Shown one piece after another: positions 1-64,000 of a DNA stretch of 64,000 nucleotides (position 1 is the stretch's first letter; every line of letters begins with the position of its first letter). The position numbers and the translations under genes were made by a program. Below the pieces are notes generated by a model. That model was not told the DNA's origin. It saw only the letters and a list, made by a program, of their open reading frames with translations, and searched no databases. This DNA comes from Candidatus Zixiibacteriota bacterium (GTDB lineage: Bacteria; Zixibacteria; MSB-5A5; GN15; FEB-12). The DNA is taken from contig JANQPI010000026.1 in NCBI GenBank assembly GCA_028289585.1, positions 310,001-374,000 of the forward strand, written 5' to 3'.

Positions 1-623
1 GCTACTCCCGTTATCCGGTCTACAGTGATACGATTGATACCGTTGTTGGTATTCTTAATGTGAAAGATCTGTTTACGGCGTTGCGCCATGAGCCGAACGG
101 CGAGGAGCGCCGAACCGGGCGCAATGGCAACGGTACGGTAACGTCGGTCCAGGACATCATGCGCGAACCGTATTTTGTTCCGGAGTCAATGCCGTTGGCC
201 AAACTGCTCGTCGAGTTTCAGCGGGGGAAAAACCACCTGGCGATTGTTCTCGATGACTACGGCGGTACCGCTGGAATCATCACTCTTGAGGATGTGCTCG
301 AAGAGCTGGTTGGTGAGATCAAAGATGAACATGACGAGGAGTCGGCACCGGTCGCCCGACAATCTGAACACGTGGTCTATGCCGACGGTGCGGTCTGGCC
401 GGGTGAGGTGAACAACCTGATGCAATGGGAACTGCCGGAGGAGGATGTCGACACCCTGGCGGGACTCTATATCGACCATTCCGGACAAATCCCTGATAAG
501 ATGGATTCAACGCAGGTCGGTGACGTCTTACTAACTGTGCTCGAAAAGGACGGTCATCGGATCAAACGAATGAAGCTCGAACGCGTCGTCTTTGGCGACG
601 ATGAAACAGATGACAACGACTAA
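1..623 (+). CDS. CorC/TlyC-like CBS-domain protein, C-terminal part
   Basis: The gene enters from the left edge; the codon phase starts at base 3. What remains is the end of a first CBS repeat (SRYPVYSD, then GILNVKDL), a second CBS repeat ending in GTAGIITLEDVLEELVGEI, and about 85 acidic residues matching the CorC_HlyC transporter-associated domain. In this family these cytosolic modules follow a DUF21 membrane domain, which would lie outside the window, and the proteins are linked to Mg2+/Co2+ homeostasis. The stop overlaps the start of the next gene, so the two are probably cotranscribed. The family call is firm; the transported ion is not known. Confidence 0.85.
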   Translation, partial: YSRYPVYSDTIDTVVGILNVKDLFTALRHEPNGEERRTGRNGNGTVTSVQDIMREPYFVPESMPLAKLLVEFQRGKNHLAIVLDDYGGTAGIITLEDVLEELVGEIKDEHDEESAPVARQSEHVVYADGAVWPGEVNNLMQWELPEEDVDTLAGLYIDHSGQIPDKMDSTQVGDVLLTVLEKDGHRIKRMKLERVVFGDDETDDND

Positions 624-1299
624 GTCGTCCGCATCAACCAAATCGAATCCGCTGACCGCTCCGCTCCGCTGGTTACGATCACTCTATGCCTGGGTGCTCG
701 GATGGGGTAAGTCAAAGTACGGCATGTGGGCACTGTTTCTGATCGCACTCGCGGAATCGTCGTTCTTTCCCATACCGCCCGATGTCCTGTTGATCGCGCT
801 CACCATGGGGGCGCACAAGAAGTGGGCGCGCTTTGCCGTGGTGTGCTCGATTGGCTCGGTGCTGGGGGGAATCATTGGCTATGCGATCGGCTATGGAGCG
901 TATGACGTTGTCGGTCAGCCGATGTTGGGTTTCATCGCCTCGCTTTCCGGCACCGATCCGGATACTTTGCTCCAGACTGCGGATCACTGGTTCAATGAGA
1001 AAGAGATCCAGGGCATGAAGGTAGGTGCCTGGGCGGTGGGGCTGGCCGGATTCACTCCGATTCCTTACAAGGTGTTCACGATCGCTGCCGGTTTCTTCCA
1101 CATGGATTTCCTCGTCTTTGTGATCGCCTCAGCGATTTCGCGAACCGCTCGATTCTTCCTGGTGGCAGGACTGATTGGGCTACTCTATGACCGGTACGGT
1201 GATCGTATCCAGGTCTTCATCGACAAATACTTTGATTGGCTGGCGCTTGCCTTCGCGGTGCTCCTGATCGGTGGATTTGTGTTGATCGGGATGATTTGA
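601..1299 (+). CDS. VTT-domain (DedA/YqaA-like) inner-membrane protein
   Basis: A 232-residue polytopic membrane protein of the SNARE-associated/VTT superfamily. A short polar N-terminus is followed by hydrophobic segments and by re-entrant-loop motifs with paired prolines, SFFPIPPDVLLIALTMG near residue 50 and GFTPIPYKVFTIAAGFF near residue 150. YqaA and DedA relatives are thought to move lipids or protons across the inner membrane; the exact substrate here cannot be told. I chose the ATG at 601, inside the end of the previous gene; an ATG at 610 and a TTG at 592 are alternatives. The overlap suggests translational coupling to the CBS protein. Confidence 0.85.
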   Translation: MKQMTTTKSSASTKSNPLTAPLRWLRSLYAWVLGWGKSKYGMWALFLIALAESSFFPIPPDVLLIALTMGAHKKWARFAVVCSIGSVLGGIIGYAIGYGAYDVVGQPMLGFIASLSGTDPDTLLQTADHWFNEKEIQGMKVGAWAVGLAGFTPIPYKVFTIAAGFFHMDFLVFVIASAISRTARFFLVAGLIGLLYDRYGDRIQVFIDKYFDWLALAFAVLLIGGFVLIGMI

Positions 1300-1322
1300 T
1301 GCCTCCCCGGGAATCATAACCG

Positions 1323-2243
1323 ATGCATCACCATGATCACCACGTAGGCAGCGATAATCTGACCGCGAGACGCCTCGGGTGGGCGATTGCGGTGAATGCT
1401 CTGATCGTCGTTGCGGAACTCGTCGGGGGCTGGGTCACCGGATTTCTCGCCCTGACCGCGGATGCTATTCATAATGCGTCCGATGTGGCGGCACTGATTA
1501 TTGCGCTGCTCGCGCTGAAAGCAACCGCGCTCCCCGCGACCAAGCGTTCAACCTTCGGATGGCAACGCGTCGAGGTGTTAACCGGGTTTGTCTCTGCTGT
1601 CACTCTGCTTGTGATCGCGGTCTTTATCGTCATTGAGGCGATTGAGCGTTTCGCCAATCCAGTGCCGCTCCGGCAGCCCGGTCTCCTGCTAACGATCGCG
1701 CTGGTCGGTCTGATAGGAAACGTCGTTGCCGTCCTGCTGCTGCACCGCTCTCGTGATCAATCCCTCAATATGCGAGCCGCGTGGCTGCATCTGGTTTTTG
1801 ATACGCTTTCCTCGGTAATCGTTATTCTGGGCGGAGTGCTGGTCTACTTCACCGGCATCAGCTACGTCGATCCGATTCTGTCGCTGGTCATTGCCATCAT
1901 GCTGGTCTGGTCGTCGTACCAGGTGATCCGTGAGGCGACGTTCGTTCTCCTTGAAGCGGTTCCCTCGCGAATGAACTACGACGACGTTGCCAACGCGATT
2001 CGAGAGTTACCTCGGGTGTGCGATGTTCATGATCTCCATATCTGGTCGCTATCTAGTCGTGAGGCAGCGCTTTCCTGCCATGTGGTGGTGGCGATCGATG
2101 ACCTCACCGCAGGACCGGACATCGCCGTCTCGGTCTGCGACATGGTCGAGCGATCGTTTGGCATCGGCCATAGTACTGTGCAGATCGAACGCGAGACCTG
2201 CCGACAGGACTGTGCTCGGAGTGGTAATGAGGCGGATTGCTAA
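1323..2243 (+). CDS. Cation diffusion facilitator (CzcD/ZitB-like) metal exporter
   Basis: This 306-residue protein has the six-helix CDF layout with a His-rich N-terminus (MHHHDHH). The metal-site helix reads LTADAIHNASD, matching the HxxxD motif of transmembrane helix 2, and a second acidic helix follows near residue 160 (HLVFDTLSS). After the last helix comes the cytoplasmic domain of about 95 residues that binds metal and dimerises (RVCDVHDLHIWSLS). Family members export Zn2+, Cd2+ or Co2+ in exchange for protons. The gene starts 23 bases after the VTT gene, and its TAA shares a base with the ATG of the following methyltransferase gene. Confidence 0.93.
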   Translation: MHHHDHHVGSDNLTARRLGWAIAVNALIVVAELVGGWVTGFLALTADAIHNASDVAALIIALLALKATALPATKRSTFGWQRVEVLTGFVSAVTLLVIAVFIVIEAIERFANPVPLRQPGLLLTIALVGLIGNVVAVLLLHRSRDQSLNMRAAWLHLVFDTLSSVIVILGGVLVYFTGISYVDPILSLVIAIMLVWSSYQVIREATFVLLEAVPSRMNYDDVANAIRELPRVCDVHDLHIWSLSSREAALSCHVVVAIDDLTAGPDIAVSVCDMVERSFGIGHSTVQIERETCRQDCARSGNEADC

Positions 2244-3601
2244 TGGATCGCCTGGTTGAGATAGAGATTAAGGACCTCGCGTTTGACGGCAAGGCGGTTG
2301 GGCATCTTGACGGTAAGGTTGTGTTTCTCAATGCCGGATTACCCGGGGAGCGGGTCGAAGCGAGGATTCTCAAACAGAAGAAGCGATTCAATACCGCCAA
2401 GGTGATCCGCATACTAACACCGTCGCCGGAACGCAGTGAACCACGGTGCCAACACTTTGGTGTCTGCGGAGGCTGCGCCTGGCAGGATTTAGCATATGAG
2501 CGTCAGCTCGAACACAAACAGCGACAGGTTGTCGGGTGCTTAGAGCATCTCGGAGGATTCGAGAACCCACCGGTCGAGCCGATTGTGCCGTGTCGGCCCG
2601 AGTTCGGCTACCGCAACAAGATGGAGTTCTCGTTCCATGTCGATAGCGACGCCGATTATGGTTTTCGGCTTGGCCTGCACGAGCGAGGCCGTTGGGACCG
2701 CATCTTCGACATTGAGACGTGTCATCTTCCCAGCGCACGAGTCAATCGAATCGTCCATGCGGTACGTGAATATGTTCGAACGGCTGACCTGCCGGTTTAT
2801 GATGTTAACGAGCATACCGGCTATATGCGCTTTCTGGTCTTTCGTGAGGCGTTTGCGACCGGGGAGTTACTCGTCAACGTTGTTACCAACACCGGTCCCT
2901 GGTCAGATCGTGATGGCTTAATCGCGGCGATCTGTTCCGTCGACCCGAATGTCACCACGATCGTTCACAATGAAAACGGTCAGAAATCGAACGTGGCCTT
3001 CGGGGAACAGGAGACGGTGCTGTATGGCCCCGGTTATGTCGAAGAGGGTTTACTTGGCCAGCGGTTTCGCATTCGTGCCAATTCATTCTTCCAGACAAAC
3101 GGCGTTCAAACGTCGACACTCTACGAAACCCTCTTTGCTACCGTCGAGATGCAGCCCTCCGACCGACTGCTCGATCTCTATTGCGGTACGGGCACAATTG
3201 GACTCCTGGCTGCTTCGAGAGTAGCATCGGTCATCGGTGTGGAGGAAGTCGAACCCGCGATTGTGGCCGCTCGAGAAAATGCAGCCCTCAATGCGATCGA
3301 CAATGCGCGATTCGTCCGGGGGGATTGCCGGGCCTATCTTCGCGAACAGGCGCCGTCGGATGGTCCGTTTTCGGTCGTGGTGACTGACCCGCCCCGGGCC
3401 GGGATGCATCCGCGAGTTGTCCAGCGGCTGATCGAGTACGCCCCGGAGAGGATCGGCTACGTGTCGTGTAATCCGTCGACCTTCGCCCGGGATGCCCGTC
3501 AGTTTGTCGATGCCGGCTACGCCTTGGAACGGGTTGTTCCGGTCGACATGTTTCCGCATACGAAGCATATCGAGGTCGTCGCCCGCTTCATACGAAATTG
3601 A
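2243..3601 (+). CDS. rlmD: 23S rRNA (uracil-5)-methyltransferase, RlmD/RumA type
   Basis: A 452-residue SAM-dependent RNA methyltransferase of the TrmA/RumA family. It has an N-terminal TRAM domain, the [4Fe-4S] cysteines C69, C75 and C78 with a fourth in IETCHLPSA near residue 160, a Rossmann core with LLDLYCGTGTIGL, the motif VVTDPPRAGMHP, and the catalytic cysteine in YVSCNPSTFARD. RumA methylates U1939 and the related RlmCD methylates U747 as well; which uracil is modified here cannot be read from the sequence. I chose the ATG at 2243, which overlaps the preceding stop as TAATG, over an upstream in-frame TTG. Confidence 0.93.
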   Translation: MDRLVEIEIKDLAFDGKAVGHLDGKVVFLNAGLPGERVEARILKQKKRFNTAKVIRILTPSPERSEPRCQHFGVCGGCAWQDLAYERQLEHKQRQVVGCLEHLGGFENPPVEPIVPCRPEFGYRNKMEFSFHVDSDADYGFRLGLHERGRWDRIFDIETCHLPSARVNRIVHAVREYVRTADLPVYDVNEHTGYMRFLVFREAFATGELLVNVVTNTGPWSDRDGLIAAICSVDPNVTTIVHNENGQKSNVAFGEQETVLYGPGYVEEGLLGQRFRIRANSFFQTNGVQTSTLYETLFATVEMQPSDRLLDLYCGTGTIGLLAASRVASVIGVEEVEPAIVAARENAALNAIDNARFVRGDCRAYLREQAPSDGPFSVVVTDPPRAGMHPRVVQRLIEYAPERIGYVSCNPSTFARDARQFVDAGYALERVVPVDMFPHTKHIEVVARFIRN

Positions 3602-3629
3602 ATCGTTGCCCGTTTGGGAGCGAGTCGCT

Positions 3630-3665
3630 AGCCTCGCATCGACGTATCACACAAGAGACGAGGCT
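3630..3665 (+). repeat. Inverted repeat in the leader of the DUF885 gene
   Basis: A perfect 7-base inverted repeat, AGCCTCG at 3630-3636 and CGAGGCT at 3659-3665, separated by 22 bases, fills most of the 84-base gap between the methyltransferase and DUF885 genes. No T-run follows, so it is not a classical terminator. It could be an mRNA hairpin that shields the 5' end or a protein-binding site. Confidence 0.4.
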
Positions 3666-3685
3666 CTGATTACCAAAGGATTCTG

Positions 3686-5431
3686 ATGAAACGATTTTCG
3701 CTCGTGGTGGTGCTGATTTGTGCCCTTCTTGTTTCCTCACGCCCGGCTGTGGCGGATGCCGCCGCTCAGCTGCGCGATGTTACTGCAAATCTGCTTCTCG
3801 ACATTCAGATGTTTTATCCGGTCAATGCGACGTACCTCGGTCTGAGCGGTCAGGACGGGCTGTTGGCCGATTACAGCAGCCGGTCCACGAAGGCGTTCGA
3901 CAAGAAGTTGCGCGACGGTCTGCGTCGTCTCGAACGAATCGACACCACGCAGTTATCAACGGCAGATCTCATCGACTTCCGCCTGATCCGCTCCAACGCC
4001 CGCATCATTCGCCAACAACTGAACGATATCGAGTGGCACCGTAAGAGTCCTGTTCTTTACGCGGATGAGGTGGTCAACGGGCTTTACTCACTGACCGCTA
4101 CCGCTGGAGATTCGCTCTCTCCACGCGTTATCCCGATCCTCAGTCGCATGCGAGCGGTACCGGGGTTCTTTGCAACCGCGAAGAAGAATCTTCGCAAGCC
4201 GCCACCGGTTCTTATCGAAGTTGCCCGAGAACAGCTGACCGCAGCGGATCGATTCTACAAGACGATTGGCGCACAGCTGATGAACGAGCTCCCCGATCGT
4301 GCCAATGAAATTCTTCGCGTATCGACCCTGGCACGCGAGGCGATTACGTCGTTCGATGTCTGGTTGGAGACTGTGGAGCCGGGTGACAGCGGTTCATTTT
4401 CGATCGGTCGCGAGGAGCTCGATTACATCCTGCGTGAGGAGTACTTTCTGCCGTACGGAGCTGATTCTCTCCTGGCGATTGGCGAGGCGCTCCTGGCGGA
4501 TGCTCAAGCGGCGTACAGTGCATACGAAGCGGAACTGGCGGCGTCACCGTCGACAACGGATTCTGTCTTCGTTCCGCAATCGTTCACGCGAGATGATCTG
4601 CTCGACTACTACCAGTGGGAAGTCGAACAGGTCCGGGTCTGGTTGACGGATAATGACATTTTGACTGTACCGGAAGATATCGCTCCGGTACGAGTTGTCG
4701 AAACCCCGGATTTCCTTCGTCCCATGATCGCCGGTATCGCCTACCTTCCGGCGGCGCCATTCAGCGAGGAGCAGATGGGCATCTTCTATGTCCGTCCGGT
4801 TCCCGAAGAGCTGTCGGATGCGGCTTTAGCCGGGCGGTATCGCTACGTTCATCGGCGTGGATTCAAAGGTTCGGTGGTTCACGAGGCATATCCGGGACAT
4901 CATTTGCAGTCTCAGATCGCCGGTCGCCATCCGGAAGCGATTCGCAAATGGCAGCAGAACATGATGCTGATGGAGGGCTGGGCGCTCTTTTCGGAAGAGA
5001 TGACCTATCGCAACGGACTGTTCGGCGAATCGGACCCGGGTCAGTGGCTTGGTGTTCTGGGGGGGATCCGTTTTCGCGCCGCCCGTATTGTCGCGGATGT
5101 CAAACTCCACACCGGAGCGTTCACCTATCCGGAGTGTGTCGCCTGGATGATTGATGTTCTTGAGGCCGATAGCAAATCGGCACAGGACTATCTCACGCGT
5201 TCGGTGCGGAAATACACGTTCACACCCGGACGCTGGATGTCGTATCTGATGGGGAAACGGGAAGTCGAGCGGTTGCAACGGGCCGCCCGCGTAGCCTGGG
5301 GCGCAGAATACAGCGACCGTGTTTTTTTTGATCGACTGCTGGCGGAAGGGTCGATACCCCCGGCGTTGATGTGGGAGGCATTGGGGTTGTCGCGGTTGGA
5401 TGCGGACCAGGGGTTGGCGTCGCCTCGCTAA
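3686..5431 (+). CDS. Secreted DUF885 family protein, putative metallopeptidase
   Basis: A 581-residue exported protein. Residues 1-25 form a signal peptide (MKRFSLVVVLICALLVSS, then RPAVADA). The rest matches DUF885, whose members resemble zinc peptidases of the thermolysin/M2-M3 type: the motif VVHEAYPGHHLQSQ near residue 396 supplies HExxxGHH, and a downstream acidic helix (LMEGWALFSEEM) supplies the likely third ligand. The peptidase role is a prediction from fold and motif. A ribosome-binding site AAAGGA lies just upstream of the ATG. Probably periplasmic. Confidence 0.88.
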   Translation: MKRFSLVVVLICALLVSSRPAVADAAAQLRDVTANLLLDIQMFYPVNATYLGLSGQDGLLADYSSRSTKAFDKKLRDGLRRLERIDTTQLSTADLIDFRLIRSNARIIRQQLNDIEWHRKSPVLYADEVVNGLYSLTATAGDSLSPRVIPILSRMRAVPGFFATAKKNLRKPPPVLIEVAREQLTAADRFYKTIGAQLMNELPDRANEILRVSTLAREAITSFDVWLETVEPGDSGSFSIGREELDYILREEYFLPYGADSLLAIGEALLADAQAAYSAYEAELAASPSTTDSVFVPQSFTRDDLLDYYQWEVEQVRVWLTDNDILTVPEDIAPVRVVETPDFLRPMIAGIAYLPAAPFSEEQMGIFYVRPVPEELSDAALAGRYRYVHRRGFKGSVVHEAYPGHHLQSQIAGRHPEAIRKWQQNMMLMEGWALFSEEMTYRNGLFGESDPGQWLGVLGGIRFRAARIVADVKLHTGAFTYPECVAWMIDVLEADSKSAQDYLTRSVRKYTFTPGRWMSYLMGKREVERLQRAARVAWGAEYSDRVFFDRLLAEGSIPPALMWEALGLSRLDADQGLASPR

Positions 5432-5488
5432 ACTCACGAATCAGCAACTAATTACACGCCAAGCGAATAGCGAGGCAGATCCGGAAAT

Positions 5489-5503
5489 CAGGCTTGTTGC
5501 CTG
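5489..5503. repeat. Inverted repeat over the HIT promoter -35 box
   Basis: CAGGC TTGTT GCCTG, a perfect 5-5-5 inverted repeat, exactly covers the putative -35 hexamer (5494-5499) of the operon that encodes the HIT protein and the helix-turn-helix/aconitase fusion. A dimeric regulator bound here would block RNA polymerase. The idea that the fusion protein itself binds it is an inference. Confidence 0.4.
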
Positions 5504-5522
5504 GATCGTCGCGGTATATGTT
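5494..5522 (+). promoter_or_regulatory. Putative sigma-70-type promoter of the HIT/aconitase-fusion operon
   Basis: TTGTTG at 5494-5499, a 17-base spacer, and TATGTT at 5517-5522. The -10 ends 6 bases before the ATG at 5529, so transcription should begin at or next to the start codon. No Shine-Dalgarno sequence is visible. The hexamers match consensus at 3/6 and 4/6, so the call rests mainly on the spacing. Confidence 0.4.
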
Positions 5523-5528
5523 CGGGCG

Positions 5529-6020
5529 ATGTCTGATCCGAAGCATCTCTGGGCTCCCTGGCGATCGGCGTTTGTTCTTGGCGACCGGGAGAAAGGGTGT
5601 GTCTTCTGCAATCGCCTAAAAGAGATAGACTCGGTGAAAAATCTCGTCCTCTATCGTGGTGAGCTCAACTTTATCATCATGAATAAGTACCCCTACAATT
5701 CTGGTCATCTTCTGGTGGTGCCTAACCGTCATACCGGGGTGGTTGAGAAGCTCCGACCCAACGAGGCGGCGGAGTTCTTTCATCTCACACAGCTGGGGGT
5801 GCGGATTCTCAAGAAAGTCCTGAAGCCGCAGTCGTTAAACCTGGGCATGAATCTCGGTCGGATTTCGGGAGCGGGGGTGCCAGGTCACCTGCATATGCAT
5901 ATCGTCCCTCGCTGGACCGGGGATACGAACTTCATGCCGATTGTCGGTAAAACCAAAGTCCTGTCAATCCCTCTCGAACCGATCTACAAGCGCCTCCGGG
6001 CCGCGTTCGACGCCGTATGA
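5529..6020 (+). CDS. HIT-family nucleotide hydrolase/transferase (Ap4A phosphorylase-like branch)
   Basis: A 163-residue histidine-triad protein. The N-terminus carries LWAPWRSAF and a zinc-site-like CVFCN at about residues 22-26; the triad is GHLHMHIVPRW near residue 125. The LWAPWR...CxFC layout places it in the branch of mycobacterial and thermophile AP4A phosphorylase-like HIT proteins that act on dinucleoside polyphosphates or adenylylated substrates. I moved the start to the ATG at 5529 because the open frame upstream shows no conservation and MSDPKHLWAPWR is the usual beginning. The stop overlaps the next ATG (ATGA), so the gene is coupled to the HTH-aconitase fusion. Confidence 0.9.
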   Translation: MSDPKHLWAPWRSAFVLGDREKGCVFCNRLKEIDSVKNLVLYRGELNFIIMNKYPYNSGHLLVVPNRHTGVVEKLRPNEAAEFFHLTQLGVRILKKVLKPQSLNLGMNLGRISGAGVPGHLHMHIVPRWTGDTNFMPIVGKTKVLSIPLEPIYKRLRAAFDAV

Positions 6021-7711
6021 GTGACGAGCAACCACCCAAGCGCAACTCGAAAGCGAAGAAACGCGCCGCTGACAAGGAGGATGCCGAAGCGAAGCGCCGC
6101 CGGCGTATTCCCACCAAGTCCGAGCTGCAGCAACTCCAGAAGCTGTACAAAACCGATGAGAAGATCGGCGAGCGTCTGGGCGGGGTGCCGGCGTATCTGG
6201 TTGCCTACTGGCGACGCAAGAAGGGAATTCCTCGGTACAATCTCCCCAAGTTTTCTGAGTCGGAGATTCGGAATCTGTGGGAGCGCTTTGGTGACGATGA
6301 AAAGGCGGGACTAGAACTCGGCATCTCCAAGGCGGCGTTTTACAACTGGCGCCGTCGCTACGGCATCAAAGAGAAGCCGGCCTTTCTCAAGCTTGAGCAG
6401 TTGGAGTTTCCGTTCGCCGGCGCGGCACCGTCGGTCGGCAGCAACACACTCTACGGTAAGCGAACGGTGGCGCAGAAAGTTTTTGCGCGACTCCTGCAAA
6501 CGCAGACCGTGCCGGTGGGCGAGACGGTCTCGGTCGAACCGGACTGGGCGTTGGTCGGACGATCGGCCGCCGAGGTGCTCGGCAAGTTTCGGGAACTCAA
6601 CTCCGAGTATGTGTGGAATCCGAACAAGATCATCATCACTGGTGGTGGCGTTTCGTCGATCGGCGGACACCCGTCGGCCAACGATCGTCGCAAGGTCGCT
6701 GAGTTTGCGCGCCGTCAGGGGATTCGCTCGATCTACTCGGTACTTTCGGGGGCACCGTATCAGCTGGCGCTTGAAAACGGGCATCTGCTCCCCGGTCAGT
6801 TGCTGGTGTCGTGTGATATGTCACCGACGGTCGGTGGGACGATGGCCGGTTTGGCCGCTCGCGTCTCCACTGAAGAGGTGGCAAGGCTCTGGGCGGAAGG
6901 GACAATTGCCCTCCCCGTTCCTCCGACAATTCTTGTCACGATATCTGGCCGGCGACCCCGCGGGCTGTTCGCCACCGATGTCATGTATGAAACGCTGCGG
7001 CAGCTTCGCAACGCGGCGGTCGACGGTCACGCTTTGGAGTTCACGGGTGGGATGATCGCCCAGTTGACCGTTCCGGAACGCATTACGCTTGCGTCGCTGG
7101 CGTCGGAGACCGGCGCTGTTGGCGCGACTCTGCCGTACGACGCGGCGGTGCGACGGTTTCTGGTGCATCGCCATCCCGGCAAGCTGACCCCCCTGCTCCC
7201 CGACAAAGACGCCGAATACGCCGGTCTCTACCAAGTGAATGTCGACCAGTTTGTCCCGATTCTGGCCGGTCCGAACGGATGCGAACAGATTCGTCCGGTT
7301 GCGGAGTTCGAAGACGCCGCGATTTCGCAGGTCGTTATCGGTTCCGTTGGCGGTGGACGCTTTGAGAATCTGCGGATCGCTGCCGATGTGCTGAAGGGGA
7401 AAGAGATTGATCCCGAGGTGCAGCTTTTTGTCATTCCCGATTCGCGGCAAGTTTTCCTTGAAGCTCTCAAGAAGGGTCTCATTCGCGTCTTCATTGAGGC
7501 CGGGGGGACGGTTCTTCCGCCGGGCTGTGATGCGAATGCGATCCGCCGCATTGCCCTCGCGGATACTGAACGGGCACTTGTCACCGGGGATACGACGCTG
7601 GCGAAGGAGTTGGCCGGGGAGAAGGGGGAGTGCTATGTCTGTTCGGCGGCAACGGCGGCAGTCAGTGCGCTCAACGGGGTCATCACCGATCCAAGTCGGT
7701 ATGTTCGTTAG
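6017..7711 (+). CDS. Tandem helix-turn-helix fused to a cluster-less aconitase-fold domain
   Basis: A 564-residue fusion. Residues 1-32 are very basic. Two homologous helix-turn-helix repeats follow, about 33-73 and 80-119, both reading SEL/I..L.....D(D)EK.G..LG......YWRR/NWRR.GI. Residues 150-560 match the aconitase/LeuC family along their length: LEFTGGMIAQLT, PERITLASLASETGA, LRIAADVLKGKEI, GLIRVFIEAGG and ALNGVITDP. The Fe-S site is broken. The usual GSCTN is GSVGGGR with V444 in place of Cys, the usual GCxxC is GCDAN with only C504 kept, and the NRNF..GR substrate loop is absent. It therefore cannot carry a normal aconitase cluster. A DNA-binding regulator sensing a metabolite is my inference. 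It overlaps the HIT gene by 4 bases. Confidence 0.75.
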   Translation: MSDEQPPKRNSKAKKRAADKEDAEAKRRRRIPTKSELQQLQKLYKTDEKIGERLGGVPAYLVAYWRRKKGIPRYNLPKFSESEIRNLWERFGDDEKAGLELGISKAAFYNWRRRYGIKEKPAFLKLEQLEFPFAGAAPSVGSNTLYGKRTVAQKVFARLLQTQTVPVGETVSVEPDWALVGRSAAEVLGKFRELNSEYVWNPNKIIITGGGVSSIGGHPSANDRRKVAEFARRQGIRSIYSVLSGAPYQLALENGHLLPGQLLVSCDMSPTVGGTMAGLAARVSTEEVARLWAEGTIALPVPPTILVTISGRRPRGLFATDVMYETLRQLRNAAVDGHALEFTGGMIAQLTVPERITLASLASETGAVGATLPYDAAVRRFLVHRHPGKLTPLLPDKDAEYAGLYQVNVDQFVPILAGPNGCEQIRPVAEFEDAAISQVVIGSVGGGRFENLRIAADVLKGKEIDPEVQLFVIPDSRQVFLEALKKGLIRVFIEAGGTVLPPGCDANAIRRIALADTERALVTGDTTLAKELAGEKGECYVCSAATAAVSALNGVITDPSRYVR

Positions 7712-8001
7712 ACAGACTCGTCCGTTCCATCTTGCACAGATCCAACAATGTCGGCGATCCATGGTGCGTTGCGATTCTCGTGAATCGACAGCCAGGCTCG
7801 TTTCTCGCCGGGAAGATAGGTAACCTCTAACGTCCCTCGCTCATTTCCCTTCTTGAGATGCCAGTGACGTGAACCGGGATACGTCTTGAGCGAGCTATCG
7901 AGCGTTATGCGGAGTCCAAACCGGGCTACAAGCTTACGGAGCCACGACTCGAACTTATCCTCTGAACTAGTCGGGACCATTTCCAGCTCATGTTCGATCA
8001 C
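7708..8001 (-). CDS. Small protein of unknown function downstream of lpxH
   Basis: A 97-residue soluble protein I do not recognise. It has an amphipathic N-terminal helix (FESWLRKLVARFGL) and a C-terminal half rich in aromatic and charged residues that could form beta strands (HWHLKKGN, GTLEVTYLPGE, AWLSIHENR). The GTG start overlaps the lpxH stop as GTGA, which supports a real coupled gene; an ATG at 7980 is the alternative start. It ends in a 4-base convergent overlap with the aconitase-fold gene. No signal peptide or membrane segment is seen. Confidence 0.6.
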   Translation of the reverse strand: MIEHELEMVPTSSEDKFESWLRKLVARFGLRITLDSSLKTYPGSRHWHLKKGNERGTLEVTYLPGEKRAWLSIHENRNAPWIADIVGSVQDGTDESV

Positions 8002-8717
8002 GGTAGCTTATTGAGGACGACATCCTGGTTGTCAATTCGCACGTAATTGAAGCCGCCCATGAATTCGCCAGTGTTGATGTAGGTCCCGTGATCGAAATCG
8101 ACCCGATCGGCCGCATGCAAATGGCCGATCAGCACAAGATCATATCCCTCGTGCAACTTTGCCTTAGCCCAATCCCGATACTCGCCCGCCCAAATGTGGT
8201 CGCGCTCTCCGGTATGTTTCCGTGAGGTCGCGCTGACCGCTTTTGCCAGCGGGATCGCCCAGTCGACGGGGAGTTTGCGGTACAGCCAGATATTCAGTCG
8301 ATTACGGAGAATCCGTTTCAGAATCCGATAGCCCCAGTCGGAGCGCGCGAGTCCGTCGCCATGAATACAGAAGATTCGCTGGCCGGCGTACTCGGTAGCA
8401 AAGGAATCGCGGTGCATTGTGACTCCGAGATAGTCGGCGAAGTAGTCTGAGATCCAGAAGTCATGATTGCCGGCGACGTAATCGACGGTGATGCCGCGAT
8501 CGACGAGATCGCGAATTCCCAGCAAAACTGTCGGGTCGACTTTGGGGATCGCGTGCTTGTACTCGAACCAGAAGTCGTAGAGATCGCCGAGAATGATCAG
8601 GCGGTCGCCGTCGGCACGCACCCGGTCAAACAGGGTACTAATGTTCGCAACTTTGCGCGCTTCTTCGGCAGAGGTGCCGGCGCCGAGATGCGCATCGGAG
8701 AAAACGTAAAGCGCCAC
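7998..8717 (-). CDS. lpxH: UDP-2,3-diacylglucosamine diphosphatase-like calcineurin phosphoesterase
   Basis: A 239-residue metallophosphoesterase with all family blocks: SDAHLGAG at residues 7-14, GDLYDFWFEYK, GNHDFWISDY and GHLHAADR. The GDLYDFWFE block and the length fit the LpxH/YbbF branch, which removes UMP from UDP-2,3-diacylglucosamine to give lipid X in the cytoplasm. The rest of the lipid A genes lie 44 kb away (LpxC to LpxK), so an LpxH is expected in this genome. The start is a GTG, 20 bases after the purL stop. A related phosphoesterase with another substrate remains possible. Confidence 0.8.
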   Translation of the reverse strand: MALYVFSDAHLGAGTSAEEARKVANISTLFDRVRADGDRLIILGDLYDFWFEYKHAIPKVDPTVLLGIRDLVDRGITVDYVAGNHDFWISDYFADYLGVTMHRDSFATEYAGQRIFCIHGDGLARSDWGYRILKRILRNRLNIWLYRKLPVDWAIPLAKAVSATSRKHTGERDHIWAGEYRDWAKAKLHEGYDLVLIGHLHAADRVDFDHGTYINTGEFMGGFNYVRIDNQDVVLNKLP

Positions 8718-8737
8718 GGTCGGATCGACAGTCGCGC

Positions 8738-10990
8738 TTAGTCGACGCGATCCATCAACTCACCCAACGCGGAGTAGAAGCGATCGGCGATTGTCACCAG
8801 CGGCGAATCAACGAGGTCGTTGATGCGCAGGCGATCACCGCCGACGGTTCCGATTCGGGTAATCGGCACGCCAGCCTCGGTGAAGTGTGCAACGGTTTCA
8901 TCGACGGCATCGGTCGGACAGCTGAGGATGACTCGTGACTGTGACTCACCAAACAGGAGTGCGTCGGAACGAATGTTGCTTTCAACATCAATGGTCGCAC
9001 CCAACCAGTCGGACGCCACTTTGCTTTGGCCGATACAACATTCTGCCAATGCAATCGCCAGTCCACCGTCGGCGCAGTCGTGCGCTGACACAATCAGGCT
9101 GGCTCGTATCGCTGCGAGGAGGGCATCCTGTAGCCGTTTCTCGACCGCGAGGTCGAAGTGCGGAACGAGCCCGGTCGTTTGGTCGTGAACGGTCGCGAGA
9201 TATTCGGAAGCACCGAGTTCGTCATGCGTTTCACCGAGCAGCAGAATCGCATCGCCTTTGGCTCGGAAGAACGATGTGGTCACGTGGTCGGTGTGTTCGA
9301 CCATGCCGACCATGCCGATCGTCGGTGTCGGGAAGACCGCATACGTCGGATCTTCGTTATAGAACGAAACGTTGCCGCCGGTGACCGGTGTTTCGAACGT
9401 TTTACACGCCTCGCCCATACCTTTGATCGCCTCGGCGAATGTCCAGTAGACTTCGGGCTTGTACGGATTACCAAAATTGAGACAGTTTGTAACACCGAGT
9501 GGTTGCCCACCGGAGCAAACGATATTGCGAGCGGCTTCGGCCACGGCGATCTGTGTTCCAATTCGAGGATTCAAATAGCAGTAGCGCGCGTTGCAATCGG
9601 TTGTGACGGCCAGGGCACGTGAGGTTCCCCGGATACGCAGTACGGCGGCATCGGAACCGGGACCGACCATCGTATTGGTCCGCACCTGACTATCGTATTG
9701 CTCAAATACCCAACCTTTATGGCAGAGGTTGGGCGAGCCGATCATTTCCAGCAGCGTGGCGTTCAGATCGTCGGGGACCGAAACGGTCGTCGGATCGAAC
9801 GCGGCGACCGTGTCGAGATAGTCCGGACGTTTGGTTTCTCGATGGTAGACCGGTGCGTCGCCGCCCAGGACGAGTGAGTCGGCCGGGATCGCGGCGAATT
9901 GGCTGCCGTTGAAACGAACCGTCATCAGTCGGTCGGATGTCACCCGCCCGACAATCTCGGAATCGAGTCCCCACTTGTCGAAGACCGCCTTGACGGCAGC
10001 TTCGCGGCCCGGTTTCACACAGACGAGCATCCGTTCCTGCGACTCCGACAGCAGTACCTCATAAGGTGTCATCCGATCTTCACGGACCGGGACATCTTCG
10101 ATGGCGAGTTCTATTCCGGCTTCGCCACGGGCGGACATTTCCGATGATGAGCAGGTAAGGCCGGCAGCGCCCATATCCTGAATTCCGACGATGAGGTCCT
10201 GTTCGATGATCTCCAACGTCGCTTCAAGGAGCAGCTTTTCCATGAACGGATCACCGATCTGCACCGACGGGCGCTTCGCTGCCGACTCCTCGGTCAGCTC
10301 CTCGGAGGCGAAGGTCGCGCCGTGGATACCGTCGCGACCGGTCTTGGCCCCCACGATCATGATCGCGTTCCCCTCACCGGCGGCGGTCGCGGTCGCCATG
10401 TGGTCGGTCTTGACGAGACCGACGGCCATCGCATTCACCAGCGGGTTAGACGTATAGCAGGGATCGAAGAAGACCTCGCCAGCTACCGTCGGAACGCCGA
10501 AGGAGTTGCCGTAGTCACCAATTCCCCGCACGACACCGTCGACGAGATGCCGTACCTGCGGGCTCTTCGGATCGCCGAAGCGGAGGGAGTTAAGGGCGGC
10601 AATTGGCCGTGCACCCATCGTGAAAATGTCCCGGAGGATACCACCGACACCGGTTGCGGCGCCCTGGTATGGCTCAATCGCCGACGGATGGTTATGCGAT
10701 TCGATTTTGAAAACGACTGCGAGGCCGTTGCCGATATCGATCGCGCCGGCGTTTTCCTCACCCGCTTTGGCGACCATCCGCTCCCCGTCGCGGGGGAGGG
10801 TCTTGAGCAGAGCGATGGAGTTTTTGTACGAACAGTGCTCGGACCACATGACCGAGAAGATACCGAGTTCGGTAAACGATGGTTCGCGGCCGAGAATCGA
10901 GGTGATCTTTCCGTATTCTTCGGGGAGGAGCCCGTGTTGCTCAATCAGTTCCGGAGTGATCGTCGGTTCGGAGGCGGTAGCGTTACTCAT
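8738..10990 (-). CDS. purL: Phosphoribosylformylglycinamidine synthase, PurL subunit
   Basis: A 750-residue protein of the small PurL type, lacking the PurQ glutaminase. It converts FGAR to FGAM with ATP and ammonia passed from PurQ with PurS. Visible blocks are [11 protein letters not shown] near residue 45, the ATP/substrate stretch [29 protein letters not shown]-like [14 protein letters not shown], and the second half with [11 protein letters not shown] and [14 protein letters not shown]. The frame stays open for 84 codons upstream, but homology begins at the ATG at 10990. The gene is divergent from tilS and precedes lpxH in the same orientation. Confidence 0.95.
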
Positions 10991-11045
10991 GGGGGGAATA
11001 ACGGGCCACTGATGGATCGGGTCAACCGGGATCACGAGCGTAAGA

Positions 11046-11074
11046 CTGACGGAACGGAGGGAATCCGTTATCAT
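11046..11074 (+). promoter_or_regulatory. Putative promoter of tilS
   Basis: CTGACG at 11046-11051, a 17-base spacer, and TATCAT at 11069-11074 lie in the 90-base divergent gap between purL and tilS. Only 6 bases separate the -10 from the tilS ATG. The nearest GGAGG is about 20 bases upstream of the ATG and too far for translation, so the transcript is likely leaderless. Confidence 0.5.
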
Positions 11075-11080
11075 ACAAGA

Positions 11081-12484
11081 ATGGCCGACTCGTTTCTTGA
11101 GAACATCGAACGAACCATCGAACGGCATCGCCTGCTCCGTACCCGTACCTTCCCGACGTTGGTGGGGCTGTCCGGTGGCGCCGATTCGGTGGCGTTGCTG
11201 CTGGCCCTCCACCGGTTGGGTATATCTGTCCGTGCGGCTCACTTATCGCACGGCTGGGACCAGGGTTTCGACGAGGCTGCGTTCAAGCTCTGCGACGATC
11301 TGACTGGTCGGTTTGGCATTACCTTGTATTGGCATGTGGCTCCTGCCGAGGTGGCCCGGACGGAAACCGCTGCCCGGGCGTGGCGGCGCTTTGCTCTGCG
11401 TGCGATTATGGCCGACGCCAAGTGCTTTCAAATCGCACTGGGGCATACGCGCGACGATCAGGTCGAAACACTCCTCTACCGGATAGCCCGCGGGACCGGA
11501 CCGACCGGCTTAATCGGAATGACTCCGAATTCGTTTCCGTATATCCGCCCCCTGATCGAAACGTCGCGATCGGCAGTTGAGCGGTGGCTGCGTGAACAGA
11601 TGGTCGAATGGATTGATGATCCGTCGAACAGAGACACCAGCCGACGACGGAATCTGATTCGCCACGAAATCCTCCCGCGACTCGAAGAAGTACATCCGGG
11701 GGCGATGAGTAACATCGCGCGTCTGTCGGACTTGATCGCGTTTGAAGTGTCAGCGCTTGAGGAATGGAGCGATCGTCTGCTGTCAGAGTCTGGCTATGAC
11801 ACTGCGGGGAGAAAGTTCTGTCTTGCCGCCACCCGACTCCGCCGGTATCCTCAAGCGATCGTGTATCGAGCACTGCGGAGAGTCCTGATGACTGTTGCTG
11901 AGCTCGATTATCCACCCGATCGAGCGACACTAACCGCCGCCTACGAAGTGGTAGCCGCTGGAGTGGGTCGCGTTGACTGTGCCGGGGGGGTGATCGTTGC
12001 TGCGGCCTCACGTGCTGAAGGATCGGTCGTGGTGGTTGGCAAAACGCGACCGACGCCTCTCGAACCGCACACTCTCGCGATACCCGGGAACGTTTGCTGC
12101 AACGATCTCTCGGGAATGGTGATTTCGGCGCGCGTGCGGTCGGGCAGAGACTGGCGGCACGATGGTTCCCTGCGGTCAGTTGTGTTGCGTCGCGCCTCCG
12201 TTGAGGGGCCGCTCTACGTTCGGGGCATCACTACGGGAGAGCGGTGGCAGCCGCTGGGATCGCCCGGTTCTCGCAAGGTCTCGGATTATCTGATCGATCG
12301 CAAACTGCCCCGGTTGCTTCGTGAAGATCAGGTCGCTGTCGCCGATCGGCACGGCATTGTTTGGTTGGTCGGCTTCGATATTGCCGATCGTGTTAAGGTA
12401 CAGAATGACAACGAGGAACAACTTGTCCTACGATTTCGAGTCCCTGCCGGACCTCAAGGCCAACGACTTCACTATCCTCTTTGA
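11081..12484 (+). CDS. tilS: tRNA(Ile)-lysidine synthase
   Basis: A 467-residue PP-loop ATPase that converts C34 of tRNA-Ile(CAU) to lysidine so the tRNA reads AUA. The ATP loop SGGADSVAL sits at residues 31-39, followed by [34 protein letters not shown], and [19 protein letters not shown], the usual tRNA/ATP contact block. The C-terminal domain with [22 protein letters not shown] and [12 protein letters not shown] is present, so this is the full-length bacterial type. The ATG at 11081 was chosen because the open frame before it is antisense to purL. Its likely substrate tRNA is at 18051. Confidence 0.94.
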
Positions 12485-12977
12485 TCAGGAGAAGATTGCC
12501 GCGACGGTTCGCCGGTTGGGTCGGTCAATAACCAAAGACTACGCCGGTCGTGAACCAGTGTTGATAGGTATCCTGAAGGGGTGCACAGTCTTTCTCGCCG
12601 ACTTGATTCGGGAAATCGCGTTGCCGGTCCAAATTGAATACGTCTGGGCATCATCGTATACGCGAGGTGCGAAACAGTCGGGACACCTGGTGGTCGGCGA
12701 TGCGTTTACGACCGATATCCGGGGGCGGGACCTGATTATTGTCGATGGAATCGTCGACAGCGGCCGCACGATTCTGTCGCTCCGAGAGCGTTTAGTGGAA
12801 CTGGAACCGGCCTCGGTCGCGGTTGTTGCATTGATAAACAAACCTCATGCTCACCGGCAGCCCCTTCAGCTCGACTATGTCGGATTCTCGATTGGCAATG
12901 AGTTTGTGATCGGCTATGGTTTGGATAACACCGGAAACTACCGAAACTTACCGGTGATTGGCCGCTTCCGCGACTAA
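12405..12977 (+). CDS. hpt: Hypoxanthine phosphoribosyltransferase
   Basis: A 190-residue type I phosphoribosyltransferase that salvages hypoxanthine and guanine to IMP and GMP. The PRPP-binding motif LIIVDGIVDSGRTI is near residues 106-119, the diphosphate loop ILKGCTVFLADLIRE near residue 49, and the C-terminal purine contact FSIGNEFVIGYGLD is present. I give the ATG at 12405, which makes an 80-base overlap with tilS; a TTG at 12420 would shorten it by five residues. The order tilS-hpt-ftsH is conserved in many bacteria. Confidence 0.93.
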   Translation: MTTRNNLSYDFESLPDLKANDFTILFDQEKIAATVRRLGRSITKDYAGREPVLIGILKGCTVFLADLIREIALPVQIEYVWASSYTRGAKQSGHLVVGDAFTTDIRGRDLIIVDGIVDSGRTILSLRERLVELEPASVAVVALINKPHAHRQPLQLDYVGFSIGNEFVIGYGLDNTGNYRNLPVIGRFRD

Positions 12978-12982
12978 CCCAC

Positions 12983-13011
12983 CTGACTTTGGGCTGCCCG
13001 GTGCGTATAAC
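12983..13011 (+). promoter_or_regulatory. Putative promoter of ftsH
   Basis: CTGACT at 12983-12988, a 17-base spacer and TATAAC at 13006-13011 sit just after the hpt stop. Unlike several other genes here, ftsH has a normal leader of about 30 bases with AAGGAGAG before its GTG. Confidence 0.5.
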
Positions 13012-13046
13012 GGATACGGATCTGTCGTCCGTGATAAGGAGAGACT

Positions 13047-14993
13047 GTGACTCAGCAAAATGAACCGACCCGGCGCCGCCGCTCCGGAGACGGAAAGGAT
13101 CAGGAACCACCGAAGATGCGAGGCATCGGTCGGCCCATCATCTTCTGGGTCGCCCTTATCCTCACGGTCGTCCTTCTCTACTCATACATGAGTAACTTCG
13201 ACCCCGATTCGGTTGAGATCACGTACACGGAATTCATCGCTGAAGTCGACGGCGGAAACGTCAGCGAGGTTACGTTTACAGATCGCTCAATCGAGGGAAA
13301 ACTGTCTCAGGCAAAAGGCTTTTCCCGCGGTCGGCCGGGGGTGACGTACTCTCGATTCGCGACCCGGATTCCGTTTTCTGACAACAACTACGAATTGATC
13401 AGCCGGCTCGAAGCGCAGAATGTGAAGATTGTGGCGAAAGAGCCCTCCAATGTGTGGCCGGTGGTCATTTCCTTTTTGCCGTTCCTGCTGATTATTCTGA
13501 TCTGGCTTTTCTTCCTCCGCCAGATGCAGGGCGCGGCCGGGGGACCAAAGGGGCTGTTTTCGTTCGGTAAATCGAAAGCGAAGCTGCTTACCGATGAGCG
13601 TCCCAAGGTGACATTTGCGGATGTTGCCGGTGCGGATGAGGCGAAGGAGGAGCTTCAGGAGATTATCGAGTTTCTCAAAGAGCCTGGCAAATTCCAGAAG
13701 CTCGGTGGCAAGATTCCGAAGGGCGCACTGTTGCTTGGTCCACCGGGAACGGGAAAAACGCTTCTCGCCCGAGCGGTCGCCGGTGAGGCGGGGGTGCCGT
13801 TTTTCTCGATGTCCGGATCCGACTTTGTGGAGATGTTTGTCGGTGTCGGTGCCAGCCGCGTGCGCGATCTTTTCGAGCAGGGGAAGCGCAACGCGCCCTG
13901 TATCATCTTCATAGACGAGATCGACGCTGTGGGCCGTCACCGTGGCGCCGGCCTGGGCGGTGGTCACGATGAACGAGAACAAACGCTCAATCAGCTCCTG
14001 GTTGAAATGGATGGCTTCGAGTCGAACGAGGGCGTCATCCTGATCGCGGCGACCAACCGCCCCGATGTCCTCGATCCGGCGCTGCTGCGCCCGGGTCGGT
14101 TCGATCGACAGATTGTTGTCGGGACGCCCGATGTTAAAGGGCGCGAGGGAATTCTCAACGTGCATCTGCGGAAGATCAAGAAAGACCCCGATGTTGACGT
14201 TTCCGTCCTTGCTCGCGGAACGCCTGGGATGTCCGGCGCTGACCTCGCCAATATGGTCAATGAGGCCGCGCTGCTCGCCTCGCGTAAGAACCGTGATTCG
14301 GTCCATATGGATGACTTCGAAGAAGCGAAAGACAAGGTGCTGATGGGCTCGGCGCGCAAGTCACTCGTGATCGCCGACGATGAAAAGAAAGTTATCGCCT
14401 ATCACGAAGCGGGCCATGCGTTAGTTGCCAAGATGCTTCCCAAAGCTGACCCCGTACACAAGGTGACGATTATTCCGCGCGGCATGGCTCTCGGTGTCAC
14501 GCAGTCGCTGCCGGTCGACGAACGCCACACGCACTCGAAAGAGTATCTGGAGGCGACACTTGCGGTCATGATGGGGGGACGGGTCGCCGAGAAGATAGTC
14601 TTCGATCAGCTCGATACCGGAGCCGGTAACGATCTGGAGCGGGCGACCGCTTTGGCCCGCAAGATGGTGTGTAACTGGGGCATGTCGGCCAAGCTTGGTC
14701 CGGTCACCTTTGGTAAGCGCGATGAACATGTTTTCCTCGGCCGTGAGATGGCCCAGAGTGCCGACTACTCGGAGGCAACCGCGGTCATTATCGATACCGA
14801 AATCCGCGGTTTCGTTGAGCGCGCCGAAGAGAAGGCACACTCGATTCTTGAAAAGCATGTCGAGTCGCTACACCGCCTGGCTGATGCGCTCCTCGAACGT
14901 GAGATGGTTGATGCGCGCGAGGTTGATGAGATTATCTCCGAAGCGGATGGCTCCGGGGCACCGTCGCCGATGCCGATTCCTCAGCCGACCTGA
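13047..14993 (+). CDS. ftsH: ATP-dependent zinc metalloprotease FtsH
   Basis: A 648-residue membrane AAA+ protease that degrades misfolded membrane proteins and short-lived regulators, often including LpxC, whose gene is also in this window. Two transmembrane segments are visible ([18 protein letters not shown] near residue 31, and [19 protein letters not shown] near residue 140) around a periplasmic domain. The AAA module has GPPGTGKT near residue 231, Walker [10 protein letters not shown] and the second region of homology [19 protein letters not shown]. The protease zinc site HEAGHA starts at residue 453. The GTG start is preceded by AAGGAGAG. Confidence 0.97.
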
Positions 14994-15000
14994 TCGATCC

Positions 15001-16272
15001 GTGCCAGTGACTCATAGACAGAAACTGTCGACAGCACCCTGGTGGTGCTGTCTTTTTTTGCTCCTCAGTGTATCAGCAGCTCCGGCACAGCCGAGGCCCG
15101 GAGATCCCGTTCCCGAAGAGGTGCAGGCGGCGATCATGCCGATCTGGCAACGGATGACGACATCCCTTGGTGTCGTTGATTCGATAGGTATTTACGCCCG
15201 GGCTGATTCGATTCGCACGCTCCTTGGGCCATTCGCCGGGCTGCCGGAGGTTGCCTCCAGTTACTTCCAGCCGATCGACAGTACGCTTCCCGATTCCGCG
15301 GACGTAATGATCTATTGGCGCGGGATCGCTCGGGAGCTGCTCGCCTCGAACTACTGGGTACGCAATCCTAGTCGCGACCCGTATCAGATGCCAACGGGCC
15401 TGCGGGCGGTTGGTCGGCCGATCATTGCTCTCCTGGAGGCGGCGAAAACGTTCCCGGAGGATGCGGTTATCTATTATGCCGAGGCGGACAAAGCCGGGCG
15501 CTATCTTGCCGCGTTGCAGATGCCGAACGGGCTGTGGCCGTTTCCGGACCTGCGCGACCGTCACCCGAGACTCGGCCGTATCGCCGAGCGCTTTCTCTCG
15601 CGCAATCCGGATCTGTTGGTTGATGGGTGGATCATTGACGATGCCGGCCAGGGGGATTTCTTCTACGATCAGGGAATCTGTGGTGTTGCCATCACGCGTC
15701 TTGCCGCCGCAACCGATGATCCGCTGTGGGATAGCATTGCGGCCCAGGCAATTGCCTGGACGACCAGTCGACCGCTCTCCTCCAATTGGAACTACAACGC
15801 ATTTGCGGCCTGGCAGGTCGCCGAGCAGATCGATGCGACCGGTGACACCACACTCCTGCCGGAACTCTTTCGCTTTGTGCACTACGGCATCCTGCCGGGA
15901 CAGATGGAGAACGGGCGTTGGTTTGATCCGCACAACGCGCGGCTTGTGTATGAGGCGATCCTCGGCCGGGGGCTACTCGCTGCCTGGCGTGTCTGGCCCG
16001 AGTCTGACTATCGAAGATCTCTTGCTGACCGACTCCGTCTAACACTCGACGACCTGGCCGATCGCATCATCCGGAAGGGAGCGTCCTCGAACTCCACGAC
16101 GACGCAGCTGCTCGCCGATGCGAGTCGACTGCTACCGAATCCGAGCCCAAGATGGGTCGCCGCGCTCAATGTCAACGTCAACGCGGCGGTACATCTCATT
16201 GACGATATTCGGGCACCACACATTGGCCTCTATCTGGCCGAATACCTCCGGTTCCGATTCGGTGCATCGTAA
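15001..16272 (+). CDS. Secreted protein of unknown function, possible alpha/alpha toroid
   Basis: A 423-residue protein with an N-terminal signal peptide (VTHRQKLSTAPWWCCLFLLL, then SVSAAPAQ). I do not recognise a named family. The mature part is helical, with repeated aromatic-rich segments such as AGRYLAALQMPNGLWPFPD, NWNYNAFAAWQVAEQI and ENGRWFDPHNARLVYEAILG, a look shared with alpha/alpha-toroid glycosidases and cyclases. Starts are GTG at 15001 or 15007; no clear ribosome-binding site is seen. The signal peptide codons coincide with a strong terminator hairpin downstream of ftsH, so the gene may be expressed only by read-through or from an unseen promoter. Confidence 0.65.
   Translation: MPVTHRQKLSTAPWWCCLFLLLSVSAAPAQPRPGDPVPEEVQAAIMPIWQRMTTSLGVVDSIGIYARADSIRTLLGPFAGLPEVASSYFQPIDSTLPDSADVMIYWRGIARELLASNYWVRNPSRDPYQMPTGLRAVGRPIIALLEAAKTFPEDAVIYYAEADKAGRYLAALQMPNGLWPFPDLRDRHPRLGRIAERFLSRNPDLLVDGWIIDDAGQGDFFYDQGICGVAITRLAAATDDPLWDSIAAQAIAWTTSRPLSSNWNYNAFAAWQVAEQIDATGDTTLLPELFRFVHYGILPGQMENGRWFDPHNARLVYEAILGRGLLAAWRVWPESDYRRSLADRLRLTLDDLADRIIRKGASSNSTTTQLLADASRLLPNPSPRWVAALNVNVNAAVHLIDDIRAPHIGLYLAEYLRFRFGAS
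15030..15059 (+). terminator. Rho-independent terminator after ftsH, inside the next coding region
   Basis: GACAGCACC (15030-15038) pairs perfectly with GGTGCTGTC (15044-15052) across a 5-base loop and is followed by seven T residues. It lies 36 bases after the ftsH stop but within the codons for the signal peptide of the next gene, so it may act as a partial terminator or attenuator. Confidence 0.8.
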
Positions 16273-16313
16273 TCGACGTTGCATCGTACTTTGAACTGTC
16301 GCACACTGGTGGT

Positions 16314-17249
16314 ATGAGGTCAGAATCGCCATCATCTGACAACGTTCCGCTTCAGGTCTCTTTCCCCGACGGCCGAGTTTTGCCGCTCGATCGACCCCGT
16401 CTCATGGGCATTCTCAATGTGACGCCCGATTCCTTCTCCGATGGTGGCGTGCACACCGACATCGGAGCCGCGGTCGCTCATGCCCTTCGGATGGAGTCAG
16501 AGGGGGCCGATATCATTGATGTCGGAGGGGAGTCGTCGCGACCCGGTGCCGATCCGATTCTGTCTGAGATAGAACAGCAGCGGGCCATTCCCGTTATTCG
16601 GGAGCTGCGCCGACAGAGCGACGTTCTGATCTCGATCGACACGTACCACGCGGACACGGCTCGGGCAGCGCTTGAGGCCGGTGCGAACATGGTTAACGAC
16701 ATCACGGCGATGCGTGGTGAGGAAACGATGGCCGAAGTTGTTGCCGAGGCCGGCTGCCCGATCATTCTCATGCACATGCGTGGGACGCCGAAGACGATGC
16801 AGACCGAAACGCACTACGACGACGTGTTGCGTGAACTCGATTCATTCTTTGCCGAACGGGTACGTTTTGCCACGTCTCAGGGTCTTCGACGTGAGCAGTT
16901 GCTCTTTGACCCGGGGATCGGATTCGGAAAGGATCTGGAAGACAACGTTCGACTCATCCAGGGCATTACGTCCTTCGATCGAAGTTGCTGTGGGCTGACG
17001 GCAGTTCTGGGCGTCTCCAGGAAGAGCTTCATTCAGAAGATCTATCCCTCCGATCGTCCAGCTTCAGCTCGGCTCGGTGGTTCGATTGCGCCCTTGTTGT
17101 TCACCATCGAACGCTTCTCGCCACATACCAAACATCGGATCTATCGCGTCCATGATGTCCATGAATCGGCGGAAGCACTTGCCGTTTGGATGAAGATCGG
17201 CGAGTTCATCCCGTGTCCGGGTTACACCGAGGTGATGAGTGACGTTTGA
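16314..17249 (+). CDS. folP: Dihydropteroate synthase
   Basis: A 311-residue TIM-barrel enzyme that joins p-aminobenzoate to dihydropterin pyrophosphate in folate synthesis. The family signatures are clear: LMGILNVTPDSFSDGG near residue 29, GADIIDVGGESSRPGA near residue 63, and LLFDPGIGFGKD near residue 197. The C-terminal part RVHDVHESAEALAVW matches the end of the barrel. The ATG at 16314 gives about 28 residues before the first signature. The 3' end overlaps the diadenylate cyclase gene by 11 bases; the folP-cdaA pairing recurs in several phyla. Confidence 0.95.
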   Translation: MRSESPSSDNVPLQVSFPDGRVLPLDRPRLMGILNVTPDSFSDGGVHTDIGAAVAHALRMESEGADIIDVGGESSRPGADPILSEIEQQRAIPVIRELRRQSDVLISIDTYHADTARAALEAGANMVNDITAMRGEETMAEVVAEAGCPIILMHMRGTPKTMQTETHYDDVLRELDSFFAERVRFATSQGLRREQLLFDPGIGFGKDLEDNVRLIQGITSFDRSCCGLTAVLGVSRKSFIQKIYPSDRPASARLGGSIAPLLFTIERFSPHTKHRIYRVHDVHESAEALAVWMKIGEFIPCPGYTEVMSDV

Positions 17250-17994
17250 ATTCATTGACTTCGATCCTCTCAAAGACGGCATCGACATCCTCGTGGTGGC
17301 GTTCATCATCTATCAGGTGCTGCGTTTAACTCGCGGGACTCGGTCGGCACAGATCATTGTTGGGTTATCGCTTCTCGCGCTGGTTGGGTTCGGCGCATAC
17401 TTCTTCCAGTTGCAGGGACTGACGTGGCTGTTCTCGAATCTGGCAACGTTTGGGTTTATTGTCCTGGTGATCGTTTTTCAACCCGAGTTGCGATCGGCCC
17501 TGGCAACCTTCGGCCAGAACCGCCTCTTTGCCGTTTTTGGCCGGGTCGAGGATAAGCGGATCGTCGAAGATGTCTCACGGGCTGCCTTGCGGCTTGCGGA
17601 GTTGCGTTACGGTGGATTGATCGTGATCGAGCGCCGAACCGGCCTGCGCAACTTCGCCGAAACCGGCAAGGAGTTATCGGCCGAGCTCTCGAGCGAGTTG
17701 CTGATCACGCTGTTCACGCCATATACCCCGCTGCACGACGGTGCGGTCATCGTCAGTGGCGACAAGATCATTGCGGCGGCGACGTCGTTGCCCCTGACCT
17801 CCAACGAGCGGTACAAGAAGCTCTACGGGATGCGCCACAAGGCGGCGATCGGGCTATCGGAATTGTCCGATGCCGTGGTTGTGATCGTTTCCGAGGAGAC
17901 GCAGCAACTGGCGATTGCGGTGAATGGAGATCTCAATCGCAACATCCCTCGCGGTGAGTTTCGCGATCGGCTGGCCGGGTTACTGGCCCAATAA
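17239..17994 (+). CDS. cdaA: Diadenylate cyclase, CdaA/DacA type
   Basis: A 251-residue membrane enzyme that makes cyclic di-AMP from two ATP. Three hydrophobic segments occupy residues 15-80 (ILVVAFIIYQVL, IIVGLSLLALVGFGAYFF, FGFIVLVIVF), followed by the DisA_N catalytic domain. The DGA motif is at 167-169 in PLHDGAVI. The usual RHR motif appears as RHK at 199-201 (GMRHKAAIGLSE), a conservative change in a nucleotide-binding motif. The start is a GTG that overlaps the folP stop by 11 bases, so translation is probably coupled. Confidence 0.9.
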   Translation: MTFEFIDFDPLKDGIDILVVAFIIYQVLRLTRGTRSAQIIVGLSLLALVGFGAYFFQLQGLTWLFSNLATFGFIVLVIVFQPELRSALATFGQNRLFAVFGRVEDKRIVEDVSRAALRLAELRYGGLIVIERRTGLRNFAETGKELSAELSSELLITLFTPYTPLHDGAVIVSGDKIIAAATSLPLTSNERYKKLYGMRHKAAIGLSELSDAVVVIVSEETQQLAIAVNGDLNRNIPRGEFRDRLAGLLAQ

Positions 17995-18005
17995 GCCCGG
18001 TCTCC

Positions 18006-18034
18006 TTGACAGACCACGGGTTTTCCCATATTCT
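18006..18034 (+). promoter_or_regulatory. Promoter of the tRNA-Ile/tRNA-Val transcript
   Basis: TTGACA at 18006-18011, a 17-base spacer and TATTCT at 18029-18034, ending 16 bases before the first tRNA base. This is the closest match to a consensus housekeeping promoter in the window, as expected for stable RNA. Confidence 0.8.
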
Positions 18035-18050
18035 AACAGGCTCGGGCTCG

Positions 18051-18124
18051 GGGCCCTTAGCTCAGTTGGTTAGAGCGGCTGACTCATAATCAGCTGGTCG
18101 CAGGTTCGAGTCCTGCAGGGCCCA
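18051..18124 (+). tRNA. tRNA-Ile(CAU), lysidine-type
   Basis: A 74-base cloverleaf with a 7-base acceptor stem GGGCCCT/AGGGCCC, anticodon CAT at 18085-18087 in loop CTCATAA and a standard T-arm. The variable and T-arm region (GGTCGCAGGTTCGAGTCC) resembles AUA-reading tRNA-Ile2 of E. coli and B. subtilis more than initiator or elongator Met. The CCA end is not encoded. TilS at 11081 would modify C34. Elongator tRNA-Met is the alternative. Confidence 0.85.
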
Positions 18125-18155
18125 AGACATTGGGCCGATACAGACAGTAAAGCGC

Positions 18156-18232
18156 GGGCAATTAGCTCAGCTGGTTAGAGCGTTCGGTTCACATCCGAGA
18201 GGTCACTGGTTCGAGTCCAGTATTGCCCACCA
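18156..18232 (+). tRNA. tRNA-Val(CAC)
   Basis: Cloverleaf with acceptor stem GGGCAAT/ATTGCCC, anticodon loop TTCACAT with CAC at 18190-18192, and T-arm CTGGTTCGAGTCCAG. The discriminator A at 18229 is followed by an encoded CCA (18230-18232), unlike the tRNA-Ile 31 bases upstream. Both probably come from the promoter at 18006. Confidence 0.92.
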
Positions 18233-18367
18233 TGAGCGATATGATCGCGGGAGAGTTTACCGCACATTGCGCGTAGAGAATCGACAGTTGATGAATGACC
18301 TTCGACGGGCGCGGCGAAAAACCGACAACGCGCCAATCTTCGGGGGGCAGATCGAAGAGACGACTAG
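18233..18367 (+). other. Structured trailer between tRNA-Val and the terminator
   Basis: No protein gene fits here. Two perfect 6-base hairpins are visible, GGCGCG/CGCGCC (18308-18313 with 18329-18334) and TCTTCG/CGAAGA (18337-18342 with 18353-18358), then the terminator at 18368. The tRNA transcript thus has a 3' trailer of about 135 bases that may be released by tRNA processing. Whether it has a role as a small RNA is unknown. Confidence 0.4.
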
Positions 18368-18407
18368 ACGCACCGGCCGCATGTTTGCGGCAGGTGCGTT
18401 TTCTTTT
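18368..18407 (+). terminator. Rho-independent terminator of the tRNA transcript
   Basis: A 13-position stem, ACGCACC-G-GCCGC against GCGGC-A-GGTGCGT with one G/A mismatch and a 6-base loop, is followed by TTTTCTTTT. It closes the tRNA unit 42 bases before the zinc-ribbon protein gene. Confidence 0.85.
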
Positions 18408-18448
18408 GCCCTGAACGGGCAGCGAAAAACGATGCGGAGGAACGACCG

Positions 18449-19168
18449 GTGGTAAACGGCGAAATTGCACTCCTGTTAAAGCTTCAGACGATTGACTACG
18501 ACCTGGGTGAACTGGAACGCTCCAAAGAATACCTGCCCGATATGATGGGTGATCTCAAGGAGCAGATTACCTCGGCTGAGGCCCGGGTAGAGCAGGCTAA
18601 GATCGATCTGGAGCAGGCCAAGGTGCGTCAGGGTCAGCTGGAACTGGAGATCAAGACCAAAGAAGCGGAGATGCAGAAGTTCCAGCAGCAGATGATGACG
18701 ATCAAGACGAACAAAGAGTACGACGCGATCGTCGCCACCATCGATAACCTGAAGACAGCAATCGGCGAGATGGAAACCGAGCTTCTGGAGACGATCGAGA
18801 CGATCAGTACGCTTGAGGGGTCAATGGACGATCTGGCCCGGGAAGCTACCGAAGTTGCCAAAGCGAATGGTGAGCAACTCGCGGTGCTCGAAACCAAGAT
18901 CGATTCGATTGGCGAGAAGGTTTCCGATCGCGAAAAGGCGCGGAACGAGATTATCCAATCGATACCGAAGCGAACGTTTTCAACCTACGAGCGAATCCGT
19001 ACCGGGAAGGGTGGCAAAGTGATCGCTCCCGTTCGGAAGCGCGCCTGCGGCTCCTGTTTCAAAGCGTTGACGCCGAAGAAGATTCAGGAAATCAAACGCG
19101 GCTCATCGATCATCACCTGCGATGCCTGTGGCACCCTGCTCTATTGGGACAAGGAGTACTCCGACTAG
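18449..19168 (+). CDS. Coiled-coil protein with C-terminal C4 zinc ribbon (CT398/DUF164-like)
   Basis: A 239-residue protein. Residues 10-170 are a long coiled-coil hairpin rich in Glu, Lys and Gln, with the conserved loop IKTNKEYDAI near residue 87. The last 40 residues form a zinc ribbon with CGSC and CDAC pairs, followed by LYWD. This is the C4-type zinc ribbon family of Chlamydia CT398 and Helicobacter HP0958; HP0958 is linked to RpoN stability and flagellar mRNA, while CT398 interacts with sigma-54. That is notable because sigma-54 promoters occur in this window, but a role here is not shown. The GTG start has GCGGAGGA upstream. Confidence 0.85.
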   Translation: MVNGEIALLLKLQTIDYDLGELERSKEYLPDMMGDLKEQITSAEARVEQAKIDLEQAKVRQGQLELEIKTKEAEMQKFQQQMMTIKTNKEYDAIVATIDNLKTAIGEMETELLETIETISTLEGSMDDLAREATEVAKANGEQLAVLETKIDSIGEKVSDREKARNEIIQSIPKRTFSTYERIRTGKGGKVIAPVRKRACGSCFKALTPKKIQEIKRGSSIITCDACGTLLYWDKEYSD

Positions 19169-19182
19169 CCCGCGATTCGATC

Positions 19183-19209
19183 TTGACCGGTCCCGCAGTC
19201 GCCTGTAAT
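19183..19209 (+). promoter_or_regulatory. Putative promoter of guaB
   Basis: TTGACC at 19183-19188 and TGTAAT at 19204-19209 with a 15-base spacer, which is short of the optimum. The -10 ends 7 bases before the ATG at 19217 and no ribosome-binding site is present, which fits a leaderless transcript. Confidence 0.4.
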
Positions 19210-19216
19210 CTCTCAC

Positions 19217-20680
19217 ATGGCGACCATACTGTCTGAACCGGCTCTGACGTTCGACGATCTCCTGCTCGTTCCCGGGCATTCCGAGGTCGTTCCGCGCGAC
19301 GTCAATATCTCCACGTCAATTGCTCCTGGAATCACGCTCAATGTTCCCCTCATATCTGCGGCCATGGACACGGTCACGGAGGCGGAACTCGCGATTGCGA
19401 TAGCTCGCGAGGGTGGTATCGGCGTGTTGCACAAAAACATGTCGGCGGCGGATCAGGCCGCTCACGCTGACAAAGTGAAACGGTCCGAATCCGGGATGAT
19501 CGTCGACCCAATCACGCTCGAACCGGATCGAACGATCGGCGATGCTCTCGCGGTGATGGCGCGTTTCTCGATCTCCGGTATTCCCATCACCAGCGGTGGC
19601 AAGCTCGTTGGTATTCTGACCAACCGTGATCTCCGCTTCCACTCCGATGCGACGACGCTCATCAAAGACCAGATGACATCAGAGAATCTGGTGACAGCTC
19701 GGGAGGGCGTCGACCTCGAATCAGCGAAGAAACTGCTGCATCAGCATCGCATCGAGAAACTGCTGATTGTGGATGATGCCTACCGGCTCAAAGGGATGAT
19801 CACAGTCAAAGACATCGTGAAGCGAATCAAACATCCGTACGCCTGCAAAGACGACCGCGGGCGACTGCGTGTTGCCGCCGCAGTCGGGGTGGGTTCTGAC
19901 CTTGAAGATCGAGCGGCGCAACTTGTCGCTGCCGGTGTTGATCTCCTCGTTGTTGATTCCTCTCACGGTCATTCGACCGGTGTCATGGCGGGTGTCGAAC
20001 GTATCAAATCGCGACACGGCGACGTTCCCGTGATGGCCGGCAATGTTGCGACGGCCGACGGCGCTCGCGCGTTGATCGACCACGGTGCCGATGCGGTCAA
20101 GGTCGGGATTGGGCCGGGATCGATCTGCACCACGCGGGTGGTGACCGGAGCTGGTGTTCCACAGGCGACCGCTATTGTGAACGCGGTCGACGGTGCGGCG
20201 GGTCGCGTACCAATCATTGCCGATGGTGGAATCAGGTACTCGGGAGATATCACCAAGGCACTGGCTCTAGGTGCGAACGCGGTCATGGTTGGGTCGCTCC
20301 TCGCTGGTGTCGACGAATCCCCCGGGGAGACAGTCCTGATGGAGGGACGCTCGTTCAAGATCTACCGCGGCATGGGCTCGGTCGGAGCGATGCGCGAAGG
20401 CTCGGCCGATCGCTATTTTCAGGAGTCGTCCGACGAAGCATCGAAGTTTGTCCCCGAAGGCGTTGAGGGGCGGGTGCCGTATAAAGGAAAGCTGGCGGAG
20501 CTTGTCTTTCAGTTGGTCGGCGGACTTCGCGCCGGCATGGGGCTGGTCGGTGCGGCCGACCTATCTGCCTTGCGTTCTCGTGCTACGCTCGTTAAGCTAT
20601 CGGGTGCGGGGATGCGTGAATCGCATCCACATTCGGTACCGATCACCAAAGAGGCACCGAATTACCGTCCGATGAGTTAG
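19217..20680 (+). CDS. guaB: Inosine-5'-monophosphate dehydrogenase
   Basis: A 487-residue enzyme that oxidises IMP to XMP with NAD+, the committed step to GMP. It has the N-terminal barrel start [20 protein letters not shown], two CBS repeats at about 95-205 ([21 protein letters not shown]), and the active loop [15 protein letters not shown] with catalytic C304. The flap and phosphate sites ([30 protein letters not shown]) are intact. GuaA, the next enzyme, is encoded at 60388 in the window but not in this transcript. Length and residues are normal for the family. Confidence 0.97.
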
Positions 20681-20737
20681 TCCGGGCACATCGGCACCGT
20701 TCGACGGTTGTGATTAGCGGGCAGGGGGATCTGACAT

Positions 20738-20768
20738 TTGGCAAAACGTTGTTGTTTGTGAATAGAAT
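20738..20768 (+). promoter_or_regulatory. Possible promoter of the RNase P RNA gene
   Basis: TTGGCA at 20738-20743 and TAGAAT at 20763-20768 with a 19-base spacer, ending 9 bases before the first helix of the RNA. The spacer is long, so this is a tentative call. Confidence 0.35.
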
Positions 20769-20777
20769 GAAAGTGCA

Positions 20778-21149
20778 GCTCGCAGGAGGATCAGTCGCGC
20801 GTTAGATCGGTATCGATAGTAACGTGAGGAAAGTCCGAACTCCGCAGAGTCAGGGCGCCCGGTAACACCGGGGCGGCGCAAGCCGACGGACAGGGCCACA
20901 GAAACCAAACCGCTCGGGCAACCGAGTAAGGGTGAAAACGTGGTGTAAGAGACCACGGCATCGGCGGGTAACTGTTGGTGTGGGTAAACCCCGCCCGGAG
21001 CAAGGCCAAATAAGGGATGAGGAGTTGACTCGCTCCGGTATCAATCCCGGGTGGGCCGCCGGAGCGGCGCGGAAACGCGTCGCCCAGATAAATGACTGAC
21101 CTGTCGCCCTGGGCGGCGGGAACAGAATTCGGCTTACTCCCTGCGAGCG
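20778..21149 (+). ncRNA. rnpB: RNase P RNA, bacterial class A
   Basis: The catalytic RNA of RNase P, which trims tRNA 5' ends. The universal core GAGGAAAGTCCG occurs at about 20825-20836, with CACAGAAA and GGGTGAAAACG-type core segments, GTAAACCCCGCCCGGAGCAA and the 3' conserved ACAGAATTCGGCTTA at 21122-21136. Helix P1 closes the molecule: GCTCGCAGG at 20778-20786 pairs with CCTGCGAGC at 21140-21148. Ends are set by P1 and may differ by a few bases. No protein gene is supported in this stretch. recJ starts 38 bases later. Confidence 0.95.
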
Positions 21150-21186
21150 ACCGCTTTCTTCGACACCCGAAGGAGGCGACCCCCAC

Positions 21187-22932
21187 ATGGGCGCGAAGAC
21201 GCGTTCTCATCGATGGGTACTGGCTGACAGTCCGTCGGCCGAGCTACTCAATGACCTGCAAGCTGCTACTAGCCTGCCCACGACAATTCTCCGGATTCTT
21301 ATTAACCGGTCTCTCGACAACCCCGAGGCTGTTCAGTCGTTTCTCAATCCCGATCTGGCCAATCTCAAAGATCCATTCGCCCTGAAAGGCATGACGGCCG
21401 GTATCGAACGGGTTACCGAGGCGTTGATGGCCAACGAACAGATCATGATCTATGGGGATTATGACGTCGACGGTATCACCGCCACGACGCTCCTCTATCT
21501 CGTTTTGAACAAGCTCGGTGCTCGGGTCTCGTACTATCTGCCGAACCGCCTGGCCGAGGGGTACGGGCTCTCAACCGATGGCATTGATGCGGCTGCCGAA
21601 AAGGGCGTGACACTGATTGTGACCGTCGATACCGGAATTACCGCTGTCGACGAGGTTGAGTACGCGCGCACCAAAGGGATTGATGTTGTTGTTACCGATC
21701 ACCACGAACCCGCCGAGCAGGTCCCCAACGCGGCAGCAATTATCGACCACAAGCAGCCGGGCTGTGACTACGGGGGTGAGTTGGCGGGCGTCGGGGTAGC
21801 GTTCAAGTTTTCGCAGGCGCTCTATCAGCGGTTGCAGCAGCCGGAGTCGGAACTGTATGAGCATCTTGACCTCGTCGCTCTCGGAACCTCCGCCGATATC
21901 GTTCCGCTGACCGGCGAGAATCGGATTCTGACGAAATTCGGCATTCCCCAGATCTCCCGAACGACCAAACCGGGGCTTAAGTCGCTGACGTTCGTCTCCG
22001 GCCTGATGGGTAAGGAGATCGGAACCGGCCAGGTCGTGTTCATTCTCGCCCCACGGATCAATGCGCTCGGTCGCCTCGGTGAGGCTGATCACGCGATTCG
22101 TTTGCTGGCTACTCGCGACGAAGCATCGGCACAGCAGATTGCCCGAACTCTTGAGGAGAAGAACAAGGAACGCAAGGAGATCGATGAGAAGACGCTCCAC
22201 GAAGCGTTGGCGCAAGTCGAGGAACTCGTCGACCTCGAGAAGGATAAGGCGATTGTGCTCGCCGGTGAGGGTTGGCATCTCGGCGTGATCGGTATTGTCG
22301 CATCCCGTCTGGTCGAGCGTTTCCATCTGCCGACGATCATGATTTCTACGTCCGACGGTGAGGGGAAAGGGTCGGCCCGGTCGATTCCCGGATTTCACCT
22401 CTGTGAGGCGCTTAAGGAGTGCGAGCCGCTGCTCGAACGCTACGGCGGCCATAAGTATGCGGCGGGTCTGTCGATTAAGACCGAAAACATTGAGGCGTTC
22501 CGCCGTGAGTTCAAAGAGGTCTCACAGCGCAATCTGACTGTCGAAGACATTCAACCGAAGTTGCATATCGATGCGGAGATTGAACTCGATGCGATCGACG
22601 AGAAGTTCATGGACCTGCTTGAGTCGTTCGCTCCGTTCGGACCTCAGAACATGCGACCGGTCTTTCTGACCCGCAATGTCGAGGTGGTCGGCCAGCCGTA
22701 TCAGGTCGGCAGCAATCACCTCAAGATGCGTGTTCGCAAAGGTCAGCGCATTTTCGATGTGATTGGCTTTGGCTTTGGTGATATGGTTGCCCAGATTGCT
22801 GACAAAGGCTGTCTGGTCGATCTCGTGTACGTTGCCGAGTACAATCATTTCAACAATCAGACCCGGATGCAGTTGCGGTTGCGCGATATCAAACTCACGA
22901 TCGGGTCTCTCACAACCGGATACGCAACGTGA
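21187..22932 (+). CDS. recJ: Single-stranded-DNA-specific exonuclease RecJ
   Basis: A 581-residue DHH-family 5'-3' exonuclease used in recombination and mismatch repair. The metal motifs are YGDYDVDGITATTLLY near residue 89, TVDTGITAVDEV, the DHH triad VVTDHHEPAE with D171, and in the DHHA1 domain GEGWHLGVIGIVASRLVE and GSARSIPGFHLCEAL with RYGGHKYAAGL. The C-terminal OB-like domain is present. The ATG at 21187 has GAAGGAGG upstream. Its TGA overlaps the meaB GTG, linking it to the propionyl-CoA gene run, an arrangement more likely positional than functional. Confidence 0.95.
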   Translation: MGAKTRSHRWVLADSPSAELLNDLQAATSLPTTILRILINRSLDNPEAVQSFLNPDLANLKDPFALKGMTAGIERVTEALMANEQIMIYGDYDVDGITATTLLYLVLNKLGARVSYYLPNRLAEGYGLSTDGIDAAAEKGVTLIVTVDTGITAVDEVEYARTKGIDVVVTDHHEPAEQVPNAAAIIDHKQPGCDYGGELAGVGVAFKFSQALYQRLQQPESELYEHLDLVALGTSADIVPLTGENRILTKFGIPQISRTTKPGLKSLTFVSGLMGKEIGTGQVVFILAPRINALGRLGEADHAIRLLATRDEASAQQIARTLEEKNKERKEIDEKTLHEALAQVEELVDLEKDKAIVLAGEGWHLGVIGIVASRLVERFHLPTIMISTSDGEGKGSARSIPGFHLCEALKECEPLLERYGGHKYAAGLSIKTENIEAFRREFKEVSQRNLTVEDIQPKLHIDAEIELDAIDEKFMDLLESFAPFGPQNMRPVFLTRNVEVVGQPYQVGSNHLKMRVRKGQRIFDVIGFGFGDMVAQIADKGCLVDLVYVAEYNHFNNQTRMQLRLRDIKLTIGSLTTGYAT

Positions 22933-23903
22933 CTTCGCTGCTGACACGGTTTCAGTCGGGTGACCGGCGTGCTCTCGCACGCATCATCTCGCATATCGAA
23001 GATGGCAGCCCCCGTACGCCCGCACTGATGGGTCAGCTTTATCCCGGTGGCGGCAAGGCGCTGCGAATCGGCATTACCGGCCCCCCGGGAGCCGGCAAGT
23101 CGACACTCGTCAATGGTCTCGCCAAGCTGCTTCGCGATGCTGGCAATCGTATTGGCATCATCGCCGTTGATCCAACATCGCCGTTTACCGGGGGAGCGTT
23201 GTTGGGTGATCGGGTTCGCATGAATGAGTTCGAACCCGACGGAACGGTTTTCTTCCGCTCGATGGCGACCCGAGGTGCTCGCGGTGGTTTAGCCACTGCG
23301 ACCGGCGATGTGGCAGTCGCGCTTTCATCGTTCGGTTTTGACATCACACTGATAGAAACGGTCGGTGTCGGTCAGGTCGAACTCGACGTTGTCGATGCCT
23401 GCGACGTGGTCGTTGTCGTACTGGTGCCGGAGTCCGGCGACTCGGTGCAAACAATGAAGGCGGGACTGATGGAGATCGGCGATGTCTTCTGCGTGAATAA
23501 GTCCGATCGACCGGGAGCCGAACGAATCGTTGCTGACCTCAAACTGACGCTCGACACGCGCAAACGAGTCGACGACGCCTGGCGTCCACCAATTGTGTCG
23601 ACGTCAGCGCAGACAAACACTGGCCTCGACAAGCTGTATGCGGCGATCTTCTCGTATCTTGATTTCGCTCGGGAGTCCGGGTGGTTCGAGACACACCGTC
23701 GCGAGCAGGCGAAGAAGACAGTAGTCACCCTCCTCAAGCAGCGTTTCGAGCGTGAGTTTGTTGAGCGATTGCGTTCGGCCGGAGAGTTTGACTCGGCGGT
23801 GGCCGCGATTCTTGAGGGGAAGACCGATCCGTATCGGGTTGGTGATGAGCTCTACGAGCGATTTACCACCGGGCGGGAGTCCGTTCCCCAGTCGCGTGTG
23901 TGA
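22929..23903 (+). CDS. meaB: MeaB/ArgK-type GTPase, methylmalonyl-CoA mutase chaperone
   Basis: A 324-residue G3E P-loop GTPase that gates loading and protects the cobalamin cofactor of methylmalonyl-CoA mutase. Walker A is GPPGAGKST near residues 51-59, preceded by LRIGIT. Other marks are VDPTSPFTGGALLGDRVRM, the switch block MATRGARGGLA, IETVGVGQVELDVVD and the base-recognition motif NKSD near residue 190. It sits directly upstream of both mutase subunits, which matches its role. The GTG start overlaps the recJ stop by four bases. Confidence 0.95.
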   Translation: MTSLLTRFQSGDRRALARIISHIEDGSPRTPALMGQLYPGGGKALRIGITGPPGAGKSTLVNGLAKLLRDAGNRIGIIAVDPTSPFTGGALLGDRVRMNEFEPDGTVFFRSMATRGARGGLATATGDVAVALSSFGFDITLIETVGVGQVELDVVDACDVVVVVLVPESGDSVQTMKAGLMEIGDVFCVNKSDRPGAERIVADLKLTLDTRKRVDDAWRPPIVSTSAQTNTGLDKLYAAIFSYLDFARESGWFETHRREQAKKTVVTLLKQRFEREFVERLRSAGEFDSAVAAILEGKTDPYRVGDELYERFTTGRESVPQSRV

Positions 23904-24014
23904 AGGGGCAGCGCGCGCCTGGTACACGGTCTCAGACTTGCCCGAACGGCTGTTTTGACATAGACTTACGACATCGTCGTTGGCCGATTTCGGCCGCCAA
24001 TCGGAGATAGGTAG
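23904..24014 (+). other. Leader between meaB and the mutase gene
   Basis: A 111-base gap with a small hairpin, GGCCG-ATTT-CGGCC at 23982-23995, close to the start of the mutase gene. A TTGACA at 23955-23960 has no matching -10. It is too short for a cobalamin riboswitch and I see none. GGAGATAGGTAG precedes the ATG as a ribosome-binding site. Confidence 0.4.
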
Positions 24015-25715
24015 ATGTACAACTCGGATAATCTGAACGAGCTGAACAAGCGTCTGAAGACGTGGGATGAAACGGCTACCCGGTTCCGCGGGAAGGCATG
24101 GCGTCCAAAGATGATGACCGTGTCGTCGCGCGAAATCAACGAGCTGTATACGCCGCTCGACGTTGCCCAGGACGGGAATGACTCGCAGCGCTTCTGGGAA
24201 GAAATTGGTCTCCCGGGAGAGTTTCCGTATACGCGCGGTATTCACCACACGATGTATCGCACCAAGCCGTGGACGATCCGTCAGTTTGCCGGCATGGGCA
24301 CTCCCGCCGAGACGAACCAGCGCTTCAAGTATATCCTCGAGCAGGGGGGGACCGGTCTTTCGACCGCGTTCGACCTGCCGACCTTGATGGGCTACGACTC
24401 CGATTCCCCGAACTCGCTCGGCGAGGTTGGTAAGTGCGGAGTCGCGGTCGATACGCTTGCCGATATGGAAACGATTTTCGACGGCATCGATCTGGCCGAG
24501 GTGTCGGTATCGATGACGATCAACTCGCCGGCGTCGATGATTATGGCGATGTACCTCGTCGTTGCGGAGAAGAAGGGGATTCCGTTCGATAAGCTTCGTG
24601 GCACGTTGCAGAACGACATTCTCAAAGAATACATCGCGCAAAAGGAATATATTTACCCGCCGGTACCGTCGGTTCGCCTGATCATCGACATGATCGAGTA
24701 CTGTACCGACCACGTTCCGCAGTGGAACACGGTGTCGGTGTCGGGCTATCATATCCGCGAGGCCGGATCGACGGCCGCGCAGGAGTTGGCGTATACATTG
24801 GCCGATGGGTTCGCCTATATCGAAGCGGCGATTGACCGCGGTATCGATGTCGACCAGTTCGCGCCGCGCATCTCGTTCTTCTTCAACTCGCACTCCGATT
24901 TCTTCGAGGAGATCGCCAAGTTCCGTGCCGCGCGACGGATCTTCGCCAAGCGGATGCGTGACAAGTACGGTGCGAAGAATCCGAAGAGCTGGCTGCTGCG
25001 GTTCCACACGCAGACAGCCGGGTGTTCCCTGACCGCGCAGCAGCCGGAGAACAACATCGTCCGCACCGCGATTCAGGCGCTCGCCGGAGTACTGGGTGGC
25101 ACACAGTCGCTGCATACGAACTCGATGGATGAAACGCTGGCGTTGCCGTCGGAAAAGGCGGCGCTCATTGCGCTGCGCACGCAGCAGGTGATCATGCATG
25201 AGACGGGCGTGACTAACACGGTTGACCCGCTCGGTGGCTCGTACTTCATCGAAGCGCTGACCAACGAGATGGAGCGCGAGGCCGAGGAGATCTTTGCCGA
25301 AATCGACGAACGCGGTGGTGTGATTCCGGCAATCGAGGAGGGCTATTTCCAGCGTGAAATCGCCCGCGCCGCGTACCGCCATCAGAACGAACTCGAATCG
25401 GGTGAGCGGATTATCGTCGGTGTGAATGACTTCGTGATCGAAGACGAAAAGATCGAAATTCCGGTGCTCAAGATCGATGCTTCGACCGAGCGCGAGCAGG
25501 TTGCCTCGCTGCACGAGATCAAGCAGCGTCGCAACGCCGGTGAGGTTGAGGTGATGCTCGACAAGTTGCGTCAGGCGGCGGCGACCGACGGCAACACGTT
25601 CGCAGCGATGGTCGACTGTGCGCGGGCGTACTGTACGCTTCAGGAGATGTGCGACGCGCTTCGTCAGGTCTGGGGCGAGTGGTCCGAATCTCCACACGTC
25701 ATGCAGGTGTCGTAG
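24015..25715 (+). CDS. mcmA1: Methylmalonyl-CoA mutase, large (catalytic) subunit
   Basis: A 566-residue catalytic TIM-barrel subunit without its own B12 domain; the B12 subunit is encoded at 26361. It interconverts (R)-methylmalonyl-CoA and succinyl-CoA. Conserved blocks include [20 protein letters not shown] near residue 75, [61 protein letters not shown]-type [32 protein letters not shown] and [13 protein letters not shown]. The upstream chaperone and downstream epimerase and carboxylase support methylmalonyl-CoA as the substrate, rather than isobutyryl-CoA. Confidence 0.95.
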
Positions 25716-25719
25716 GACT

Positions 25720-26340
25720 GTGGCAGCTACCGACTTCGCAATTACTGACAAAACGATCAGAGTCACCCAACTGTCTGTGGCCGGGCTCGCATTTGACGGT
25801 TCAGCATTGTGGTTCTACTCCGCGGACGAGCAAAAGCACGTGCGTATCGACTTCGACGGCAAGATCCTCCAGGAGATCGAAACGAAGAACTGCGGCTGTG
25901 ACACGGAATTCGACGGCAAACTAATCTGGCAGGCGCGACCGAAAGATAACAAGATAGTCAAAGTCGACCCCGAACAGGGGCAGATGGTCGACTATATCGA
26001 CCTGCCGGACACACCGTCGGGACTTGCCACCGACGGCTACAACTGGTATCGCGGCTCGCACAGTCGTAAGGGGATAATCCGCTTCGATCCGGAATCGGGC
26101 GCCGACCTGGAAGTGTTCGAGACACCGCAAACGACATCGGGTATCGCTGACGACGGTCAGTATCTCTGGCACGGGGCTAACGACGACGGTCACAAGCTGT
26201 TCAAGTTCGATCCGGAGCTGAAAGAACTCGCTGGTGAGTTTGACCTGCCGTTCAGGGTTCACGGGGTGACGTATGACGGCAGCGACCTGTTGGTGGTCAA
26301 TGGTGACGCCAACGAAATCGTACGAATCGCGATCGATTAG
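25720..26340 (+). CDS. Beta-propeller-like protein between the two mutase subunits
   Basis: A 206-residue protein without signal peptide. It is made of about five repeats of 35-45 residues, each with a variant of G(L/I)A.DG..LW/Y followed by [60 protein letters not shown] and [13 protein letters not shown]. This resembles glutaminyl cyclase-like and SMP-30/NHL propellers, but is too short for a full six-blade ring unless it dimerises. It starts with GTG four bases after the large mutase subunit and ends 20 bases before the B12 subunit, so coexpression with the enzyme is nearly certain. Function unknown. Confidence 0.7.
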
Positions 26341-26360
26341 GGGATGAGAGAGACACGGAA

Positions 26361-26786
26361 ATGACGACCGAACGAAAGATACGCGTCCTATTGGCCAAGC
26401 CGGGACTCGACGGCCACGACCGGGGAATCAAAGTGATCGCGGCGGCATTTCGCGACGCCGGATTCGAGGTGATCTATACGGGCCTTCGACAAACACCGGC
26501 GATGATTGTCGACGCCGCCATTCAGGAAGATGTCGATGCGATCGGTGTGTCGATTCTTTCCGGTGCGCACATGACTCTCTTCCCGGCTATCCTCGATGAG
26601 TTGAAAGCGAAAGATGCCTCGGACATTCTGCTCTTCGGCGGCGGGATTATCCCCGACGACGACAAGGATGAACTCGAGAAGCGCGGGGTCGCACGCGTCT
26701 TTACTCCCGGCGCCCCGACCGAGGAAGCGATTGGCTTCCTCCGTGATGCGGTCGCCCGCAAGAAGACCGACGAAACGTTGATGTAG
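26361..26786 (+). CDS. mcmA2: Methylmalonyl-CoA mutase, cobalamin-binding subunit
   Basis: A 141-residue B12-binding domain. The DxHxxG signature is GLDGHDRG with H19 as the lower cobalt ligand; SILSGAHM and the nucleotide-loop binding block [12 protein letters not shown] complete the Rossmann-like domain. In single-chain mutases this domain is the C-terminus; here it is a separate polypeptide that must join the 566-residue subunit. The ATG is preceded by a purine-rich GATGAGAGAGA stretch. The gene lies in the same run as meaB, the carboxylase and the epimerase. Confidence 0.95.
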
Positions 26787-26858
26787 ATAGATGATCCGGT
26801 TGACTACCGGAGGGGGTAGACGGCGCCGCTTGCGTGCCGCTGCGAAAGGAAGGAAATC

Positions 26859-28085
26859 GTGGAAGCAACCCTGACCCAGGAACAGAAAGAGATTATCCAG
26901 CGGACGATCGAAGCGCAGGAGAAGCGTGCGCGGACGCCGTGGAATGTGCATCCCAAACAACAGGCGGTCCGCGAGGAAGTACGGGCGTTTGCTACCGAGC
27001 ATTTCCATCACCAGTCGGAGTACTGGGATCGCCTCGAGGGTGAGCGGAAGTTTCCGTATGACCTCTACCGGTTGATGGGCCGCGAAGGATTTATTGCCTA
27101 CGCGATGCCGCCGGAGTGGGGTGGACTGGGTAAGTCGCACCTTGAGTACATCACGCTCACCGAGGAACTCTGCTACCACGACGCCGCGTTTGGTCTGCTC
27201 TGTAACGTTGGTGAGCTGGCGATTACGCCGGTTTTGAAGTTTGGGTCGGAAGAACTTAAAGCGAAGTACCTTCCCCAGACCGTCAAGGGCGACAAAGTGA
27301 TCGCTTTCTGCCTGACCGAACCGGATGCCGGTTCGGATGCGGCGAATCAGGGGACGACTGCGGTCGAGGATCCGGCGACTGGCGACTACCTGATCACGGG
27401 CGAGAAGATCTTCATCATGCACGGTGACGTCGCTGAAATTGGCGTGGTCTTCTGCAAGATCGAAGGTAAGCCGAAAGTGTCAGCGTTTGTTGTCGAGACG
27501 AACCAGGAAGGTTGGAAGGCGCGGACCCTTGGTCACAAGATGGGCATGCGTGCCGCGACGACCGGGGCGGTGTCGATGACCAATGTTCGCGTGCCGAAAG
27601 AGAATCTGATCGGTGAGTACGGTCGCGGCTTCCGCTACGCGCTGTCGACCCTCGATTCCGCTCGTGTTGGGGTAGCGGCGCAGGGGATCGGTGTCGCCCA
27701 GCGGGCGCTCGATGAGGCGATTGCGTTCGCCAAGCGCCGCCGGACATTCGGTCAGCCGATTGCCAAGTTTCAGGCGATTCAGTGGAAGATTGCCGACATG
27801 TCGACCCGTGTCGAAGCGGCCCGTTGCCTGACGTACAAAGCGGCGCAGATGCAGGATGAGCCGGGGGTTGTCTATTCCCTGGAAGCGGCGCAGGCGAAAC
27901 TCTATTCGACCGAGACCGCGAACTTCTGTGTCAACGAAGCGATGCAGATCCACGGCGGCTACGGCTACATCGGTGAGTTCTCGCCGATCGAGAAGCTCTA
28001 CCGCGATCAGCGGGTTCTGGAGATTTACGAGGGGACGTCCGAGATTCAGCGATTGGTCATCGCCGGTCACGTTATCGGTCGATGA
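26859..28085 (+). CDS. Acyl-CoA dehydrogenase
   Basis: A 408-residue flavoprotein of the standard ACAD fold. Visible blocks are AYAMPPEWGGLGKSHLEY, the FAD/substrate loop AFCLTEPDAGSDAANQGT, GVSGFVVE-like VSAFVVETNQEG, the helical domain RRTFGQPIAKFQAIQWKIAD and the catalytic-base region LYRDQRVLEIYEGTSEIQR near the C-terminus. It passes electrons to ETF. Given the neighbours, a short or branched acyl-CoA that ends as propionyl-CoA is plausible, but the chain length is not readable. GTG start with GAAAGGAAGG upstream; the stop overlaps the MBL gene (ATGA). Confidence 0.93.
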   Translation: MEATLTQEQKEIIQRTIEAQEKRARTPWNVHPKQQAVREEVRAFATEHFHHQSEYWDRLEGERKFPYDLYRLMGREGFIAYAMPPEWGGLGKSHLEYITLTEELCYHDAAFGLLCNVGELAITPVLKFGSEELKAKYLPQTVKGDKVIAFCLTEPDAGSDAANQGTTAVEDPATGDYLITGEKIFIMHGDVAEIGVVFCKIEGKPKVSAFVVETNQEGWKARTLGHKMGMRAATTGAVSMTNVRVPKENLIGEYGRGFRYALSTLDSARVGVAAQGIGVAQRALDEAIAFAKRRRTFGQPIAKFQAIQWKIADMSTRVEAARCLTYKAAQMQDEPGVVYSLEAAQAKLYSTETANFCVNEAMQIHGGYGYIGEFSPIEKLYRDQRVLEIYEGTSEIQRLVIAGHVIGR

Positions 28086-28942
28086 GAATCGGTCAGTTTC
28101 GCATCCGGTCGTTCGTCGAGCAGGAGTTTCGGCTCGACGGCGGCCTGATGTGGGGAGTCGTTCCCAAGACGCTCTGGCAGCGCTACTCGCCCGCGGACGA
28201 CAACAATCTCATTCGGATGGTGAACAACATCTTCCTGTTGGAAGCGCACGGCAAGAGGGTGCTGTTCGACATTGGTCTCGGCGACACGCTGTCCGAGAAA
28301 GAGCGCAAGGTCTACGGTACCGACGGCGCCAGCTCGCTCGATCGCGGGTTGGCGTCGTTTGGGTTAACCCCAACCGATATCGATCTCGTTGTTCTCACCC
28401 ATTTGCATACGGACCACGCTGCGGGAGCGGTTGCGCTTAGTGAAAAAAATCACTATGTTCCGCGGTACTCTAACGCTACCTACGTGGTGGCGAAACGGGA
28501 ATGGGAGGCCGCGGTGAATCCGGACGAACGGACACGGGCGGTCTATATCCCGAATCGGTTGTATCCTCTCCGGGAGGCGGGGCAGTTGGAGCTGATCGAC
28601 GGGTCAACGGAGTTGTTGCCGGGAGTGAACGCGGTTCACACCGGCGGGCATTCGGTGGGGCATTTCGCGCTGGAGATGGAATCGGACGACCAGCGGCTCT
28701 TTTACTACGCCGATATCTTTCCTTCGCACAATCATATGCGGGTACCGTACGTACCGGCGACCGACGTGCTGCCGATGGAGTCGATGGCGGTCAAACGCGC
28801 GGTGCTGCCGCGACTGTACGATCCGAATACTATCCTTGCCTTCGATCATGATATTGCGTTCCCGTTCGGCCGGGTGACCGAACGCGACGGTAAGCCGGTC
28901 GTTACACGTGTTGACGATCCGGAGACACAGGTAGGTGACTAA
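28082..28942 (+). CDS. Metallo-beta-lactamase-fold hydrolase
   Basis: A 286-residue cytosolic MBL-fold protein. The metal motif HLHTDHAAG is near residue 105, a further His is in [11 protein letters not shown] near residue 180, an Asp is in YYADIFPS, and the last His is in AFDHDIAFP near residue 258, so a dinuclear site is intact. The family includes lactonases, thioesterases and quinolone-signal-type hydrolases. Its place between an acyl-CoA dehydrogenase and the propionyl-CoA carboxylase suggests a thioesterase or lactonase role in that pathway, which is inference. It overlaps both neighbours (ATGA upstream, TAATG downstream). Confidence 0.85.
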
Positions 28943-30492
28943 TGTCCATTAACGAACGATTGCAGGAACTCGAAGAGATGCGTGAGACCGCCAAGCTCGG
29001 CGGTGGTGAAGCGCGCATTGAGGCTCAACACAAGAAGGGGAAACTGACGGCCCGCGAGCGTATTGAACTGCTGGTCGACCCTAACTCCTTCGAAGAGTTC
29101 GACATGTTTGTCACGCATCGCTCGCATGATTTCGGACTTGAGAAACAGAAGTTTCTCGGCGACGGTGTCGTGACGGGTGCGGCCAAGATCAATGGTCGGC
29201 CGGTCTTTCTCTTTTCACAGGACTTTACGGTTCTGGGCGGATCACTTTCGGAGACACACTCGGAGAAGATCTGCAAGGTGATGGATATGGCGATGAAAGT
29301 TGGCGCGCCGGTAATCGGTCTCAACGATTCGGGTGGAGCCCGTATCCAGGAAGGTGTCGTTTCACTTGGCGCCTACGCGGATATCTTTCTCCGCAATACG
29401 CTGGCCTCGGGCGTCGTTCCGCAGATTTCTCTGGTTCTTGGTCCCTGTGCGGGCGGAGCGGTCTATTCGCCGGCGATTACCGATTTCGTACTCATGACCA
29501 AGCAGACAAGCTACATGTTTGTTACCGGCCCGAACGTCGTGAAGACGGTTACGCACGAAGACGTTACCTCCGAAGAACTCGGTGGTGCCGATACGCATGC
29601 GACGAAGTCAGGTGTATCCCACTTTGCCTGTGAGAATGAGGCGGATGTCATTACGAAGACAAAGCGTCTGCTGGAATTCCTGCCGCAGAACAACTGTGAA
29701 GATCCGCCGTTTGTTGAGTCGACCGACCCAATCGATCGTGAAGATGAAGCGCTCAACTCGATCGTGCCGGATAACCCGAATCAGCCGTACGATATCAAAG
29801 AAGTTATCGAGATGGTGGCCGACACCGGAACGTTCCTTGAGGTCCATGCCGACTTCGCACCGAATATCGTTGTTGGCTTTGTCCGACTGGGTGGACGGTC
29901 GGTCGGTATCGTTGCGAATCAACCGGCAGTGCTGGCAGGCGTGCTCGACATCAATTCCTCGATCAAGGGAGCTCGGTTTGTTCGGTTCTGCGATGCGTTC
30001 AACATTCCGATTCTGACGTTTGAAGATGTCCCCGGGTTCCTTCCCGGAGTCGACCAGGAACACAACGGTATCATCCGCAACGGTGCCAAACTGTTGTATG
30101 CCTACTGTGAGGCAACCGTCCCGAAGATTACGGTCATTACGCGCAAGGCGTACGGTGGCGCGTATGACGTTATGAACTCCAAGCATATTCGGGGTGATGT
30201 CAACTACGCGTGGCCGTCGGCCGAGATCGCCGTTATGGGCCCCAAAGGCGCGGTGGAGATTATTTTCCGTAAGGAGATTTCCGTCGCTGAGGATCTCGCC
30301 GCGGCGACCGATGCGAAGACCGAGGAGTATCGTCAGAAGTTTGCCAATCCCTATATCGCTGCGGCGCGCGGCTACCTGGACGATATCATTGAACCGAAGA
30401 CGACGCGTGGTCGCCTGATTCGAGCCTTTGAGATGATCGAATCGAAAAAGGACAGCAATCCGCCCAAGAAGCACGGGAACATTCCGCTCTAA
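28942..30492 (+). CDS. pccB: Propionyl-CoA/acyl-CoA carboxylase, carboxyltransferase subunit
   Basis: A 516-residue carboxyltransferase beta subunit that moves CO2 from carboxybiotin to acyl-CoA. Two crotonase-like halves are clear: [18 protein letters not shown] and [17 protein letters not shown] with [18 protein letters not shown] in the N-half, and [40 protein letters not shown] and [16 protein letters not shown] in the C-half. The neighbouring mutase and epimerase make propionyl-CoA the likely substrate. ATG shares a base with the previous stop. The C-terminus ([10 protein letters not shown]) is the usual family ending. Confidence 0.95.
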
Positions 30493-30548
30493 GCACTCAC
30501 GTTCAGTGGAAGTGCAAACTGAGTTGGGAATGAAGGGAGTGTACAGAG

Positions 30549-32093
30549 ATGGCAGATGAGCCACGTACGATAAAGAAGATCTTGATCGCGAATCGCGGTG
30601 AAATCGCGGTGCGCGTGATGCGAGCCTGTCGGGACCTCGGCATTCAGTCGGTTGCTGTCTTCTCGGAAGCCGATAGCGCCGCCTACCATGTCCGTATGGC
30701 TGATGAAGCCTATCCGATCGGTCCGGCACCGTCCAACAAGAGCTACCTGGTAATGGAGAATGTCATCGAGGCGGCCAAACTATCCGGTGCCGATGCTGTT
30801 CATCCGGGCTATGGGTTTCTTTCCGAAAACGCGAGTTTCGCCCGGCGCTGCGAGGAGGAGGGGATCATCTTCATTGGTCCCAAGCCGGATACGATAACGG
30901 CCTTGGGCGACAAAGTCGAAGCGCGCCGTCTGGCGATCGATGCCGGGCTGCCGGTGGTGCCAGGGACGGAGCTGACGGATAACGACCCGAAAGCGGCACT
31001 CGACTTTGCCACGGAGATTGGCTTCCCGGTCCTGATCAAGGCGGCCGCCGGCGGTGGTGGTAAAGGGATGCGGGTTGTTGAGTCTCCCGAACTGTTCGAA
31101 GAGTCGTTGCAGTCGGCATCGAACGAAGCGCTGAACGCGTTTGGTAATGGTACGGTTTTTGTCGAGAAGTATCTGCTCAAGCCGCGGCACGTTGAAATCC
31201 AGATTATGGCCGACCACCACGGCAATGTCGTTCACCTCAACGAACGTGAATGTTCGATTCAACGTCGCCACCAGAAGGTGATTGAGGAATCACCGTCGCC
31301 GATCATGACTCCGGAACTGCGCGAACGGATGGGTAACGCGGCGATCGCTATCGCGAAGAAAGCGGGTTACGTAAACGCCGGGACCTGCGAGTTTCTCGTC
31401 GACCAGAACCTTGATTTCTACTTCCTGGAGGTCAACACCCGGCTTCAGGTGGAGCATCCGGTGACAGAAATGATTACCGGCCTCGACCTCGTACGCGAAC
31501 AGATCTGGATCGCCGAGGGGCGGGAGATGCGGATCAAGCAGGAAGATGTTGGTGTCCACGGTCACGCCCTTGAATGTCGAATCTATGCGGAGGACCCGGA
31601 AGAGGGCTTCGCTCCATCGACCGGGCGCCTCAAGCATTATCGCCTGCCCCAGGGACCCGGCGTACGGGTCGACTCGGGCGTCGTGATCTTTTCCGAGATT
31701 CCGATCTACTATGATCCGATGATCGCCAAACTTGCCGTGTGGGGGCGGACCCGCGAGGAAGCGATTGCGCGCACGCAGCGCGCCTTGCAGGAGTACCGCA
31801 TCTCCGGCGTTAAAACGACGATCGGCTTCCATCGCGTTGTGCTCGATCACCCGAAGTTCATCGAAGGCGATATGTCGACTGGTTTTCTGGGTGAACACTA
31901 TCCGGACAACAACTACCGCGTGAAAGATCCGGAAACGGCGGAAATGGCCGCGATCGGTGTTGCCATTGACAAATTCGTGCGCGACCGCAAGGTGCTGGTT
32001 TCACCTGATGGTCAGCCACAGTTCCGCTCCGTTCGATGGAAAGACTATCATCGTCGGGCCAAACTCACGACGACGTTTGGAGGGAATAAGTAA
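30549..32093 (+). CDS. Acyl-CoA carboxylase, biotin carboxylase subunit
   Basis: A 514-residue ATP-grasp enzyme that carboxylates biotin with bicarbonate and ATP. The N-terminal IKKILIANRGEIAVRVMRAC, the glycine-rich loop AAAGGGGKGMRVVES near residue 165, ECSIQRRHQKVIEESPSP, and FLEVNTRLQVEHPVTEM with the catalytic residues are all intact. It is longer than AccC of E. coli by about 65 residues at the C-terminus, a common feature of acyl-CoA carboxylase alpha chains that interact with the carboxyltransferase. The biotin carrier is a separate protein at 32093, whose ATG overlaps this stop. Confidence 0.95.
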   Translation: MADEPRTIKKILIANRGEIAVRVMRACRDLGIQSVAVFSEADSAAYHVRMADEAYPIGPAPSNKSYLVMENVIEAAKLSGADAVHPGYGFLSENASFARRCEEEGIIFIGPKPDTITALGDKVEARRLAIDAGLPVVPGTELTDNDPKAALDFATEIGFPVLIKAAAGGGGKGMRVVESPELFEESLQSASNEALNAFGNGTVFVEKYLLKPRHVEIQIMADHHGNVVHLNERECSIQRRHQKVIEESPSPIMTPELRERMGNAAIAIAKKAGYVNAGTCEFLVDQNLDFYFLEVNTRLQVEHPVTEMITGLDLVREQIWIAEGREMRIKQEDVGVHGHALECRIYAEDPEEGFAPSTGRLKHYRLPQGPGVRVDSGVVIFSEIPIYYDPMIAKLAVWGRTREEAIARTQRALQEYRISGVKTTIGFHRVVLDHPKFIEGDMSTGFLGEHYPDNNYRVKDPETAEMAAIGVAIDKFVRDRKVLVSPDGQPQFRSVRWKDYHRRAKLTTTFGGNK

Positions 32094-32617
32094 TGGCTCG
32101 CTATACGGTTACGGTTCAGGAGAGAGACTTCGATATCGAAGTTGGCTATCAGGACGGTGAGTTGGTCGCGACGATCAACGGTGAACCGCGCGAAATCACC
32201 GCTCATTCCCTGGGATCGCATCAGTTTGGCGATAACCGATTCCTGCTCTTGGTGAACAATCGAGCCTCCGAGGTCGATGTTCGCCACGAATCACAGAACG
32301 ACCGGGTGGTGCTCATTCACGGTATGGAAGTCGCTGTCACTATCGAAGACTTCGCTCTCCACGAAATGCGCAAGAAAGCGGGCATTACTGCGGGAGCGGC
32401 AGTCGAGAAGACACTCAAAGCGCCGATGCCGGGTCTGATTGTGGCGACCAAAGTTGAGCCCGGCCAGACGGTCAAAAAGGGCGATCCGCTCCTCGTGGTT
32501 GAGGCGATGAAGATGGAGAACATCATCAAGGCGAAGGGGGACGTCACCGTCAAGGCGATCCGCGTGCAGGTCGGCCAGTCCGTAGAGAAGAACGCCGCCC
32601 TCATTGACTTCGAATGA
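32093..32617 (+). CDS. Biotin carboxyl carrier protein of the acyl-CoA carboxylase
   Basis: A 174-residue protein. The last 75 residues are a biotinyl domain with LKAPMPGLIVATKVEPGQ and the biotin site VVEAMKMEN, where K140 would be biotinylated. The first 95 residues form a small beta-rich region also seen in decarboxylase/propionyl-CoA carboxylase carriers and probably act in subunit assembly (BT-like). This split alpha chain, with carboxylase and carrier on two genes, mirrors the split mutase next door. It overlaps both neighbours by one to four bases. Confidence 0.94.
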   Translation: MARYTVTVQERDFDIEVGYQDGELVATINGEPREITAHSLGSHQFGDNRFLLLVNNRASEVDVRHESQNDRVVLIHGMEVAVTIEDFALHEMRKKAGITAGAAVEKTLKAPMPGLIVATKVEPGQTVKKGDPLLVVEAMKMENIIKAKGDVTVKAIRVQVGQSVEKNAALIDFE

Positions 32618-33123
32618 CGATAGTGCATGCAGTCCAAGGTGGAGCGGCGGTAGCTGTCCTGAGTGCTCTTGTCGTTGCCTGTTCGAGTCAGCCTGATTCG
32701 ACCAACGGGGAAGCACTGTCAGATCTTGAAATGATTCAGGCGACTCTCGACGAAGCGGCCACGAGGCTTCTCCACAATGACAAAGCCGTGCTCTACGACA
32801 TGGAATTTGAGTACTACACCGACGAGTTTTCGTTCGATGTCTACCGAACGGCGCCGTTGATCCGCGGAGTGATCTCCGACTCTATCGTCAAGATGGAAGT
32901 TCTGGAGGCCGAGTTCTTTGAGGGTGATTCGGCGCTGGTGTCGATTATGCGCCACAAACTGGAGCGCGACGGATCTGTTGGACAGAGTATCGTGTCCCGC
33001 ACCATGTACAAGCATCATGGCCGATGGATTGCGCCAACGCTCACCACGATCGATGAACAGCTTCAGTATGAGGCGGTCAGAGATGCTGCGATCAAGGCCG
33101 CTGAGGAAGAGGAACCGTTATAG
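32614..33123 (+). CDS. Putative lipoprotein in the propionyl-CoA gene run
   Basis: A 169-residue protein with a lipoprotein signal peptide: a hydrophobic stretch AAVAVLSALVVA followed by the lipobox cysteine C23 (VVACSS). The mature part has alternating aromatic and charged segments (EFEYYTDEFSFDVYRT, YKHHGRWIAPTLTTIDEQ) that fit a small NTF2-like or cystatin-like domain, but I do not recognise a family. The ATG overlaps the biotin carrier stop, and the epimerase follows two bases later, so it is embedded in the metabolic operon despite its envelope location. Function unknown. Confidence 0.75.
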   Translation: MTIVHAVQGGAAVAVLSALVVACSSQPDSTNGEALSDLEMIQATLDEAATRLLHNDKAVLYDMEFEYYTDEFSFDVYRTAPLIRGVISDSIVKMEVLEAEFFEGDSALVSIMRHKLERDGSVGQSIVSRTMYKHHGRWIAPTLTTIDEQLQYEAVRDAAIKAAEEEEPL

Positions 33124-33125
33124 CC

Positions 33126-33554
33126 ATGCTCGACAAAGCTGCCATTTCACATATTGGTGTTGCGGTCGCTGATCTGGAAGCAGCGAAAACGTTCTATGAA
33201 CAGTTGCTCGGACGACCTGCCGACCTGGAGGAAGAAGTTGCCGAGCAGCGAGTCGCGGTCGCTATGTTTGCTGGTCGCACGGGCGATGCCTCGGTTTTGC
33301 CCCACGGGCGAATCGAACTCGTTGCGGCAACCTCTGACGATAGTCCGATTGCCAAGTTCATTGCCAAGCAGGGTGAGGGACTCCACCACATCTGCGTGTA
33401 TGTCGACGATATCGAGGCGAAGCTACAAGAGCTCGATAATGCGGGAGTACGACTCATCGACCGCGAGCCGCGGATTGGTGCGGAGGGGAAGCGAATCGCG
33501 TTCGTACATCCGAAATCAACCGGTGGAGTTTTGATCGAGCTGGAAGAGCGTTAG
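33126..33554 (+). CDS. mce: Methylmalonyl-CoA epimerase
   Basis: A 142-residue vicinal-oxygen-chelate protein that interconverts the S and R forms of methylmalonyl-CoA, linking the carboxylase to the mutase. Metal ligands expected from the family are visible: His in AISHIGVAV near residue 9, Gln in EQRVAVAMF, His in GLHHICVYVDD near residue 85, and the final Glu in GVLIELEE. The two beta-alpha-beta-beta-beta modules are in order. It is the last gene of the plus-strand run and overlaps the convergent membrane protein gene by four bases. Confidence 0.95.
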   Translation: MLDKAAISHIGVAVADLEAAKTFYEQLLGRPADLEEEVAEQRVAVAMFAGRTGDASVLPHGRIELVAATSDDSPIAKFIAKQGEGLHHICVYVDDIEAKLQELDNAGVRLIDREPRIGAEGKRIAFVHPKSTGGVLIELEER

Positions 33555-34228
33555 GGCAGGGCGTTCGTCGACGTTCCCCGCGCCTGATAGGCTCGGCGAA
33601 AGAGCAACAGAAGCCCAACGACAGCCAGCAGTAGAATCGCCAGCCAGCGGACGAGATCATTCTGGGCCGACCAGACTGACGCTCGATGATCCCCAACGAA
33701 CCGCGCGTTGTCCTGAATCTGCGCGGCATCGCTTTTCCAGAGATCATAGACATTGCGATCGCCACGGGCCCAGAGGGTAATGAGCAGTTGGGACCCGTTG
33801 GCCACGGTATAGACCAAACCGACGAGCCGGTGTCGCAGGGGGCGAGAACTAGTCGAGTCCGAAGAAACGAAATCGAGCACAAAGCGGGCGTGGTCACCCT
33901 CGTCGGTTCCGGTCGACGATAAGAGGTAGCTTTCCGGCAGGCTGAGAATGACGTCGTCGATCACTCCGGACACCGCGTATTCAAACGTCTCGACATCGTG
34001 CACGCCGTCATCGGGTGGCAGTTCCGACAGATAGATGAGCAACTCGGCGTGTTCGTCGAGGGCAACGAGATGGATCGGCAGTGCGAGCGAATCGTAGACA
34101 TCCCAGCCCTCGGGGATCTCAATCTCGACCAGATCACCGATAACCAGTGCTGCGGCACTGGCCGGGAGACAGCTCAGAATCGCGGCCAGGACCAGCTTCC
34201 GAATCGATCTCAGTACAGTCGTAGGCAT
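33551..34228 (-). CDS. Secreted/membrane-anchored protein of unknown function
   Basis: A 225-residue protein with an N-terminal signal peptide (MPTTVLRSIRKLVLAAILSC, cleaved near PASAAA) and one C-terminal transmembrane helix (WLAILLLAVVGLLLLFRRAY) with a basic tail, so the bulk is periplasmic and anchored at the inner membrane. The central part starts VIGDLVEIEIPEGWDVYD, which resembles proteins that carry a hydrophobic photosystem-like PsbP fold, but the match is too weak to name. It is divergent from the beta-barrel genes and convergent with mce. Confidence 0.7.
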   Translation of the reverse strand: MPTTVLRSIRKLVLAAILSCLPASAAALVIGDLVEIEIPEGWDVYDSLALPIHLVALDEHAELLIYLSELPPDDGVHDVETFEYAVSGVIDDVILSLPESYLLSSTGTDEGDHARFVLDFVSSDSTSSRPLRHRLVGLVYTVANGSQLLITLWARGDRNVYDLWKSDAAQIQDNARFVGDHRASVWSAQNDLVRWLAILLLAVVGLLLLFRRAYQARGTSTNALP

Positions 34229-34270
34229 ATATCACTAGGTATCGGCAGGAAGCAGCTCTCGACAAAGCGG

Positions 34271-34299
34271 TTGCTGCCGGAATCATCGATTCCTAGCTT
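34271..34299 (+). promoter_or_regulatory. Possible promoter with internal inverted repeat before two beta-barrel genes
   Basis: TTGCTG at 34271-34276, a 17-base spacer and a weak TAGCTT at 34294-34299. The spacer contains a perfect 6-3-6 inverted repeat, GGAATC-ATC-GATTCC (34279-34293), well placed for a repressor or activator. The -10 matches only three of six consensus bases. Confidence 0.35.
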
Positions 34300-34333
34300 T
34301 CATTCCATCAATCCGATCACAGGAGTACATACG

Positions 34334-34906
34334 ATGATCCGATTTCGAATTCTTGTCGCTGCCGTTCTTCTTGGCTTGGCCGCTGGGAGTGCCGACGCTC
34401 AGGTTCCCCTTCGCAAGCCGATCAATGTCTATATCGGTGGGGGTGGTTCACTTCCGAGTGGTGATCTAGGTGATGCATGGAACATCGGCTGGCACGTGAG
34501 CGGCCAGGTCGGATTTGTGGTTCCAACAGCGACGCCCACCTTCCGCTTCGAGATCATCGGCGAAGCTGCCTATCATTCGTTTGGCCCCGATCGAATGGGT
34601 CTGGATTTCGACGGTGGGACGTTCTCCTCGTTGCAGGTTGGCGGTGGACTCAAGTTCAGTTTCCCGTTGCCGGCGTCGGGGATCGCTCCGGCGATTCAAG
34701 GATCGCTGGGCGCAGCCTCGATCGATATCTCCGAGGTTTCCGGTGGCGGATTAGTGATTTCATTCCAAAGTGAAACCGAGCTGTATTACTCCCTTGCGGC
34801 TAGCTTGGAGTTTCGGCGGGGTTTCTTTAGGATCGGATACACAGGAATCTCTGTGGACAACGTCTCGATCAGTTACGTCCCGTTCACGATCGGCTTCCGA
34901 TTCTAA
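34334..34906 (+). CDS. Outer-membrane beta-barrel protein
   Basis: A 190-residue exported protein. The signal peptide is MIRFRILVAAVLLGLAAGSA, cleaved after ADA. The mature part alternates short beta strands rich in Gly and aromatics (INVYIGGGGSLPSGDLGD, TFRFEIIGEAAYHSFG, LQVGGGLKFSFPL, RIGYTGISVDNVS) and ends in Phe (FTIGFRF), the usual outer-membrane insertion signal. It looks like a small 8-stranded OmpA/OmpW-like barrel. ATG at 34334 has AGGAG upstream. It is followed nine bases later by a second barrel gene. Confidence 0.8.
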   Translation: MIRFRILVAAVLLGLAAGSADAQVPLRKPINVYIGGGGSLPSGDLGDAWNIGWHVSGQVGFVVPTATPTFRFEIIGEAAYHSFGPDRMGLDFDGGTFSSLQVGGGLKFSFPLPASGIAPAIQGSLGAASIDISEVSGGGLVISFQSETELYYSLAASLEFRRGFFRIGYTGISVDNVSISYVPFTIGFRF

Positions 34907-34915
34907 TCTCGATCA

Positions 34916-35470
34916 GTGCGCTCTTTCGTCTGGTTGCTAGCACTCCTCGTTGTTGGAGGAGAGGCACTGAGCGCGGAGGAGCCAGATCGCTTGCGTTTCT
35001 CTGCTGGTGGTGGACTCGCCCTGCCAATGGCTTTCCTGGCGGACTCGGCGAACGCCGGCTTTCACGGCCAGCTCGGAGTTGATTTCCCCTTCCGGGCGGC
35101 TGGCTCGATTGAACCCCGCCTGACTGCCGAACTCGCTTATGCGGTCTTCAGCTATCAGGATGCGGACACGCTCAATGAGGGGGGAAACTACACCTACATT
35201 GAGATGAACGGGTTGGCGATGCTGGCGTTTGGCAAAGACCGGCGAGCGATCCGTCCGTTCGTCGTCGCCGGGTTCGGCCTGGCCTATGCCGATCGTTCGG
35301 ACCTTCGGAATCAGGGGGATATCGTCACGACGGAGGAAACGGTAACTGCCACGTTGACTGGCGGGGGTGGACTCGAATTACCGCAGGTGCGACTTTACCT
35401 TCGTTACACCGCCACCCTAACTGATCCGGTTGCTCAGTTTGTCCGACTCGGCGTGGCACTCCGCTTCTAG
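34916..35470 (+). CDS. Outer-membrane beta-barrel protein, second copy type
   Basis: A 184-residue exported protein with signal peptide MRSFVWLLALLVVGGEALSA. The mature part has the same character as the preceding gene: LRFSAGGGLALPMAFL, RLTAELAYAVFSY, IRPFVVAGFGLAYAD, VRLYLRYTATL and a terminal Phe (LGVALRF). Sequence likeness to the neighbour is confined to the barrel pattern, so they are distant paralogues at most. The start is a GTG ten bases after the preceding stop. The stop TAG overlaps the stop of the convergent 49-residue gene in a shared CTAG. Confidence 0.75.
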   Translation: MRSFVWLLALLVVGGEALSAEEPDRLRFSAGGGLALPMAFLADSANAGFHGQLGVDFPFRAAGSIEPRLTAELAYAVFSYQDADTLNEGGNYTYIEMNGLAMLAFGKDRRAIRPFVVAGFGLAYADRSDLRNQGDIVTTEETVTATLTGGGGLELPQVRLYLRYTATLTDPVAQFVRLGVALRF

Positions 35471-35616
35471 AAACGTCGTTTTTTCACCAGCATGCTGAGA
35501 CCGACGGCAACCAGTATGACGGGTAGAATAACAGTGCCGAAACTGATCGAGATGAGCCCGAGCGCATCAAGGAGCAGCAGGGCTCCGACAAGAATGAGTG
35601 CAATCGGAAAAAACAT
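35467..35616 (-). CDS. 49-residue membrane protein
   Basis: A short gene starting with ATG at 35616, preceded by a strong ribosome-binding site (AAGGAGGGG). The product has two hydrophobic segments, PIALILVGALLLLDALGLI and TVILPVILVAVGLSMLV, separated by a short turn, and a basic tail KKRRF. This resembles the LiaI/LiaF-like or DUF5668 two-helix module. The stop codon shares the palindrome CTAG with the stop of the convergent barrel gene. A similar small protein occurs at 50855. Function unknown. Confidence 0.7.
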   Translation of the reverse strand: MFFPIALILVGALLLLDALGLISISFGTVILPVILVAVGLSMLVKKRRF

Positions 35617-35660
35617 GATTCCCCTCCTTACTAGTCGATCATGGTATCCGCTTCGTTCGC

Positions 35661-36671
35661 CTACACGTACACTGCCCGTCGAACAGCACGAAGATTGTCG
35701 GCCGGCGTTTCCGGAGGAATCGCGCAGGTGGGAGCAACAATCAGTCTCTCCGGGGCGTAGCGTTCGGTCAGTTCGGAGACGAGATATGATACTTCGTCCG
35801 GTTCCGACAATTGCAACCAGGCGAGATCATCAACACCCGAGGCGATAACATAGTCGGTGATGTTCGTATAGGCTTTGTCCAGCGGCAGATTGGTGGGTGA
35901 GTAGGCGTTCCAGCTCAGAATCTGAGCCGGGTACTTTTCCTCGGCAAGCTGCGTGACGAACGCATTCGTATCGCAGACGTGTAGGATGTTGGTGGCGTCA
36001 CTCTCTGTCGCCTCGATCACCGGGCGATCGTAGGGTATTCCCCACGTGCGGTACTCATCCCAAGTCATCATGTCAGATGACGCAAAGTGTGTGGTCGCGT
36101 AGAAGAGGCCGTCGGCACCAGCATTGCGAATCTCTGAGGCATAACGCGTAAACGTGGTGGTGATCGCCTCAAGTGCTGGTTGGACGATCTCGGGATGACT
36201 CCGAAGATGCGCGATGAGGTCTTCATTGCGCTCGATCAAGCGGCCCGCTACGGCGAGCGGCGTAAAGAGCGTCATGAACAGAGGAAGGTCGGGGCCGACG
36301 CGCTTACGGATCTTCTCGATCACGCGCAAGTGGTCGCCGAGGATTCCGTCGGTCGGATCAAGAGGGCGTATTGTGCGCCAATCATCTGGTGTTTGGATGG
36401 GGTAGTGATCTTTACGGTGCTTGGTGAATTCGTCGGTCGAGAACGTCTGGCGAAACCCCCAATCTTCGATATGGAAATCGGCCCGGGGATTAATCTTCAT
36501 GAAGTCCCAGTTGAACTCATTCTGGAAATGAACCATCGCGTCGACGGTTCCGTCAATCGTCGATTCCAAGTGGAAAAAGTGTCGCCACATCGAAACAGCG
36601 TAACGGTCGGGTTGCTCCCCGGCGAGAATCATGGCGAGTCGCTCTCGCGGGGAATAGCGGTCGGTCGGCAT
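35661..36671 (-). CDS. Uroporphyrinogen decarboxylase-family protein
   Basis: A 336-residue URO-D-superfamily TIM barrel: RYSPRERLAMILAGEQPDR at the start, FMKINPRADFHIEDWG, a helix-rich middle with HPEIVQPALEAITTTFTRY, ADGLFYATTHFAS, and the C-terminal NILHVCDTNAF. True HemE carries a conserved RQAGR near its start; that motif is absent here, so this is more like the MtaA/CmuA methyltransferase or catabolic URO-D relatives. Those act on methyl groups with cobamide or corrinoid proteins. The ATG is preceded by GGAAAGGAAACCG. It is divergent from the NtrC-type regulator. Confidence 0.8.
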   Translation of the reverse strand: MPTDRYSPRERLAMILAGEQPDRYAVSMWRHFFHLESTIDGTVDAMVHFQNEFNWDFMKINPRADFHIEDWGFRQTFSTDEFTKHRKDHYPIQTPDDWRTIRPLDPTDGILGDHLRVIEKIRKRVGPDLPLFMTLFTPLAVAGRLIERNEDLIAHLRSHPEIVQPALEAITTTFTRYASEIRNAGADGLFYATTHFASSDMMTWDEYRTWGIPYDRPVIEATESDATNILHVCDTNAFVTQLAEEKYPAQILSWNAYSPTNLPLDKAYTNITDYVIASGVDDLAWLQLSEPDEVSYLVSELTERYAPERLIVAPTCAIPPETPADNLRAVRRAVYV

Positions 36672-36732
36672 CGGTTTCCTTTCCAGTTCGCGTCAAGAAA
36701 CGGAGCCCAAAGACGAGGGTCAACAATCGCCT

Positions 36733-36752
36733 CAATCAGTTGATTGTTCAAC
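36733..36752. repeat. Nested inverted repeats between the URO-D-like and NtrC-type genes
   Basis: Two overlapping perfect palindromic elements: CAATCA-GT-TGATTG (36733-36746) and GTTGA-TTGT-TCAAC (36739-36752). They lie in the 186-base divergent gap, 62 bases from the URO-D-like start. A dimeric regulator site is the simplest reading. Nothing else in this gap is recognisable. Confidence 0.45.
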
Positions 36753-36857
36753 GGGTGCACATCTCCAGAACCAGTCCTGCAGCCATTCGGTCCAAACGCC
36801 GATAACTTCCTTTGGACAGTACTGTTATCCGGGGGCGCGACAGACGAAGAAGGTGCC

Positions 36858-38273
36858 ATGCCTGCCCGAATCCTCGTAATCGACGACGAAGAATCAATGT
36901 GCCACTTCATGGAGATCATGCTCGTGAAGGAAGGCTATGAGGTCGAGACCTCGCTGTCCGCTACTGATGCCCTCACGCAGCTTCGCAGCACCAATTATGA
37001 CCTGGTGATTACCGATCTTCAGATGCCCGATATGACCGGCATCGATCTGGTACGCGAGGTCAAAGGGTTCAAGGCGGAGCAGGAAATGTTTGTCATGACC
37101 GCCTACGCTTCGGTCGACACGGCGATCGAAGCGATGAAAGAGGGCGCCTCGGATTACATTACGAAACCGTTCAAAGTCGACGAGATCAAGTTGACGATCG
37201 CCAAGGCGATCAACCGACGGGGTCTGGCACGCGAGAACGAGGTCCTCAAAAAGCAGCTCCAGGACAAGAACTCTTTCGACGCGATCATCGGTCAGTCGAC
37301 GGCAATTACGCAGGTAAAGCGGCTCGCTGAACGCATCGCCTCATCCGATTCCACTGTTCTGATCCGTGGCGAATCCGGAACCGGCAAAGATCTAATGGCG
37401 CGGGCGATTCACCATCACTCCCCCCGTTGTGGTGGTCCATTCGTTACCCTCAACTGCGCTGCCTTACCGGAAACGCTTCTTGAGTCCGAGCTGTTTGGTC
37501 ACAAGCGCGGCTCGTTTACCGGAGCCAACCGTGACAAGGATGGACTGTTGAAAGCTGCCGACGGGGGAACGTTCTTCCTCGACGAGGTCGGTAACATGTC
37601 GCCGGCGATCCAGGTAAAGCTCCTTCGGGTTCTGGAAGATAAGAAGGTGACACCAGTCGGTGATACCAAACCGTTCGATGTTGATATTCGACTGATCGCC
37701 GCGACTAATGCCGATCTGGAGGCCGACGTCAAAGGTGGGCGATTCCGTGCGGACCTCTTCTACCGCCTCAACGTCCTGCCGATCTCGTTGCCGCCGCTTC
37801 GGGAGCGACTCGATGATATTCCGCTCTTGGTCGAATTCTTTCTCGACCGCTTTGCGGAACGCGGTCACGGGCCTCGTCGAACCGTCAACGCCGACGTCCT
37901 AACGCTGCTGGCGGGATATGCGTGGCCGGGAAATGTGCGCGAACTGGAGAACACACTCGAACGCGCGATTGTAATGAATCGCAGTGACGCACTTGAGCCG
38001 GCTGACTTCCCGGGTCGGTTGACTGATCAGCCGCCAGCACTGAGCAGATCGGATGGTGAGGAGGTCGAACCGTCAGCCACTACGCCCACCTCACCATCGC
38101 CGACGCTTGAGATCATGGAAAAGGCCTACATCCAGTATGTGCTGACACAAACCGACGGCAAGAAGTCAGAGGCAGCGCGTATCCTGGGTATTGATGCCTC
38201 GACGCTCTATCGCAAGTTGGAGCGGTACAAGATGTCTGAACGGGAACGACCGAACCGTTCATCTGACAAGTAA
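36858..38273 (+). CDS. NtrC/PilR-type sigma-54-dependent response regulator
   Basis: A 471-residue activator. Residues 1-120 are a receiver domain with acidic pocket DDEE, phosphorylation site in DLVITDLQMPDMTG near residue 52 and KPFKVDE. Residues 145-375 are the AAA+ domain: GESGTGKD Walker A, the sigma-54-contacting loop as GSFTGA (HKRGSFTGANRDKDG) instead of GAFTGA, FFLDEVGNMSP Walker B, and ATNADLEADV. A Fis-type helix-turn-helix ends it (SEAARILGIDASTLYRKLER). No partner histidine kinase is adjacent. Two pilin genes with sigma-54 promoters follow directly, so this is the likely pilin activator. Confidence 0.92.
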   Translation: MPARILVIDDEESMCHFMEIMLVKEGYEVETSLSATDALTQLRSTNYDLVITDLQMPDMTGIDLVREVKGFKAEQEMFVMTAYASVDTAIEAMKEGASDYITKPFKVDEIKLTIAKAINRRGLARENEVLKKQLQDKNSFDAIIGQSTAITQVKRLAERIASSDSTVLIRGESGTGKDLMARAIHHHSPRCGGPFVTLNCAALPETLLESELFGHKRGSFTGANRDKDGLLKAADGGTFFLDEVGNMSPAIQVKLLRVLEDKKVTPVGDTKPFDVDIRLIAATNADLEADVKGGRFRADLFYRLNVLPISLPPLRERLDDIPLLVEFFLDRFAERGHGPRRTVNADVLTLLAGYAWPGNVRELENTLERAIVMNRSDALEPADFPGRLTDQPPALSRSDGEEVEPSATTPTSPSPTLEIMEKAYIQYVLTQTDGKKSEAARILGIDASTLYRKLERYKMSERERPNRSSDK

Positions 38274-38455
38274 TCCTCCGTTGTCGCCATTGCACAATGC
38301 ACGATGCCGCTCGCAGGTTGCGGCAGATCGCGGTCGTGTACGTAACCCGACGAAAGACGATATGCGACATCATGATCCCTGATTGAGCGCCGATTTTCCC
38401 GCCATTAGGCGCTCGTTCAGTTGTTGCCAGGATGTGCAGAATCGGGGCAGGTCGA

Positions 38456-38471
38456 TGGCATCGGCATTGCC
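38456..38471 (+). promoter_or_regulatory. Sigma-54 promoter of the first pilin gene
   Basis: TGGCATCGGCATTGCC matches the -24/-12 consensus TGGCAC-N5-TTGCW with the required GG to GC spacing. It lies 67 bases before the pilin ATG and downstream of the NtrC-type activator gene. The 180 bases upstream hold a palindrome CATTG-CA-CAATG (38288-38299) that could be an enhancer. Confidence 0.8.
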
Positions 38472-38538
38472 ATCACTTCGGGAGAATATGAAAACGAATT
38501 TGACTCCAACCCAGGATACTCCCAGAGGAGGAAAGGCC

Positions 38539-38952
38539 ATGCGCACGAAGAACAATCAGAAGGGCTTCACGCTTATCGAGTTGATGATCGTTGTCGTCAT
38601 CATCGGTATTCTTGCCGCCCTCGCCATTCCGCGTTTCATGACGGCGACGACGCGTTCGAAGCAGTCAGAAGCGAAGCAGATTCTGAAGCAGATCTACACG
38701 ATGCAGCGTACGTATCGCCAGGCCAACGGTAACTATGGTGACAATGGTGTCACGGCCGTTGCTGGTGGTAACTTCCCGGAACTCGGTGTTGAGGTCATGA
38801 CTGGCGCTCAGTACTCGTACGATATCGTTGCCGCTGCGAACACGTTCACGGCGACCGCGACGGCGAATCTGGACGATGACGCCACCGATGATGTGTGGAC
38901 GATCGACCAGACCGGTGCGCTCACCAATACGTCGAACGATGTAGCTGGTTGA
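38539..38952 (+). CDS. Type IV pilin-like protein, first copy
   Basis: A 137-residue prepilin. A short basic leader ends at KG, then the type IV N-methylated helix FTLIELMIVVVIIGILAAL with Glu at +5; cleavage is expected between Gly and Phe. The globular part carries QSEAKQILKQIYTMQRTY and ends DDDATDDVWTIDQTGAL, and contains no cysteines. The ATG at 38539 has AGGAGGAAAGG upstream; a longer open frame 5' of it runs through the sigma-54 promoter and is not used. It is closely related to the next pilin. A type II pseudopilin role is the alternative. Confidence 0.93.
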   Translation: MRTKNNQKGFTLIELMIVVVIIGILAALAIPRFMTATTRSKQSEAKQILKQIYTMQRTYRQANGNYGDNGVTAVAGGNFPELGVEVMTGAQYSYDIVAAANTFTATATANLDDDATDDVWTIDQTGALTNTSNDVAG

Positions 38953-38978
38953 TCTGACCTGATTCTTGCCTGATGCAC

Positions 38979-39008
38979 AGGCGCCCCGTTTCGGCGGGGC
39001 GCCTTTTT
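38979..39008 (+). terminator. Rho-independent terminator after the first pilin gene
   Basis: AGGCGCCCCG (38979-38988) pairs perfectly with CGGGGCGCCT (38995-39004) across a 6-base loop, followed by TTTTT. The strong stem isolates the first pilin transcript. Confidence 0.92.
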
Positions 39009-39208
39009 CATTTCATGACCCTATTCACGGAATACATCTGCCGACAGGTCTCTCATTTTGCACGATCGTATTCGCAATTCGCGTTTTTCTGGTCGTTGCG
39101 CCACTGCTCCAACTGTTCAGTGCCGAATCAGGAGCTCAAACGGGAGCTTGAACCCCGGAATAACAGGCCAGCGACCGAGTCGCTCTGTGCAGCGTTTGCC
39201 CAGGGCTG
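39009..39208 (+). other. Intergenic stretch upstream of the second pilin promoter
   Basis: Two hundred bases without a supported gene between the first pilin terminator and the second pilin promoter. It is the expected location of activator binding sites for the sigma-54 promoter at 39209. I see no repeated motif clear enough to name. Confidence 0.4.
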
Positions 39209-39224
39209 CGGCACTGGTGTTGCA
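39209..39224 (+). promoter_or_regulatory. Sigma-54 promoter of the second pilin gene
   Basis: CGGCACTGGTGTTGCA matches the -24/-12 consensus in GGCAC and TTGCA with correct spacing, differing only at the leading base. It lies 64 bases before the pilin ATG, nearly the same distance as for the first pilin gene. Confidence 0.85.
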
Positions 39225-39288
39225 ATACTAGGCCTCAGTGATTCTTATCTGATCGGTAGCATGGCTGCCGAATCGAGGAGGCTGGCAG

Positions 39289-39705
39289 ATGCGACAGCGC
39301 AAACGACGTGAATCCGGTTTTACTCTGATTGAGTTGATGATCGTGGTGGTCATCATCGGCATCCTCGCTGCCATGGCAATTCCGCGTTGGATGGCAGCGA
39401 CGACCAAAACGAAGCAGTCTGAGGCGAAGCAGATTCTCAAGCAGATCTACACGATGCAGCGGACCTACCACGCTCTCTATAACACGTATGGCGAAAACGG
39501 CGTCACGGCTGCTCCCGGCGGTGCGTTTCCGAATCTCGGTGTCGAAATCATGGCCGACGCCCGCTACACCTATGATATCGTAGCTGCCGCTGCCACGTTT
39601 ACCGCGACCGCGACCGGGAATATCGATGACGATGCCACCGATGACGTCTGGACGATCGATCAGGATGGAGCGCTGCTAAACACCTCGGATGACGCTACAA
39701 CCTAG
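39289..39705 (+). CDS. Type IV pilin-like protein, second copy
   Basis: A 138-residue prepilin with leader MRQRKRRESG and helix FTLIELMIVVVIIGILAAM, Glu at +5. It shares most of its sequence with the first copy, including the stretch around QSEAKQILKQIYTMQRTY and the acidic end DDDATDDVWTIDQDGAL; the main differences are in the leader and around residues 60-75 (HALYNTYGENGVTAAPGG). A tandem duplication with its own promoter and terminator is the clear reading. AGGAGG lies before the ATG. Confidence 0.93.
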   Translation: MRQRKRRESGFTLIELMIVVVIIGILAAMAIPRWMAATTKTKQSEAKQILKQIYTMQRTYHALYNTYGENGVTAAPGGAFPNLGVEIMADARYTYDIVAAAATFTATATGNIDDDATDDVWTIDQDGALLNTSDDATT

Positions 39706-39730
39706 CGATCGAAGCCATCTTTTGAGTTTG

Positions 39731-39759
39731 ACCCCCGCTTCCCGGCGGGGGTACCTTTT
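39731..39759 (+). terminator. Rho-independent terminator after the second pilin gene
   Basis: ACCCCCGC (39731-39738) pairs with GCGGGGGT (39745-39752) across a 6-base loop, followed by ACCTTTTT. The next start codon, a GTG at 39764, is only a few bases downstream. Confidence 0.85.
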
Positions 39760-39763
39760 TGCG

Positions 39764-41707
39764 GTGAAATCTACTTTTTCCGCATTTGCTCTGGTGATCG
39801 GTCTGGGGACCGGCGCGTCTGCCCAGCAGCCCATAGACACCGTCGACGCGGTCGATTTTGGAATCGACCATCTCACCGCGTTCTTACATCTGTCGCCGGA
39901 TGACATCGGCTTTCGTTCCGACTACACTGATCCGGATACGTTTCGGTTACGTCTCGTTGCCGATCTGATGCAGCGACCTCTCGGAATGCGCGACTATCTT
40001 CAGGAGATGGCGATGGCGCATGTCGACGGCCAGCCGGAGATCCTGGCTCGAATCATTCATTCCGACCTGCGCAGTGAATACCAGACCGGGCTGACGCCAC
40101 CCTACCGACCGACAGCGGACGAACTGGTCCAGCGCTACAACCTCTATTTCACTTCGGCAGAACTCAATCAGTTGCTCAATCGGGCGGCTACCTATCTTGA
40201 CCTAATCTTTCCGCGATCGACAGAGGCCGCACTCGCCCGGCTGAACAACCGAGAACGAGCCTTTCTAACGCGGCAACTGGTCGAGGTCGTGACAATGTCG
40301 ACCGACGAGGAGTTCCTGTCGGTCGATGCTCTCGATTCACTGGAAAAGGTCGAAGAGGGGTACATCGAAGAGTTCGTCACCTTCGGTTACCGTTTTGACA
40401 AGGATCCCTTGATCGCGGCTGGAATCGACTGCCTTGAGAAACTCCTACCGGAAATCCGTGTGCTGATGCGTCAATTGGAGATGCTCGGTCATGAGGAGCT
40501 GCTGCGTTCGAGTGCGGTGATTACCGACGATCTGGATCGGACCAGTTATCTCGGCTTCCAGTCCGGATGGCGAATCGGGGGAGTTGGCAACGACTACTAC
40601 GCGGGGGATTATCGGTTCATCCTCGACCTCGGGGGGGATGATATCTACGACTTCGACTACGATCCATCGGACCCCCACGGGGTCATTGTCATTGATCTCG
40701 CGGGCGACGACCGCTATCGCGCACGGTCTGACTTCACGATCGCGTCCGGTTGTCTTTCGGTAGGGCTCCTGCTCGACTTTGGCGGTAACGATCAGTACCT
40801 CGGTAAATCGTTCTCCGCGGGATCGGGCTATTTCGGCTTTGGCCTTCTCTATGATGCCGACGGCGATGACCGGTACGATGGTGACACCCATGCCCAGGGG
40901 GCAGCCTCGTTCGGTCTTGGCCTGTTGATCGACGAATCCGGTCGGGATATCTACAATGCCGCTCTCTACTCGCAGGGGTTTGGTTTCGTCCAGGGCTTCG
41001 GCGGGATTGTTGATCGCGACGGTTCCGATAGTTACTACGCCGGTGGCAAGTACAAGGATATCCTGCGCTACGAGGATCGGTACCTGTCGCTCTCTCAGGG
41101 TTTTGGTTACGGGCTGCGACCGTGGATGTCTGGTGGTATCGGTGTCATTCTCGATCAGTACGGAAATGACACGTACAACGCCGATATCTTTGCTCAGGCG
41201 GCATCGTACTGGTGGTCGCTGGGAGCAATCGTCGATGGCTACGGCAACGATACGTACACCTGTTTTCAGTACGGTCAGGGGGCGGCGACCCATATGACGC
41301 TGGGTATGCTCCTCGATGCCGCCGGCAACGACGTCTATTTCGGCAAAGGACTCATGCACGGGTGTGGCCACGACTATTCGTGTGGCTGGCTGCTCGACCT
41401 TGCAGGTGATGATACCTACACCGCCTACGATCTGTCGCAGGGGGCCGGATCGGCCAACGGCGTGGGGCTCTTGACCGATGTGGCCGGTAACGATCGATAC
41501 TTCATTTCGAATCCCGCCAACACACAGGGCTATGGCAATCCCCGTCGCGAGTTCGGTTCGATCGGCCTGTTTCTCGATCTGGGCGGACGTGATCAGTATG
41601 ACGGTTCGGGTCGGGACAACAGCTTCTGGAACTCCGGATCGAAGTGGGGAGCAGGAATGGATATCGAGTTGACACCGTCAGATACTGCTGCGGGAGCTGC
41701 TCGATGA
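39764..41707 (+). CDS. Secreted protein with twelve G-x-D-x-Y repeats
   Basis: A 647-residue exported protein with signal peptide VKSTFSAFALVIGLGTGASA. Residues 30-260 are mostly helical. From about residue 285 to 620 the protein is built of twelve repeats of 25-45 residues with the core L-D-x-x-G-x-D-x-Y, for example LDLGGDDIYD, LLDFGGNDQYLG, LIDESGRDIYN, ILDQYGNDTYN, LLDAAGNDVYF and LTDVAGNDRYF, often followed by SQG or AQG. The G-[ND]-D-x-Y core recalls calcium-binding RTX turns, and a beta-solenoid is likely. I know no named family. The start lies next to the pilin terminator; an ATG at 39689 is the alternative. It overlaps the HEAT-repeat gene (ATGA). Confidence 0.75.
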   Translation: MKSTFSAFALVIGLGTGASAQQPIDTVDAVDFGIDHLTAFLHLSPDDIGFRSDYTDPDTFRLRLVADLMQRPLGMRDYLQEMAMAHVDGQPEILARIIHSDLRSEYQTGLTPPYRPTADELVQRYNLYFTSAELNQLLNRAATYLDLIFPRSTEAALARLNNRERAFLTRQLVEVVTMSTDEEFLSVDALDSLEKVEEGYIEEFVTFGYRFDKDPLIAAGIDCLEKLLPEIRVLMRQLEMLGHEELLRSSAVITDDLDRTSYLGFQSGWRIGGVGNDYYAGDYRFILDLGGDDIYDFDYDPSDPHGVIVIDLAGDDRYRARSDFTIASGCLSVGLLLDFGGNDQYLGKSFSAGSGYFGFGLLYDADGDDRYDGDTHAQGAASFGLGLLIDESGRDIYNAALYSQGFGFVQGFGGIVDRDGSDSYYAGGKYKDILRYEDRYLSLSQGFGYGLRPWMSGGIGVILDQYGNDTYNADIFAQAASYWWSLGAIVDGYGNDTYTCFQYGQGAATHMTLGMLLDAAGNDVYFGKGLMHGCGHDYSCGWLLDLAGDDTYTAYDLSQGAGSANGVGLLTDVAGNDRYFISNPANTQGYGNPRREFGSIGLFLDLGGRDQYDGSGRDNSFWNSGSKWGAGMDIELTPSDTAAGAAR

Positions 41708-42666
41708 ATGTGATTTACCGTCTGGTTCTCTGGGGTATGGTGGCTGGTATGTATGCCGAATCTGCCCAGGCTCAACTGGTGACGGATACCGAGGTCGACT
41801 CGCTCTTCGTGATCGCGTCATCGGGCGAAGTCCGTTTTCGCGATCAGGTTGAACCGGCCAAGGAAGCCCTGGTGGCACTGGGCGACAAAGCTGTCCCGCG
41901 GCTAATTGAAAAGCTGACCACTAAGTCAGCCCGTGAGCGGTTGACGATTATTAATATCCTTTCCGACATTGGACCGGTGGCAATCCCCGATTTGGTGCGA
42001 GCTCTTCGTCGCTCCGATGGGCTCGTTGTGCAGCGCGTCTGCTGGGCGTTGGGGGATATCGGCGACACGACCGCAGCAGGACCGCTGCTTGAGGTTGTCG
42101 CGCATCCCCGCTGGCAGGTTCGCGAGCAAGCGCTCCGTGCCCTCGGAAAGATCGGGGCGTCGGTAGGAGAGCAGGCAGTACTGACCGGCCTTGCCGATTC
42201 GATTGGCCAGGTTCGCAAAGCGGCTGCGGTGTCGGCCGGACGGCTTGGCCTCAATCCAGCCATCACTCCCTTGATTGCTCACCTCGACGATCCGTTTTTC
42301 GGAGCTCGAATGGCCGCGGCGGAAACACTCAAAAAGCTTGATACCGTGGCTGTCATTGGCGGTCTCCTCGAAGCGATTGACGAGGGGATGAATGAGACTC
42401 GCCTGGCCCATGCGTTGACCGTAATGGGAGAGTTGGCTGGCGATGAAACGGCTTCGGACCGTGTTCGCGTCGCAGGTGCCGGTGCCATCGATCAGCTGGC
42501 TCAGTTTCTTACCGACTCGCGAGCCTCGATTCGCGCTACTGCGGCCCGCGCTCTGGTCGCCCTCGACCCCGATGATAACTGCGGATTCATTCGTCCCTGG
42601 CTGGCGAACGAGACCGACTATTTTGTCCGTTTACAGGTTACCTCGGCCGTGGCCGATGGCAACTAA
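41704..42666 (+). CDS. Secreted HEAT-repeat protein
   Basis: A 320-residue protein with a signal peptide (MNVIYRLVLWGMVAGMYAES, cleaved near AQA) and a solenoid of about seven HEAT/PBS-lyase-type repeats: VPRLIEKLTTKSARERLTI, IPDLVRALRRSDGLVVQRV, AAGPLLEVVAHPRWQVREQA, ITPLIAHLDDPFFGARMAA and IDQLAQFLTDSRASIRATA. Such repeats serve protein binding. It is coupled to the repeat-rich secreted protein upstream through ATGA, so both probably act together in the periplasm or outside the cell. The 3' end overlaps the exonuclease gene by 11 bases. Confidence 0.82.
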   Translation: MNVIYRLVLWGMVAGMYAESAQAQLVTDTEVDSLFVIASSGEVRFRDQVEPAKEALVALGDKAVPRLIEKLTTKSARERLTIINILSDIGPVAIPDLVRALRRSDGLVVQRVCWALGDIGDTTAAGPLLEVVAHPRWQVREQALRALGKIGASVGEQAVLTGLADSIGQVRKAAAVSAGRLGLNPAITPLIAHLDDPFFGARMAAAETLKKLDTVAVIGGLLEAIDEGMNETRLAHALTVMGELAGDETASDRVRVAGAGAIDQLAQFLTDSRASIRATAARALVALDPDDNCGFIRPWLANETDYFVRLQVTSAVADGN

Positions 42667-43882
42667 CGACAAACCTTCCTCACTTCGCACAAAGCTGTCC
42701 GGCATGCCCGGACTGGGCGGTGCAACTCCCAAGACAGGTACGCGAACAGCAACGCCCGATCGGTATCGACGTCTGGCTGACGCTGTCGGTGGTGAGTTAA
42801 TTGACCACCCGGCCGGATTGGTCTGTCGAGTGCGTTACGATCATAAACTGACCGAGCCGCTCGGTCATGTCGTGCTTCCGGGCAACTGGAACGATGACCA
42901 TGTCGAACCGTTTGGACTGCTGGCACCGCCGCCGCGCGACAATACTTCCCCCATACCGGTCGACTCGTTCTGTTTCTTTGATACTGAGACAACCGGACTT
43001 GGGGGAGCCGGTACGGTTGCCTTTCTGCTTGGCGTGGGACGTATCACCCCGACATCGGTATCGGTTGATCAGTTTCTGCTTCCTGACTATCCCGATGAGA
43101 TGGCCCTGCTGGAATGTGTGGCGGCCGAGATCACTGACACGACAACAATCGTTAGCTACAACGGAGCGGCGTTTGATCTTCCGCTCGTCACCGATCGACT
43201 CCGTATCCACCGCGTCGCTCGCGAGTTGTCATTTGGTTTGCATATCGATCTGTTACCCGCCGTCCGACGATTATGGAAGCGGCGTTTGGGTGATTGTTCG
43301 TTGGGGAATGTCGAACGTTCGATCCTCGGATTCGAGCGAATCGATGACCTTCCCGGGTATCTGGCACCGCTGGCGTATTTCGAGTGGTTGCAGGCCGAAG
43401 GAACGGATTCACTGGCTGAGGTTCTGCTCCATAATCGCTGGGACATCGTTTCCCTGGCGTTCTTGCTCTACCATCTGTCGCATGTCGTCTCCGAGCAGGG
43501 CGCCGCATTACGCGAGGAGACGGACTTGTCGGCGTTAGCCCGTCTCCACGAACGATGCCACGATTACGAAACGGCTGATGCTGTCTTGTCACGAATCGAC
43601 ATTCCTCAGGAACGGACAACGTCCTGGCAACAGGCGATGGTTCTGAAACGTCGCGGTCGTCTTGCCGATGCTCGTCCGATTTGGGAGATGCTGGCAGTCG
43701 GCACCGATCAGTTGGCGGTCAAGGCCGCGCTGGAACTCGCCAAGGCCGCAGAACATAAGTGGCGGGATCTTTCAGCAGCGATGCAGTGGACCGATCGCGC
43801 GCTGGCGCTGACTGAGGGTCCTCAGGAGCGTCTTTTGCACCGTCGTGCCCGATTGTTGCGTAAACGTGACAGTACCGGTTAA
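42656..43882 (+). CDS. YprB-like ribonuclease H-fold exonuclease with TPR tail
   Basis: A 408-residue cytosolic protein. Residues about 100-290 match the YprB/DEDD 3'-5' exonuclease fold: CFFDTETTGLGG (motif I, Asp and Glu), VSYNGAAFDLPLVTDRLR (motif II) and LLHNRWDIVSLAFLL (motif III). The last 120 residues are helical with TPR-like spacing (ALREETDLSALARLHERCHD, AADARPIWEML-type). The ATG at 42656 overlaps the HEAT-gene end. Nuclease activity is expected since the acidic residues are intact; the substrate is unknown. Confidence 0.85.
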   Translation: MATNDKPSSLRTKLSGMPGLGGATPKTGTRTATPDRYRRLADAVGGELIDHPAGLVCRVRYDHKLTEPLGHVVLPGNWNDDHVEPFGLLAPPPRDNTSPIPVDSFCFFDTETTGLGGAGTVAFLLGVGRITPTSVSVDQFLLPDYPDEMALLECVAAEITDTTTIVSYNGAAFDLPLVTDRLRIHRVARELSFGLHIDLLPAVRRLWKRRLGDCSLGNVERSILGFERIDDLPGYLAPLAYFEWLQAEGTDSLAEVLLHNRWDIVSLAFLLYHLSHVVSEQGAALREETDLSALARLHERCHDYETADAVLSRIDIPQERTTSWQQAMVLKRRGRLADARPIWEMLAVGTDQLAVKAALELAKAAEHKWRDLSAAMQWTDRALALTEGPQERLLHRRARLLRKRDSTG

Positions 43883-43896
43883 GGAAAGATTCCTTA
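43880..43896. repeat. Perfect inverted repeat before the HDOD gene
   Basis: TAAGGAA-AGA-TTCCTTA, a perfect 7-3-7 inverted repeat that begins in the exonuclease stop codon and lies 63 bases before the HDOD start. Without a T-run it is more likely a protein-binding site. A weak GATAAC at 43912-43917 downstream could be the -10 of the HDOD promoter, which would put the repeat over the -35. Confidence 0.5.
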
Positions 43897-43958
43897 GCGA
43901 CCGATACCCCCGATAACAGTAAGTTTTCGTAGCAACGGGCAGCGACGATGGTGGCCAA

Positions 43959-45173
43959 ATGGATCGTGACCTTCTAGTTCAGCTTCTCGAAGATCGCCCC
44001 GAACTTAAGACGCTTCCGCAGACACTCTCGCAGATTATCTCGCTAGCGCGGGATGATGCTGCGTCGGCCAACGAGATTGCAGCAGTGATCGCTAAGGATC
44101 CGCCGCTGGCGGCGAAGCTGTTGCGGTTAGCCAACGCGCCCTATTACGGTCTCCCTCAGCCGACCGCTTCGGTGAAACACGCCGTCGTGACAGTTGGTGT
44201 CCAACAGGTGACTGCCCTGGCGTTGGCGAGCACTGTCTATTCACTATCCGAGCAGGCAACCGGACCGCTCGATCGGGTTGCCTTCTGGCGCGATGCGCTT
44301 TCGGTTGCCCTGGCGTCGCGTTCACTGGCTGAAGCGGCCGGGCGTTTCGAACCGGATGCGGCATACATCGCGGGTCTTCTCCATCATCTCGGTCTTCTGG
44401 TGCTGAGTGGCTCCTTCCCGGATCAGTTTGCCACGATCTGGAAGGACGTAGCGCAACACGGTCAGTTGGTAGCCCGATCCGAGGCTGCGTGGGGCACAAA
44501 CCACGCATTGGTCGGGAAGTTTCTGCTGGAGCAATGGGGACTGCCGTCAATTGTATCAGAAGCGGTCGGGAATGCCGAAATGATCTTCAGCGCCAACTCC
44601 AACTATGATGATTTACATCCGGCGCAGGTCGTTGCGTTAGCTGCCGATCTGTCACCCTTCGCGCTGTTGGTATCAGGCAATTCCCCCCAGGCGATTCGCG
44701 AACGTCACGGCAAACGGGAAATCCTGCGTAAGAATCTTGGCGTCGATGCGGCAACCGTGCAAGCGATCGAGGCGGATCTCTTTGCCGACACGATGCGTGA
44801 GGCATCGTTCCTCGAGCTGACGATCGGTGACGACCGTGCCCTGCTCTACGAGGCGAATCGACTTCTGGCGGCCCGCTTTGCGGCTCTCGAAGAATTGCTG
44901 CGAGAGAACCAGCAGTTGCATCGTGAGCTGCGTCGGGGCGTCACCACTCCGGCAACCGATCACAATCGCATCGGTCGCCTTGAAGAACTCACAACGCAAC
45001 TGCGAGCCGATACTCTTGCCTTACGCGAATCGGTTCTGAGCCGCGATCCTACAGATATGCGTATGGCGAAGGCGTTCTCTCGACTTATTGACCTGATCGA
45101 TCGGACATCGGAAGTGTCAGGTGGGGATGAGGTAGAGGGCCGGTTGCAGCTCCGGCCGACTCCGGCGACGTGA
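43959..45173 (+). CDS. HDOD-domain signalling protein
   Basis: A 404-residue cytosolic protein. Residues 12-215 are an HDOD domain: LKTLPQTLSQIISLARDD, VIAKDPPLAAKLLRLANAPYYGLP, SVKHAVVTVGVQQVTALALAS and AAYIAGLLHHLGLLVLSGSF. The domain is a relative of HD phosphohydrolases; the catalytic HD pair is absent as usual in HDOD proteins. The C-terminal 130 residues are predicted coiled coil (RLLAARFAALEELLRENQQL). Members are linked to stress, motility and pilus-related signalling. The position downstream of the pilin cluster is suggestive only. Confidence 0.9.
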   Translation: MDRDLLVQLLEDRPELKTLPQTLSQIISLARDDAASANEIAAVIAKDPPLAAKLLRLANAPYYGLPQPTASVKHAVVTVGVQQVTALALASTVYSLSEQATGPLDRVAFWRDALSVALASRSLAEAAGRFEPDAAYIAGLLHHLGLLVLSGSFPDQFATIWKDVAQHGQLVARSEAAWGTNHALVGKFLLEQWGLPSIVSEAVGNAEMIFSANSNYDDLHPAQVVALAADLSPFALLVSGNSPQAIRERHGKREILRKNLGVDAATVQAIEADLFADTMREASFLELTIGDDRALLYEANRLLAARFAALEELLRENQQLHRELRRGVTTPATDHNRIGRLEELTTQLRADTLALRESVLSRDPTDMRMAKAFSRLIDLIDRTSEVSGGDEVEGRLQLRPTPAT

Positions 45174-45179
45174 CGACTG

Positions 45180-47135
45180 TCAATTTTCGTCCGTAATCGT
45201 GATACGGCCACCGATGGCATTAATGTGTACGATGTGAGTACCGCTGCCATAGACAGTCTCGATGGCGCGGCTCCCAGGCTCAAGGATGGTGACTTCGCCA
45301 CCACGTATCAGCCGAGCACCCTTACCGGTGATAATGAGTTTGTAGTCCGACGGTTTCTCGATACGGATGTCGAGTGAGGCATCCACAGTGCGCAGCTGAC
45401 TCGATTCCTTGATCGGCCCGTCAAGCACCAGGATTAGTTCACCACCCACGGCGTCGATATCAAATCCCGATGCGAGACCGGCCGCTCGCAGGTTTGATTG
45501 CAGCAGCTCGGCGATGAGTTGACCACCGATTTCCTGAACCATCAGGGCAGAAAACTCATTGCTGACGCGAACATCGCCGGTTACGTCGGATACGGTAACC
45601 GAACCGTATGCGGATCGAACTTCGGTATCACCAGTGACATCGCGGAGGTCAATCGATCCGTAACTGTTTTCAATGTCAACATTCCCGGAGTGCTCGACCA
45701 TCCGCGTTTCGCCAGTGTTGACGATCCGTACGTCACCCCGTGTGTCGGTCAGGATGATCGGGGCGTAATTGTTCGTGAGCAGGAGTCGACCGGCTACGTC
45801 GGTTACACTGATTGGCTTATGGGCGCCTGTTATTTCAACATCCCCTTCGCAATCGCTGATCGCGGTCTGGCCATACTCGTTGGAGATGTCGATTGGGCCC
45901 TCGATGTCGTTCAGGACCAGCTGGGCCTTGCGACCGTCATAGGTGACGCCCGCTCGCAGGCTCGCAACATCGACTCGACCACCTTCGTGGGTAATAATGA
46001 CCGGGTGACCGTGAGGAATGTGACTGATCAATTCCTGGCGAGCGTCGTCGGGGGACATCGCGTCGTGAGCATCGGGCTGGACGCGGACGAGATACTTCTG
46101 GTCGTTATCGCTCGCACTGATTCGGGCAACGCCAACGGTGCCCCCGCCGTGGCGGGGTAGTCGGCGGAGATCAGCAACGATTTGCTGTTCATCCCACTCT
46201 CGGAGAACGATATCTCCTGAGGGGAGTTCGATGAAGACCGGCTTGTCGGCGTCTTCAACGTCGATTGTGGCCATTGTGTTCGACGAGGTAACGCTCCGCC
46301 ACGATGTTGTCCGATCACGGTCAGGCACACGAGCAATGCCGGTAGGGGTCGGGACACGTGGTGCCTTGGGCGGCTCCGGCGGTTCGGTGGCATCGATTCC
46401 CGACGGCATCGGCACGACGACGACGCTGTTTTCCAGGCCCATGGCGCGGAGGGCCTTCATCACCTGATCAAGTTCGGTTTCACTAACGTTGAAGCTGCGG
46501 CGGGCATTTTCGAGCTGTTCCGCAATCTGTTCGCGCAGGGCTTCCTGTTCTGAGATAGTAAAGCCCGACCGTTCTAACTCTTGCTCTATCTTACGAACGA
46601 ATTGCTCACGCGAAACGAAGCGTCGCTTGCGCTCAACGATGTAGTTGTCGACCAAGTCGCCAATGACGGTCATTTCTCGGCGGAAATGGCGGAGCAGCGA
46701 TTTCGCCTGGCCTCCGGGGCCAGTGCCGGAGGACCGTAGACCACGCTCAAGTCGTCGCGCCGAATCGAGAACCATGTCGATGTCGTCGAGAAGCACATTC
46801 GGATCGTCGAAATATTTCTCGTCCCGAAGCTGCTGTAAAATGACGTTGGTTGGGAGTTTAACCTGGCGGCGGTCGGCCGGTCGGTAGGTGTCGAGGGTGG
46901 CTTCGTAGTCTTCGACGGCATCCTGGAGCTTGGCCAGAATATCGAGGTAGTCGTCGTCGAGCAGGCGTCCCGGGGAGTTGAGGGCACGAAAGACCCGCTC
47001 CACAAGCTCGGCATGCTGATCGGCATCGCCTCGCTGTGCGTGGACCGATGCTGACAGCATCGCAATGGCCAATGCCCCAGCAATCAATCCTGGAACATAC
47101 CAGCGAACACGCCTATGTGTGAAACGACTAATCAT
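45180..47135 (-). CDS. Secreted protein with helical domain and DUF4097-like beta-solenoid
   Basis: A 651-residue exported protein. The signal peptide covers residues 1-34 (VRWYVPGLIAGALAIAMLSA). Residues 40-230 are helical and highly charged. A Pro-rich linker (PPEPPKAPRVPTPTG) follows. From about 370 to 650 there are regular short beta-strand repeats of the type V.V.NEYG.I.I.DV.GDV.V: ISNEYGQTAISDCEGDVEIT, VDIENSYGSIDLRDVTGD, VRSAYGSVTVSDVTGD. This is the DUF4097/putative adhesin pattern. Location is probably periplasmic or outer membrane. It is convergent with the HDOD gene and divergent from the large surface protein. Confidence 0.82.
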   Translation of the reverse strand: MISRFTHRRVRWYVPGLIAGALAIAMLSASVHAQRGDADQHAELVERVFRALNSPGRLLDDDYLDILAKLQDAVEDYEATLDTYRPADRRQVKLPTNVILQQLRDEKYFDDPNVLLDDIDMVLDSARRLERGLRSSGTGPGGQAKSLLRHFRREMTVIGDLVDNYIVERKRRFVSREQFVRKIEQELERSGFTISEQEALREQIAEQLENARRSFNVSETELDQVMKALRAMGLENSVVVVPMPSGIDATEPPEPPKAPRVPTPTGIARVPDRDRTTSWRSVTSSNTMATIDVEDADKPVFIELPSGDIVLREWDEQQIVADLRRLPRHGGGTVGVARISASDNDQKYLVRVQPDAHDAMSPDDARQELISHIPHGHPVIITHEGGRVDVASLRAGVTYDGRKAQLVLNDIEGPIDISNEYGQTAISDCEGDVEITGAHKPISVTDVAGRLLLTNNYAPIILTDTRGDVRIVNTGETRMVEHSGNVDIENSYGSIDLRDVTGDTEVRSAYGSVTVSDVTGDVRVSNEFSALMVQEIGGQLIAELLQSNLRAAGLASGFDIDAVGGELILVLDGPIKESSQLRTVDASLDIRIEKPSDYKLIITGKGARLIRGGEVTILEPGSRAIETVYGSGTHIVHINAIGGRITITDEN

Positions 47136-47169
47136 GGCATCATCCTGCGGTCAAATACTCGAGACAGAC

Positions 47170-47193
47170 CGCTCCAGTACCATTTACGGAGCG
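47170..47193. repeat. Inverted repeat in the divergent gap before the surface-protein gene
   Basis: CGCTCC (47170-47175) and GGAGCG (47188-47193) flank a 12-base spacer in the 194-base gap between two divergent secreted-protein genes. The gap otherwise has no gene. It may be a shared regulatory site. Confidence 0.3.
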
Positions 47194-47329
47194 ATCCCCC
47201 AGTTGTTGCACCGTTTCTCAATGGTGACTACCTCTTGTACCCGTGACCAGCGATTTCTTCCCGACAATCGAAGCCGGAGACCGTTCAAACTTGCTCGATT
47301 GGGGGCGACCGCCGACACTTACCAGTGAT

Positions 47330-50059
47330 ATGATCCGTTGTCTCGGTCAGGTTGGACTTGGGCTGCTGATGGTCGCCGGATTGTCGCTGGGGGCGGACGC
47401 GGACTCGTTTGCCCATGCTGTCGACCCCGACCGCATCCGATGGGAACGCGACCTCCGATGCGGAGTGCAGGAGTATGCTCCCTCCCGAACTGCGACACCT
47501 CCTGATTTCAAGTTGTCAGAGGATATGGTGCCGGCGCGGTTTGCACAGGACCGATCGGTACCGGTCCGCCTCGGGGACAGTGCGTGGATCGTGTTCTTCG
47601 AGGATAGCCGCGACGGACGCCGCGCGGTGTACCGCCAGGTCATCGATACGACCGGCGCACCGGTCGGCGCAAATGTCGTCGTCGCTCGCTCGGTAACGGG
47701 GAGCAATGTTGGGGAACCGCGAGCGCGGGCCGATTCCCTTGGTCAGATCACAGTAACGTGGAGAGACCAGGGTCTCGGTCTTATCTGGCTGGCCCGCTTC
47801 GATGCTGCTTTGCTGCCGGTCGGCTCTCCGATTCTCGTCAATGACACCACGGCGGCAGCGGTAGGCGGACTGTACGACCTGGCTGTGTGGCCGGATGGGC
47901 GACTGGTCGTGGTCTTCGAAAACTATACCGGTCTTGGCAACACGATTACTGCCCAGCGCTATACTGCCGGTCTGGTTGCCGATGGTGCACCGATTACCGT
48001 ACCCTCGAGTGTCTCAATCACGAATCGTTGGGCGCCGACGGTGGATGTCCAACCGGATGGTGGTTTTCTGGTTGCCTGGGAGGACTACGTCGGTGGCGAA
48101 CCGGATATCTCCTGCCGTCTCTTCAGTGCTGCCGGCAGTGCGATCGGCCCAGACTTTCTGGTTGTCCCTCCACCCGCCTCAGCCGCCAGTCAGTTGCGTC
48201 CGAATGTTCTGTTTTCGCCCCTCGATGACTATGTTATTGCCTGGGTCGATCAACGAGCCGGTCAGGGAATCTGGGCGCAGCGATACGATCCGATCTCGGG
48301 TTTGATTGACTCCAATGTCCGCCTATCGGAGTCGGACACGGCGATTCTCGCCGATGACCCACAACTGTCGCTCCGCGCAGACAGTACGCTCGACCTGCTC
48401 TGGTCATCGTTTGGTGCGACCAATCGGGTGATGGCTCGCCGGGTCCAGGCAGGACTCGTACCTGACCCGTCGCGGGTACTCAATCTGTCGAACACAGATC
48501 GCCGTTGGCGACCCCGGGCGGAAAGTTTGGAGGATGGGCACTACCTGACGACCTGGACCGAAATCGAGATCGACCAGAACGTTCACGGTATGCTCTTCGA
48601 GGCCGGTGACAGTCGCGTGCTCGGGTCCGAAGTGCTGATTAACGACGATTCAGCCGGATCGTTTTCGGATCAGCCGGTAATCCTCTCAACGAGCGACTGG
48701 TGGCAGGTGTCAGCATTTGTCGACCGTCGCAATGACGCCGGTGATATCTATGTCCAGGCAGTGATTAACGATGGTTCGTTACCGGCGCCGAATGTTCGTG
48801 TCAACGCGGATGGATTTGGGACTCCTCAGGCAAGCCCGCGGCTTGCCCAAGGTGATGCGTCGGTGCTGGTGGCCTGGTTGGACAGCCGGACGGTCGGGGG
48901 AATATCGGGGCAGCGCGTGTTTGGACGTCAGCTCACAATCTGGGGATCTCCTCCAGCAGGTGGGTTGGAATTCCTCGTGTCGGATACCACGTCCTCAGCC
49001 GCTAAGACTGATCTGGCAATAGCCGCCGCCAGCGATTCGTCGGCGATCGTCAGCTGGATCGATAGCCGAACCGGCCAGCCGGAGGTCTACGGACGTTGGT
49101 TAACGACGGCAGGAACACAGCTATCGGCCGAGTTTCTGCTTTCTGCCGGGACCGGATCGGAAGTGCCGCAGTCGTTAAGCGCCGCTGCTGACGGGGCCGG
49201 TTATGTTGCCGTAAGCTGGCTTGATCTGGCCGCAGGTGAGGTGCGCATTCACCTCAATCGCCCGGACCGTACGGTGCAAACACTCCTTTCCTGGACACCT
49301 ACGGCACCGGGGGTTGCGGTTTCGCGACTGGCACTCGATCGCATGTCCAACGGCGATCTTTGCCTCTTCTGGACATCCCAGGAAGTTGGTGGACCGCTAG
49401 CGTATTTGACGGTTTTAGACAGTCTTAGTGGAGTCGTCTTTGGACCGAGCGTGATCGCGTCGCTTCCCACGTCGCAACCCGAGTCACCGGCGATCAGTGT
49501 CGATGCTAACGATAACCTCGTTTTAGCCTGGATCGATCATCGCGAAGGACTGCCCCGCGCGTACCGACAGATTCTATCGCCCAGTTTTGGGCCAATCGGA
49601 ACCGCGGAAGCAATTTCGACCGAACCGCCAGAGTTCATGGAAGGGGTCACGGTCAGTGCCAACCTTGGTCGCGCCTGGTTTGGCTGGGTCGACAATCGGA
49701 TTGGCGGACTATCGGTCTGGGCTAACACGCTCGTTTATGATCCCACGGATGTCGCGGATGACACTCCGGTTGGGCTCCCGCTCGACTTTTCCTTGGGGGA
49801 GAATTATCCGAATCCATTCAATCCCACGACGACGATCCCATTTTCGCTGGCGACGCCCGCTCGCGTCAGTCTTTCGATCTACAATGTCTTAGGTCAGGAA
49901 GTCGCACGACTGATTGAGCAGCCGATGAGTGCGGGGGAGCATCGCGTCACCTGGGATGGTCGTGATCGAACCGGACGGGAAGTAGCGAGCGGGGTCTATT
50001 TCTATCGCTTGATTGCCGATGACTTTCGCGAAATGCGAAAGATGCTGCTCCTGCGCTAG
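47330..50059 (+). CDS. Large secreted surface protein with FlgD-like C-terminal sorting domain
   Basis: A 909-residue exported protein. The signal peptide is MIRCLGQVGLGLLMVAGLSL, cleaved near ADA. Residues 60-800 contain many repeats of about 50-60 residues with a W-x-D-x-R core (VIAWVDQRAGQGIWAQRYD, VAWLDSRTVGGISGQR, VSWIDSRTGQPEVYGRWL, LAWIDHREGLPRAYRQ), a propeller-like series. The last 85 residues are a FlgD Ig-like/type A sorting domain: ENYPNPFNPTTTIPFSL, ARVSLSIYNVLGQEVARL and ASGVYFYRLIADDFREMRKM. Such tails route proteins through type IX-like secretion in FCB bacteria. A start at 47243 would precede the signal peptide and is less likely. Confidence 0.88.
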   Translation: MIRCLGQVGLGLLMVAGLSLGADADSFAHAVDPDRIRWERDLRCGVQEYAPSRTATPPDFKLSEDMVPARFAQDRSVPVRLGDSAWIVFFEDSRDGRRAVYRQVIDTTGAPVGANVVVARSVTGSNVGEPRARADSLGQITVTWRDQGLGLIWLARFDAALLPVGSPILVNDTTAAAVGGLYDLAVWPDGRLVVVFENYTGLGNTITAQRYTAGLVADGAPITVPSSVSITNRWAPTVDVQPDGGFLVAWEDYVGGEPDISCRLFSAAGSAIGPDFLVVPPPASAASQLRPNVLFSPLDDYVIAWVDQRAGQGIWAQRYDPISGLIDSNVRLSESDTAILADDPQLSLRADSTLDLLWSSFGATNRVMARRVQAGLVPDPSRVLNLSNTDRRWRPRAESLEDGHYLTTWTEIEIDQNVHGMLFEAGDSRVLGSEVLINDDSAGSFSDQPVILSTSDWWQVSAFVDRRNDAGDIYVQAVINDGSLPAPNVRVNADGFGTPQASPRLAQGDASVLVAWLDSRTVGGISGQRVFGRQLTIWGSPPAGGLEFLVSDTTSSAAKTDLAIAAASDSSAIVSWIDSRTGQPEVYGRWLTTAGTQLSAEFLLSAGTGSEVPQSLSAAADGAGYVAVSWLDLAAGEVRIHLNRPDRTVQTLLSWTPTAPGVAVSRLALDRMSNGDLCLFWTSQEVGGPLAYLTVLDSLSGVVFGPSVIASLPTSQPESPAISVDANDNLVLAWIDHREGLPRAYRQILSPSFGPIGTAEAISTEPPEFMEGVTVSANLGRAWFGWVDNRIGGLSVWANTLVYDPTDVADDTPVGLPLDFSLGENYPNPFNPTTTIPFSLATPARVSLSIYNVLGQEVARLIEQPMSAGEHRVTWDGRDRTGREVASGVYFYRLIADDFREMRKMLLLR

Positions 50060-50066
50060 CCACTCT

Positions 50067-50843
50067 CTACTGCGGGAAGAACATTACACTGAAGTTGTTG
50101 AGAAAGTGGGCGATGACTGGCGGCCAAAGCGACCGGGTACGCACAAACAGCCAGGCAAACATCAGGCCGTAGATCGAAATGATCACGACATTAGGGATCC
50201 CCTGATAGAGGTGACAGAGTCCGAACAGCAGCGATGAGATTACGGCCGGGAGCCACCAGTTGTTGATCTTGAAGACCAACCGTAGCCGCGTCATCAGGTA
50301 ACCGCGAAACGCAGTTTCTTCGCATACGCCGGCGGTAATCGCCACGGCGACCCACACGAGTTTACCGGCCAGACTTTCCGGAATGAGAAGACCGACCTCA
50401 CCGGCGATCGGTGTGCCCAGCTGTGCCATCAGCCACGCGATTCCGGAAAGCACCAACGACGCTCCAAGCCAGAAAGCGACCGCCCAGGCGATATGGACGA
50501 GACGGAGACGATTGAATCCGAGCCCTGCGAGTCCGGTCTCTTCGAACGCCGCCGCGATCCAGTTCGTGGCGAAGATGACCCATTGGAAGGCGATCGTGAA
50601 GCCAAGCAGGAAGATCAGGGTTTCATCGCTCATACTCCGGAGCAGCGAATCGAAGTCGGTGTCACCCGCGAGCAGGGCCTGACCAGGGTAGGCGATCGCG
50701 ACGATGAACAGGGCCAGCCAGGTCCAGAAGGTGGCACGAAAGCGGTGGTTCTCGAATCCGGGGGTGGCGTCAAAAAGACGCGGTCCGCTCCCAAACGGCG
50801 AGCGGCTGTAGACGGAAATACGGTCGAATTCGGTATGGGCCAC
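50067..50843 (-). CDS. CPBP-family intramembrane protease
   Basis: A 258-residue polytopic membrane protein. The CPBP/Abi motifs are intact: CEETAFRGYLMTRL near residue 172 supplies the paired Glu and Arg, LLFGLCHLYQG supplies the His of motif 2, and AHFLNN near the C-terminus motif 3. Relatives are Rce1-like glutamate proteases. Six to eight hydrophobic helices are visible. The GTG start is preceded by GAGGT. It follows the 63-residue membrane gene by 11 bases in the same direction, so the pair is probably cotranscribed. Confidence 0.9.
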   Translation of the reverse strand: MAHTEFDRISVYSRSPFGSGPRLFDATPGFENHRFRATFWTWLALFIVAIAYPGQALLAGDTDFDSLLRSMSDETLIFLLGFTIAFQWVIFATNWIAAAFEETGLAGLGFNRLRLVHIAWAVAFWLGASLVLSGIAWLMAQLGTPIAGEVGLLIPESLAGKLVWVAVAITAGVCEETAFRGYLMTRLRLVFKINNWWLPAVISSLLFGLCHLYQGIPNVVIISIYGLMFAWLFVRTRSLWPPVIAHFLNNFSVMFFPQ

Positions 50844-50854
50844 GGTGAGACCTC

Positions 50855-51046
50855 TTAGCTGTCGGCAGGCGTTCTCTTCCGCGATCGGGTCAGAGCCTTA
50901 ACGATGACACCGATTCCGATCGCGATGATGAGCAGTGGCCACGTCCGTTCCGGATCAGGGATAACACCCGCCATCCACCCCCAGAGCAGCAGTCCGAGGC
51001 TGAGATAGATAAAACCGGAAACGATTGGTCGGTGTCCCTGACTCAT
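50855..51046 (-). CDS. 63-residue membrane protein
   Basis: A small protein with two hydrophobic segments, GFIYLSLGLLLWGWMAGVI and WPLLIIAIGIGVIVKALT, separated by a Pro-Asp-Pro turn, and a basic tail (RSRKR). It looks like the same two-helix class as the 49-residue protein at 35467. The ATG at 51046 has GGAGAACAG upstream; the frame stays open further 5' but without sense as a protein. It precedes the CPBP protease. Function unknown. Confidence 0.7.
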   Translation of the reverse strand: MSQGHRPIVSGFIYLSLGLLLWGWMAGVIPDPERTWPLLIIAIGIGVIVKALTRSRKRTPADS

Positions 51047-51187
51047 CTGTTCTCCTCCATCGTACCTACGCAAACGGCGTGCACAGTGGCTCGGATCGAG
51101 CGGAAAAGGCGCCGGTGACGCCCATGTGAATCGCATGATACCACTGAAAGAGCCTGTCGCACAAGCAGTTGTAAGGCCGGCGTGATC

Positions 51188-51202
51188 GCGGGCGCAGCCC
51201 GC
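51188..51202. repeat. GC-rich inverted repeat in the gap before the sigma-4/zinc protein gene
   Basis: GCGGGC-GCA-GCCCGC, a perfect 6-3-6 inverted repeat, followed after six bases by TTTT. The 234-base divergent gap also has two direct copies of GGCCGGCG (near 51172 and 51229). It may be an operator for one of the flanking regulators. Confidence 0.3.
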
Positions 51203-51280
51203 AGCGCGTTTTCTGTGCTCGGGCCCAGGCCGGCGAATAACCGCCCCTGGGCTATGCAACCTTTAGCACAGGAGATAGCT

Positions 51281-51832
51281 GTGACGGAACGACGCCTGCG
51301 ATACCTGGATTGGCTCGTTGACATAGGACGAGAACCGGCTCCGAGCGATCCCGAAGCCGACTGCCCTGCTGTATTTGGTGACCACGGAGCCGATAGTCCT
51401 CGCCTGGCGGCACTGCGTTCCGCGGTCCAGGACGGTTTGGCGCAGCTTGACGACAACGATCGAGAACTGGTCGTCCAGTCGGTAATTCTGGGTCGCTCAC
51501 TGGTCGAACTGGCCGCGGCGATGAACCGGGACGTCCACCGGGTCGAAGCCCAGCAGCGCCGGGCGCTGCGTCGCTTGAAAAGCCTCCTGGCGCCAATCGT
51601 ACGACGTGATTTCGGTCTGGAGACGGAACCGGACTCAAGTTGCCCGATCTGCCAGTCACCTCGGCGGCAGGAGATCGACGCGATCATTGCCGCCCGTGAT
51701 CGGCGTCGCCCATGGACTCCAATCCTTCGGACGCTGCGTGTCGATTTCGCCCTGTCGATCTCAACCCCTCAGGTCGTAATCGGTCACGAGCGTTATCACC
51801 TTTCAACCAATGAGCCCCAGGAGACGTCATGA
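51281..51832 (+). CDS. DNA-binding protein with sigma-region-4 HTH and C-terminal zinc/HTH module
   Basis: A 183-residue protein. Residues 50-115 match a sigma-70 region 4 helix-turn-helix (LDDNDRELVVQSVILGRSLV, ELAAAMNRDVHRVEAQQRRA). The C-terminus has a CPIC pair followed by a helix-turn-helix-like stretch and HERYH, the pattern CxxC...HxxxH of small zinc-stabilised DNA-binding modules (SPRRQEIDAIIAARD). No sigma region 2 is present, so it is not a complete sigma factor. The GTG at 51281 is preceded by CAGGAG. It overlaps the ribbon-helix-helix gene (ATGA). A regulator role is inferred. Confidence 0.65.
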   Translation: MTERRLRYLDWLVDIGREPAPSDPEADCPAVFGDHGADSPRLAALRSAVQDGLAQLDDNDRELVVQSVILGRSLVELAAAMNRDVHRVEAQQRRALRRLKSLLAPIVRRDFGLETEPDSSCPICQSPRRQEIDAIIAARDRRRPWTPILRTLRVDFALSISTPQVVIGHERYHLSTNEPQETS

Positions 51833-52092
51833 GCGAGAAGCCTGTATCCGACCTGCCGGCGCGTGTTCGCGGCGAACACTGTGTGAATCTGTTCGTTTCG
51901 GTGGAGCTGAAAGAGCGCCTTCGCATGCTCGCCGAGCGCTACGATCGCACCCAGGCCGATATCGTGCGAGCCGTGCTTCGTATTGGGATTCCGATGATGG
52001 AGGGGATGTCAGAGGCCGAGGAAACGATGGTGCGGGAGTACGTCCAGTTGTTTCGACGGTTGCGGAAAGTTCGGTCGCTGAAGGACATCTGA
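51829..52092 (+). CDS. Ribbon-helix-helix (CopG/Arc-type) DNA-binding protein
   Basis: An 87-residue protein. The core VNLFVSVELKERLRMLAERY, followed by DRTQADIVRAVLRIGIPMM, is a textbook ribbon-helix-helix: a short strand for DNA contact, helix A and helix B. Such proteins bind DNA as dimers and often control their own operon; many are antitoxins. The partner upstream is another DNA-binding protein rather than a toxin, so an antitoxin role has no support. The ATG overlaps the previous stop. lpxC starts 82 bases later with its own promoter. Confidence 0.8.
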   Translation: MSEKPVSDLPARVRGEHCVNLFVSVELKERLRMLAERYDRTQADIVRAVLRIGIPMMEGMSEAEETMVREYVQLFRRLRKVRSLKDI

Positions 52093-52115
52093 CCCCACGG
52101 GAATGGCAAAAGGAG

Positions 52116-52144
52116 TTGCCGGGCGTTAGTTGGACGGCTATTAT
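52116..52144 (+). promoter_or_regulatory. Promoter of the lipid A operon
   Basis: TTGCCG at 52116-52121, a 17-base spacer and TATTAT at 52139-52144, about 30 bases before the lpxC ATG. Matches are 4/6 and 5/6. The gene run from lpxC to guaA may all be read from it, since no gap over 4 bases occurs until 61938. Confidence 0.6.
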
Positions 52145-52174
52145 CGGCGACAAGTTATTCGCACATGGACGGTT

Positions 52175-53566
52175 ATGTACCATAAGCAACGCACGATTGC
52201 CGGTCGTCGCAGCTTGAGTGGCACCGGTCTGCATACTGGAAACACCTGCACGATGACGTTCTGCCCGGCGGAGCCCGGGCACGGAATTCGTTTTGTCCGG
52301 ACCGATCTGCCCGATTGTCCGGAGGTGCCGGCCGATGTCGATCATGTCGTGGAAACAGCTCGCGGCACGACCCTGGAACGAAACGGGGCCCGCGTCTACA
52401 CGGTCGAGCATGTGCTCGCCGCTCTGGCCGGTCTCCAGTTGGACAATGTCCGCATCGAGCTCGACAACAACGAGCCGCCAATCATGGACGGTTCGGCAAA
52501 GCCATACGTTGATGTTCTCCTCGAAGCCGGGCTCGAACGTCAACCTGTCGACAAGTTCTACCTGGAGATTGACGCGCCGATGGCCTATAGCGAGTCGGAG
52601 CGCAATGTCGATCTGATTGTTGCTCCGTCCGACGATCTCCGGATCACGTTCATGATCGATTACCAGAATCCGGCGCTCGGAACACAGTACACCTCACTCG
52701 TCGATCTTGAGAAAGAGTTCGTCGAGGAGTTCGCACCGGCGCGGACGTTCTGTTTTCTCTCCGAAGTCGAGGCACTTAAATCGGCGGGGCTGATCAAGGG
52801 GGGATCGCTCGACAACGCGATTGTCATTTACGATTCAACCGAGGGACAGGTTGAAGTCGATCGAATCAAGGCGGCACTCAATCTCAACGGCAACGTCTCG
52901 GTCGGGCGGACCGGAATCATTAATGATACCCCGTTGCGATTTCCGAACGAGCCGGTGCGCCACAAGACACTTGATTTGCTCGGTGATCTCCTCTTGATCG
53001 GAGTGCCGTTTAAGGGACACGTTCTCGCTGCCCGGTCCGGGCACAAGGCGAATGTCGAGTTGGCGAAGAAGATGCGGCAACTCTACAAGACCAAGAAGAT
53101 GGTCAGTCGCTTTGGCGGAAACGACGGCGAGGCGTTGCTTGATATCACGCAAATCCAGAAGATCCTACCTCACCGCTACCCGTTCTTATTGATCGATCGT
53201 GTCATTGATATGATCCCGGAGAAGCGGGTCGTTGCGCTCAAGAACGTGACGATTAACGAACCGTTCTTCAATGGACACTTCCCCGGACATCCGATTATGC
53301 CGGGTGTTATGATTCTCGAGGCGATGGCGCAGGCCGGTGGCTTGTTGTTACTCAATCAAGTTGAATGTCCCGAAGAGAAAGTTGTCTATTTCATGGCGAT
53401 CGATAAGGCTCGCTTCCGGCGCCCTGTAAAGCCCGGTGATCAACTCCGTTTCGAGCTAACGATGAAGGCGTTTCGCAGGAATACCTGCCGCATGGTCGGT
53501 GAGGCATTCGTCGATGATGACCTCGTGTGCAATGCCGAACTGATGGCGATGGTGATGGATCGATGA
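52175..53566 (+). CDS. lpxC/fabZ: Bifunctional LpxC deacetylase-FabZ dehydratase
   Basis: A 463-residue fusion. Residues 1-305 are LpxC, the zinc deacetylase of UDP-3-O-acyl-GlcNAc and committed step of lipid A synthesis; zinc ligands H79 ([11 protein letters not shown]), H263 and D267 (HKTLDLLGD) and the catalytic H290 (SGHKANV) are intact. Residues 320-463 are FabZ, the 3-hydroxyacyl-ACP dehydratase, with [14 protein letters not shown] and the active H368 and E382 ([20 protein letters not shown]). The fusion is known from Bacteroidetes and relatives. It couples hydroxyacyl-ACP use in lipid A and in fatty acid synthesis. ATG at 52175 is the best start. Confidence 0.96.
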
Positions 53567-54339
53567 GCGATATTCACTCCACAGCAATTGTCGACCCCGG
53601 TGCGGAGATCGCAAGCGATGCCACCATCGGCCCATACACGATCATCGAATCCAAGGTGTCGATTGGTGCCGGATCCGTCGTCGCATCGCATGTGCGTCTC
53701 GCATCAGGAACCGTCTTAGGCAAAAATGTCAAGGTCAGCCACGGGGCGGTCATCGGTACGGTGCCTCAAGATCTTAAATTCGAGGGTGAGGAAACGAAGG
53801 CGATTGTTGGCGATGGTACCGTGGTGAGGGAGTATGCGACGATCAATCGGGGTACGAACTATCATCAACGAACCGAACTCGGTAAAAATTGTTTCGTGAT
53901 GGCCTATGCACACGTAGCGCACGATTGCTTGATCGGTGACAATGTGATTCTTGCGAATTCGGTTAACCTCGCTGGACATATTGAGATTGACGACTACGCG
54001 ATTCTCGGTGGGGTCCTTCCTGTTCATCAGTTCGTGAAGATTGGCGCCCACGCCATGATTGGCGGAGGCTTTCGCGTCCAACAGGATGTTGTTCCATTTG
54101 CGCTGGTGGCTGGTTATCCGCTTCGGGTAGTAGGTATCAATTCGATCGGGTTACGTCGTCGCGGTTTTGAGACCGAGACGATCCAAACGCTCGAGCGCGC
54201 GTTCAAAATCCTCTTTTTCTCCAAGCTCAATACATCGCAGGCGCTGGAGCGGCTGACCAGCGAGGTCGAGACGCTTCCCGAGGTCAAGTTGCTGGTCGAT
54301 TTTGTTGAGAATCGATCCAATCGCGGAATCGTCAAGTAG
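53563..54339 (+). CDS. lpxA: UDP-N-acetylglucosamine acyltransferase LpxA
   Basis: A 258-residue left-handed beta-helix acyltransferase that adds a hydroxyacyl chain to UDP-GlcNAc. Hexapeptide repeats start at residue 2 ([20 protein letters not shown]). The catalytic His lies in [15 protein letters not shown], near residue 125, and the substrate loop [14 protein letters not shown] is present. The C-terminal helical domain ([19 protein letters not shown]) is normal. The ATG overlaps the FabZ stop. The next gene is a Gfo/Idh oxidoreductase, as in organisms where LpxA acts on a 3-amino sugar, so its substrate may be UDP-GlcNAc or the 3-amino analogue. Confidence 0.96.
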
Positions 54340-54342
54340 ACA

Positions 54343-55347
54343 ATGACAGCTCCGGTCAAGACCGCAGTTGTCGGAGTGGGGGCACTTGGCAAACATCATC
54401 TCCGCTGGCTCAGCCAGATCGATTCTTCCCAGTTAGTTGGTTGTTTCGACACCGATCGTTCGCGCGCCGAGGAGTTCGCCGCACAGTACGATGTAGCGGC
54501 GTTCACGTCGCTCGATGGTCTGGCTGCTGCCTGCGATGCTGCGGTGATTGCGACACCGACGTCGACCCATCACGAGGTGGCAACGCAGCTGCTTAACGCC
54601 GGTGTCAACTGTCTGATCGAGAAACCGATTGCAGCGACGTACGATGAAGCGGTGGCCCTTCAACAACTCGCTGCGGATCGCGGACTCACCGTAACGGTAG
54701 GCCAGATCGAACGGTTCAACCCGGCCGTTCGTCAGATCAAGCAACTTGAGCTGGAACCCGCTTTTATCGAGGCGCATCGACTGGCCGCCTTTGACCCGCG
54801 TGCTTCGGATGTTGCCGTGATCCTCGATTTAATGATCCACGATATCGATCTGTCGCTTCATCTGATCGGATCGCCGGTTGTCGACATTCAGGCGGCAGCG
54901 GTCAAAGTCGTCTCGAAACATCCCGACATCGCGAACTGCCGCCTGACGTTTGCCAACGGTGCGGTGGCTAACCTGACCGCCTCCCGGATATCCCTGCAAC
55001 CGATGCGCAAAATGCGCATCTTTCAGCCCGCTGCGTATCTTTCGCTCGATCTCGGTGCCAAGACCGCTGACCTGTACCAGCTTGTTTCGGATGATGCCCC
55101 TCGTGAGGGAATGCGGCTTCCCCTGGGCAAGTCGGGGCAGGAGATTGCCTATCACAAGTTAGCCGACTCGGGCGACGACATGCTGGCGGCGGAATTGCGA
55201 GCCTGGCTTACGGCGATTCAAACCGGGGGGGCTACCGCCGTGGCGGTTGGCGATGCGGTTGAAGCGCTGCGGGTGGCGCTGGAGGTTGAGCGTATTGGCC
55301 TCGCTCAGGCGACATCGCACCTGACGGTCGATTCTGTTCTGCCGTGA
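54343..55347 (+). CDS. Gfo/Idh/MocA oxidoreductase between lpxA and lpxB, GnnA-like candidate
   Basis: A 334-residue NAD(P)-dependent oxidoreductase. The Rossmann start is TAVVGVGALGKHHLRWL, followed by VIATPTSTHHEVATQLL and the family motif LIEKPIAATYDEA; ILDLMIHDIDLSLHLIGSPV provides the conserved catalytic His/Asp helix. In Acidithiobacillus ferrooxidans, gnnA (of this family) and gnnB lie between lpxA and lpxB and make UDP-2,3-diaminosugar for amide-linked lipid A. Here no aminotransferase (gnnB) follows. A GnnA role is plausible from position, not shown. It starts 3 bases after lpxA and its stop overlaps the lpxB GTG. Confidence 0.85.
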   Translation: MTAPVKTAVVGVGALGKHHLRWLSQIDSSQLVGCFDTDRSRAEEFAAQYDVAAFTSLDGLAAACDAAVIATPTSTHHEVATQLLNAGVNCLIEKPIAATYDEAVALQQLAADRGLTVTVGQIERFNPAVRQIKQLELEPAFIEAHRLAAFDPRASDVAVILDLMIHDIDLSLHLIGSPVVDIQAAAVKVVSKHPDIANCRLTFANGAVANLTASRISLQPMRKMRIFQPAAYLSLDLGAKTADLYQLVSDDAPREGMRLPLGKSGQEIAYHKLADSGDDMLAAELRAWLTAIQTGGATAVAVGDAVEALRVALEVERIGLAQATSHLTVDSVLP

Positions 55348-56444
55348 GTTCACTCTTTGTCGCCGCCGGTGACCCCTCGGGGGATATCGCGACGGCGCGG
55401 CTTATCGACCATCTTACTGATCTTTCGACACCACCCGAACTTTTCGGACTCGGCGGGTCACATCTTGCCGATCGCGGGATGGAACTCTTTGCGGAGCCGA
55501 ATGAGTTAGCGGTCATCGGCTTCTGGGAGGTTGCGCGCCGCTACCGTTTCTTTCGCCGACTCTTCCATCGTTGCCTCGAGGAAATCACAAGGCGTCGTCC
55601 GGCCGCCGTTCTCCTCGTCGACTATCCCGGCTTCAATCTGAGGCTGGCGAAACGCATCCACGGGCTTGGCATCCCGATCATCTACTACATTGCGCCCCAG
55701 GTTTGGGCATGGGGGCGCCGACGGGTCGATGACCTGCGCCAGTATGTCGATCGGTTGCTTACGATCCTTCCCTTCGAAACGGAGTGGTTTCAGGCACGCG
55801 ACATTGCCGTGACGCCAGTTGGACATTACTTGCTGGAAGATATCGAGGCGTCACTCATCGGCTCGGATCTGCCAGGCACAAAGCGTCTCGCGCTACTGCC
55901 CGGTTCTCGGTACCAGGAAGTGCAACGGATGCTGCCAACGATGCTGGAAGCGGCCGCCATTGCGCAGGGTCGCTTTGGTCTTGAGCCGGTGGTTGCGGCT
56001 CGTCGTAATGGCTTTGATTACGACGCGGCGCTTGAGCGCTTCGGTATCGGACCGGTAGACGTCGTCTATAACGATGCCCGTCGCGTCATCGCTGACTCCG
56101 ATTGTGTTATTTGCTCATCGGGTACGGCAACGCTCGAAACGGCGATCATCGGTCGGCCGATGGTCGTTGTGTACCGAACGTCTGCGATAACATACGAGAT
56201 TGCCCGTCGCGTCATCGAACTCGATTCGATCGGCTTGGTCAATTTGGTGCTCGGTAAGAAACTCGTTCCGGAGCTGATTCAGGGTGATTGTTCGCCATCA
56301 AACATTGTGTCGCGTCTTGAGCCGCTCGTTACTGAAACGCAGATGAGACGCAACATGGTCAATGCGTTTCGTCGTATCCCCGGTCGTCTCGGAGGAACAG
56401 GTGCGAGTCGTCGAGCGGCGGAGGTGGTGGCCGAGTACCTATGA
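55344..56444 (+). CDS. lpxB: Lipid-A-disaccharide synthase LpxB
   Basis: A 366-residue GT19 glycosyltransferase that joins lipid X and UDP-diacylglucosamine to the lipid A disaccharide. It begins with SLFVAAGDPSGDIATARLI, the family start, then ELFGLGGSHLADRGMEL, LVDYPGFNLRLAK, IYYIAPQVWAWGRRRV, LPGSRYQEVQRMLP and the nucleotide-sugar site CSSGTATLETAIIGRPMVV. The GTG start overlaps the preceding stop. The membrane-associated monotopic character is typical. Confidence 0.96.
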   Translation: MSSLFVAAGDPSGDIATARLIDHLTDLSTPPELFGLGGSHLADRGMELFAEPNELAVIGFWEVARRYRFFRRLFHRCLEEITRRRPAAVLLVDYPGFNLRLAKRIHGLGIPIIYYIAPQVWAWGRRRVDDLRQYVDRLLTILPFETEWFQARDIAVTPVGHYLLEDIEASLIGSDLPGTKRLALLPGSRYQEVQRMLPTMLEAAAIAQGRFGLEPVVAARRNGFDYDAALERFGIGPVDVVYNDARRVIADSDCVICSSGTATLETAIIGRPMVVVYRTSAITYEIARRVIELDSIGLVNLVLGKKLVPELIQGDCSPSNIVSRLEPLVTETQMRRNMVNAFRRIPGRLGGTGASRRAAEVVAEYL

Positions 56445-57709
56445 TCGGCCTCTACCGCTTCGTCAGCTACGCCATTGCGAGCTTTCTCCGACTTGTTCTG
56501 TGGCTCCGTCCTTCTGATGCCGGCAAATGGTCGCAACGCCTTCTGCTGGATGAGTATCGCGGTCGATATGACTTATGGTGTCATGCGGCATCCGTTGGCG
56601 AATCAAGAATCGTGACCCGTCTCGTCAACGAGTTGCTGACGAATCATCCGGGGATGCGCTGTCTGGTGACGACAATGACCACGACCGGTCAGGAAGAGGC
56701 TCGTCGCCGGCTGTCGGATCGATCGACGGTAACAATCCGCTACTTTTCGATTGATGCTCCGCACCTGATGCGTCGTGCGCTGCGCACCTGGAAACCGTCA
56801 GCAATTGTCATCGCAGAGACGGAAATCTGGCCGAATCTGCTACTGGAAGCTCATCGTGAGAGTGTTCCTGTCTATTTAGTCAACGGGCGTCTCTCCGATC
56901 GTGCGGTTCGTCGCTATCGACTGATAGTCTCGAGCCTGGAGAAACTCTGGCCCGCCTATGCACGAGCGTGGGTGAAGTCGGATGACGATGCCCAACGGTT
57001 CCGGCAATTAGCGTTTCCGGAGAAACGGCTCGAAGTTGCTGGGGACATGAAGCTCGATCTTCAGATCGCGCCGATCTCTTCTAAGGAGCGTAGCGAGCAA
57101 AGGGCCGATCTGGGTCTTCGCTCGTCGGACTGGGTCCTCGTCGCCGGTTCGACGCGTCCGGGTGAGGAGGAGGCGATTCTCGCCGCATGGTCAACCCGTC
57201 GCACCAAGCGGCCACTCCACCTCGTTCTAGCGCCGCGACATCCAGAACGGTGTTCAGAGGTGAAAGCGCTGGTTGAGCGTTTGGGCTATTCCTATCTTGC
57301 CGTACGGAAGGGGGCTGTGCCTTCACCTTCTCAGGCAGAGGGGCATTCTGACCAGCCCTCAATCCGTGTTGTGGAGGACATCGGATGGCTGAGAAAACTC
57401 TACGCCGCGGCTGACACCGCGTTCGTTGGTGGCTCGCTCGTTGACTTCGGCGGCCACAATCTTATGGAACCGATTCAGTGCGGCGTTCCAGTGTTGTTTG
57501 GACCATCGTTAGCGACAGTTCGCGAGGCGGCGGACATGATTCTCGAACGCCACTGGGGCGAACAGGTCGATAGCGCCGAAGAACTCGTCTCGGTTGTAGC
57601 AGCGTTGGCAGACGGTGCTCGGGTACTGGAAGTTGATTTCGCGTCCTTGCCGACCGGTCCAACAGCGCGCATCGCCGAGGAATTGGGTAGTCTGCTTCAT
57701 GCTCCTTGA
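56441..57709 (+). CDS. waaA: Kdo transferase WaaA (KdtA)
   Basis: A 422-residue GT30 enzyme that adds Kdo to lipid IVA at the inner membrane. An N-terminal hydrophobic helix (FVSYAIASFLRLVLWLRP) anchors it. Then come WCHAASVGESRIV with the catalytic Glu, TTMTTTGQEEARRRL, ETEIWPNLL, LVAGSTRPGEEEAIL, LAPRHPERCSEV and GGSLVDFGGHNLMEPIQCGVPV. About 20 extra residues (GAVPSPSQAEGHSDQPSIR) lie before the VVEDIGWLRKLY block. The number of Kdo residues added cannot be read. The ATG overlaps the lpxB stop. Confidence 0.95.
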   Translation: MIGLYRFVSYAIASFLRLVLWLRPSDAGKWSQRLLLDEYRGRYDLWCHAASVGESRIVTRLVNELLTNHPGMRCLVTTMTTTGQEEARRRLSDRSTVTIRYFSIDAPHLMRRALRTWKPSAIVIAETEIWPNLLLEAHRESVPVYLVNGRLSDRAVRRYRLIVSSLEKLWPAYARAWVKSDDDAQRFRQLAFPEKRLEVAGDMKLDLQIAPISSKERSEQRADLGLRSSDWVLVAGSTRPGEEEAILAAWSTRRTKRPLHLVLAPRHPERCSEVKALVERLGYSYLAVRKGAVPSPSQAEGHSDQPSIRVVEDIGWLRKLYAAADTAFVGGSLVDFGGHNLMEPIQCGVPVLFGPSLATVREAADMILERHWGEQVDSAEELVSVVAALADGARVLEVDFASLPTGPTARIAEELGSLLHAP

Positions 57710-58790
57710 TCGACTGTGGAAACGGATGCTGAGACGCAAAGGGATCACCCTCTGGTCGATCCCGGCTGTGCTCATGGCAGTAATCGCCGCAGTCATCTGG
57801 CCGCTCGTGTCGCTCCGCCGAGCGTGGCGGCAGCCTCGTGTTCGCATCGATCGGCCCGTCATCTCCGTGGGGAATCTCGCGATGGGTGGATCGGGGAAGA
57901 CCCCGCTTGTTGAGTTTATCGCCCGGCACCTTCAGACCGAGGGCTTTCGAGTCGGCATTGTGTCGTCGGGTTGGGGACGCACCAATCGTGAAATGGTGAT
58001 TGCGTCCGGACGTGATATCGTGCGTCGTTCAGCCAGTGAGGTTGGTGACGAGGTGATTCTCCTGGCCGAGCAGCTCCCAATGGCGCAATTCGCAGTAGCA
58101 CCGGTCAAAGCCGAAGCGGCTCAGCTGCTGGCTGATAAAGGTGATGTTGATGTCGTTCTCGTTGATGACGGATTCCAGCACTTCCGTCTCCATCGCGATC
58201 TCGATATTGCGACATTCGACGCTGCATTGCCAGCCCGCCAACAGCATCTGTTTCCGTATGGTATCTTTCGAGAGCCGGTTATGACACTTCAGCACGCTGA
58301 TATTGTGATCCTGACTCGCGCCAACATGGCTAAGGACATCGGTCGTCTCGAACGGCGATTGAGACGATATGTTCGCCGCGGGACACCGATCTACAAAGCA
58401 CATTTCCTCATCGATACGTTTGTGACTCCCGACGGTGAGCGTCCCGTGAAGTATCTGGAGGACAAAAGCGCCCTGCTATTCGCCGGGATCGGTTCGTTTC
58501 GCGCTTTGCGCAAGCAGGTGAAGAAACAGGTGGGGACGTTGGTAGCGTATCATGAGTTTCCGGACCATGTAATCTACACTGACCAGCGGTTGTCGACTCT
58601 TCGGGATCATGCTGCGGATCTCGGCGTTGAGGTTATTGTGACGACAGGTAAGGACTGGACCAAGGTCCATCACTTTGATTTCGGCCGCGAGATTGGCTAC
58701 CTCGATCTGACGATTGACCTGGATCCGGGTGAGGAAAAGTTGATCGATTCGCTGCTGGATAAACTGCCATTGGAGCGGCCCCGCGTATGA
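57699..58790 (+). CDS. lpxK: Tetraacyldisaccharide 4'-kinase LpxK
   Basis: A 363-residue membrane-associated P-loop kinase that phosphorylates the 4' position of the lipid A disaccharide. An N-terminal hydrophobic helix (IPAVLMAVIAAVIWPLVSLR) precedes the core: PVISVGNLAMGGSGKTPLVE with the Walker A lysine, SSGWGRTNREM, GDEVILLAEQLP, and DVVLVDDGFQHFRLHRDLD with the Asp-Asp-Gly of the active site. The C-terminal part LFAGIGSFRALRKQ and VTTGKDWTKV closes the family pattern. The ATG at 57699 overlaps the waaA stop by 11 bases. Confidence 0.95.
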   Translation: MLLDRLWKRMLRRKGITLWSIPAVLMAVIAAVIWPLVSLRRAWRQPRVRIDRPVISVGNLAMGGSGKTPLVEFIARHLQTEGFRVGIVSSGWGRTNREMVIASGRDIVRRSASEVGDEVILLAEQLPMAQFAVAPVKAEAAQLLADKGDVDVVLVDDGFQHFRLHRDLDIATFDAALPARQQHLFPYGIFREPVMTLQHADIVILTRANMAKDIGRLERRLRRYVRRGTPIYKAHFLIDTFVTPDGERPVKYLEDKSALLFAGIGSFRALRKQVKKQVGTLVAYHEFPDHVIYTDQRLSTLRDHAADLGVEVIVTTGKDWTKVHHFDFGREIGYLDLTIDLDPGEEKLIDSLLDKLPLERPRV

Positions 58791-60391
58791 CGCGCCATGA
58801 TGTAGATGCGGTCGTGGTCGGATCGGGCATCGCCGGTCTGTTTTTCGCCCTCAAACTGGCTGAGGCTCGTCCAGAAACACGAATTGCGATCATCACCAAG
58901 AAGGGGGAAAGCGAATCGTCGACGAACTGGGCTCAGGGCGGGATCGCTGCTGTGTTGGCCCCGACCGACTCGGTCGAGGCTCACGTTGCAGATACGCTTG
59001 AGGTCGGTCGAGGTCTGTGTCATCGAGAGGTGGTGGAAGACGTTGTCGCCACCGGACGGGCAGTTATCGACGATCTAATCGGCTATGGGGTACGATTCAC
59101 CCAGAAAGACGGTGGGTTATCGCTCGGTCGAGAGGGCGGCCACTCGCACAATCGCGTTGTCCACGCCGATGACCTGACCGGTAAGGAGATTGAACGCGCC
59201 CTGCTCGATCAGATACGGGCGCGGTCCGAAACGATCTCTCTCCGTACCAATTGTATCGCTGTTGACCTCATCCGCGAGCCCGATGGCGATCGCTGCGCCG
59301 GTGTCTTAGCCTATTCCGAAACAGAACGAGTTGCGCTTCAGTATGTGGCACCGATTACGATGCTGGCGACAGGGGGGTGTGGCCAGGTTTATTACCATAC
59401 GTCGAATCCAAAAATCGCCACGGGAGATGGGGTTGCGATCGCGCACCGGGCTGGTGTTCCAATCGCCAACATGGAGTTCATTCAATTCCACCCAACGACG
59501 CTCTATGCGCCCGGACGGTGGCCGTTTTTGATTTCGGAAGCGGTGCGCGGCGAAGGCGCCTTTTTAAGAACGGTCGACGGAAGCCGCTTTATGGTGGAAG
59601 CACATCCGGATGCGGAGTTGGCGCCGCGTGACGTGGTCGCACGGGCGATTGATCGCGAGCTGAAGATGAGCGGCGAGGACTACGTACTGCTCGATATATC
59701 CCATCGAGACCCCGAATTCATCCGGACTCGTTTTCCGAATATCTACGACCGGTGCCTCCATTATGGATTCGACATAACCAAACGGGACATTCCGGTTGTC
59801 CCTGCCGCTCACTATACGTGTGGTGGGGTGATGAGCACGCTTGATGGTCAGACTGCGCTCAGTGGCCTACTGGTTGCCGGTGAAGTTGCGATGACCGGTA
59901 TGCATGGGGCCAATCGTCTGGCTTCCAACTCCCTCCTTGAGGCGGTCGTGATGGCACGACGTTCGGCTACGTTTGCCGTCGAACGATTGAATCGGATTGA
60001 CGCCCGACCTCAGGTGCCGGATATTGACGTTTCGGTGAGCGCTGGGCCGGTGGAAAAAGGGATCCTGGCCCACTGGAAGAAAGGGCTGCGGATGGCGATG
60101 TCGGACTTGGTCGGGATCGTGAGAACGCGCGGTCGACTCGAGCGAGCGGCGCGACGGATTGCTGGATTTCGATCCGATATTGAAACGGAGTTTGTCGCTC
60201 GACCGCTCCATTACTATCTCATCGAACTCCGTAATCTCGCTCAGGTGGCGGAGCTGATCATCCAGTCGGCGCAACGTCGGCCGGAGTCCCGCGGTCTGCA
60301 CTGGCTCGATGATTGTCCCGAATCGAACGACGATTACAAGCATGATACGGTGATTGTGCCGTCGGCTCACACGACCAAGGTAACGACATGA
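58787..60391 (+). CDS. nadB: L-aspartate oxidase
   Basis: A 534-residue flavoprotein that oxidises L-aspartate to iminoaspartate, first step of de novo NAD synthesis. FAD-binding VVGSGIAGLFFALKLAE starts at residue 9; SSTNWAQGGIAAVL, GREGGHSHNRVVHADD, the active-site EFIQFHPTTLYAPG and GAHYTCGGV-type AAHYTCGGVMSTLDG follow, then GANRLASNSLLEAVV and a helical C-terminus of about 120 residues. Its presence at the tail of the lipid A run is probably positional. The start overlaps the lpxK stop (ATGA). Confidence 0.95.
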   Translation: MTRHDVDAVVVGSGIAGLFFALKLAEARPETRIAIITKKGESESSTNWAQGGIAAVLAPTDSVEAHVADTLEVGRGLCHREVVEDVVATGRAVIDDLIGYGVRFTQKDGGLSLGREGGHSHNRVVHADDLTGKEIERALLDQIRARSETISLRTNCIAVDLIREPDGDRCAGVLAYSETERVALQYVAPITMLATGGCGQVYYHTSNPKIATGDGVAIAHRAGVPIANMEFIQFHPTTLYAPGRWPFLISEAVRGEGAFLRTVDGSRFMVEAHPDAELAPRDVVARAIDRELKMSGEDYVLLDISHRDPEFIRTRFPNIYDRCLHYGFDITKRDIPVVPAAHYTCGGVMSTLDGQTALSGLLVAGEVAMTGMHGANRLASNSLLEAVVMARRSATFAVERLNRIDARPQVPDIDVSVSAGPVEKGILAHWKKGLRMAMSDLVGIVRTRGRLERAARRIAGFRSDIETEFVARPLHYYLIELRNLAQVAELIIQSAQRRPESRGLHWLDDCPESNDDYKHDTVIVPSAHTTKVTT

Positions 60392-61938
60392 GGGAACCGA
60401 CTCACGATATCATTGTGATCCTCGATTTCGGATCGCAGTACACCCAGCTGATTGCTCGCCGGGTTCGCGAATCCGGTGTTTTCTGCGAGATCGTTCCGTA
60501 CAACCGGGATCTGGCGCCGTACCGGGACCGTCCTGTCCGTGGTTACATTCTGTCCGGAGGTCCGGCGTCACTGAGTGATCCGAAAGCTCCGCGCGTCGAC
60601 GAGTCGTTCTTCGCAACCGACAAGCCGATTCTCGGGATTTGCTATGGGATGCAGTTGCTCGCGCGGGAATACGGCGGAGACCTGGTCCGATCGGACAGTC
60701 GGGAATATGGTCGGGCCTGGCTGACAACTCTCAATGGCCACACCCCGCTGTTTGCGGGGTTACCGGAGCGTTCGCAGGTCTGGATGTCGCACGGTGATTC
60801 GATTACGCGGCTTCCGGATGGTTTCGAGTTGATTGGATCGACTGAATCATTGGCGACGGCGGCGATGGCGGATGTCGAGCGAGGTATCTACGGCCTGCAG
60901 TTTCATCCCGAAGTGGTACATACGACCCACGGCAAAGACATGCTGCAGAACTTCCTGACCGATGTCTGCCAGGTGAGTCGCGATTGGACGCCGGCATCGT
61001 TTGTCCACGAGACAATCGACAAACTGCGGGAGCGAATCGGATCCGAACATGTCCTGCTCGGGATATCAGGAGGAGTCGACTCCTCGGTAGCGGCGATGCT
61101 GCTGAAAGAGGCGATCGGCGACCGTCTGCATGCTGTCTTTGTCGATAATGGTCTTCTGCGGAAAAATGAGTTCGAAGAGGTGACTGCCTTGCTGGGTGGC
61201 CTCGGCATTAACCTTCATCCGGTCCAGGCGACTGATATCTTCCTCGACCGGCTTGCCGGAGTCAGCGATCCGGAGCGCAAACGCAAGATTATTGGCAACA
61301 CGTTTATCGATGTCTTCGAGGCCGAAGCGGCGAAGCTGGGGGAGATCAAGTATCTCGCGCAGGGAACCCTGTATCCGGACGTCATTGAGTCGGTCTCGCC
61401 GCTTGGTGGACCGTCGGTAACGATCAAGTCTCACCACAACGTGGGTGGGCTCAAAGACCGAATGGCAATGAAACTGGTGGAGCCGCTGCGAGAACTGTTC
61501 AAGGATGAGGTTCGACGGGTGGGTACTGAGCTTGGCCTTCCGGATCAATTCCTCGACCGCCATCCTTTTCCGGGACCGGGCCTCGGCGTGCGGATTCTGG
61601 GCGATATCACCGCTGAACGACTACGTCTCCTTCGGGATTGCGACGACATCTTCATCACGGAGCTGCACAAGCACCGTCTCTACAACGAGGTCTGGCAGGC
61701 GTTCGTGGTCCTTCTGCCCGTCCAGGCCGTCGGGGTGATGGGGGACGAACGGACTTACGAGCAAGTCGTTGCCCTGCGGGCGGTAACGTCGGTTGATGGA
61801 ATGACCGCGGACTGGGCGGTGCTGCCGAGCGAATTCCTGGCCCATGTCTCCAATCGGATTATCAACGAGGTGCGGGGCGTCAACCGCGTGACCTACGACA
61901 TTTCGTCGAAGCCCCCGGCCACGATCGAGTGGGAGTAG
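60388..61938 (+). CDS. guaA: GMP synthase (glutamine-hydrolysing)
   Basis: A 516-residue two-domain enzyme that aminates XMP to GMP. The N-terminal class I glutaminase has the catalytic Cys in LGICYGMQLLA and the His/Glu in GLQFHPEVVHT. The C-terminal synthetase has the PP-loop GISGGVDSSVAAMLL, VDNGLLRKNEFEEV, LAQGTLYPDVIESV and the C-terminal HRHPFPGPGLGVR-type block (DRHPFPGPGLGVRILGD) and KPPATIEWE. guaB is at 19217, so both GMP-branch enzymes are in the window but apart. ATG overlaps the nadB stop. Confidence 0.97.
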   Translation: MREPTHDIIVILDFGSQYTQLIARRVRESGVFCEIVPYNRDLAPYRDRPVRGYILSGGPASLSDPKAPRVDESFFATDKPILGICYGMQLLAREYGGDLVRSDSREYGRAWLTTLNGHTPLFAGLPERSQVWMSHGDSITRLPDGFELIGSTESLATAAMADVERGIYGLQFHPEVVHTTHGKDMLQNFLTDVCQVSRDWTPASFVHETIDKLRERIGSEHVLLGISGGVDSSVAAMLLKEAIGDRLHAVFVDNGLLRKNEFEEVTALLGGLGINLHPVQATDIFLDRLAGVSDPERKRKIIGNTFIDVFEAEAAKLGEIKYLAQGTLYPDVIESVSPLGGPSVTIKSHHNVGGLKDRMAMKLVEPLRELFKDEVRRVGTELGLPDQFLDRHPFPGPGLGVRILGDITAERLRLLRDCDDIFITELHKHRLYNEVWQAFVVLLPVQAVGVMGDERTYEQVVALRAVTSVDGMTADWAVLPSEFLAHVSNRIINEVRGVNRVTYDISSKPPATIEWE

Positions 61939-61966
61939 TCGACCCGCTGCGAATCTCCCGTCGGCT

Positions 61967-61984
61967 GTCAAAGGTTTGTTTGAC
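61967..61984. repeat. Perfect inverted repeat over a possible -35 before the prenyl synthase gene
   Basis: GTCAAA-GGTTTG-TTTGAC, a perfect 6-6-6 inverted repeat, ends in a TTGACG hexamer (61980-61985) that could be a -35. The matching -10 at 62003 (TTTCTT) is weak. It lies in the 103-base gap after guaA. It may be an operator of the prenyl synthase gene. Confidence 0.45.
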
Positions 61985-62041
61985 GGTGGGGAACATTAGG
62001 CGTTTCTTGGGTCTTTTACGGGTAGAAGCCCGAGGTAGGTG

Positions 62042-63031
62042 ATGCCACTATTGAATGCCAAACAGATGCTCGAATACACCGAGCCGATTGTCGATGATCT
62101 TCGCGCGTTTGAAACGCGGTTAGCCGACAATCTTCGCGGAGACTCTCCGCTGATCTCCTCGGTTGCGCGCCATCTGCTCACCACCAAGGGGAAACGGATT
62201 CGCCCAGCTTTTCTGTTCTTAACTTCTCGTGCCTCGGATACCTTCACCGAGCATACGGTCGATGCGTCACTCGCCATCGAGTTGATTCATACCGCCACGC
62301 TCCTCCATGATGACGTCATCGACGAATCTGATCTGCGGCGCGGGCAAACCACGGTAAATGCCAAGTGGAACAATCTCGTTTCGGTGTTGATGGGTGATTA
62401 CCTGTTTGCGAAGGCATTCCGCATCATGGTTGGTACCGATTCGATGGCGTTAATCGACTCGATCAGCCGGGCGACCGAGCGGGTTTCCGTTGGCGAACTG
62501 CGTCAGATCGAGGAGTCCGCGAATTACGAACTGACCGAGGACGCGTACCTTGAGATTATCGGTGACAAGACCGCGTCGCTCTTTGCGGTTGCCTGCGAGG
62601 CGGGCCCGATTCTCGCCCGAATGGCACCGAATGACCGGCGTCGGTTGGCCGATTTCGGTGAGAAAATCGGCATTTCGTTCCAGATTGTGGATGATCTCCT
62701 CGATTTCATTGGCGAGCCCGAAGCGACGGGCAAAGAACTTGGCAATGACGTTATCAGTGGCAAGGTGACCCTGCCGCTCATTCATTCGTTGGCCAAGGTC
62801 AGTGAGGCCTCGGGGCGAGAGATGGTTGGCCTGCTTCGTAACGAAGATGCCGATAACGCCTTCCCAACGATCCTCCGGTTTGTTACCGAGCAGGGCGGCA
62901 TCGATTACGCCTACCGTCGGGCGGAAGAGTTGGCGGCTGAGGCCCTGACGTCGCTTGGCGCGATTGGTGATTCGACCTACGCCGCCTGCCTCCGCGAGTT
63001 GGTGAGCTACACTACCAATCGAACCGTCTGA
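62042..63031 (+). CDS. Long-chain polyprenyl diphosphate synthase
   Basis: A 329-residue trans-isoprenyl diphosphate synthase, likely octaprenyl or a similar length for quinone side chains. First Asp-rich motif LLHDDVIDESDLRRG near residue 85; the second is ISFQIVDDLLDFIGE near residue 215. The TTKGKRIRP block for IPP binding and GNDVISGKVTLPLIHS near residue 235 are normal. The chain-length-determining residues are not decisive by eye. Starts are ATG at 62042 or GTG at 62039. The absence of small residues before the first motif cannot be judged without alignment. Confidence 0.94.
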   Translation: MPLLNAKQMLEYTEPIVDDLRAFETRLADNLRGDSPLISSVARHLLTTKGKRIRPAFLFLTSRASDTFTEHTVDASLAIELIHTATLLHDDVIDESDLRRGQTTVNAKWNNLVSVLMGDYLFAKAFRIMVGTDSMALIDSISRATERVSVGELRQIEESANYELTEDAYLEIIGDKTASLFAVACEAGPILARMAPNDRRRLADFGEKIGISFQIVDDLLDFIGEPEATGKELGNDVISGKVTLPLIHSLAKVSEASGREMVGLLRNEDADNAFPTILRFVTEQGGIDYAYRRAEELAAEALTSLGAIGDSTYAACLRELVSYTTNRTV

Positions 63032-63038
63032 TATTTTC

Positions 63039-63068
63039 CCGACATACTCCGGGCTCCTGTCGTATAAT
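63039..63068 (+). promoter_or_regulatory. Putative promoter of the final gene
   Basis: CCGACA at 63039-63044 and a perfect TATAAT at 63063-63068 with an 18-base spacer. The start codon GTG at 63077 is only 8 bases after the -10, and no ribosome-binding site is visible, so transcription likely starts at or next to it. Confidence 0.55.
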
Positions 63069-63076
63069 CTCCCGTC

Positions 63077-64000
63077 GTGTTTGGTTTGTCCGAAATATCG
63101 TTCGATGTTCTGACATCAACCCCCGTGATCATTGTTGCGGTCCTGCTCGTGCTGGCGGTCTGGACCTTTGTTACTTATCGGCAGACAACCCCGCCGATCG
63201 GTACCGGCGCACGGATCGGTCTTGGCACCCTCCGTTTGATTGCGATATCAGCATTAGTATTGGCACTCCTCGAGCCAGTGCTGGGCTTTTCACGAGCGTT
63301 TACCCGCACGCTTGGCATTACGGTCCTCGTTGATCGCTCCGCGTCGATGGACCGGGACGAGGCTGGAAAGACGCGTCAGGCGCGGGTCGATTCTTTACTC
63401 TCGAGTTCAACGCTTGATGAGCTGCGACGAACGGCCACTGTCGAGGTGGTTGAGTTTGCTGACCGTCTGGCGTCTGACGGCGCTGATCTGAGACCCGATC
63501 AGACAGCCCTTGGTGACGCACTCGCGGCGCGGGGAGCGGAGGAAACCGGAGCGTCAGTCGATTACTGGATCTTGCTATCCGACGGCAATAGCAACGCGGG
63601 CCGAGAGCCGTCGGAGGCTGCGGCTTCGCTGACTACACCAATCCTGGCTGTAGACGTCGCTCGGGAGTCGAGCTCGTTTGATATCGCGATTGACGATGTC
63701 GACTTCAATCCCATTGCGTTTGTCGGACAACCCACGGAGATGCGCGTTCGACTGCGTTGGCAGGGGGCTGGCGAGCCGCTGAATCTGGTGACGACCTTGC
63801 GAGCGGGAAGTCGAGATCTCGCTTCGGAACGGCTGCGCGTAGATCAGGAAACCGGCCTCGCCGATCTGACGCTTCGATACACGCCGACGGAGCCGGGGCA
63901 GCTGCTTCTGGACCTGGCCGTGCCGCCTCCACCTTCGGAGGAGCTGACCCTCAACAATCGTCGCTCACTTGCCGTCCGCGTTCTCAAGAGCAAACTCAAT
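63077..64000 (+). CDS. Membrane protein with von Willebrand factor A-like domain, N-terminal part
   Basis: The gene is open to the right edge; 308 codons are present. Two N-terminal hydrophobic helices (VIIVAVLLVLAVWTFVTY and LRLIAISALVLALLEPVLG) are followed by ITVLVDRSASMDRDE, matching the DxSxS MIDAS metal site of von Willebrand A domains, then YWILLSDGNSNAGREPSE. A beta-rich segment follows (FVGQPTEMRVRLRWQG), like the Ig-type domain of large membrane proteins in which a glutamine-amidotransferase-like region comes next. The layout resembles BatA-type or DUF1355-like envelope proteins. The role is unknown. The GTG start directly follows a TATAAT box. Confidence 0.75.
   Translation, partial: MFGLSEISFDVLTSTPVIIVAVLLVLAVWTFVTYRQTTPPIGTGARIGLGTLRLIAISALVLALLEPVLGFSRAFTRTLGITVLVDRSASMDRDEAGKTRQARVDSLLSSSTLDELRRTATVEVVEFADRLASDGADLRPDQTALGDALAARGAEETGASVDYWILLSDGNSNAGREPSEAAASLTTPILAVDVARESSSFDIAIDDVDFNPIAFVGQPTEMRVRLRWQGAGEPLNLVTTLRAGSRDLASERLRVDQETGLADLTLRYTPTEPGQLLLDLAVPPPPSEELTLNNRRSLAVRVLKSKLN

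Follow-up and report, generated by a model that had tools for sequence, protein, structure and literature searches.

Within the window (the whole stretch of Zixibacteria DNA that was analyzed, 64,000 nucleotides in length), two genes on the forward strand were found to form a short operon, in which a gene for a HIT-domain protein is followed by a gene for a protein that joins two helix-turn-helix (HTH) units to an aconitase-fold domain (Table 1). The stop codon of the HIT gene overlaps the start codon of the HTH-aconitase gene (ATGA), and a HIT gene was the upstream neighbor at 37 of 41 loci across the phylum; the coupling to a HIT protein described in the initial annotation thus extends well beyond this genome. 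Upstream of the operon lie a predicted operator and a putative -10 box, with TATATT- or TATTAT-like boxes detected by eye in relatives at a comparable distance from the HIT start. Residues 1-30 of the HTH-aconitase protein (6017-6106 of the window) include an N-terminal extension, basic and about 25 residues long, that is absent from aligned relatives.

Table 1. Features of the HIT-HTH-aconitase operon and its upstream region, in window coordinates.
Feature	Position	Strand	Basis
Predicted operator GCAACTAATTACACGCCAAGCGAATAGC, 28-bp inverted repeat	5444..5471	+	Motif discovery, cross-validation
Putative -10 box TATATG of the HIT/HTH-aconitase operon	5515..5520	+	Read by eye; weak
HIT-domain protein, first gene of the operon, start ATG 5529	5529..6020	+	Pfam HIT, E = 8.1e-15
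Twin-HTH/aconitase-fold protein, 564 aa	6017..7711	+	ORF translation, Pfam, NCBIfam, AlphaFold2
HTH unit 1, residues 33-74	6113..6238	+	AlphaFold2 helices 34-44, 47-53, 59-68; 87% mean pairwise identity within family f1
HTH unit 2, residues 79-119	6251..6373	+	AlphaFold2 helices 81-91, 94-101, 105-114; weak HTH_Tnp_1/HTH_23 matches
Short motif KPAFLKLEQLEFPF, residues 120-133, nearly invariant	6374..6415	+	89% mean identity in family
Disordered variable linker, residues 134-146	6416..6454	+	40% identity; low pLDDT
LeuC/HacA-type aconitase-fold domain, residues 147-564, degenerate active site	6455..7708	+	Pfam, NCBIfam, motifs, structure
V444 codon, first cluster cysteine position	7346..7348	+	Alignment with relatives
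C504-D-A-N507 codons, second and third cluster cysteine positions	7526..7537	+	Alignment with relatives

Twin HTH part and aconitase-fold domain

When modeled with AlphaFold2, the N-terminal part of the protein was found to fold as two three-helix HTH units with pLDDT values mostly above 90 in both, and the two units are homologous to one another (0 of 1000 shuffles reached their mutual alignment score). Weak matches to HTH_Tnp_1 and HTH_23 were detected in 90 and 86 of 92 family members, respectively, both below the curated Pfam cut-offs, and no curated Pfam HTH family was matched above its cut-off. These weak matches are to transposase-like and homeodomain-like HTH families; tblastn searches of plasmids similarly returned weak matches to the HTH of IS3-family transposases. 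By Foldseek, the nearest solved fold was the twin HTH of the mariner transposase Mos1, a weak match (E = 0.075), all matches of the HTH part having E values above 0.07. A sequence search of the PDB with an HTH profile gave matches at the level of chance only. Mos1 and IS3-type transposases carry their HTH units in a row, as does the Zixibacteria protein. By contrast to these transposases, the Zixibacteria protein has no transposase domain and is found as a single copy throughout the phylum. The block of residues 120-133 that follows the second HTH unit is conserved across the phylum with the consensus KPxxLKLEQLELxF, yet is partly disordered in the full-length AlphaFold2 model, where pLDDT was below 50 over residues 128-141. 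This block resembles a docking motif, such as the sliding-clamp consensus QLxLxF.

The remainder of the protein was matched by the Pfam Aconitase family at residues 229-554 (E = 1.8e-43), and its best NCBIfam matches were LeuC/HacA-type models over residues 150-560, below the family cut-offs. The AlphaFold2 model displayed a full aconitase fold with the domain order of LeuC-type proteins and was closest to the isopropylmalate isomerase MJ0499 (4kp1/4nqy) and the homoaconitase MJ1003 (4kp2), which represent the nearest sequence family and have this fold in common with the window protein (TM-score 0.85-0.89 on the target, 26-27% identity). The C-terminal domain is taken to descend from the large subunit of an isopropylmalate/homoaconitate-type hydro-lyase. 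Compared to LeuC/HacA, however, the window protein has an added N-terminal twin HTH and has lost the cluster cysteines, the substrate motifs and the small subunit. Where LeuC has GSCTNGR and GCGPC, the window protein has GSV444GGGR and GC504DAN507, such that V444, C504 and N507 occupy the ligand positions and one of three cysteines remains. The NRNF..GR substrate loop is absent, and the DHxxPAxS (DH) and DSHT active-site motifs are also lost. No separate small-subunit (LeuD) gene was detected in the same genome, in which PF00694 is carried by AcnA only. The aconitase domain of the window protein is predicted to be without a usable Fe-S cluster or active site. Much of this had been read from the letters in the initial annotation, and the two homologous DNA-binding-like repeats, the expected folding of residues 33-119 as HTH units, the full aconitase/LeuC domain, the loss of two of three cluster cysteines and the missing NRNF..GR loop all stood up to the present analysis.

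Distribution and state of the fused domain in Zixibacteria

The HTH part was found in 121 of 133 Zixibacteria genomes, one copy each (77 of 79 among the good-quality ones), mostly on open reading frames of about 480-600 residues; the fusion is conserved among homologues. The range outside Zixibacteria was probed with two peptide patterns and with plasmids, and within that scope the HTH part is restricted to the phylum. In two good-quality genomes (G042 of family f5 and G070 of f1) the HTH part was not found, which may reflect absence or an assembly gap. Within f1, the family of the window protein, identity was 83-87% for the HTH units and 89% for the residues 120-133 block, and 43-50% for the enzyme domain. 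A decaying pseudogene was ruled out on the grounds that the gene is single-copy and full-length in nearly all genomes of the phylum, with a nearly invariant HTH part.

In families f6, f12, f13 and f14, the fused domain was found to be intact with all LeuC motifs (DHRAPAES or DHRVPAES, DSHT, GSCTNGR, PGCGPCLG and NRNFKGR) and to score above the PRK00402, TIGR01343 and TIGR02086 cut-offs, and an intact small-subunit gene (leuD) lies directly after the fused gene. Both the large-subunit motifs and the adjoining small subunit were partly decayed in f15, in f16 and at one f4 locus. Since f6, f12, f13 and f14 keep an intact domain and leuD, the window protein is regarded as a decayed form of an enzyme-HTH fusion, which at its origin probably had enzyme activity and was accompanied by a small subunit. 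All three cluster cysteines were kept in most f4 members, in three f16 members and in one f1 member (L057), and the Fe-S ligands were therefore probably lost more than once. In a tree of the domains, intact fused forms were found on short branches beside stand-alone enzymes and decayed forms on long branches; the tree was drawn with a midpoint root, and its long branches may misplace some members. At one f10 locus (L130), an intact-looking LeuD was detected beside a strongly decayed fused LeuC.

These comparisons modify part of what had been claimed for the window protein. The V444 and N507 changes, put forward as possibly conserved, are not, as relatives vary at both positions, and they were ruled out as a conserved functional change. 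The description of the protein as "permanently apo" fits the window species and does not carry over to the intact f6 and f12-f14 forms, to f4 with its mostly three-cysteine members or to L057. Homologues with all three cysteines, named in the initial annotation as a refuting finding, do exist; they refute a conserved loss and leave the reading of the protein as a regulator unaffected.

The intact forms also bear on whether, in all lineages, the aconitase domain has kept an enzymatic function with a changed active site and is localized or regulated through the HTH part, that is, a trigger enzyme. We consider this improbable. The modeled fold is intact, R379, R380, D396 and Y401 are invariant in a 28-sequence alignment, and enzyme and small subunit are both intact in f6 and f12-f14; in the window lineage, however, the ligands of the cluster have been lost along with the DH, DSHT and NRNF..GR motifs, and a separate small-subunit gene is missing from the genome.

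Predicted operator and genome-wide sites

Motif discovery in the upstream regions of 41 loci revealed a 30-bp motif with a log-likelihood of 253 compared to 91-98 in shuffles, the set consisting of 41 non-redundant regions labelled f1, one of which (L060) is f4-like by its HTH sequence. The weight matrix correlated with its own reverse complement at 0.78 and as a direct repeat at 0.60, and the operator consensus is nYAAC...YTR-N5-YAR....TTASn. By five-fold cross-validation, a significant site was detected in 35 of 40 held-out loci, and in 28 no other stretch of the locus scored as high. The window copy, 85 bp upstream of the HIT start, was the best site of the 64-kb window (17.6 bits) and the only perfect match to the search pattern in the genome; this predicted operator falls inside the interval 5400-5530 that had been proposed earlier for a test of DNA binding. 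The second-best operator-like site of the window (14.8 bits; 51145-51172, reverse strand) lies inside a called open reading frame. A search of 55 genomes with an idealized perfect palindrome yielded almost no matches; the actual sites are degenerate and call for a weight matrix. When a motif model was left unconstrained and allowed multiple sites, it collapsed onto AT-rich sequence.

A second operator copy was found 81-86 bp further up in 15 loci from about a dozen genera, a distance of eight helical turns that suggests DNA looping. Outside f1, the full inverted repeat scored well at the HIT promoter in few loci (L119 of f5, L128 of f9 and L130 of f10), and only a single half-site-like stretch resembling AAACCNNTTG was seen by eye near the -35 box in f4 and at several f2 and f5 loci.

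When used to search genomes, the motif profile gave 28 sites in 16 f1 genomes, compared to none for the reversed model in those genomes, and 26 of 31 inspected loci (the 28 profile sites and three from the pattern search) were intergenic. In the window's own genome, of which 1.29 Mb were scanned, 23 sites of at least 16 bits were detected, 20 of them in the intergenic sequence that makes up 7.5% of the total. Over the same 1.29 Mb, 30 column-permuted motifs gave a mean of 2.1 sites in all and 0.2 intergenic, and a change of the spacer by even one base abolished the signal (0-4 sites in all). When intergenic sequence alone was considered, the 20 sites compared to 0.27 for permuted motifs and 0.1 for dinucleotide-shuffled sequence. 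The intergenic count is conservative, since the operator of the operon itself was scored as coding owing to an upstream alternative HIT start; scaling to 3.15 Mb gives roughly 50 sites. Thirty sites were also inspected in 24 genomes from other families, and 24 of these sites were intergenic. An outside control with E. coli was of low power, with 3 sites in 300 kb and up to 3 for permuted motifs. In genome G000, two sites of 22.8 and 21.0 bits (contig C20, 221356 and 221850; 16357 and 16851 of L222) lie 494 bp apart in one intergenic region.

The genes near the sites are functionally mixed and include dciA-gyrB, mraZ, secA, a flagellin, a pilin-like gene, secreted proteins and pyruvate kinase, several of these names having been read from sequence without an HMM. 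The strong site upstream of dciA-gyrB, along with the nearly invariant, clamp-motif-like QLxLxF block in the disordered linker, would suit a protein of chromosome biology that controls the origin or topology, perhaps by way of the sliding clamp, and is not a transcription factor in the classical sense. Such a role appears quite improbable, as sites are also found upstream of many unrelated genes and the clamp likeness comes down to one short motif. An origin-region idea that arose from the clustering of sites at gyrB was likewise dropped: no dnaA or dnaN was noticed there, and the sites are genome-wide.

Proposed function and comparison to known regulators

The observed architecture, its conservation, the operon, the operator motif and the genome-wide site set are best explained, we think with good probability, by a phylum-wide autoregulating one-component transcription factor that uses a repurposed aconitase as a sensor or oligomerization domain. 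The DNA-binding regulator of the initial annotation is well supported at the sequence level by the near-invariant twin HTH, the operator motif and the intergenic site set. Binding of the motif by the twin-HTH/aconitase protein itself is inferred, as would be its stoichiometry, a role as repressor or activator and the nature of a ligand. The two HTH units of each subunit would read two short half-site blocks, YAA and YTR, and the 28-bp inverted repeat would be read by two such subunits as a dimer. Bound upstream of its own HIT-HTH-aconitase operon, the protein would regulate its own synthesis, with looping between the paired operators of the dozen or so related genera, and it would also bind several dozen other promoters. 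In the window lineage, the Fe-S ligands, catalytic loops and small-subunit gene would have been lost after the fusion, and the remaining aconitase fold would most likely serve in dimerization or in allosteric sensing of a small acid.

The link between motif and protein is drawn from genomic position and shared distribution. As these are the only ties, the operator may instead belong to a different phylum-wide regulator, of which the HTH-aconitase protein, itself binding something else, would be a target; the motif is, moreover, a general regulon motif that reaches beyond the HIT-HTH-aconitase operon. We judge this unlikely, however, given that doubled, phased sites at the protein's own promoter in many genera are typical of autoregulation, that a half-site of two short blocks suits a twin HTH, and that conservation across the phylum is seen for the HTH domain as well as for the motif.

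Apo aconitases bind RNA, as established for IRP1 and Bacillus subtilis CitB, and IRP2 is without enzymatic activity. IRP1/IRP2 and CitB place a regulatory role on the aconitase fold, as proposed here for the Zixibacteria protein; they bind RNA via that fold, whereas the Zixibacteria protein has a separate part for DNA binding, and its predicted operator is a DNA motif. This precedent, together with IRP1 being a structural neighbor, would allow the Zixibacteria protein to bind RNA through its aconitase fold in the apo state, with only an accessory role for the HTH part. We find this very improbable, as the strongest constraint lies on the HTH region and not on the aconitase fold, and the conserved cis element is DNA-like: it keeps to fixed positions ahead of promoters, and at other places in the genome it lies between genes in either orientation. 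A DNA-binding part fused to a metabolic-enzyme fold is known from MocR/GabR, PutA and NadR, some of which are no longer enzymes; by contrast to the aconitase of the Zixibacteria protein, their folds are those of an aminotransferase, a proline dehydrogenase and an NMN-adenylyltransferase. Enzyme-derived regulators are thus already known, and the aconitase fold appears to be new among them within the open-access literature searched, in which no aconitase-fold DNA-binding regulator was found to be described.

On a broader reading, to which we lean by a little, a single fusion event between a twin HTH and an active LeuC-type hydro-lyase founded a phylum-wide family of global regulators. Some lineages would still hold a bifunctional Fe-S enzyme and transcription factor with its small subunit, and others would have undergone parallel decay to a sensor or scaffold, with DNA-binding part and operator held constant. 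A working enzyme, intermediates and a dead form with a common DNA-binding part are rarely found in one phylum. Hardly any regulators are known from Zixibacteria, for which the analysis provides a candidate global transcription factor, a motif and a target list. Should the intact form respond to the state of its own Fe-S cluster or to its substrate, it would act at promoters as a direct sensor of iron or of a metabolite.

With regard to the possible signal, for which a TCA or branched-chain acid had been suggested in the initial annotation, PF08502 (the LeuA-dimer domain) was not detected above its cut-off in 36 Zixibacteria genomes, compared to its presence in 14 of 14 control genomes. A leucine-pathway signal is therefore less likely, and a leucine-pathway regulator was set aside as unsupported. 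A role of the fused protein as TCA aconitase was also rejected, since its own genome already has AcnA. In another genome (G103, locus L183), a stand-alone pair of LeuC-type and LeuD-type genes was found between citrate synthase and isocitrate dehydrogenase, and this LeuCD-like pair probably serves as the TCA aconitase there.

Follow-up and report, generated by a model that had tools for sequence, protein, structure and literature searches.

The operon and the gene between the mutase subunits

The window, which is the whole stretch of 64,000 nucleotides analysed here, belongs to a 3.15-Mb draft genome of Candidatus Zixiibacteriota (G000) and carries a propionate operon (mcm-pcc), read from the forward strand. 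The gene for MeaB, the GTPase chaperone associated with methylmalonyl-CoA mutase (22929–23903; PF03308, 290.3 bits), lies 111 bases upstream of mcmL, which encodes the large, catalytic subunit of the mutase (24015–25715; PF01642, 746.8 bits). The B12-binding subunit is encoded at 26361–26786 (PF02310, 96.2 bits). The remainder of the operon (26859–32617) has a gene order common to relatives: an acyl-CoA dehydrogenase and a metallo-beta-lactamase-fold protein, both run against Pfam, are followed by genes that appear, from their sequences, to encode a carboxyltransferase, a biotin carboxylase, and a biotin carrier.

Between the two mutase subunits lies a gene, here called PROP (25720–26340), with a GTG start, 206 codons, and a TAG stop. 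It begins 4 bases after the end of mcmL at 25715 and ends 20 bases before the start of the B12-binding subunit at 26361. Both this arrangement and the position of meaB upstream had been described in the initial annotation, and they are borne out by the frame and by the Pfam assignments of its neighbours. Further upstream, the frame remains open as far as a GTG at 25618; alignment with the starts of orthologues favours 25720 instead. These orthologues, of 206 and 207 amino acids, occur in two other genomes (G003 and G075, matching the ‘Candidatus Zixiibacteriota’ contigs JAJRSF010000024.1 and JAJRQO010000029.1), start at the corresponding place, and are 37–38% identical to the PROP of the window.

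PROP is a real coding gene and not a chance frame, as follows from these orthologues together with the pattern of substitution between G003 and G075. For this one pair, dN is 0.185 and dS 2.08 (near saturation), giving a dN/dS of about 0.09, and differences at codon positions 1, 2, and 3 number 41, 28, and 105. The gene is thus under strong purifying selection between these two genomes. The idea that PROP is a recent foreign insert was rejected: in G000 its base composition (GC 0.560, GC3 0.705) matches that of its neighbours in the window, and the other two copies have a GC of 0.40. A scan for promoters and terminators between 23800 and 27000, which is uninformative for this phylum, found none.

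Several other features of the operon deserve mention. At 32614–33123 (forward strand), the window encodes a 169-amino-acid protein that reads as lipoprotein-like and has no Pfam match. This gene is kept in the operon of many relatives (26–40% identity), just before a methylmalonyl-CoA epimerase-like gene, and is a better-kept uncharacterised member of the operon than PROP. Most family genomes carry a second mutase large-subunit gene (53–58% identical) between the biotin carrier and lipoprotein-like genes. The window has none at this place (32614–32617), and on another contig G000 has a mutase-type frame of the single-chain form, about 717 amino acids long. In G031, the large mutase subunit is split over two frames (L067:3500-5193), reflecting either a true frame shift or an assembly error.

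Fold and relation to glutaminyl cyclases

Pfam searches with PROP return only sub-threshold propeller matches (best SGL, E 2e-4), and a sequence search of solved structures gives nothing strong. AlphaFold2, run with the three aligned sequences, predicts 20 strands arranged as five four-stranded blades (mean pLDDT 88.6, pTM 0.85), in agreement with the beta-propeller call made from the sequence. Judging from strand order, the N-terminal strand probably closes the last blade. When the model was ranked against solved structures with VIA-align, five entries representing four glutaminyl cyclases came first (Z 22.8–24.2), the best being the papaya enzyme (Z 24.2). The E. coli protein YjiK was sixth (Z 21.3), and NHL domains were next (Z 17.1). 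PMC3986218 describes type I glutaminyl cyclases as having a five-bladed propeller fold. A description of the PROP gene was sought in the literature searched, including passages of PMC3986218 and PMC5241404, and none was found.

This likeness raises the possibility that PROP is itself a working type I glutaminyl cyclase. The cyclases stand clearly ahead of other folds in the structural comparison (Z 24 versus 17), and relatives of PROP are annotated as glutamine cyclotransferases, two of them exceeding the PF05096 cut-off with 38 and 43 bits. Against this, PROP scores 11.6 bits (E 0.18), below the gathering cut-off of 22.3 bits, shares only 9–15% identity with the solved enzymes, and has no signal peptide by reading. 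The catalytic Glu of the enzymes would correspond to Cys60 by blade register or to Ser100 in the HMMER alignment. PROP is therefore not filed as a glutaminyl cyclase, given the score under the cut-off and the apparent replacement of the catalytic Glu, and we regard cyclase activity as highly improbable.

Foldseek also matches PROP to the Bacteroides B12-binding propellers 8bn0 and 8bmy, with TM scores of 0.57–0.60 by query. A role as a B12-binding propeller was rejected, as the glutaminyl cyclases reach 0.84–0.85 and the lower values are common to many unrelated propellers.

Relatives in Proteobacteria and among secreted proteins

The best sequence relatives of PROP outside its phylum are proteobacterial. 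A tblastn search matched 74 plasmid records, the matches listed being from Alpha- and Betaproteobacteria, and identity reached 33% over 89% of PROP. Sixteen of the 74 proteobacterial plasmid records were examined (L148–L163). Every one of them has, directly upstream of the propeller gene, a gene some 406 codons long (with the match split between frames in three), and mcm is beside the propeller in none. The upstream gene has a weak C-terminal helix-turn-helix (HTH) match in the two cases tested. A DUF899 gene is found near the propeller in 13 records, mostly in divergent orientation. These plasmids of Alpha- and Betaproteobacteria display a conserved module, in which a DUF899 gene lies near the HTH gene of about 406 codons and a five-bladed-propeller-type gene comes directly after the HTH gene. 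The literature searched held no paper with both ‘DUF899’ and ‘glutamine cyclotransferase’.

A second group of relatives is found within Zixiibacteriota. These are secreted proteins of about 540 amino acids, whose N-terminal propeller is matched by a three-sequence PROP profile with E values down to 4e-24 and whose second domain is a putative transglutaminase. In an alignment, 24 columns are identical among the three PROPs and in no fewer than 15 of the 16 proteobacterial sequences. Six residues, Thr62, Gln71, Ser100, Gly112, Asp123, and His151, are invariant across all 19 of these sequences (3/3 and 16/16), and none of the six is the consensus residue among 10 proteins of the propeller-transglutaminase type. 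A tree likewise places PROP and the proteobacterial propellers together against the propeller-transglutaminase type (100/98), with long branches flagged, and the kinship itself is drawn from about 30% identity in a repeat protein. Because of this grouping, a recent truncation of a propeller-transglutaminase-type protein was rejected as the origin of PROP.

By its sequence, PROP thus appears to have the characters of the HTH-linked family of stand-alone propellers, without the HTH gene upstream. The HTH gene of the proteobacterial pair was not found in the three carriers of PROP or in three non-carriers, in a search made without a positive control. The comparison points to a small family of propellers that in Proteobacteria is associated with a helix-turn-helix regulator and DUF899, and the six residues conserved between phyla offer a direct route to its ligand.

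Occurrence and history among Zixibacteria

The search for PROP, with one and then with two and three sequences, covered 61 relatives, the 54 genomes of the family, and 132 of the class, the last being every genome sampled from the phylum. It is carried by three of the 132 (G000, G003, and G075). In all three, it lies directly after mcmL, at distances of 4, 32, and 29 bases, respectively. The B12-binding subunit follows in G000 and G075, while a Schlafen-AlbA_2 gene intervenes in G003. A ten-sequence profile recovered the three known copies with E values of 1e-79 or better, and no copy was found away from the mcmL-B12 junction in the 132 genomes. Two strong or short-frame matches were examined as further stand-alone candidates and rejected: each proved to be a secreted protein of the propeller-transglutaminase type, and the one with a frame of 209 codons is broken. 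The remaining profile matches were judged by frame length alone, and most lie in long frames.

The junction could be read in 41 of the 54 family genomes; in the other 13, mcmL and the B12 gene are missing or lie on different contigs. PROP is absent from 38 of the 41 readable junctions, including that of G017, the nearest relative of G000 in the tree. It is also absent from G031 and G074, two of the four sampled members of the genus of G003 and G075, where the mcmL-B12 gaps are 42 and 40 bp between matched ends. Checked for conservation between the mcm subunits, as the initial annotation had proposed, the gene holds exactly the same place in a second genus but is absent from most close relatives, an absence that the annotation had named as counting against its reading. 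Found at 3 of 41 junctions and in 3 of 132 genomes, PROP does not stand beside mcm in most mutase-bearing relatives, as a conserved component of the mutase would.

The history of the gene was considered in a tree of six operon proteins, which is not a species tree and has one deeper fork without support. Here, G003 and G075 are sisters (support 1.0) with G031 and G074 outside them, and G000 pairs with the PROP-less G017 (support 1.0). A tree of mcmL alone places G000 elsewhere, yet still apart from the other carriers. As the carriers are not sisters in the six-protein tree, there were either two insertions at the same junction or one gain followed by about eight losses. In a tree with other propellers, the three PROP copies group together as a clade (98/92). 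Between G000 and G003, the distance is 1.19 for PROP and 0.36 for mcmL; between G003 and G075, it is 0.40 and 0.076. Since the distance between G000 and G003 is no larger than the G003–G075 pair predicts, PROP may have been inherited from a common ancestor within the family. The gene is old at the mcmL-B12 junction.

The mcmL-B12 junction as an insertion hot spot

Across the family, the place taken by PROP (25716–26360, forward strand) is a hot spot for insertions. Counting a junction as occupied when more than 300 bp separate the genes (a threshold chosen in this analysis), the mcmL-B12 junction holds an insert in 7 of the 41 family genomes, and the inserts belong to four or more unrelated gene types. 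PROP occupies it in G000, G075, and G003, the last together with the Schlafen-AlbA_2 gene. TIR-like proteins are encoded there in G012, G034, and G022; those of G012 and G022 are 46% identical over 158 amino acids and match a PADLOC TIR effector model (E 2e-8 and 5e-5, respectively). In G061, the occupant is a Y1-type transposase. Outside the family, the contents of the gap include Schlafen-AlbA_2 (G103) and an Mrr-type enzyme (G123).

Other inner junctions of the operon are occupied less often: 2 of 38 between the B12-binding subunit and acyl-CoA dehydrogenase, 0 of 33 between the latter and the metallo-beta-lactamase-fold protein, 2 of 34 between that protein and the carboxyltransferase (one a TIR gene), and 3 of 30 between the carboxyltransferase and biotin carboxylase (HNH, Mrr, and DUF559). 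None is occupied further down. The nuo operon served as a control: its 12 junctions were read in 20 family genomes picked for their long contigs, and none of the 216 carries an insert. Fisher's exact test gives p = 1.7e-6 for 7/41 against 0/216 and 0.002 against the other inner junctions, values that are rough as related genomes are not independent.

The initial annotation had argued that insertion between two subunits of one complex implies selected coexpression. That argument is undercut by a junction that takes in unrelated genes (7/41 against 0/216 in nuo), and position between the subunits is for the same reason weak evidence for a mutase partner. A more general caution follows: a gene that separates the subunits of an enzyme is easily taken for a partner, yet the site into which it is wedged may gather unrelated genes.

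Solitary, co-directional HNH, Mrr, DUF559, TIR, and Schlafen-AlbA_2 genes are present at several junctions of the mcm-pcc operon in different Zixiibacteriota (L063:5005-5952, L068:5125-6051, L071:5221-5799, L081:5888-6784, L111:4290-5555, and L114:3506-4525). The operon is thus a possible home for solitary defence genes, and, with its lone TIR, Mrr, HNH, and Schlafen genes, it may be of interest in searches for defence genes outside islands. PROP could be regarded as one more of them, as most other occupants of the inner junctions are nuclease, TIR, Schlafen, or transposase genes and PROP adjoins a Schlafen-AlbA_2 gene in G003. However, PADLOC gives PROP no match, it is without matches in phages or viral contigs, and its proteobacterial relatives sit with a regulator and DUF899 instead of defence genes. 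A defence role is accordingly judged very unlikely.

Of 27 family genomes, 13 have an insert in the gap between meaB and mcmL, frequently consisting of genes that read as membrane-protein and glycosyltransferase-like (for example, L069:11322-14195 and L097:16534-19418). In 8 of the 13, genes lie on the other strand, and the gap is therefore probably the front of the operon.

Coupling to the mutase and proposed function

If PROP acted with the mutase, its presence might have left traces in the subunits. In mcmL, there are seven positions at which G003 and G075 agree on a residue absent from both G031 and G074. G000 shares two of these, the non-carriers G010 and G039 share three, and five other non-carriers share two. 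The B12-binding subunit has zero such positions. No excess of common substitutions was thus found in mcmL or the B12-binding subunit of carriers, a weak test with three carriers, and coevolution of either subunit with PROP was rejected.

These results bear on the reading of PROP as a dispensable accessory of the mutase, which in some lineages would tune or protect the two-chain enzyme, for example by binding a pathway metabolite or a damaged cofactor. Its co-directional placement 4, 32, and 29 bases after mcmL in two genera, its confinement to this junction among the 132 genomes, and the low dN/dS between two carriers are all consistent with such a role. On the other hand, 38 of 41 readable junctions do without it, an unrelated gene parts it from the B12-binding subunit in G003, neither subunit has carrier-specific substitutions, and the proteobacterial relatives are beside an HTH gene and not mcm at all 16 loci. 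On balance, an accessory role is unlikely, though plausible. A bolder version, which we consider doubtful, makes PROP a subunit of the two-chain mutase that regulates or protects it in particular lineages: a ligand-gated propeller drawn from a regulator-linked sensor family and placed between the other subunits so as to be made with them. Were this true, function would explain why two lineages that are not sisters use one and the same junction.

The explanation that we favour, with slightly more confidence than doubt, is that PROP is a ligand-binding propeller lodged in a permissive operon junction and kept for its own function, being neither a subunit nor a required chaperone of the mutase. 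The protein would be a soluble, cytosolic five-bladed propeller with the glutaminyl cyclase fold, from a family about which little is known and which, in Proteobacteria, is encoded immediately after a helix-turn-helix regulator. A cytosolic location is suggested by the absence, by reading, of a signal peptide, and a putative ligand pocket by the residues common across families and by the regulator that regularly accompanies the proteobacterial propellers. Within Candidatus Zixiibacteriota, the gene would in one lineage have entered the permissive junction of the propionyl-CoA carboxylase/methylmalonyl-CoA mutase operon, oriented like the mutase genes, to be cotranscribed with them while acting independently of the enzyme. 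Purifying selection would then have retained it in a few lineages. Several findings count against this explanation. All three copies in the class are at one junction, although a gene with no tie to the mutase could be expected elsewhere as well, and the carriers are not sisters in the six-protein tree. The regulator partner of the proteobacterial relatives went undetected in the carriers, in a search that had no positive control, and kinship with those relatives draws on about 30% identity in a repeat protein.

Comparison with described proteins

Type I glutaminyl cyclases (PF05096; PDB 2iwa, 3mbr, 3nol, and 3nok) have their fold in common with PROP and align along the whole chain. Unlike them, PROP has no secretion signal by reading, and the position of their catalytic Glu would, by the register, be taken by another residue. 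MeaB, the known chaperone of the mutase, occupies the same operon neighbourhood, but it is a GTPase, whereas PROP, a propeller, has no GTPase domain. The propeller-transglutaminase-type proteins have blades of the same repeat type as PROP and differ from it in their signal peptide (by reading), their fused second domain, and the six residues discussed above. The HTH-linked propellers of Proteobacteria, annotated as ‘PQQ-binding-like beta-propeller’ or ‘glutamine cyclotransferase’, resemble PROP in length (about 212 amino acids), in the absence of a signal peptide (by reading), in 25–33% identity along the chain, and in sharing the six residues. They follow a 406-amino-acid HTH gene, mostly with DUF899 nearby, whereas PROP follows mcmL.
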